In this document: piece after piece, positions 1 through 22,900 of the stretch
Position numbering within the stretch: position 1 is the first letter of the stretch
Layout of the letters: every line of letters begins with the position of its first letter
Source: a virus
Strand: one strand, 5' to 3'
IMG/VR virus record: IMGVR_UViG_3300025759_000746
Location: 1-22,900 of that record
Length of the DNA stretch: 22,900 nucleotides
Notes under the pieces: generated by a model
Database searches by the model: none
Told to the model about the DNA's origin: nothing
The model's input: the letters and a program-made list of their open reading frames with translations, nothing else
Position numbers and translations under genes: made by a program

Positions 1-440
1 TCTGTTGCATCACTTAAGGTTGTAATTGAATGTTCATGCAAATAATACGCTTTAAAGATTTCAGCGTCAAACCAACGTATTTCCTGCAAGATAAGAAAAA
101 CCGCTTGTATATGGTTTTCTATTTCTAAATTGTTTTTTTTCTCGTCGTAAGATGTTTCAACAAGTCGTGTTAAATCGTATTCGTCAACGTACAATTTCTG
201 TAAACGCTTGTATTTATTATAGTACGGTGTGCGATTACTAAAGCCACAAATTTTAATTGCGCGTGCCATGTATTTGAACAGTTCGTCACGCTCACAAAGT
301 CCTTGTAATTTCTTTTTCCGTACTAATTCTAAGTACAGATCATTGACTAAATCATTTCCATTTTCTGCACCTACAGTTTTATTTGCTATACGCACAAGGT
401 CTTCATAATGTCTTTTAAAGAACCTTTCAGCGCAACTCAT
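1..440 (-). CDS. Sigma-70-like (ECF-type) RNA polymerase sigma factor, partial (C-terminus off window)
   Basis: I translated this from an ATG at 438-440; the reading frame stays open to the window edge (about 146 residues). An N-terminal helical block (FFKRHYEDLVRIANKTVG, then NDLVNDLYLELV) looks like sigma region 2. After a basic linker, the segment around residues 108-146 (VFLILQEIRWFDAEIFKAYY, then HSITTLSDAT) has the look of a region-4 helix-turn-helix, whose recognition helix would lie beyond base 1. Small sigma-like proteins of this layout are common in Bacteroidetes phages. The ATG overlaps the stop of the NinG gene (ATGA), so the two are translationally coupled. By position, last in the early operon, it may switch on late genes, as Q does in lambda; that role is inference. 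It could also be another small HTH regulator. Confidence 0.7.
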   Translation of the reverse strand, partial: MSCAERFFKRHYEDLVRIANKTVGAENGNDLVNDLYLELVRKKKLQGLCERDELFKYMARAIKICGFSNRTPYYNKYKRLQKLYVDEYDLTRLVETSYDEKKNNLEIENHIQAVFLILQEIRWFDAEIFKAYYLHEHSITTLSDAT

Positions 441-835
441 AGCAACTTTAACTTATCCTGAAAGTATTTACGCAACTGCACCATTTCATCCAAACTCATG
501 TCAAAAGTTTTGTTGCTCATTTGCAATATCTTTTCGGCTGTTCCCTCTCCGTAAACAGCATCTAACCGCTTTGCAAATATGTATTGTTGCCCCCCTAAAA
601 AGCCGTTGCATTTCTTACATTGGGGCTGAACATTGGTTAAACCCTCTGATGGCTTGTATAACCAACGCGTCGCTTTTTTTGATCGGGTTATGAAATGCCC
701 GCAATCGGCGTTGCGAAATGGAATTTTTATAGAACAGGTAAAACACGAGACGTAACCGGCACTATCTGCATTGCTACGTCTCACGTATTCACTTAGAACT
801 TTGTCTAACTTCTTTGTTTCCTGTGCTTTACCCAC
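437..835 (-). CDS. ninG: NinG/Rap-type recombination nuclease
   Basis: A 132-residue protein with the cysteine/histidine pattern of phage NinG (lambda Rap), a structure-specific endonuclease that acts on branched DNA during recombination. The visible motif is C31-x2-C34, then D44-C45-G46-H47-F48, then N68-V-Q-P-Q-C73-x2-C76-N77, which resembles an HNH-like zinc-binding core. A basic N-terminal helix (KKLDKVLSEYVRR) precedes it. The start is GTG at 833-835; there is no in-frame ATG between it and the upstream in-frame stop. It lies 24 bases after the previous gene and overlaps the sigma-like gene by ATGA. Its place after the replication genes matches the lambda nin region. Family assignment is by motif and length; no homology search was possible. 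Confidence 0.85.
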   Translation of the reverse strand: MGKAQETKKLDKVLSEYVRRSNADSAGYVSCFTCSIKIPFRNADCGHFITRSKKATRWLYKPSEGLTNVQPQCKKCNGFLGGQQYIFAKRLDAVYGEGTAEKILQMSNKTFDMSLDEMVQLRKYFQDKLKLL

Positions 836-859
836 AAAGTAAAAGTAATAAATTACATT

Positions 860-1504
860 TTATTTCGTGTATTTATTCAATACTTCTTCAGTTTGTTCAT
901 CGCTCGCTAGTTCATCCAGTTGTTTTCGCAACCTCGAACCTATGCCATGACCGGTAACCGGTTCGTGTTGTGTTTTCGGCAATGCATTTATAATATCTTT
1001 CAAATTGCTATCGCCTATTCGTTGCCGTGCTTCTTGATTGTACGTGTGCTTTTCGTCCTGTATTTGACGCTCAATAATATCAACGCGTATTTCACTTTCA
1101 TAGCGTCGTAAAAAATCCATTATCTCAGGTGTCTTTAATCGCTCGTACAACTTGCCAAATTTACCTTTTCGAACCATATCAAAACACGTACGTATTTCTT
1201 CTAAGCGCAACGTGGGGTGATCTTGATAAATTGACCGCACACAAAATATCATTTCTTCATCAGTGCTTAATGTATTCTTTGCGTTCATCTCTTTGCACAA
1301 CCTCGCTACTTCTTGCATTATCCAACGGCGCGTGTTATAAGCGTCGTCTTTCATTGCCTTTTGTATTCCTGTTCCCTCGTGCCACGCTTGAGCCGGCGTA
1401 AAAAATAATCTGTTATCCGGTTCATCCTTGATCAAGGAAACGGTCAAGGGATTGGATATTAAAATTACTTGGTTTAAATCCTGTTTCTTTATTTCTGTGT
1501 TCAT
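860..1504 (-). CDS. Uncharacterised replication-module protein (position of a helicase loader)
   Basis: A 214-residue soluble protein without signal peptide or membrane segment. Its central part, about residues 58-135, is helical and looks well conserved in style: RRWIMQEVARLCKEMN, then LSTDEEMIFCVRSIYQDHPT, LRLEEIRTCFDMVRKGKFGK and TPEIMDFLRRYESEIR. I have an impression of similar proteins next to replication initiators in Bacteroidetes phages, but I cannot name the family with certainty and see no Walker motif. It follows the initiator directly, so a primosome or helicase-loading role like lambda P is the natural guess. The first 27 codons overlap the 3' end of the initiator gene by 83 bases, unusually long for this genome; a start at Met51 (base 1354) would avoid the overlap but drop plausible protein sequence. 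Confidence 0.6.
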   Translation of the reverse strand: MNTEIKKQDLNQVILISNPLTVSLIKDEPDNRLFFTPAQAWHEGTGIQKAMKDDAYNTRRWIMQEVARLCKEMNAKNTLSTDEEMIFCVRSIYQDHPTLRLEEIRTCFDMVRKGKFGKLYERLKTPEIMDFLRRYESEIRVDIIERQIQDEKHTYNQEARQRIGDSNLKDIINALPKTQHEPVTGHGIGSRLRKQLDELASDEQTEEVLNKYTK

Positions 1505-2114
1505 TACTTCTACGTTTCCAATTACGGGCGGTTGCTTTCCAATCTTTTATTTTTTGACCACCCTTTATTTTCCATCCTGTTTGCTCGTACCAATCCCAAA
1601 ACTTAAAGGCTTCATTCGAATCTAATTCTAACTCACTGAAATAATCAATGACTTGTTCTACATTTTTAGGTGTTGCCTCTTTAGTCTTTGATTTAGTAAC
1701 TGTATTAGTAGTACCTGTATTAGTATGTAGTCCTCGACGACTACCCCCCCCTAGTCCTTCACGCTTAGGGGGGGTAATCACCGATGCTGACAGGGGGGTA
1801 TCTTCTATGACTACGGGGGTAATCGTTGACGCTACCCTATCCGCTACAGATAATAACCTACGGTTTCCATCTTCATATACGATAAACTCCCTGTTAACCA
1901 ATCCACGTTCAATCAATGAACGCAAAACTTTAACTACCTGACTATTGCTTATTTGTAGAAAGTTCTCTAAGTGTTGATTGCTCACGTAACATTCACGCCC
2001 GTTATTACAAAAACTCGCAATTTCTACTAACATTAACTTTTGTGTCCATGTTAACGATGTGTCATTGTAAATATCGGCGGGTATCCATACACCCTCACGT
2101 TTTGTTTTGCTCAT
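1422..2114 (-). CDS. Phage replication initiator, winged-HTH domain protein
   Basis: A 230-residue protein. Residues 5-85 look like a winged helix-turn-helix of the kind found in phage replication proteins: GVWIPADIYNDTSLTWTQKL, then CYVSNQHLENFLQIS, then QVVKVLRSLIERGLVNRE followed by a wing. Residues about 90-145 are a low-complexity, Thr/Pro/Gly-rich linker. Residues about 150-205 form a second domain (IDYFSELELDSNEAFKFWDW, then GWKIKGGQKIKDWKATARNW) seen at the C-terminus of many Bacteroidetes phage replication proteins. I chose ATG at 2112-2114, which overlaps the previous stop as ATGA; an in-frame GTG nine bases upstream is less likely. The likely job is origin binding and recruitment of the replisome, as for lambda O. 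The linker DNA itself carries G-tract repeats, described separately. Confidence 0.75.
   Translation of the reverse strand: MSKTKREGVWIPADIYNDTSLTWTQKLMLVEIASFCNNGRECYVSNQHLENFLQISNSQVVKVLRSLIERGLVNREFIVYEDGNRRLLSVADRVASTITPVVIEDTPLSASVITPPKREGLGGGSRRGLHTNTGTTNTVTKSKTKEATPKNVEQVIDYFSELELDSNEAFKFWDWYEQTGWKIKGGQKIKDWKATARNWKRRSNEHRNKETGFKPSNFNIQSLDRFLDQG
1744..1824. repeat. Iteron-like G-tract repeats inside the initiator gene, candidate origin
   Basis: On the plus strand three spaced copies of G5-7 TA(A)TC occur: GGGGGGGTAATC at 1768-1779, GGGGGGTATC at 1793-1802 and GGGGGTAATC at 1815-1824, with start-to-start spacing of 25 and 22 bases. A C8 tract at 1744-1751 faces the first copy, so TACCCCCCC/GGGGGGGTA can form a 9-bp hairpin. 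The tracts code for the flexible linker (VITPP, DTPL, TITPV) between the HTH and C-terminal domains. Lambda O carries its origin at the same relative place. The origin role is inference. Confidence 0.45.
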
Positions 2115-2290
2115 GATTTCCACTTAGAATCACCTGTTCTACGAACTAACTCATAACATATCCGATCTAATTGCATACCAATTTCATGATGCTTAGGGTC
2201 GTTTGCCCCACCTGTAGCGTATAAATACAATAAATATTTACGCATCACTTTTAAGTCATCAATTGTCAGTTCGCAAAGCTCTAACGTCAT
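2111..2290 (-). CDS. Small hypothetical protein
   Basis: A 59-residue protein starting at ATG 2288-2290 (an in-frame TTG at 2305 would add five residues). It begins MTLELCELTIDDLKVMRKYL and continues with LLYLYATGGAND-PKHHEIGMQLDRICYELVRR, giving two amphipathic helices joined by a short loop; the C-terminus is basic. No motif identifies a function. It lies between the small HTH gene, with which it overlaps by 32 bases, and the replication initiator, with which it overlaps by ATGA. This makes it part of the same transcript and probably translationally coupled to the initiator. Coding potential looks real because the composition is protein-like and the stop/start overlap fits the neighbours. 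Confidence 0.55.
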   Translation of the reverse strand: MTLELCELTIDDLKVMRKYLLYLYATGGANDPKHHEIGMQLDRICYELVRRTGDSKWKS

Positions 2291-2486
2291 CACATCGTTG
2301 TTCAATCATTGCCATTAATTCAGCCGGATCAGTTTCTGTTTTGCGTGCCATTGCCGGCAAATGCATAAAGAAACGTTTGGGGTCTGTATTGTACCAACGG
2401 TTTACGGTATTCTTACTTAGACCTAACCATGAATTTAATTTGTCATGCGTTCCAAAGTTTACTTTAATCCATGTTCCCATAGTCAT
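2259..2486 (-). CDS. Small helix-turn-helix DNA-binding protein (Cro-like or accessory regulator)
   Basis: A 75-residue protein. Residues 13-35 (GTHDKLNSWLGLSKNTVNRW) read as a helix-turn-helix: a short helix, the turn LGLSKN, then a recognition helix TVNRWYN. The following helices (MHLPAMARKTETDPAELMAM) would pack against it as in small Cro/CI-type folds. ATG at 2484-2486 or the in-frame ATG at 2478-2480 could both start it. It lies just upstream of the replication initiator in the early operon and overlaps both neighbours. Lambda has Cro and CII in the same relative place before O, so a role in early-gene control is plausible but inferred; it could instead be a replication accessory factor. 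Confidence 0.6.
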   Translation of the reverse strand: MTMGTWIKVNFGTHDKLNSWLGLSKNTVNRWYNTDPKRFFMHLPAMARKTETDPAELMAMIEQRCDDVRALRTDN

Positions 2487-2712
2487 ATCTCAATTGTTTT
2501 AGGTTGTCTAACATCATTTTTGCAAACGCTTGTAAGCGTTTATTGTACATTTCTTTCGTTTCTTTTTCGTGCCATTCACAGTTTTGAACCGCGCATTTTA
2601 ACGCCCAACAATAAATAGCATCACTGAATTTAGGCGTGTGTACTACCGTAATTACTCCGTCTTGAAAATGGCTTTCGTATTCCTTGACTTTCTGTTCCTT
2701 TAATTTTCCCAT
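2464..2712 (-). CDS. Hypothetical early protein
   Basis: An 82-residue charged protein, MGKLKEQKVKEYESHFQDGV at the start, then a short beta-like segment (ITVVHTPKF), a Cys-containing helix (DAIYCWALKCAVQNCEWHEK) and a long basic helix (MYNKRLQAFAKMMLDNLKQL). Three cysteines and a histidine lie within residues about 39-52 (C-x4-C-x4-C-x2-H), which could bind a metal, but I do not recognise a zinc-finger family. It overlaps the next gene by 23 bases and the preceding one by 13. Function unknown; a nucleic-acid-related role would fit its neighbours but nothing in the sequence proves it. Confidence 0.5.
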   Translation of the reverse strand: MGKLKEQKVKEYESHFQDGVITVVHTPKFSDAIYCWALKCAVQNCEWHEKETKEMYNKRLQAFAKMMLDNLKQLRYDYGNMD

Positions 2713-2927
2713 TGTATTCTATTTTCAATTATATCATTGAATTGTGATAGACTCACGTCCTCTAGTTTCAACGGATATAGTAATTGTTTAGACTTTTCTT
2801 TGGTTAGTTGTACGTGTACTTCAAAGGTCACGTGATGTGCATTTGTTCTTGTATCTTCGATACCCGATGTTAGCTTGATATAAATATCTTTTAGTGGTTC
2901 TTTTGTGCAGTTCATTAGACAGTTCAT
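2700..2927 (-). CDS. Hypothetical early protein
   Basis: A 75-residue protein. Its middle, residues about 13-50, alternates hydrophobic and polar residues (LKDIYIKLTSG, then HHVTFEVHVQLT) and suggests a beta-hairpin; the C-terminus (LEDVSLSQFNDIIENRIQWE) is helical. The start ATG at 2925-2927 shares its A with the TAA stop of the SSB-like gene (TAATG), so its translation is probably coupled to SSB. A second ATG lies four codons downstream. I do not recognise a family. Being directly downstream of SSB hints at a replication or repair accessory role, which is inference only. Confidence 0.5.
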   Translation of the reverse strand: MNCLMNCTKEPLKDIYIKLTSGIEDTRTNAHHVTFEVHVQLTKEKSKQLLYPLKLEDVSLSQFNDIIENRIQWEN

Positions 2928-3424
2928 TAGAATGGTAAGTCGTCGTCGTTAGCCATTTGTGAAGCCCAATATGATTCCACTAAATCTTCATGCTCAAACC
3001 GTGGAAACGTATCGCGTGCTTTTAACAACACGTTAGATAATCGGCATACTTCACGCAAATAAACGTTCATGCTTTCCGGCGTAACAGGACGCGTAATTGC
3101 ACCTATTGATAATACCGCTGTTCTCATTGCCCATGAACGCTCAATGCGTTCTGTAGTTGCCGGATCAAAACCGCTAGGTGCGTTTGTGTTTTTCGCTTCG
3201 TATCCTACTTTTTCTACTTTGCCCCAACTGCCTTTAGGATTACTACCGTTGACCGTGTATTGCGCGTCGTCGCCCGCTTTAAACCTTGGTTCTTGTGTTT
3301 TGTGCAACGCTGACAATACCATGCCGTCTTCAAATTCGTATTCAAATTTGTACAATAAACTTCCGTTGTCGGGGGTATACGTTCCGATACCCTGAACACT
3401 TTTTACTTTGCTTACCTTTTTCAT
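2927..3424 (-). CDS. Single-stranded DNA-binding protein analogue with DDDLPF tail
   Basis: A 165-residue protein whose last six residues are DDDLPF, closely matching the acidic tip of bacterial SSB (DDDIPF in E. coli) that recruits replication and repair partners. Residues about 8-75 alternate strand-like segments (VQGIGTYTPDNGSLLYKFEY, EDGMVLSALHKT, DAQYTVNGS, GKVEKVGYEA) compatible with an OB fold, and residues 95-145 are helical. The sequence is not obviously canonical SSB, so it may belong to a divergent phage SSB group. It starts at ATG 3422-3424, overlapping the previous stop (TAATG). In the cell it would coat single-stranded replication intermediates. Function rests mainly on the tail, length and neighbourhood. 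Confidence 0.65.
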   Translation of the reverse strand: MKKVSKVKSVQGIGTYTPDNGSLLYKFEYEFEDGMVLSALHKTQEPRFKAGDDAQYTVNGSNPKGSWGKVEKVGYEAKNTNAPSGFDPATTERIERSWAMRTAVLSIGAITRPVTPESMNVYLREVCRLSNVLLKARDTFPRFEHEDLVESYWASQMANDDDLPF

Positions 3425-3684
3425 TACTTCTTGTTTTTAAAGTTTTTTTTGTGTGTTAATATGGCATTGCCATAGATAAATTTTCCTGCTTCAATTGACG
3501 CTATGTGATTAATTGACAAACCTTTCTTTAAGCCCTGATCACATACTACTAGCACATAGTCTTTTGTCAATGCCTCTACCGCTTGCATATCACCTCCAAC
3601 TATTTCGCGCATTTTGTCCATGCTTAATTCTAGATTATGTACTTGCGCTGTATTATCAGTGTAATAAACCCTCGTCCAATGCAT
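3424..3684 (-). CDS. Small protein resembling DUF3846
   Basis: An 86-residue protein from ATG 3682-3684, which overlaps the preceding stop as TGATG; an in-frame GTG one codon upstream is less likely. The order of elements MREIVGGDMQAVEA, then DYVLVVCDQGLKKGLSINHI, then FIYGNAIL recalls the DUF3846 family, in which a short residue-rich segment is followed by a polar 'GL...N..A' stretch and a glycine-containing strand. The C-terminus is very basic (KKNFKNKK). DUF3846-like proteins are common in phage and plasmid genomes and have no established function. It lies just before SSB in the early operon. The family match is from memory of the pattern, not a search. Confidence 0.5.
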   Translation of the reverse strand: MHWTRVYYTDNTAQVHNLELSMDKMREIVGGDMQAVEALTKDYVLVVCDQGLKKGLSINHIASIEAGKFIYGNAILTHKKNFKNKK

Positions 3685-3959
3685 CACTTTTCAATTTCGG
3701 ATTGTACCGCTTCTTGTATTTTATCCCACGATAACAAATGCGATAGGTAGTCAGCGTAATGAGTTATATCTAAGTGTACGTGATACTTAGTATCGTTTGC
3801 TAATGGTATCCAACCGCACAAAAGAACTTTGTTTATTTCTGTAATTGCGCTGTCAGGCGGTACATCGTAATCATTGCTTGGACTTTCAGGTTCATGTGTA
3901 TACTGAACTTCAATCCACATATCCTCACTGAGGTTTATGTACGTTACATCATTTTTCAT
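3684..3959 (-). CDS. Hypothetical early protein
   Basis: A 91-residue acidic protein. The first half holds strand-like segments (VTYINLSEDMWIEVQYTHEP), a polar loop (SPSNDYDVPPDS) and a second strand pair (INKVLLCGWIPL, YHVHLDITHY). The C-terminal 25 residues form a helix (LSWDKIQEAVQSEIEK). The paired beta segments followed by a helix suggest a compact soluble fold. There is no membrane segment, signal peptide or catalytic motif that I recognise. It overlaps the upstream gene by 11 bases and the downstream gene by one, so it is part of the operon driven from 4471-4502. Confidence 0.5.
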   Translation of the reverse strand: MKNDVTYINLSEDMWIEVQYTHEPESPSNDYDVPPDSAITEINKVLLCGWIPLANDTKYHVHLDITHYADYLSHLLSWDKIQEAVQSEIEK

Positions 3960-4242
3960 TCTTCTTATTTTTTTTGGTGTTTTTAATTGCGTTAGTAAAT
4001 AACAGGTCTGATTCCATGTCGTGCGTCTGACTTAATCCTACCGGAAATAATATTTTTTCTCCCGATTTTAAATCCATTAAGTCATACTTAAATTGAAAAA
4101 TCACTGAAGCTATATTGTTTTCATCTCTCATATTTTTTGTTTGTGGATGCTTTGCTAAATAGCGCATTAGTTCGTTGAGATACTCATTGTATTCTTCAAC
4201 TTCTTTTTTTTCTTGATCGCGCTTAAGTGATAGTTGAAACAT
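3949..4242 (-). CDS. Hypothetical early protein with basic tail
   Basis: A 97-residue protein. The N-terminal third is a highly charged helix (LKRDQEKKEVEEYNEYLNEL), the centre has a hydrophobic stretch (ASVIFQFKYDLMDLKSGEKI), and the last twelve residues are mostly lysine and asparagine (KNTKKNKKNEK). No known family is evident. It is the second gene after the promoter and sits one base after the stop of the first gene (TAA-A-ATG spacing), so it should be among the most strongly expressed early genes. Such first-expressed small proteins often act against host functions, but nothing here shows a target. Confidence 0.5.
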   Translation of the reverse strand: MFQLSLKRDQEKKEVEEYNEYLNELMRYLAKHPQTKNMRDENNIASVIFQFKYDLMDLKSGEKILFPVGLSQTHDMESDLLFTNAIKNTKKNKKNEK

Positions 4243-4243
4243 T

Positions 4244-4465
4244 TTATTCTTGCATTATTTGATTGATACGTTCTAGTAACTCGTAATTTTCCACGCGTTC
4301 TAGTTTCTGTATGCCGTATACCCTACGTTCACATACACTCAACGCGCTATTCAAAAGCACTAATAATGCTTCGCTATCGTTATGTTTTTCTAGGTTGCGT
4401 ACTAATTCCTGTAGTACCGCATTCCTTTCTTGCCATCTTTCGAGGGCATTTGTTTGTTCCTTCAT
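4244..4465 (-). CDS. First gene of the early operon, helical hypothetical protein
   Basis: A 73-residue protein from ATG 4463-4465. It is almost entirely helical with heptad-like spacing (ALERWQERNAVLQELVRNLE, then LLVLLNSALSVC, then LERVENYELLERINQIM), so a small coiled coil or helical hairpin is likely. An in-frame ATG at 4475-4477 would add four residues, but that codon lies inside the -7 promoter element TATGTTTG, so it would not be in the transcript. With the usual promoter-to-start distance the mRNA would begin at or just before 4465, giving a leaderless or nearly leaderless message. Function unknown. Confidence 0.55.
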   Translation of the reverse strand: MKEQTNALERWQERNAVLQELVRNLEKHNDSEALLVLLNSALSVCERRVYGIQKLERVENYELLERINQIMQE

Positions 4466-4470
4466 GTCCG

Positions 4471-4502
4471 CAAACATAGTGTAAAAAATCTATTCATGCA
4501 AA
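4471..4502 (-). promoter_or_regulatory. Bacteroidetes-type promoter of the early operon
   Basis: Read on the minus strand, TTTG (4502-4499) is followed by 20 bases and then TATGTTTG (4478-4471). This fits the Bacteroidetes housekeeping promoter, TTTG about 19-21 bases from TAnnTTTG. It lies between a terminator (4521-4552) and the first early gene, which is where such a promoter is expected. The -7 box is only five bases from the ATG at 4465. Confidence 0.75.
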
Positions 4503-4520
4503 CTTTAATCTATTTGTGCA

Positions 4521-4552
4521 TAAAAAACCCCCACCAAAACGGCGGGGGTTAT
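4521..4552 (-). terminator. Rho-independent terminator ending the late transcript
   Basis: On the minus strand AACCCCCGCC, a GTTTT loop and GGTGGGGGTT form a 10-bp stem with one G-U pair, followed directly by a run of T (4527-4522). On the plus strand no T-run follows, so it acts on leftward transcription. It separates the amidase/57-aa gene end of the late block from the early promoter. Confidence 0.85.
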
Positions 4553-4604
4553 AAGTAACAAGCGTAGAAGGAATGAAAAAAAAACCGCTTATTACCTATC
4601 TAAA

Positions 4605-4778
4605 TTACTTTTTACCTAGTCGTTTCTTTGTGCGTCCAAACACAATAGCGTTAACGATTCGAGATAATACATCTACAAACTTGTCGTCTTTAGTTGAATC
4701 AGTCAATGCCGACACTGTGCCTAACAAACTGATCACCGCTAATGCTAACTCGCTCCAATTGTTTACTACAAAATCCAT
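4605..4778 (-). CDS. Small membrane protein, holin candidate
   Basis: A 57-residue protein. A single hydrophobic segment at residues about 9-27 (SELALAVISLLGTVSALTDS) is followed by a charged stretch with DDKFVDVLSRIVNAIVFGRT and a basic tail (KKRLGKK). It starts two bases after the stop of the amidase gene and is the last gene before the terminator. Small membrane proteins beside endolysin genes commonly act as holins or other lysis helpers. The basic C-terminus would place that end in the cytoplasm. Similar proteins seem common at this place in Bacteroidetes phages, but holin activity is inferred from context and topology alone. Confidence 0.6.
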   Translation of the reverse strand: MDFVVNNWSELALAVISLLGTVSALTDSTKDDKFVDVLSRIVNAIVFGRTKKRLGKK

Positions 4779-4780
4779 GT

Positions 4781-5197
4781 TTAATCAATTAAAAATTTAT
4801 ACTTGTCGCGTACCTTAAAAGATGGGCACGCTTTATTTGCAAATTCATTATGACCGTGTAATGTCATATTACCAAACACCGTACGCAAACTACGCACTAA
4901 TAACAAGAAAGCCATTTCTTGTTCTGAAGTCATAGTATCTTTTGGTTCGTGTTTCTTATCTACCCCACCTACATAAGCAATGCCAACGCTACAACTGTTT
5001 TGTCCTTTGGTGTGCGCTCCTATTTCCATGATCGGTCTACCGGCATGAATTGAACCGTCAAGGTAAATCAAATAATGATAGCCTATGTCACGCCAACCTC
5101 GACCTTCTACGTGCCATTTACGAATAGTAGCTACATCATAATGTGCCCCTTCTTCAGTTGCTGTACAGTGCAATATAATTTTTTCGAATGTCCTCAT
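4781..5197 (-). CDS. N-acetylmuramoyl-L-alanine amidase (endolysin, amidase_2/T7 lysozyme type)
   Basis: A 138-residue single-domain enzyme that cleaves the amide bond between N-acetylmuramic acid and L-alanine in peptidoglycan at the end of infection. Visible family features are the first zinc ligand in ILHCTAT (His10), the substrate-side segment GWRDIGYHYLIYLDG (residues 34-48), GAHTKGQNSCSVGIAYVGG (60-78) and the final zinc-binding segment HGHNEFANKACPSF with His116 and Cys124. There is no signal peptide or separate cell-wall-binding domain, so export would need a holin, and three tiny membrane proteins flank it. The ATG at 5195-5197 overlaps the stop of the preceding 36-aa gene (ATGA). 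Confidence 0.92.
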   Translation of the reverse strand: MRTFEKIILHCTATEEGAHYDVATIRKWHVEGRGWRDIGYHYLIYLDGSIHAGRPIMEIGAHTKGQNSCSVGIAYVGGVDKKHEPKDTMTSEQEMAFLLLVRSLRTVFGNMTLHGHNEFANKACPSFKVRDKYKFLID

Positions 5198-5304
5198 AAG
5201 TACAACGCGTTATAAATTATAGCAATCAACCCACCAACAATACCTATCAGAGCAATTGTTACTTGCAACCAACTGTCTTTGTATTGCCGTTGGCGGTTGT
5301 TCAT
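5194..5304 (-). CDS. 36-residue membrane micro-protein
   Basis: A very short gene with ATG at 5302-5304 and TGA at 5194-5196. The protein begins with a basic, polar head (MNNRQRQYKDSW), followed by one hydrophobic helix (LQVTIALIGIVGGLIAIIY) reaching nearly to the C-terminus (NALYL). Both ends overlap neighbours as ATGA, which strongly supports that it is translated. It lies directly before the amidase, so it may be a holin, antiholin or spanin-like lysis component. Topology predicts the N-terminus inside. The assignment is contextual. Confidence 0.65.
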   Translation of the reverse strand: MNNRQRQYKDSWLQVTIALIGIVGGLIAIIYNALYL

Positions 5305-5507
5305 TCTATGCCTTTTTTAGCTAACAGCAATTTAATTTCATTCATACCCTCCACCAACGCATTAAGCGTATCAATGACTTTAGTTTCCTGTTTTTCTAAA
5401 CTGATTAACCGTCCTTTGATTTTGGTGATTTCGGTATTCATTTTAACCCACGTTGTAAGTATGCCTCCTACTGCTCCAATTGCTATCGTTATTAATTCTC
5501 CCGTCAT
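5301..5507 (-). CDS. Small membrane-anchored coiled-coil protein, lysis cassette
   Basis: A 68-residue protein with an N-terminal hydrophobic helix (residues about 4-21, ELITIAIGAVGGILTTWV) and a long heptad-patterned helix behind it (TKIKGRLISLEKQETKVIDT, then LNALVEGMNEIKLLLAKKG). This architecture, one membrane anchor and a soluble coiled coil, is frequent among holin-associated and XhlA-like lysis proteins, although in XhlA the membrane helix is C-terminal. Its ATG overlaps the preceding stop and its stop overlaps the next start, both as ATGA. It is probably one part of a multi-component lysis cassette with the 36-aa protein, the amidase and the 57-aa protein. Confidence 0.6.
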   Translation of the reverse strand: MTGELITIAIGAVGGILTTWVKMNTEITKIKGRLISLEKQETKVIDTLNALVEGMNEIKLLLAKKGIE

Positions 5508-5665
5508 GGCTCATTTGGTGGTTGTATTGGTAAAGGGTATATGTCATCCGTAACAGCTTGTATCCACACAATCATTAATTGTATACGTTCTGCATCCGTT
5601 GGTGCTCGTTCAATGTCTTGAACTAATGCGTGTACTTGTTCGGGTGTTAAAATGTGATTGCTCAT
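5504..5665 (-). CDS. Small protein after the tail fibre
   Basis: A 53-residue acidic protein starting at ATG 5663-5665, which overlaps the stop of the tail fibre gene, and ending in TGA at 5504-5506, which overlaps the next start. It has a helical body (LTPEQVHALVQDIERAPTDA, then RIQLMIVWIQAVTDD) and a proline-rich end (YPLPIQPPNEP). I do not recognise a family. Short proteins directly behind fibre genes can be assembly chaperones, so that is one option; a lysis or regulatory role is equally open. The coupled overlaps argue that it is a real gene. Confidence 0.6.
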   Translation of the reverse strand: MSNHILTPEQVHALVQDIERAPTDAERIQLMIVWIQAVTDDIYPLPIQPPNEP

Positions 5666-7461
5666 TTTACTAAATATGATACGTTAACGGTCATGTATTG
5701 AGTTGCAGTAAACGTTGCTCCTGCCCAACGACACAATAACATTAAACAATCGCCAGCACTTACAGTACCACCTGTGATTGCGATATTGCTTGGTGAAATA
5801 TTAGCGTTTGACGACGGACAAGTAACAGAACCATAAGCACATATTCCCGCCTCAATATTCCCGTTGTATGTTCCGTCTAAATCTGTTGAGGGTTTGCGTA
5901 ATACAATCCAGTCCATAGTTTCACCTGCCGCACCACTCGTTACCGTATCCCAACTAATTACCGCATTTAAATAAAGGGTTCCACCTTCTTGTGTAACTTG
6001 AGCATATTTAGCGAACAAATATTCGCCAATCGTAAACGTAGTTGAACCTACTGTTGGTGGGTCAGCGGGTAAGGTTTCGGTTACTGAATTTGTCCAGTTA
6101 TAATAATTCACTCCATAAAAACCTGAACCGATTACCCATTTATTAGAACCTGTTTCCGCTGTTCCAAATTCAAAACGTCCATTAAAATGTGTTGACCAAC
6201 TGGCACTGCCTCCACCGCCCGATCCATTCGATGCCGCTGTAATACGTCCTTGTGCATCTACTGTAATGTTTGCGTTCGTATAGCTACCGGCGGTTACCGC
6301 TGTATTGTCAAGGCTTACAATTACATTACCCGTTGTTGGACTTGCTGTAATACCCGTACCGCCTGTTACGTCGTCAACCGGTATGTCTGAAGTTAAAGCT
6401 AATGTTCCTGAACTAGCCGGTAAACCAATGTTTACATTACCGCTTCCTGTAAAACGTACGTTTGCATACGCTGTACTACTTTCAATTTTTAAATTCGTAC
6501 CGTTCTTAATCAATAAGTCGGCGGTGCTTGCAGTAGTTGTACCGTCAATGTGAACAGCCGTAAACGCCGTTGATCCCGTAGCATCTGTAGCAACTACAAA
6601 TTCTATGTCGCCGGGTGAAGTCTCGGTTATTTCAACGCCCGTTATACCCGTCTTTAAATTCGCTGTAGTGCCCGTTAATTCCATCGAGGAATTAGTGTTT
6701 GCACCGTCGTTAATAGTTGTGCTTGTTCCCTCCTTTAAGTTAGCGTACAACGTATTTAAACGCGTATCTACGAGATATTGTCCGCTTGTATTCCAACCTA
6801 GTACCGAACCGTTTACTGTAGGTGCTGTGTTAGAAACGTCGCTTAAATCTCGTGTTGTTAGTTGGCGTGTTTCAGCTACGCCTGAAGCATTACCAACGAA
6901 GACTTCATATTGTGGTAAGTTAGGTACGTCGTTACTACGTCCTGCACCTTGAACAATTATGCTTCCCGTACTTGCGTTTACCTTCAAACACGTTCCTAAG
7001 TTTTGTACTAACGCCGTGCCCGTTGGACGCGTTGCTGTTAATGCACCGCTTGTACCTACGTACAACGTATCCGATTCACTAAACGAACTTGTATCTAGAC
7101 TTGTAATTTCACCAAATGTAACCAACGCACCGTCGGCACTTGTTGCAACGTCCGATTGTATTACACCGACGGCGGGCATTGTTGACGCGCTTGTGTTATC
7201 GGCTAATGCAACGGTTGGTGTACTGCCTGTTACGCCTGAAATATAAACAGCCGATCCCGCTGTAATAGTGCTACCCGTATCGTTGCGTACGGTTATAGTC
7301 GATGTACCCCCTCCACCACTAGACGGTAACCGTTGTATCTGTATTTTCTTGCTTGTACCTGCACTACCTCCGGACGTATCACTTACGTCAATAATATGTA
7401 AGTAGTCACCGTTTGCGGGCGTTGCGCTTAACTCAGTTAAATCTGTTACTTTCGTTGCCAT
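5662..7461 (-). CDS. Tail fibre / structural receptor-binding protein
   Basis: A 599-residue protein rich in Thr, Ser, Gly, Asn and Val, with almost no long charged helices. The N-terminal 45 residues (KVTDLTELSATPANGDYLHI) are typical of phage fibre or appendage proteins that list 'dimension' segments. A GGGG linker follows near residue 50, then a long stretch of repetitive beta-structure, a second linker (GSGGGGSASW) near residue 417, and a C-terminal globular-looking domain (residues about 420-599) rich in aromatic residues. The latter would be the receptor-binding head. The gene lies 33 bases after the connector gene and before the lysis cassette. The product would sit at the tail tip or capsid surface; which one cannot be told from sequence. 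Confidence 0.7.
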   Translation of the reverse strand: MATKVTDLTELSATPANGDYLHIIDVSDTSGGSAGTSKKIQIQRLPSSGGGGTSTITVRNDTGSTITAGSAVYISGVTGSTPTVALADNTSASTMPAVGVIQSDVATSADGALVTFGEITSLDTSSFSESDTLYVGTSGALTATRPTGTALVQNLGTCLKVNASTGSIIVQGAGRSNDVPNLPQYEVFVGNASGVAETRQLTTRDLSDVSNTAPTVNGSVLGWNTSGQYLVDTRLNTLYANLKEGTSTTINDGANTNSSMELTGTTANLKTGITGVEITETSPGDIEFVVATDATGSTAFTAVHIDGTTTASTADLLIKNGTNLKIESSTAYANVRFTGSGNVNIGLPASSGTLALTSDIPVDDVTGGTGITASPTTGNVIVSLDNTAVTAGSYTNANITVDAQGRITAASNGSGGGGSASWSTHFNGRFEFGTAETGSNKWVIGSGFYGVNYYNWTNSVTETLPADPPTVGSTTFTIGEYLFAKYAQVTQEGGTLYLNAVISWDTVTSGAAGETMDWIVLRKPSTDLDGTYNGNIEAGICAYGSVTCPSSNANISPSNIAITGGTVSAGDCLMLLCRWAGATFTATQYMTVNVSYLVK

Positions 7462-7494
7462 TTTTCAAGATACATTAAAAGTTTACGCGCATTC

Positions 7495-8064
7495 TCAACT
7501 GTTGAAATACTTAAGCCCAAGGGCGGTCGCGATTGCTTTGACTTGGTTGTCAGTTGGGATTCGTGGGTATACATTGAGTCCTCCAAAATAATTCCTGTTA
7601 CTAGGGCTAAGGTCTGCTCCCGTGTTGCTCGTGTATTCAGGGAACGACCCGCTATTAAAATTTAAATATTCAATCAAACGTTCACGGTAGAACATACCCA
7701 TTTCTTGCGACTTCTCAACGACGCGCTGTACATCGCTAATAGATGCCGATGAACCTTGTTCACTTGAGCCAACCGTTACGCTGTTGTTTGCAAAGCGTAC
7801 ACGCACTACATACGCTACTTCGACAAAGGACAATTGAACTAAAGACGGTTGAATGTAATCTTCTAGAAGTGTTTGGTATACTCCGGTAACACTGTTGGCA
7901 TCAATATCAGACTTTAGTTTATTGTCTAATTGCGTACCGATTGCCGGCAATATCCATCTATCCTGAGCCATGCGAATGTACGGCTGTAATAGGTTGTCGT
8001 CGGTTGTACTACCTAATGCAGTATCTCTTTTAAGTAATGATGGACTGATATATAACGTTGCCAT
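7495..8064 (-). CDS. Head-tail connector (head completion) protein
   Basis: A 189-residue protein. The start (ATLYISPSLLKRDTALGSTT), a helix with PYIRMAQDRWILPAIGTQL and a second helix (YIQPSLVQLSFVEVAYVVRV) resemble the adaptor proteins that close the head beneath the portal in Bacteroidetes phages (a DUF6712-like pattern, from memory). A serine-rich loop and a tyrosine-rich segment (MFYRERLIEYLNFNSGSFPE) follow. It lies three bases after the portal gene, the normal neighbour of connector proteins. The length fits gp6/gp15-like adaptors loosely. I am confident in a structural role and less so in the exact adaptor class. Confidence 0.6.
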   Translation of the reverse strand: MATLYISPSLLKRDTALGSTTDDNLLQPYIRMAQDRWILPAIGTQLDNKLKSDIDANSVTGVYQTLLEDYIQPSLVQLSFVEVAYVVRVRFANNSVTVGSSEQGSSASISDVQRVVEKSQEMGMFYRERLIEYLNFNSGSFPEYTSNTGADLSPSNRNYFGGLNVYPRIPTDNQVKAIATALGLKYFNS

Positions 8065-8067
8065 AAT

Positions 8068-10077
8068 TTATCCGTATTTCAATGAACCCCTACTTGGTGT
8101 ATCAATAGGTGCTACTATCTCAAAGCCCGGTTGTTCCACTTCAAAGTTGTTGCCTACTTTTTCCATTACGTCTTCCCAAGCTCCAAGAATTTCTAATTCA
8201 ACTACATCTTCTGCTACTTCACCGTCGGGTGCATAGATGTATATGTTTCTTACAAAACCATGTCTACAGTATACCCCGCCTTTCCAATCTACTATAGAAT
8301 ATTTTGATTGACCCGCCGGTGCAAACTCACTGTTCACTCCGTCGCGTTCCATTTGCAACAAGTCCTCCCACCGATATTGTACGCCGTCCAATGATAAGTC
8401 CATCATTTCTTCACAAAAATCACGAGACTTATAATTTGGGTTGACTGGCGGTGTTTCAGCCGTTTCTTCATAATAATAACGCACCGCAAACAAATACCCG
8501 TCTTTGCTTATAATGTCGCGTTCAGGACTAATTTGATCGTAATTGTCGCCGTATTCTTGATAGAACAATTTCATCTTCGCGTTATACAAATGGTGGTCAA
8601 TTTCGGTATCAGTTACTATTTCGCTTTTTACTAATTGCCATTTGTCGTCTAGTCTGTTATCAATGTTTCTCAGTGATTCTAACCAAACGCTTTCTTCAGA
8701 CTTTTTTTTTTTACTCATCTGCGTTTCCGCTATAGCTTCTTCGCCTTCTTGTTCTTTAGCGATTTCATCTATTGCATCTATGCCTTGAACAAACAATGCT
8801 TCCGCAACTTCAGGTGTAAATTGTAACATCTGAACAAGGAACACTTTAGCTTGGTCTTCTGTAAGAATACCTTCTTGTACCTTAACCAATACCTCAACAG
8901 CCGATGCAATTTGTGCGCCGTTGTACGATGCGTCTTTGTCTCCCGTATCGGCTTGTGATGCACCAAACAAATTGTCTACTGTTAAGAATGATGCCGGACG
9001 CAAAGGTTTTAAATACAGGTCTAAAGTAATTTGTGATGCCGCTAATACAGGACGTAACGCATCTAAAATAATGCGTTGGAAAGGTAGTATGACTGTATTG
9101 TAAAACAGATCGTACGCGTCTTTCATTTCGTCTGCATTCGAACCAAAACCGCCCCCTTCATTTCTAATTCCAAAAAGCAAAGGTGACGTTACACGGTGAC
9201 CGCTAAGAATTTTAATCACTACTTCACGCGACAAATAATCAAATACTTGGTGTGCGTCGCTAATGTTAAACGATTCTACAGTAGGTGCATTTTCACTACT
9301 GTCATTAAAGGTCATTAGAATTTTGCCCGCGTTACTTGCCCCACCAAATTTGTTGTACACGAGACGTTCCAATTCGGCACGCTCTTCTTGCGTTGGTACA
9401 CCGTCGTTAAAGGAAAGTATAGTAGACGGAAAGAAACCATTAGAAATACTGTTCAAATGGTACTCACTCAAATTTGCGTCAACCTCTATGTATTGTTGAC
9501 TACCTATGTAATCCGGCAAACCGTAGTAAAAACTTAACGGCGTATACAATTTTGCGTGTACAATTTGTGATGCACTTGTTCTATCGCTTGTATTAAAAGC
9601 CGGTATTGCTTGCGGTTGCACACGTGTATCACTCCAATCTGTTTTGTGATAAAAAGTCTGCACCCTGTCTTCGTCGTCTGCTACACCACATCGTATTGTA
9701 GATGCCGGTATGTGATGTACCTCACTAATGCTCGCACGGTCTTGTGACCAAATCACATTAAAAAAACATTGACCGTACAACTTCAAGTCCAACGCGCAAC
9801 GTTTTAAACATTCTTGATCACCGAACATTTGTTGCACCTTTAACCACTGTTCAATGTTAAAGTCTTTGAACACTGCGTCCAACCCTTCACCATAAATCAT
9901 TTGTGCAACACCATTGACAATAGCGTTGTGAATGGAACTGCTAACGTACAGTTGTTGTAGGTAGACGGGATACAAATTATCTACACCCTCCTTAATCCAT
10001 TCGTGATCTTGTGATTCTTCAAAGACAGGTGTGTTTGTAGCCTCATAATTGAAGATGCTAAATTGCTCTTTTCTCAT
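8068..10077 (-). CDS. Portal protein with extra C-terminal minor-head-like domain
   Basis: A 669-residue protein. Residues 1 to about 400 match a portal: WIKEGVDNLYPVYLQQLYVS, HNAIVNGVAQMIYGEG, the LKLYGQCFFNVIWSQD strand, YGLPDYIGSQQYIEVDANLS and the channel region NGFFPSTILSF. Portals of this family usually have about 400-520 residues, so this one is long. After Met454-Ser-Lys4 comes a separate domain (about 460-669) containing SRDFCEEMMDLS near 549 and GGVYCRHGFVRNIYIYAPDG near 600, a pattern like the SR-FC...CRH end of Mu F-like minor head proteins. The portal forms the DNA entry ring of the capsid. An A11 tract sits exactly at the junction. ATGA overlap with the preceding gene. Confidence 0.85.
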   Translation of the reverse strand: MRKEQFSIFNYEATNTPVFEESQDHEWIKEGVDNLYPVYLQQLYVSSSIHNAIVNGVAQMIYGEGLDAVFKDFNIEQWLKVQQMFGDQECLKRCALDLKLYGQCFFNVIWSQDRASISEVHHIPASTIRCGVADDEDRVQTFYHKTDWSDTRVQPQAIPAFNTSDRTSASQIVHAKLYTPLSFYYGLPDYIGSQQYIEVDANLSEYHLNSISNGFFPSTILSFNDGVPTQEERAELERLVYNKFGGASNAGKILMTFNDSSENAPTVESFNISDAHQVFDYLSREVVIKILSGHRVTSPLLFGIRNEGGGFGSNADEMKDAYDLFYNTVILPFQRIILDALRPVLAASQITLDLYLKPLRPASFLTVDNLFGASQADTGDKDASYNGAQIASAVEVLVKVQEGILTEDQAKVFLVQMLQFTPEVAEALFVQGIDAIDEIAKEQEGEEAIAETQMSKKKKSEESVWLESLRNIDNRLDDKWQLVKSEIVTDTEIDHHLYNAKMKLFYQEYGDNYDQISPERDIISKDGYLFAVRYYYEETAETPPVNPNYKSRDFCEEMMDLSLDGVQYRWEDLLQMERDGVNSEFAPAGQSKYSIVDWKGGVYCRHGFVRNIYIYAPDGEVAEDVVELEILGAWEDVMEKVGNNFEVEQPGFEIVAPIDTPSRGSLKYG
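8702..8712 (-). other. A11 homopolymer at the portal domain junction, possible slippage site
   Basis: On the coding strand ATG AGT is followed by eleven A and then GTCTGA. In frame this reads M-S-K-K-K-K-S. One extra A puts TGA in frame at once (AAA AAA GTC TGA); one missing A reaches TAG after eight codons. Either slip gives a portal of about 458-465 residues without the C-terminal domain. The ATG (8716-8718) could also be an internal start for that domain. Confidence 0.4.
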
Positions 10078-10451
10078 TGTCTTACATATACGTTGTACGC
10101 TGTATTGTCACCCGCTGTATATTCCTTATAACGGTCTTCACTAAAGATTGGATAATCTTCAACAAAGGCTAAACTTGTTGCGTATGTGCGCGTTTGTGCT
10201 GTATTCATTACTTCTACTAGATACAAACCTTCATGCATTTTGTCGTCACCCGTTGGCACTACAACAAAAAATTTCTGATACCGTTCGTTTGTACTTGCTA
10301 ATATAATGCTTTCAAACAACGTTTGCTCATTACTGAATTGATTGGTAAACCTAACATCAATTAATTCTGTAGTGCTTGTTGTGCTGTAGCCATCGAGTTT
10401 TAAAACTATAGGTTGACCAGAGGGTAGACCGCTGTTGTACAGTTGTATCAT
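10074..10451 (-). CDS. Small structural protein upstream of the portal
   Basis: A 125-residue protein, probably beta-rich: IQLYNSGLPSGQPIVLKLDG, then TELIDVRFTNQFSNEQTLFE, IILASTNERYQKFFVVVPTG and LYLVEVMNTAQTRTYATSLA. The reading frame is open to 10538, but the extra 29 codons would translate the terminator hairpin (10489-10520) and an AT-rich leader, so I chose ATG 10449-10451. This ATG follows the element TCTATATATTAA shared with the scaffold gene. It overlaps the portal start as ATGA. No family recognised; proteins of similar size beside portals and tail tubes in Bacteroidetes phages are likely virion components. Confidence 0.6.
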   Translation of the reverse strand: MIQLYNSGLPSGQPIVLKLDGYSTTSTTELIDVRFTNQFSNEQTLFESIILASTNERYQKFFVVVPTGDDKMHEGLYLVEVMNTAQTRTYATSLAFVEDYPIFSEDRYKEYTAGDNTAYNVYVRQ

Positions 10452-10452
10452 A

Positions 10453-10464
10453 TTAATATATAGA
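10453..10464 (-). promoter_or_regulatory. Shared AT-rich leader element (copy 2)
   Basis: The minus strand reads TCTATATATTAA, then T and ATG. The same twelve bases precede the scaffold start (12702-12691), where one base then ATG also follows; 15 of 16 positions match. Placed directly after a terminator, it could be a late promoter element or a translation-initiation enhancer. Confidence 0.45.
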
Positions 10465-10488
10465 TTTTTTAATCCTTTTGTTTTAATG

Positions 10489-10520
10489 AAAAAAGGGAGG
10501 GCTATACCGCCCCCCCCTTT
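10489..10520 (-). terminator. Rho-independent terminator after the tail-tube gene
   Basis: On the minus strand AAAGGGGGGGGC, a GGTATA loop and GCCCTCCCTTT form a stem of about 11 bp with one G-U pair and one extra G, followed by six T (10494-10489). It sits 25 bases after the tail-tube stop, between the capsid/tube block and the portal block. Confidence 0.75.
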
Positions 10521-10544
10521 CCGATGAACCCTACCCACAAAATA

Positions 10545-11102
10545 TTATGCCGGTGTTACTGTCGCATTGGTCACGTTGTCCAATGGATAGTTAGTAGTGC
10601 CTGCACCTGCTGAAGCCGATGCCACCCAAACTGGATTACTTTCTTTAGCTGTAAAGTCTAAAGTGTAACCTGTCATGTCGCCAAATGCAGTGCCCGTTTG
10701 TAGAGAACCGCCTGATACATTACAACCATGTTCCGCGCCGACTAGCCAACACTTATCGTTATTGTCAAGTACCCAAATATTCGGGCGACCTTGACACAAA
10801 GAACGAATGTCCGCAATGTCTGTAGCGTCTAGTTTTTGAAACGTCAATGACAATTGCTGTTCAAAAAACGTAGTACCGCTATTCGGATCGGATTGGTAAT
10901 TAACTGTCAATGAGGACAACTCCGGACGTAGCTCAAACTCATAAAAAGTTTGCACTGCAATTTGCGTAACGGTATCATTCGTTGCCGCCGTCCAGTCAGT
11001 ACTGCTAATCATATCAATGTAGTTACCAATATACACGGCTTTAATACCCCCTACAGAGTCTTTGCAATCTACAATGCGTCCTGATGAAATATCACAAGCC
11101 AT
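10545..11102 (-). CDS. Major tail (tube) protein
   Basis: A 185-residue protein. The opening CDISSGRIVDCKDSVGGIKA followed by VYIGNYIDMI is the style of tail-tube subunits in Bacteroidetes siphophages. Then FYEFELRPELSSLTVNY, GTTFFEQQLSLTFQKL and IADIRSLCQGRPNIWVLDNN follow, alternating beta strands with one helix as expected for the tube fold. The C-terminus is Thr/Ala/Asn-rich and probably exposed. It directly follows the major capsid gene with ten bases between, and is followed by a terminator; capsid and tube are the two most abundant virion proteins, so this two-gene block with its own terminator makes sense. Family call from pattern memory. Confidence 0.65.
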   Translation of the reverse strand: MACDISSGRIVDCKDSVGGIKAVYIGNYIDMISSTDWTAATNDTVTQIAVQTFYEFELRPELSSLTVNYQSDPNSGTTFFEQQLSLTFQKLDATDIADIRSLCQGRPNIWVLDNNDKCWLVGAEHGCNVSGGSLQTGTAFGDMTGYTLDFTAKESNPVWVASASAGAGTTNYPLDNVTNATVTPA

Positions 11103-11112
11103 ATCTTATAGT

Positions 11113-12153
11113 TTAAAGTACAGTTGACAATGCACAAACAACAGTGTCAGTAGGGATACCTACTTGTACACCGCATCCAAAACGCATTACAATCTTGACG
11201 TTATCTGATCCGTCGAATTGCCATGCGTCAATATATCGAGCCGTTGCGTAATCCGTACCCAAATTAGAACCTACAACAAGGTTTTCTTCATAAGTCAAAA
11301 CCAATGATTGAGCCGGCATACCGGGGCAAACGTGAATTGGAATACCCAAATATTGCAACCCGTCAAACGCTTGGTTAGTTGATTGCAAATTAACACCTTG
11401 CAAAGAACCCGACGTTGCCAACGCGCTCATGTATTGACCCGCCAACTTTGTACCGCAATAGTACGCTACGTCAGGCTTGTTCAAAATAGCCGAACAATTG
11501 TCCACGGCTTTGTCATAGGCTAATTGGAATGCACCTGAATTAGTAAGTACACCTGCGCTTGAATCATTGGTAAATCCAGTAGCGGCAACCGCTTGTTCTT
11601 GACAACTCGCTGTTCCCAAAATAGACGCGTTGTAACCTGCGTTATCAAACACACCGTCGTTAGAAAGGAAACCTTTTTGTCCAGTTGCCATACCGCCCGT
11701 CCAAATTCCGTTCTCAACGCCTTGTGCAGTATATCCGGCTACAGTTGCCATTGCAAAGTTTTGGAACTCTGTTGAACCTGCGCCCATGCTTTCACGCGCT
11801 CCAGTCATACCCGCCCACGTAGGAAGCAATGTACCACGGCACAATTCTTCCATTACTGCAAGATCGGTTAGTTCAAGTACGCGCTCGCCCAATGTCAAAC
11901 TATCACTGTCAGTCCAATCACAAGATGCCGCTACAATTGTACCGCTACTTGTAAGATTGCTTAGTACCGCTTTATTTTGAAGCCCGTCAATTTGACGAAC
12001 ATAATTGTTAACCAACGTGTCCGCACTCTTTAACGCCGGTGCAAGAAAAGGCAATGCCAATTCGCCTGCGTACGTGGAGGGGTCGGGATTCAACGTTGGA
12101 TTGGCAAATTGTCGCCGACGCATTGCCCGATTATTCATAACTCCGTAACTCAT
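11113..12153 (-). CDS. Major capsid protein
   Basis: A 346-residue protein of the size and composition expected for an HK97-fold capsid subunit: few charged residues, many Ala, Gly, Thr and Asn. The first 30 residues are basic (NNRAMRRRQFANPTLNP) and may be removed or arranged inside the shell. Later segments include LTDLAVMEELCRGTLLPTWA, the AYDKAVDNCSAILNKPDVAY helix, GLQYLGIPIHVCPGMP and ARYIDAWQFDGSDNVKIVMR, which correspond in style to the spine helix and P-domain strands. ATG at 12151-12153 overlaps the stop of the scaffold-like gene (ATGA). Fold assignment is inferred from context and length; protein sequence alone would not prove it. Confidence 0.75.
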   Translation of the reverse strand: MSYGVMNNRAMRRRQFANPTLNPDPSTYAGELALPFLAPALKSADTLVNNYVRQIDGLQNKAVLSNLTSSGTIVAASCDWTDSDSLTLGERVLELTDLAVMEELCRGTLLPTWAGMTGARESMGAGSTEFQNFAMATVAGYTAQGVENGIWTGGMATGQKGFLSNDGVFDNAGYNASILGTASCQEQAVAATGFTNDSSAGVLTNSGAFQLAYDKAVDNCSAILNKPDVAYYCGTKLAGQYMSALATSGSLQGVNLQSTNQAFDGLQYLGIPIHVCPGMPAQSLVLTYEENLVVGSNLGTDYATARYIDAWQFDGSDNVKIVMRFGCGVQVGIPTDTVVCALSTVL

Positions 12154-12689
12154 TTTTTGTAATTATTCATAATTTCGATTGCCCGCGCTGTAGATTTAGG
12201 CAATCCGTTCATGTTAGGTTGTGCAAATTGCTGACCTTGTGATGGACGGTTCCTAACGGGTCGGCTCGCGGGTGACGCGCCAAACTCCCGTAGTTGCTCA
12301 CGCAACTCTCTGTTCTCCCTTTGCAAACGACGTAGACGACGTTCTGTCATCATTTCAACTCGTTCAGCTTCGCTAAACCGTCGGTTGCGTACTTCACGCC
12401 GTTCTGCTCCCATCATACGGTTGCGACGTGAATAGCCACGACGCGCACGCCGTGCTTCAACTTTTGTTTCTTCAGTCACTGTTTCTGTTGTTTCTACTTC
12501 GCCTTCACCTGCATTTAGTAAATCCATAGCGGTACTATGCACGGCTTCAGCTTGTTCTGCTGACAGCCCCATGTCAACAAGGATTGATACAAATTGATCG
12601 TGCAAGTCGGGACTTGTTTCTTCCACGATTTCGGTAGTCTCGGTTGTTGTTTCCTCAACTACATCTTCTTCGAACTTTCGTTTTCTCAT
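12150..12689 (-). CDS. Scaffold-like capsid assembly protein
   Basis: A 179-residue, highly charged protein. The N-terminal half is acidic (EEDVVEETTTETTEIVEETS), the middle has a hydrophobic helix (FVSILVDMGLSAEQAEAVHS) and the C-terminal half is basic and helical (RRARRGYSRRNRMMGAERRE, then ERRLRRLQRENRELREQLRE), ending in a glutamine- and proline-containing tail. This bipolar coiled-coil layout directly before the major capsid gene is typical of scaffolding proteins. The frame is open to 12740, but I take ATG 12687-12689, directly after the TCTATATATTAA element; the longer form would translate that leader. It overlaps the capsid start by ATGA. Confidence 0.65.
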   Translation of the reverse strand: MRKRKFEEDVVEETTTETTEIVEETSPDLHDQFVSILVDMGLSAEQAEAVHSTAMDLLNAGEGEVETTETVTEETKVEARRARRGYSRRNRMMGAERREVRNRRFSEAERVEMMTERRLRRLQRENRELREQLREFGASPASRPVRNRPSQGQQFAQPNMNGLPKSTARAIEIMNNYKK

Positions 12690-12690
12690 G

Positions 12691-12702
12691 TTAATATATA
12701 GA
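12691..12702 (-). promoter_or_regulatory. Shared AT-rich leader element (copy 1)
   Basis: The minus strand reads TCTATATATTAA, then C and ATG at 12689. It is identical over twelve bases to 10464-10453. A related sequence, CTATATATAAATAG, lies upstream of the protease gene in the 16089-16121 gap. It opens the scaffold-capsid-tube block that ends at the 10489-10520 terminator. Confidence 0.45.
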
Positions 12703-12714
12703 AAGGTGTTTATT

Positions 12715-12987
12715 TTATTCGTAATATTCGTAATATGCACGTTCAGCAGTGTTTTGAAACACTTCCCAATCTATGTCACGAAAATCATACGGTGCTATTT
12801 TATCGAGCGTTTCCAGTGCGTGTTGATAATCGTACGCTAAAATTAAATCCTGTACGGTATCTAAGTTTTTTACAAATGCTAAATCGTAGTCATAGTCAGC
12901 CCTAAATTCATCAATCATGGCTAACAGTTCGTCGTGCGGTTCGTTTACAAAGCCATCCCAAATACGCGATATTAACGGTTTCCACAT
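12715..12987 (-). CDS. Small acidic protein
   Basis: A 90-residue, strongly acidic and aromatic protein. Helical segments dominate: HDELLAMIDEFRADYDYDLA, then FVKNLDTVQDLILAYDYQHA and LETLDKIAPYDFRDIDWEVF, ending in AERAYYEYYE. No membrane segment or motif is visible. It is the last of the run of small acidic genes and lies 25 bases before the scaffold gene, the gap containing the shared AT-rich element. The stop of the upstream gene and this ATG are four bases apart. Function unknown; its acidity fits a DNA-mimic, capsid-internal or regulatory protein, with no way to choose from sequence. Confidence 0.55.
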   Translation of the reverse strand: MWKPLISRIWDGFVNEPHDELLAMIDEFRADYDYDLAFVKNLDTVQDLILAYDYQHALETLDKIAPYDFRDIDWEVFQNTAERAYYEYYE

Positions 12988-12991
12988 ATCG

Positions 12992-13210
12992 TTATTTAAT
13001 TACAACTTTATTGTATCCGTAATATTCGTACAACTCACTTAACAATTCATCTAATTCATATTCATCTAACGGATAGGTTGTTATTTGCACATTGTAGTTA
13101 TTCGTGTACCTATAACTGTCTACATAAGTAGATAAACCCAAATTGTCTATGTCGCTTTTAACGTCTGTTAAGTCGTCGTGGTAAATAATAATAAATTCTA
13201 TTTGAGCCAT
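12992..13210 (-). CDS. Small acidic protein, beta-alpha-beta-beta-alpha-beta type (A)
   Basis: A 72-residue protein with net charge near -10 by hand count. The predicted order is strand (IEFIIIYHD), helix (LTDVKSDIDNL), strand (TYVDSYRYT), strand (YNVQITTYP), helix (YELDELLSELYEYYG), strand (NKVVIK), a ferredoxin-like beta-alpha-beta-beta-alpha-beta arrangement. The two neighbouring genes upstream (13215-13457, 13469-13708) can be read in the same order and look like diverged paralogues. The stop of the previous gene lies four bases before its ATG. No known family recognised. Confidence 0.55.
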   Translation of the reverse strand: MAQIEFIIIYHDDLTDVKSDIDNLGLSTYVDSYRYTNNYNVQITTYPLDEYELDELLSELYEYYGYNKVVIK

Positions 13211-13214
13211 GTTT

Positions 13215-13457
13215 TTAAATATATTCTACGTTATAACCCGCACGATACAATGCCGATTCTACTTCATCAACTTGCGTATTCGTAGCGTTGTAGAATAGAA
13301 TTTCTACTTCCCAACCGTTTACGTAACCAACTGTTGTAATCTTTACATTACCCCTTGGATCAACAATAGATTCACAAAAGTCTAACAGTTCGTCTGCTCT
13401 CGATGAACTTGAATCGGGGGTATCAAAAGTAACTAGTAGTTCGTGCGTTAATGCCAT
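13215..13457 (-). CDS. Small acidic protein, beta-alpha-beta-beta-alpha-beta type (B)
   Basis: An 80-residue protein, net charge near -10 by hand count. The order of elements repeats that of its neighbours: strand (HELLVTFDT), helix (SRADELLDFCESIV), strand (NVKITTVGYV), strand (WEVEILFYN), helix (TQVDEVESALYRAG), strand (NVEYI). The segment VEILFYNATNTQVDEVESAL lines up with VQITTYPLDEYELDELLSEL of the next protein. The leader TAAACAACATAGAAATG (13471-13455) is one of six copies of the cassette leader, with two changed positions. Function unknown. Confidence 0.55.
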   Translation of the reverse strand: MALTHELLVTFDTPDSSSSRADELLDFCESIVDPRGNVKITTVGYVNGWEVEILFYNATNTQVDEVESALYRAGYNVEYI

Positions 13458-13468
13458 TTCTATGTTGT

Positions 13469-13708
13469 TTAAGTAAGCATAAATGTTGATACTTCACCTC
13501 CGTACAATTCGCTTAACTCCATAATTACCATGTCATATTGATAACCGTTTTCAAATTCTACCACGAATCGCACACCGCCCGTTGTTGTTTCCGCATCTAA
13601 AATGTCTTCTTCGATGCCTCCATTATATGTGACAACTTCAATTACATCGTTCATAACAGTAGTGAAACTCTTATTTGTTCCGATCATAATGTCTGCTTTT
13701 ATATACAT
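13469..13708 (-). CDS. Small acidic protein, beta-alpha-beta-beta-alpha-beta type (C)
   Basis: A 79-residue protein, net charge near -11 by hand count. The frame is open for 20 more codons upstream, but these would translate the repeated leader, so I start at ATG 13706-13708, directly after TAAACAACAGAGAT. Elements: strand (YIKADIMIGT), helix (FTTVMNDVIEVVTY), strand (EEDILDAETT), strand (GVRFVVEFEN), helix (YDMVIMELSELYGG), strand (VSTFMLT). This matches the order in the two downstream genes. No signal peptide or known domain. Confidence 0.55.
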   Translation of the reverse strand: MYIKADIMIGTNKSFTTVMNDVIEVVTYNGGIEEDILDAETTTGGVRFVVEFENGYQYDMVIMELSELYGGEVSTFMLT

Positions 13709-13719
13709 ATCTCTGTTGT

Positions 13720-13953
13720 TTAAATGCCTGCTGTAATTGTTGCGTAATCGCGGTCGTGCTGTTTCCAATCAATTAAACGCAAGCCAACTTCTTCTAGCAC
13801 TTCTGTAAAACCGTCCTCGTCGATTGATGCGCCTCGCATATCTTCAATGTCAGCCACAAAATAGTCACCGTTCGCTCGTATAAGAGTCATCTCTATTCCG
13901 TAATAATCTAATTCCCGTTGTAAATCGGCGCGTTCTTGTTTTGTGTAATCCAT
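13720..13953 (-). CDS. Small acidic protein
   Basis: A 77-residue acidic protein. It begins with a helix (YTKQERADLQRELDYYGIEM), then strand-like TLIRANGDYFVADIED, a loop (MRGASIDEDG) and a helix (FTEVLEEVGLRLIDWKQHDR), ending in YATITAGI. It may be a rearranged relative of its beta-alpha-beta neighbours, but I cannot align it convincingly. The start at 13951-13953 is preceded by the exact cassette leader (13967-13951) whose TAA is the stop of the 50-aa gene. Function unknown. Confidence 0.55.
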   Translation of the reverse strand: MDYTKQERADLQRELDYYGIEMTLIRANGDYFVADIEDMRGASIDEDGFTEVLEEVGLRLIDWKQHDRDYATITAGI

Positions 13954-13964
13954 ATCTCTGTTGT

Positions 13965-14117
13965 TTAATATAGGCTTCGCTCGATTGCGTCCAGTTGATC
14001 AAAATATTCTTGTAATGATTCCGCTAACAATGTATCACCTATTTTGCGTGCCTCATACATAGCTGTGTCTAATTCTGAAATTGCGCCTGACAAGGCAATA
14101 CTAATTTTTTTGTACAT
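13965..14117 (-). CDS. 50-residue helical protein of the repeated-leader cassette
   Basis: A short gene, ATG at 14115-14117 and TAA at 13965-13967. The protein is helical and mildly acidic: YKKISIALSGAISELDTAMY, then EARKIGDTLLAESLQEYFDQ and LDAIERSLY. Two heptad-patterned helices suggest a helical hairpin that could oligomerise. It is preceded and followed by exact copies of the leader TAAACAACAGAGATATG, which is strong evidence that this short frame is a gene. No family recognised. Confidence 0.6.
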   Translation of the reverse strand: MYKKISIALSGAISELDTAMYEARKIGDTLLAESLQEYFDQLDAIERSLY

Positions 14118-14128
14118 ATCTCTGTTGT

Positions 14129-14386
14129 TTAGCCGAATGAAACAATGTCCAAAACTCGCGTCAACAAGTTGTCAAGAATTGATTTTTCTTCACCACGCAA
14201 TTTTCTAAAGTGGTCATTGCGAATATGACGAATAGTTAGCATAAAATCGTTCTCACTATAAAAATCATCATACGCAATATTTAACAATTGTACAGCATCC
14301 AAAAATGTCGCGCTAGGTTCGCCAATGCTGTAAGCTAAGTCAACCTCACGGTCGATAGCATCAGCTATTCTTTCATAATTAATCAT
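14129..14386 (-). CDS. Small helical protein of the repeated-leader cassette
   Basis: An 85-residue protein, largely helical: NYERIADAIDREVDLAYSIG, then ATFLDAVQLLNIAYDDFYSE, a basic segment (IRHIRNDHFRKLRGEEKS) and ILDNLLTRVLDIVSFG. Unlike its neighbours it has a clear basic patch in the middle. It is flanked on both sides by the exact cassette leader; the TAA stop at 14129-14131 is also the first triplet of the leader for the 50-aa gene. No known domain is visible. Confidence 0.55.
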   Translation of the reverse strand: MINYERIADAIDREVDLAYSIGEPSATFLDAVQLLNIAYDDFYSENDFMLTIRHIRNDHFRKLRGEEKSILDNLLTRVLDIVSFG

Positions 14387-14397
14387 ATCTCTGTTGT

Positions 14398-14643
14398 TTA
14401 TCCTATTTCTGTGACCTCACAGTTGTAATCGTCTTCTAAAATAACGCCAATGGAACTAAGCGTGTTTTCCCAATAGTAGTTCCTGTCAATCACTTCAATC
14501 TTCACCTCGATCATATCAGTATAATGATCAATATGATACGCCTCGTCAATTTTGTTTAATGGTTCACCCATATCTTCCGTAGCTACTTCATAGAACCATT
14601 GTTCAAGGATTGAAGCGGGGGCACCTGTTACTTCTAAAATCAT
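14398..14643 (-). CDS. Small acidic protein, possible relative of the beta-alpha-beta group (F)
   Basis: An 81-residue acidic protein. Elements: strand (MILEVTG), helix (ASILEQWFYEVATEDMG), strand (KIDEAYHIDHY), strand (DMIEVKIEVID), helix (YWENTLSSIGVILED), strand (NCEVTEIG). The order resembles proteins A-C encoded at 12992-13708, although the sequence similarity is weak. The leader is a variant, TAAACAACAGAATACAATACT before ATG (14664-14641), seven bases longer than the standard one. Function unknown. Confidence 0.55.
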   Translation of the reverse strand: MILEVTGAPASILEQWFYEVATEDMGEPLNKIDEAYHIDHYTDMIEVKIEVIDRNYYWENTLSSIGVILEDDYNCEVTEIG

Positions 14644-14661
14644 AGTATTGTATTCTGTTGT

Positions 14662-14946
14662 TTATCGGTAACCTTCCGCACCCTCTCTAACAGCGTCGGC
14701 AATTTCTCTCCAATCTACCGTGCCAAAGAAATTGCTTACTAAATCATTAAAGATTCCGTCTCTAATACTACTCGCTTCGCTAACGTCGTATACCCAATCT
14801 TCGCACCATTGAGCATCGCAATTTTGCAATTCGCTTACATCCCACGATCCGACTTCTTCGCTCATTGCTTCTACTAAATCCCAAACGGAAACAAGCCACG
14901 TTTCATAGTTAGCCCAACCGTTATAACCAAATTGTCTCTTTTTCAT
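14662..14946 (-). CDS. Conserved 'YNGWxNYETW' small acidic protein
   Basis: A 94-residue acidic protein with the opening FGYNGWANYETWLVSVWDLV, which I recognise as the signature of a widespread uncharacterised family of phage, plasmid and cyanobacterial proteins (DUF7249-like, from memory). The family usually ends in a 'VDW.EIA' segment, here FGTVDWREIADAVREG, so the protein appears complete. The centre is rich in Asp, Glu and Trp. Its ATG follows directly on the TAA stop of the preceding 56-aa gene (TAAATG). No function is established for the family. It heads the repeated-leader cassette. Confidence 0.65.
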   Translation of the reverse strand: MKKRQFGYNGWANYETWLVSVWDLVEAMSEEVGSWDVSELQNCDAQWCEDWVYDVSEASSIRDGIFNDLVSNFFGTVDWREIADAVREGAEGYR

Positions 14947-15117
14947 TTATAGATAGTTTTCGGCAAAATCAATTGCCTCTGATAAATTTTCGTATTCATA
15001 AATCCCTTCTTCAGGCACGCGTACATTCCACGTACTTTCGCCTGCGTATTGCTCAATAACCAAACGGTTGACCTCAACAATTGCTTTACCGCGTGTAATT
15101 TCTATCTCATAAAACAT
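14947..15117 (-). CDS. 56-residue hypothetical protein
   Basis: A short gene from ATG 15115-15117 to TAA 14947-14949, 14 bases after the protease stop. The protein starts FYEIEITRGKAIVEVNRLVI, continues with EQYAGESTWNVRVPEEG and ends in a helix (YENLSEAIDFAENYL). A three- or four-strand sheet followed by a helix is likely. The pattern of a sheet carrying 'STWNVRVPE' and a final 'EAIDFAE' helix recalls small beta-sheet proteins found in many phages, without a function. Direct TAA-ATG contact with the next gene supports that it is real. Confidence 0.6.
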   Translation of the reverse strand: MFYEIEITRGKAIVEVNRLVIEQYAGESTWNVRVPEEGIYEYENLSEAIDFAENYL

Positions 15118-15131
15118 GGTGCAAATTATCG

Positions 15132-16088
15132 TTAAGTAGTGAAATAACCAAATTTATTTCTCATTTTCGCTTTCATGTAAGACTTATAGAATTTCACTTT
15201 CGTTTCGTTCAAAGCTACTTTTTCAGCGTCTTCAATTTCTTCTTCAGCTTCTTCTATACTCTTTACTTGTCCATCGTACTCAACCAATACGTTTTGGAAT
15301 ACTTCTAACTCTACCCCGTTTTGCGTTTTGTATTTGCCGTCCTTAACGTCTACAGGCATTCCTTTTTCGTCAAGCTGTACAACCGATGCCCCCGCTGAAA
15401 ACGTGTCGTCTTCAGTTGCTAACACTACACCCGTATCTAACGTAATCTCACTGTAGAATTTTTTTAACCCCATCATGGCTTTAGCTTGTTGCCATAACCG
15501 ATCAGCAAATGTTCTTTCTTGTTTAGTCATAGTCGATGCTTGTTGATTCATTTTCTCGATTCGGTCTACAAAGTATCCCTCAATACTAAACCCTCGCACT
15601 TCACCGCTTTTAACTTTCTGCCACATATCCTCATTGTCTACACGTACGCGAACCATCCATGTACCCTTTGGCATACTCATTCCGTACGCTTTGGACTTGT
15701 CCATTTCGGGGTCATCAACAATCCATGATTCAACTACGTGTACATCTTCAACCGGTTCTTGGTGTTCGAATGTATGTTCGTTAGTGCGGTTGTGCTTCAT
15801 GTACAATTCGCTTGCTAACTTGACAGTATCTTGACTAAAGTAAACGTCGTATTCTTCACCCGTTACGTCGTCGAATCTAACTATCTCTTTATCAGGAATT
15901 AACGCCGCACCTATCAACGTACGCTTGTCTTCATCGACTTGCGCTAGACTATACGCACGGTGTTTGTTTTGCTTACTAAAGAAAACAAATTTTTCTTCAA
16001 TAGCGGGGTGCTTTACCAAACTGATTGCCTCTACCGGTAATCCCTCGTATTCGTCACCAATGATTAGTTCTATTAGTTTTCGGCTCAT
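15132..16088 (-). CDS. XkdF-like prohead protease (peptidase S78 type)
   Basis: A 318-residue protein. Residues 10-175 resemble the XkdF-like prohead protease domain: SLVKHPAIEEKFVFFSK, RTLIGAALIPDKEIVR, GEEYDVYFSQDTVKLA, HNRTNEHTFEHQEPVEDVHV, VESWIVDDPEMDKSKAYG, GTWMVRVRV and EVRGFSIEGYF. Candidate catalytic residues are His105 or His109 and Ser168. Such proteases cleave scaffold and capsid N-termini during head maturation. The C-terminal 130 residues (EVFQNVLVEYDGQVKSIEEA, then a charged helix) may be a scaffold-type extension. Unusually, ten small genes separate it from the scaffold and capsid genes. The 33-base gap before its start contains CTATATATAAATAG. Confidence 0.75.
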   Translation of the reverse strand: MSRKLIELIIGDEYEGLPVEAISLVKHPAIEEKFVFFSKQNKHRAYSLAQVDEDKRTLIGAALIPDKEIVRFDDVTGEEYDVYFSQDTVKLASELYMKHNRTNEHTFEHQEPVEDVHVVESWIVDDPEMDKSKAYGMSMPKGTWMVRVRVDNEDMWQKVKSGEVRGFSIEGYFVDRIEKMNQQASTMTKQERTFADRLWQQAKAMMGLKKFYSEITLDTGVVLATEDDTFSAGASVVQLDEKGMPVDVKDGKYKTQNGVELEVFQNVLVEYDGQVKSIEEAEEEIEDAEKVALNETKVKFYKSYMKAKMRNKFGYFTT

Positions 16089-16121
16089 AATGTGAATGTC
16101 CTATTTATATATAGCCCCTGT

Positions 16122-18047
16122 TTATAATGTCGTTTGCATTTGCATTTTACGTGCGTTATAGCTTGAACCTTGTAAGTCAGTTTGTACCACATACGCTCGC
16201 ATTTGATTGTCACTTTTGTTTCTTGCCGGTGTTGGCAATTGACTTAAAGGAATACCAAAACCGCTACGTTGTGGACTTGATCCACCTGCACGACCTGCTT
16301 CTTTTGGAGAATTATATTCTTGTTCTTTTATTGCTTTGACCTTAGCTAAACCCGCCGTTACCGCAACTGCCGCCGCTATTGTTGCTCGTATAGGTGACGT
16401 AGGGTCGGCGGGGTTTATTTGTGACGCATACGCTTTTTGTGCCCCAAAGTATGTGCTAATTAACGTTTCACTAATTGCTAATGCCTTGTTGCGTTGAAAC
16501 GCTTTTTTACTGTCTTTCTGTGATTCCTTAGTAAACAGTTGATTCAGATTACTTAGTAAATCAAAACCCGAACGCGCATAAAATTCTTTTATCGCTAACT
16601 TTTCTTCTTCTTCTTTTTTGAGTTTGTCTTTTTCTTCTTGAGCGTATTTGTCAACTAACGCGTCACGGTCTTTTAAATACTGCTCTTCAGCTTTTAAACG
16701 TAATCCCTCGTCATCACCCGCTATAGCAACACGCGTTTCATATTGTTGCATCAATAGCGTTTCTTCACGGTCAAAACCTTTTTGAGTAAGTAGATAAAGT
16801 TCGTCTTCTAATTTGCTTCTTGCATCGCTTTCTTTTTGCGCTGACTGCTCGTAAAGTTTATCTCGTTGCTCTTTGTATTTCTTTGCTATTGCTGTACGAT
16901 CAATTTCGTACAATTCTTCTAACAACAATAAATCTTCCGTCGTTGCCTTTAAATCCTTTAATCGTTGTTGTTCGGCTTCATATTGGAATTGACGTTTCTT
17001 TAATTCTTTTTCTTCGTCGCCTTCAATTTTGGCTATTTCAAGTGCTTGTTGTAATTGTTCCCTTTGATCGGCTAACTGTTCTTTTCTTTGCTTGGCTTGT
17101 GCCCTACGTGCCGCTTTTTGTTTTTCATCAAACAGTTCAAGTTTCTTATTTATAATTTCTTGTAGTTCAGCTTGTTGCACTAACAACGTATTGTTCTCTT
17201 CATTAGCCGTGTTGATTTGTTTTTGCAATTCTGCACGAACTGCTTCTTGTGGAATGTCTGGTAATGCCGCTTCTGCTTCTTGAATTGTGTACGCGTTTTT
17301 TTCTAACAACGCGTTTACTTCCGCTAATGATTCTTCTTCTTGTGCGACTAATTCTAAACGTTCTTGTTCTAATCGGTAAGTGTCGTCTATGTATCGCTTG
17401 CCTTTATCAACTACACTAGCTAGCGTATTTTCTTTTTCAATTTGTGCTATGGTTAGATCTAATCGTTTTTGACGTAGTGCTTCTTGATTTTTTAAAACCG
17501 CTTCTTCATCATAAGAATAAGCTAGACGTTTTGCTTCATGTTCTAATAGCCTTTCTTCAGCTTTGAGTTGTTCTATTTTTAATTTCTGCAATTCTATTTG
17601 CGTTGCTCCTTGCGCTCTCGCTAGTGCAACTGTGTCGTTGAGCAAACGTAAATTTCGTTCTAGTTGTTTGTTCTCTCGTTCAAGTTGTTCTTCTCGTGTT
17701 TTGTCTCTGAAATACTCTGTGATAGTTTCCCAATTAGCTATAATCTCACCTAACAACACAATCAGAATACCGAACCCTGTTGAAGCTATTGCACCTTTTA
17801 AAAATTTAAAACTACTTGACAAACGCCCAATTTGACGTTGTGCCATTTTGAAACTACGAATTGTAGATTGTAACCCACGCGGTAAAAAGCCTGTAAATAA
17901 ATCGGTCAATCCCGCCCAATCTTTACCTGCTCCTTTACCCGCTTCTTCAACGTCTTTACCCAAACGCTTTACACTACGAGATGTTTTAGCAATAGGGGCG
18001 GACGCTTTATCTTCCGCTACTATGTTAATATTAATTTTGTTCGCCAT
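16122..18047 (-). CDS. Tail tape measure protein
   Basis: A 641-residue protein. The start (ININIVAEDKASAPIAKTSR) is typical of tape measures; a hydrophobic stretch follows at about residues 85-107 (GAIASTGFGILIVLLGEIIA), then roughly 400 residues of Glu/Lys/Gln/Leu-rich coiled coil, and a second hydrophobic segment near 555-575 (IRATIAAAVAVTAGLAKVKA). The C-terminus (MRAYVVQTDLQGSSYNARKM) is of a kind often seen in Bacteroidetes phage tape measures. At about 0.15 nm per residue it predicts a tail near 95 nm. It acts inside the tail tube and is ejected with DNA. The gene lies downstream of the two large tail proteins, opposite to the usual order. Confidence 0.85.
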   Translation of the reverse strand: MANKININIVAEDKASAPIAKTSRSVKRLGKDVEEAGKGAGKDWAGLTDLFTGFLPRGLQSTIRSFKMAQRQIGRLSSSFKFLKGAIASTGFGILIVLLGEIIANWETITEYFRDKTREEQLERENKQLERNLRLLNDTVALARAQGATQIELQKLKIEQLKAEERLLEHEAKRLAYSYDEEAVLKNQEALRQKRLDLTIAQIEKENTLASVVDKGKRYIDDTYRLEQERLELVAQEEESLAEVNALLEKNAYTIQEAEAALPDIPQEAVRAELQKQINTANEENNTLLVQQAELQEIINKKLELFDEKQKAARRAQAKQRKEQLADQREQLQQALEIAKIEGDEEKELKKRQFQYEAEQQRLKDLKATTEDLLLLEELYEIDRTAIAKKYKEQRDKLYEQSAQKESDARSKLEDELYLLTQKGFDREETLLMQQYETRVAIAGDDEGLRLKAEEQYLKDRDALVDKYAQEEKDKLKKEEEEKLAIKEFYARSGFDLLSNLNQLFTKESQKDSKKAFQRNKALAISETLISTYFGAQKAYASQINPADPTSPIRATIAAAVAVTAGLAKVKAIKEQEYNSPKEAGRAGGSSPQRSGFGIPLSQLPTPARNKSDNQMRAYVVQTDLQGSSYNARKMQMQTTL

Positions 18048-18204
18048 TCCATAAAATTAAAAACATCTTTTGGATGCTAGATTTATCTGCACTATAACGT
18101 CCATACCAACGCGCAAACAACACGTTGCCTTTGTACGTATACAACTTTGCCAAACGTATTGTAGCGGGTAAACCCTTACCAACTGCATTCATCCATTCAA
18201 TCAT
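18031..18204 (-). CDS. 57-residue basic protein before the tape measure
   Basis: A short gene with ATG at 18202-18204, overlapping the preceding stop as ATGA, and TAA at 18031-18033, 17 bases inside the tape-measure gene. The protein is basic: IEWMNAVGKGLPATIRLAKL, then YTYKGNVLFARWYGRYSADK and SSIQKMFLILWNGEQN. A beta-hairpin (KLYTYKGNVLFARW) between two helices is plausible. No known domain. Small proteins directly before the tape measure are often assembly chaperones, which is the simplest guess. The overlaps at both ends argue for a translated gene. Confidence 0.6.
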   Translation of the reverse strand: MIEWMNAVGKGLPATIRLAKLYTYKGNVLFARWYGRYSADKSSIQKMFLILWNGEQN

Positions 18205-21200
18205 AATAACGGTAGATTATAGTACAAAAATTCATTGTCAGTTAAGTTACCGGTTTCCGGTGTTTCGGGATCAAGGTTAAACGTAATCGGTCTTGCCATC
18301 GTGTTACTATCACCTTGTAATTGTAACGTCGTTAGTTCCATATCAATGAAAAATTGGAACTCTATGTTAGTGTCACCGGTGCAATTAATTTTAAATATTG
18401 CAACGTCACCCGCTGAACTTTGCGTTACCGCTACGTCGGTACGCGCCACAACTCCAGTATCCTTGTTTTCTGCGATTGTTGTAGTGCTACCTACTGTACG
18501 CGCTACTGATCGTGCCCCCGCTGTTTGTCTTGTGTTGGCAACCGTTGCTTGTATGTTTTGCGTTGTCGTGTTGCCTATTGTTGCCGACGAACCGCCAACT
18601 TCAATAGCCACTACGTGCAAACGAATGTATACAATATTGTCAGGGGGTAAAACAAATTCACTGATACCCGACGACAATGTAGCGGGTGTAGCCGTAGCGT
18701 CTGTAGTGCGTAGATACAATTGTGTGCTTATGTTACCCGCAATTGTTTGACGTTGTTGATACTGTTCTGTTACTGCATGGTTAAAGTCAGGGTACGAAAT
18801 AGGCAACCCGTTTTCAATGTTTGTTGTTGGGTTGCTTCCGTCACTACCTATACCCCCGCCTCCATTACCGCCTCCAGTCCCATGTCCTCCGGAAACGTCA
18901 CGCGCAAAACATTGATTGTTGGTTTCATCCCAAACAAAACCATTTAGTGTACAACAAGTCTCGGTTGGACTAACAGGTGAACCTGAAGCATCTACAAAAT
19001 TAACCGTGCCGTTTGTGTTTACGGTTGTTGGCGTTGCATTACAGTATTCACTTTGTCTACCGTCAGGTGCGTTTAGTACCTTTATGAGTGTTGCTTCGCA
19101 TAAGTCGTCACTTGTCAAGCTGTAATTTGTGATTTGCATCACACGCCAGAAGCAACCGTCGATGTACAGTTGGTCGTTGAACTTCAGATTATACAAGTCG
19201 GTATATGACAGGTTCAACCGACAAGTCATAATACGGCTGTCTGCTCCGTATATCTCATTAAACATTTGTGACCAATAGGTACGCCACGCATAGTTTAAAG
19301 TAATACCCGCACTTGTTCCACCGCTGACAAACGGGCTGTAATAGTTGTCAGGGTAATCATAACCCCAATTCAAACACAATGTGTCTTCATCTACGGGTTG
19401 AGCGTTGTATTCTGCAAAGTATGGATACGTTGTATAGTTTGTTCCACCAAACACAAACGTTCCACCGTTGCCTATATCTTGCAAGCCGTTATAGTATGCA
19501 AGCACCGGTTTGTTTGGTACGTACTCTTTTAGGTAAATACTCCCGTCTGATCCGTCGTGCCAATTCCAAAAAGACGGCAACAATACATTGGGAACTAATG
19601 AGTTACCTAGGTTTTGTATGTTTGAAAATACGTGCCTGTTACGGTACGGTTGAAATACTTCTTCAGTTGTTTCTGTTTCCGTTGTAAAGTCGTTATTGTT
19701 TATGTACAGATATTGACCTTTAGGATAACCCCAATTGTGTTGCCACCATTGATTTAGAAAGTTTTGACCTTCAGCATCTTTGAATAAGTATTGCCGTTTT
19801 TGATACTTAGTAGTTGGCTCAATCTTAATGCTGTCTTGGTCAACAACTTCAGTCCAATCTTTTAACGTCGTGCCTTCATTCCACCATGTAGTCCACGGTT
19901 CAATTTCAATTACTGTAGGGTTATCAGGGTAGCTAACCGCAATCAAATTAAAACGTTGGAATATAGCTTTCAACCAACGGTCAACGGTTACTTCAGGAAA
20001 GTTTGCGCTTACATCGACAAGACCGCCTGAAGACTCAATCAGGTCTAATGTAAATAACGTTGCTGTTTGTGCGCCTGTAGTTTGTATCAATACGTTTTGT
20101 GACGCGCTAGTATGCGATACCCACGCTTGCACTACGTCACCCGCATCTAGTTGCAATGTATAGTTGTGCGTTGTAACCGTGACTTGTTGGTAATATGCCG
20201 TCGCTATCTGATCACTATTCGGCGTTTCACCGTTTACTGTTAAGCGTGTGTATATGTTATAACCCTGTAAGACGTTACCCGCGCTTGTGCTATGTACAAT
20301 TTGTAAGGTAAAATGAAACACTCCATCATACGGTGCGGTGAAATACCCGCCTGTAATTAACGCGTCTGGGTCGTAAAACGGGTCGGATTCATTCGTAAAA
20401 CTTATTGGATAAAAGGTACTTGCTCCCGACGAGGGTAACTGTATACCTACGTTTAGTCCAACGCTAAAGCCGTACGTTGGTCTATTGCTCGCTCGCATCG
20501 TGTGCAAGGCTAAGAACATATAGATTTTTTGAAAGTCAGCCGAATCAAAAAAGTTACTGCTCACTGTATAACCGACGCGTTGAAATATGTATTCAATCAA
20601 ATAGGCTATGCGAATTGCGGGTTTCAAATTGCCAACGTTTAGGTATTGGTCATTCATACCCCCGCCTTGTAACGCGCCCCCACTTAGCGACAAGTTGTAA
20701 AAAAACCCGTAACCCGTACCGGCTTGTTGGCTGTTCATCGCTGTTCCTTGTCCACCGTCTGCAAGCGGGTAAACAATTGTTCCCGCCCCTACTGATCCCG
20801 TTGTAATGTCATTAGCAACGTTCCAACTATCTTTTACGTTTGTCCACGTTAACGCATGGTCTAAATCAGTATCAACTGTTCCATTGTCAAGGGTAAACAA
20901 TTGCGGAAAAGTCATGCCTTTGATAACCTCAAAGACGTTTGCTATCTGTTCTAAGATAGAAACGTTGTATCCCTGATTATCAATCTCGCAACTATGCAAT
21001 TGTAGAATGCCCTCCATAACGAGAATGCCCTCGACGTATAGCTGACAATCAGTCTTTACAGTTGCCGTAAACGTTCCATCAGATGTATTAGTATTATAAT
21101 AATGACTAAAAAACGCATCATTAGTTTTACTGAAAGGCAAGACGAAATTGAATGAATACGGGCTACGCGCATTCATAGGTTTCTCAATATCCCAAAACTG

Positions 21201-21284
21201 ATAGTTCAATTCAATAGGCGTTGCGCCCGTATCCAATTCTGTTTTGGTCGTGCCTCCTTGCGTTATGACAACTAATTGTACCAT
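18201..21284 (-). CDS. Large tail protein, baseplate hub/Tal-like
   Basis: A 1027-residue protein. The first 120 residues (LNYQFWDIEKPMNARSPYSF, then NFVLPFSKTNDAFFSHYYN and LYVEGILVMEGILQLHSCEI) follow the opening of tail-tip hub proteins in Bacteroidetes phages. The centre contains two to three beta-rich domains with Trp/Tyr-rich strands. Near residue 775 is ETCCTLNGFVWDETNNQCFA, a possible small disulfide knob, and near 800 a glycine-rich linker (GGHGTGGGNGGGGIGSDG), followed by a beta-rich C-terminal domain of about 200 residues that may contact the cell surface. It starts with a one-base overlap (TAATG) after the 460-aa tail gene. Hub identity is inferred from context. Confidence 0.65.
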   Translation of the reverse strand: MVQLVVITQGGTTKTELDTGATPIELNYQFWDIEKPMNARSPYSFNFVLPFSKTNDAFFSHYYNTNTSDGTFTATVKTDCQLYVEGILVMEGILQLHSCEIDNQGYNVSILEQIANVFEVIKGMTFPQLFTLDNGTVDTDLDHALTWTNVKDSWNVANDITTGSVGAGTIVYPLADGGQGTAMNSQQAGTGYGFFYNLSLSGGALQGGGMNDQYLNVGNLKPAIRIAYLIEYIFQRVGYTVSSNFFDSADFQKIYMFLALHTMRASNRPTYGFSVGLNVGIQLPSSGASTFYPISFTNESDPFYDPDALITGGYFTAPYDGVFHFTLQIVHSTSAGNVLQGYNIYTRLTVNGETPNSDQIATAYYQQVTVTTHNYTLQLDAGDVVQAWVSHTSASQNVLIQTTGAQTATLFTLDLIESSGGLVDVSANFPEVTVDRWLKAIFQRFNLIAVSYPDNPTVIEIEPWTTWWNEGTTLKDWTEVVDQDSIKIEPTTKYQKRQYLFKDAEGQNFLNQWWQHNWGYPKGQYLYINNNDFTTETETTEEVFQPYRNRHVFSNIQNLGNSLVPNVLLPSFWNWHDGSDGSIYLKEYVPNKPVLAYYNGLQDIGNGGTFVFGGTNYTTYPYFAEYNAQPVDEDTLCLNWGYDYPDNYYSPFVSGGTSAGITLNYAWRTYWSQMFNEIYGADSRIMTCRLNLSYTDLYNLKFNDQLYIDGCFWRVMQITNYSLTSDDLCEATLIKVLNAPDGRQSEYCNATPTTVNTNGTVNFVDASGSPVSPTETCCTLNGFVWDETNNQCFARDVSGGHGTGGGNGGGGIGSDGSNPTTNIENGLPISYPDFNHAVTEQYQQRQTIAGNISTQLYLRTTDATATPATLSSGISEFVLPPDNIVYIRLHVVAIEVGGSSATIGNTTTQNIQATVANTRQTAGARSVARTVGSTTTIAENKDTGVVARTDVAVTQSSAGDVAIFKINCTGDTNIEFQFFIDMELTTLQLQGDSNTMARPITFNLDPETPETGNLTDNEFLYYNLPLL

Positions 21285-22666
21285 TAATTCAATCTATATC
21301 GGCTCAATTCAACGTTGACGGTGTAACTCTGTATTGGTTCGTTTTCGCTTTTGAGGTAGTCTTTTTGTACGTCGGTAACGTATACTTGAACTATACCCGT
21401 CGTTGCGCTATCTACGTTCAATCCAAATTTGCTACTGCCTGAAAGATATACGCGTTCACTGTTTAGTAACGATTGAATTAACGGCGTTGTGATATTCATG
21501 TTACCCGTTTGAATGGATAACTGCAAGCTAGTTGTTGTGCGAACTCTCGTGCTTCTTTTACCGCCCTCCATGCTACGCTTAGAATACAAGGTGCTTGTTC
21601 CATTAGCATCAAAACTATTACCCCCGCTTGTACGGTATTCTTCTTTTCTCATGTCTTGACGTTCAACCGATTTACCCGCACACGGTATGTTATCTATACC
21701 TCCTTTACTGTTCCACCAATGCAACGTATAAGCCGATCCCGCAACCCAAAACTTGCCACAATCAGTGCGTACAAACTTATACGGTACGCTCGTTTCGTTA
21801 CCTGACAATGTAGTGCTACTTGCAAATTGTGCTATGTAGTGTGTGTAGCCTGTATTGTTCGACGGTTTTAAATTAGAAGTAATTCCTTGTGATTGTAGGT
21901 TAGCGGGGTGAATACCTACGTACAACAAACTTTGTGCGTCCGTGCCTCCCGTGCTAGGTGACCAACCGCCGTTTGTTGCATTGTTCTCTAAGTATCCCGT
22001 GTTTAATTGTGTGCTTTCGTTATAGTACGTTACGTGCAAATATGAACTACCCGTACTGCCTACGTCGTCACCATTCAAAAACGCCAACGCTCCATACGAC
22101 CTTATGCCTTCTTGATCGGCTACAATACAAATGTGTTGACCGTTATAATCTGCTATATCAGACAATAACAATTTGGTAGATGCATTAAGTTTATAGTCGT
22201 TCGCTTGTGAAGATGGCAACGGGTAACTATCGGTTGCGTTTGCAAATGAACCGTTAACTACAACGACTTCAGTATCTGTAGCGGGTAACAAAGTTTCTAC
22301 GGGCGGGTCGTTATCCGTCGTTGCGTACTCATACCCGAAACGCAAAGTGACTGTATTCAACGCTTCTGTATTTCTACCGTAGATTGTTGTTGTACTCAAC
22401 GTGCCGTCTAAGTCATACAACCCTAATTGATACGGGTTCATGTCTTGGTATACATACGATTGCACAATGTTTGACACATCGAATACCGCGCTACTGTTAT
22501 TATTAGGCAATTGCTTTAGCTTGATAACAGCCGTGCCATTGACAGTCACGCGACAAACGTACCTGTATTTAGGCTCGCCTGTATTGGTGCTGTCATTGAC
22601 TACGTAGATTAAAGAATCCAATGCGCCTTGAACGCCTGTTGTACTTTGGTTTACTGTATATGCCAT
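21284..22666 (-). CDS. Tail protein (distal-tail-like structural protein)
   Basis: A 460-residue protein made mostly of beta-strand-like, polar sequence. It begins AYTVNQSTTGVQGALDSLIY, continues with KYRYVCRVTVNGTAVIKLKQ and the FDVSNIVQSYVYQDMNPYQL segment, then has FVRTDCGKFWVAGSAYTLHW and a C-terminal stretch with LNSERVYLSG and VQVYVTDVQKDYLKSENEPI. Proteins of this style precede the hub gene in Bacteroidetes siphophages and are thought to form the tail tip (Dit-like). I infer this from neighbours and composition, not from a recognised domain. Its ATG directly follows the stop of the upstream gene (TAGATG). Confidence 0.55.
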   Translation of the reverse strand: MAYTVNQSTTGVQGALDSLIYVVNDSTNTGEPKYRYVCRVTVNGTAVIKLKQLPNNNSSAVFDVSNIVQSYVYQDMNPYQLGLYDLDGTLSTTTIYGRNTEALNTVTLRFGYEYATTDNDPPVETLLPATDTEVVVVNGSFANATDSYPLPSSQANDYKLNASTKLLLSDIADYNGQHICIVADQEGIRSYGALAFLNGDDVGSTGSSYLHVTYYNESTQLNTGYLENNATNGGWSPSTGGTDAQSLLYVGIHPANLQSQGITSNLKPSNNTGYTHYIAQFASSTTLSGNETSVPYKFVRTDCGKFWVAGSAYTLHWWNSKGGIDNIPCAGKSVERQDMRKEEYRTSGGNSFDANGTSTLYSKRSMEGGKRSTRVRTTTSLQLSIQTGNMNITTPLIQSLLNSERVYLSGSSKFGLNVDSATTGIVQVYVTDVQKDYLKSENEPIQSYTVNVELSRYRLN

Positions 22667-22900
22667 CTATAAAGTAATGTCTATTGTGTAGTTGCCGGTC
22701 AAGTTTTTAGATACAAAGTCATCTACATCTAAGCCTATTGCAACGCCTATTCTTTTTTTTGATTTCTTCCAACCGCTATCAAACGCTAGTGTGTAGTAAT
22801 TAGACGGTTTAATACCCGTTGTCCACACGCTATTACTTATCATTCTAACTAACTGTTTACGAGGTATAAACCGACCTGTTTTAGAATCGCGTACGCCCTC
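22667..22900 (-). CDS. Neck/tail-completion-like protein, partial (N-terminus off window)
   Basis: The frame is open from the window edge to TAG at 22667-22669, giving the last 77 residues. The segment RDSKTGRFIPRKQLVRMISN, then GIKPSNYYTLAFDSGWKKSK and RIGVAIGLDVDDFVSKNLTG has the style of small tail-completion proteins of Bacteroidetes phages, in which a basic helical part is followed by a 'DxxDF' end. A run of eight A lies in the KKSKKR part. The stop is directly followed by the ATG of the 460-aa tail gene. Only the C-terminus is seen, so the identification is tentative. Confidence 0.45.
   Translation of the reverse strand, partial: EGVRDSKTGRFIPRKQLVRMISNSVWTTGIKPSNYYTLAFDSGWKKSKKRIGVAIGLDVDDFVSKNLTGNYTIDITL

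Follow-up and report, generated by a model that had tools for sequence, protein, structure and literature searches.

A repeated leader bounds exchanged single-gene cassettes in arrays beside the head-protease gene of uncultured phages

The tiny-gene array of the window

The window, by which we mean the whole 22,900-nt stretch that was analysed (the 22.9-kb IMG/VR phage record IMGVR_UViG_3300025759_000746), contained a run of genes of 50-94 aa, all encoded on the minus strand, as are the junctions and flanking genes described here. This array was flanked upstream by a head maturation protease-like gene (F1; 15132-16088) and on its other side by scaffold and capsid genes. A conserved gene present in nearly all relatives (F6; 12715-12987) lay between the array and the scaffold-like gene (F3; 12150-12740), which had no family hit and was assigned solely by its position between F6 and the major capsid protein candidate (F4; 11113-12153), a match to the virion structural protein phrog_1623.

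The 17-mer TAAACAACAGAGATATG, which we have designated the leader, joined five consecutive tiny genes of the window. Four copies were exact (14384-14400, 14115-14131, 13951-13967 and 13706-13722) and one, TAAACAACATAGAAATG (13455-13471), had two mismatches. At every intact junction the upstream gene ended with the TAA and the next gene began with the ATG, as an earlier sequence-only reading of this DNA had described. That reading had also counted six junctions sharing the leader, four of them exactly; the four exact copies and the two-mismatch copy were confirmed, whereas the sixth junction, TAAACAACAGAATACAATACTATG (14641-14664), was degraded. This junction, which holds the stop of 14662-14946 and the start of 14398-14643, retained only the first 11 leader bases, TAAACAACAGA, before diverging, and its stop-to-start gap was 18 nt instead of 11 nt. 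Across the whole window six matches to TAAACAACAGAGATATG were observed at up to three mismatches against 0.14 expected by chance, and one of these (2484-2500), far from the array, was a probable chance hit.

In order from the protease, the array was adjoined by an acidic DUF7249-like gene (F18; 14662-14946), followed by the gene behind the degraded leader (F51; 14398-14643), which encodes an acidic protein of 81 aa with a relative in L109 (L-numbers label the phage contigs and loci that were compared). The next gene (F39; 14129-14386; 85 aa, pI 4.6) recurred in L017 and L065 as a leader cassette and in L232 behind the different leader described below as type B. It was followed by a 50-aa gene of helical type (F32; 13965-14117), a leader cassette in L116, L049, L045 and L055, and by a 77-aa gene (F40; 13720-13953) with a near-identical cassette in L120. 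No relative of the 79-aa gene F68 (13469-13708; pI 4.1) was found. The last leader-bearing gene (F41; 13215-13457; 80 aa) was a leader cassette in L114 and leaderless in L120, and the small acidic gene that followed it (F52; 12992-13210) had no leader in the window and was a leader cassette in L020.

Outside the array, the window encoded a NinG/Rap DNA-junction endonuclease (437-835, minus strand), a candidate recombination helper. A conserved 214-aa protein (860-1504; phrog_35728), present in all 10 genomes checked, adjoined NinG and the replication initiator. A 165-aa protein (2927-3424) with an acidic DDDLPF tail and no Pfam hit is possibly a single-strand DNA-binding protein. A DUF3846 gene was located at 3424-3687; one cassette representative, apparently of family F37, which includes a cassette of L062 (L062:85-339), also matched DUF3846.

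Leader arrays and their proteins across IMG/VR

The exact 17-mer was present in 66 IMG/VR stretches, 35 of which had 2-7 copies, and arrays reached eleven junctions once mismatches were allowed. All leader-bearing genomes were those of uncultured phages known from metagenome assemblies. The array was an operon beside the head-protease gene whose small genes were mostly unrelated and encoded very acidic proteins, and in 18 records searched whole nearly all leader copies were on one strand within one array, the few strays having three mismatches. Over 195 junctions, 14 leader bases were conserved at 90-99%, with conservation ending sharply at both edges, and the stop-to-start distance was exactly 11 nt in 165 of 194 junctions. 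A leader 2 nt shorter, TAAACAACAGAG-ATG, preceded the F35 cassette found in some array gaps; no tRNA genes were found in the array gaps of the 14 loci scanned. The tape-measure, capsid, scaffold and portal genes had no leader, and the protease gene carried one only where the array ended at the protease. A larger gene, F16 (about 272 aa), was a leader cassette in L046, L010, L035, L038 and L047 and stood leaderless after F6 in L114, L111, L116, L120 and L065.

A DNA search of annotated phages returned no match; by protein, the nearest isolates were the Nonlabens phages P12024S/L. The host-genome search gave one multi-copy hit, L090 (JAFMIA010000163.1), a 5-kb contig in a 'Pseudomonadales' MAG, which is probably a mis-binned phage since its array equals that of the phage contigs L019 and L068. 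As every sequence is a metagenome assembly, the arrays might be artefacts of short repeats. The same arrays were recovered in separately named assemblies, however (the window, L024/L108, L057 and L060; L019, L068 and L090), and a 17-bp repeat is shorter than the k-mers usually used in assembly, which makes the chance of an artefact close to negligible.

The 184 leader cassettes formed 88 families with a median length of 78 aa, 42 of which occurred in at least two phages. Nearly all of 86 family representatives were strongly acidic (median pI 4.1); the single basic one was the gene after the probable chance match. Profile-profile comparisons, which covered 2204 of the 3486 family pairs, gave four links above 85% probability, none of them, among the pairs compared, between two leader cassettes of the window itself. 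The earlier description of the genes between leaders as unrelated or distantly related therefore agrees with the profiles, by which similarity was undetectable among the window leader cassettes compared. Searches of Pfam and PHROGs with the cassette families returned only families of unknown function and weak hits. Two families were modelled with fair to good confidence: F40 (window 13720-13953) had a predicted alpha-beta-beta-alpha-beta-beta fold, mixed alpha/beta (pLDDT 86.5), and F13 a ferredoxin-like layout, and neither model had a confident PDB match. The F13 model leaves room for a ferredoxin-like layout shared by some families, as might be expected if one gene and its leader had been duplicated in tandem and the genes had then diverged beyond recognition. 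The very few links between families, and the finding that identical genes have different neighbours in different phages, make this origin extremely improbable.

Cassette exchange and leader types

Same-family cassettes with at least 85% DNA identity formed 73 pairs, and both neighbours differed in 66 of them; the phage and cassette pairs counted here and below are not independent. Backbone genes were often only 60-68% identical between phages sharing such cassettes. Averaged over the 66 pairs, identity rose from 0.41 at position -15, one base before the leader, to 0.97 at -14, its first base, and at the downstream boundary dropped from 0.88 at the G of the next ATG to 0.38 at the following base, so that the fall to background took no more than one base at either leader edge. 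Shared cassettes stood in random order (22 concordant and 19 discordant pairs) and none of 10 adjacencies among shared cassettes was kept. The sequence-only reading had offered a boundary repeat of a shuffled gene-cassette array as one explanation, to be checked by searching other phages for the 17-mer with varying gene content. The 66 stretches bear this out: related phages with the same leader carry different genes, shuffled in content and order, and the boundary-repeat explanation is strongly favoured.

Individual comparisons illustrate this pattern. The window cassette at 13720-13953 (F40) aligned with that of L120 at 258 of 262 bases, the alignment ending exactly at both leaders, and the backbones of the two phages were 64-68% identical. 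L017 and L065 had 99.93% identity along 2986 bp reaching to a leader, and at that leader L065 carries an additional cassette. L019 and L049, with backbones 97.9% identical, carried 6 and 10 cassettes respectively, three of them in common. Leader variants almost never travelled with their cassette (1 of 40 variant pairs identical), so the crossover position within the leader is unreadable; fast mutation of the leader is a possible reason. An additional feature of L049 is its 401-aa protease (L049:10344-11546), whose C-terminal extension resembles F41 (70% DNA identity over 190 bp) and is possibly a cassette fused to the protease.

A capsid-based search revealed relatives in which other leaders are repeated at similar places, and further arrays emerged when two of these leaders were used for scans. 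With the window's leader as type A, the others were designated type B, TAAACCACAACGATATG, and type C, TAAAACAACTTAAAGATG, each repeated within its own array. After removal of duplicates there were 31 A, 9 B and 12 C arrays. Within leader types, 76 of 168 homologous cassette pairs shared at least 85% DNA identity (A-A 60/142, B-B 8/13, C-C 8/13), compared with 0 of 75 between types; homologous cassettes thus do occur across types, all 75 such pairs being below 85% identity. Where backbone protein identity was below 68%, a recent cassette was shared by 40 of 397 same-type phage pairs and 0 of 648 different-type pairs (Fisher p 4e-18, a value that overstates the case as the pairs are not independent). 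The 386 phage pairs with diverged backbones yielded 56 recent matches in arrays (63 kb) and two outside them (352 kb), both of the latter in the protease next to the array. Exchange was therefore concentrated in the array and seen only where both arrays had the same leader; arrays that differ in leader gave no sign of recent exchange.

Leader type might stand in for host or habitat, in which case same-leader phages would infect the same host and co-infection, rather than the leader, would limit exchange. A link of this kind between leader type and host is conceivable. Co-infection, however, offers the whole genome, yet exchange was concentrated in the array (56 matches against two), and type A spans a deep split of the capsid tree that also holds types B and C, which renders this explanation quite improbable. 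Type A was not one clade: label A has to change 4 times on the protease tree, 2 of these changes being forced by well-supported branches, and 5 times on the capsid tree, with 4 forced in this way. Types A and B were found in the same metagenome, 3300021197 (L020 and L281). Type-C leaders were accompanied, at other junctions, by a second leader type in at least two contigs, 3300028022_000008 and 3300031839_000507, so it is the array and not the phage that has a leader type. Two leader types at different junctions of one contig were seen in the contigs of L213/L310 and L204/L318.

Start-region features, possible mechanism and related systems

Start regions independent of the Shine-Dalgarno (SD) sequence in Bacteroidota are Kozak-like and A-rich, with A at -13, -12, -6 and -3 (PMC6847099). 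The leader is likewise A-rich, with A at -13, -12, -11 and -6 as in the determinants of Flavobacterium johnsoniae (PMC6847099), so that three of the four determinants (A-13, A-12, A-6 and A-3) are present. In contrast, its -3 base was G in 97% of junctions and not the A that helps initiation in Flavobacterium, and its near-invariance over 14 bases far exceeds a start-site preference. As it fits several of the determinants, the leader probably also acts as an SD-independent start region, besides being an exchange boundary. The five window junctions analysed for folding were unstructured, folding no better than most shuffles (z -1.46 to 0.38).

Flavobacterial promoters have a box of the TAnnTTTG type (PMC9723704). 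A box of this class, TATATTTG, was located just upstream of the first leader in five type-A phages (L014, L017, L120, L009 and L018), from which position the array mRNA could begin with the first leader. This array-start promoter was clear only in phages whose array directly follows the tape-measure gene, and not in the window. At later junctions TAnnTTTG occurred within 60 nt upstream in 1 of 187 (the scan covers the host-type -7 box). The flavobacterial-type box, together with the Nonlabens phages as nearest isolates, suggests that the hosts of the array phages are Bacteroidota.

These features could be explained if the leader were a signal for translation or stop/start coupling only, that is, the preferred SD-independent start of an operon of tiny genes, maintained because selection acts on expression, with random breaks shuffling the genes and only exchanges with good junctions surviving. 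The A residues, the fixed 11-nt stop-start gap, the lack of structure, the TATATTTG box that would place the first leader at the mRNA 5' end, and a similar sequence, TAAACAATAGAGATATG, before tiny genes in other, larger phages are all consistent with it. We nevertheless consider it unlikely: backbone genes, that of the capsid included, lack the leader, G at -3 is near-invariant though A is better, related arrays repeat quite different leaders, a diversity that a common ribosome does not call for, and with random breaks no halt of exchange between leader types would be expected. The host-specific translation signal proposed by the sequence-only reading thus fails as the sole explanation, since backbone genes are without the leader and its copies in whole genomes are nearly confined to the array, and survives in part as the probable start-region role.

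The arrays resemble integron gene cassettes, which are head-to-tail single-gene units with a constant boundary and variable content and order, moved by the tyrosine recombinase IntI at folded attC sites. Here too the units are head-to-tail, promoterless and single-gene, with boundaries sharp to one base, and the leader might serve as the core site for an integrase-like enzyme encoded by phage or host. Pfam scans identified no integrase, resolvase or transposase among the non-structural ORFs (at least 90 aa) of four genomes, three of which have direct terminal repeats; no IntI-type recombinase was found among these ORFs, for which a host enzyme could substitute. The five window junctions had no attC-like folded site with inverted repeats, and leader types differ freely between arrays. 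Integron-like site-specific recombination is thus unsupported, and we regard it as very improbable.

The simplest account of these sequences is recombination between identical short joints. A cassette consists of a single small acidic gene from ATG to TAA, joined to the next by a constant TAA-ACAACAGAGAT-ATG in which the stop of the upstream gene is followed by 11 nt of unstructured, A-rich start region and then by the next ATG. Since the junctions are all alike, two phages in one cell could recombine between any pair of junctions, and any such exchange would leave genes intact, spacing right and the start site working. With all junctions the same and exchange harmless, arrays could gain, lose, swap and reorder single genes as the structural backbone stays put. 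A dedicated recombinase would not be needed; the likely route would be short-homology recombination, perhaps aided by the phage NinG/Rap, known from lambda as a junction endonuclease, which the window shared with 9 of the 10 genomes examined. Pfam recognised no annealing protein (RecT, Erf), and 17 bp is short for RecA-type recombination, which counts against exchange by leader homology. While the leader-bounded exchange of cassettes is well supported, we infer the biochemical route, including the leader as recombination substrate, its part in driving initiation and the role of NinG. Overall we estimate a probability of about 0.75 that the leader is both an SD-independent start region and a homology joint for recombinase-free exchange of single-gene cassettes.

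The nearest known systems are the PeSL motifs and SAS repeats, although an earlier description elsewhere is possible, the literature covered being open-licence PubMed Central. PeSL motifs of T4-like phages were reportedly described by Arbiol in 2010 and Comeau in 2014. They are a conserved intergenic sequence said (PMC4503421) to mediate gene shuffling between related phages, and the leader is similarly associated with shuffled small genes. PeSL is a unit of promoter and stem-loop, whereas the leader spaces stop from start by 11 unstructured nucleotides within a single operon, with no promoter within each repeat (for the host-type -7 box scanned) and no stem-loop at the five window junctions; exchange here, moreover, follows leader type. 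The SAS/ESAS of cluster K mycobacteriophages are short asymmetric repeats directly before the starts of many gene families, mostly in one orientation and sometimes holding the upstream stop, for which homologous recombination was raised as possible by the authors (passages of PMC3203893). The leader also directly precedes the start codons of many families (88 here). According to the same passages, SAS is GGGATAGGAGCCC with a Shine-Dalgarno core and is spread through the genome in 11-19 copies, whereas the leader, TAAACAACAGAGAT, has no AGGAG, is SD-free and is confined to the array; the leader bounds exchanged genes, and bounding by SAS is not reported in those passages. The leader differs from both as a stop-to-start joint that is unstructured, SD-free and restricted to arrays, recent exchange taking place only among arrays that have the same leader.

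Passages of PMC4704812 place the anti-CRISPR loci of Pseudomonas Mu-like phages beside the head protease/scaffold gene, where the cassette proteins are also placed; both are mix-and-match small genes in a fixed position, and a constant junction leader is not described in those passages. The cassettes may therefore form a pool of host-interaction genes, possibly for counter-defence. Falling somewhat short of even odds, we tentatively propose a recombinase-free system in which the start region doubles as the joint and leader 'dialects' decide which phages trade, the leader being a tag of exchange compatibility and the small acidic counter-defence genes a common pool open to reassortment. A counter-defence role for this pool is in itself a plausible guess, which we hold a little more loosely still.

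Leader-bounded trade in single genes suggests a way for marine phages to swap parts without a dedicated recombinase. Whether phage mosaicism arises through random breaks and selection or through recombination at conserved joints is a long-standing question, and it becomes directly testable here because many joints of differing type can be seen, and recent exchange tracks joint type and not backbone relatedness. The leader is also a simple bait sequence for collecting many families of small acidic phage proteins. Among other phages, one of them 88 kb, TAAACAATAGAGATATG was found before consecutive tiny genes in L129 (L129:11399-12007), L159, L161, L142 and L168, and in L129 the TAG within this variant doubles as a stop.
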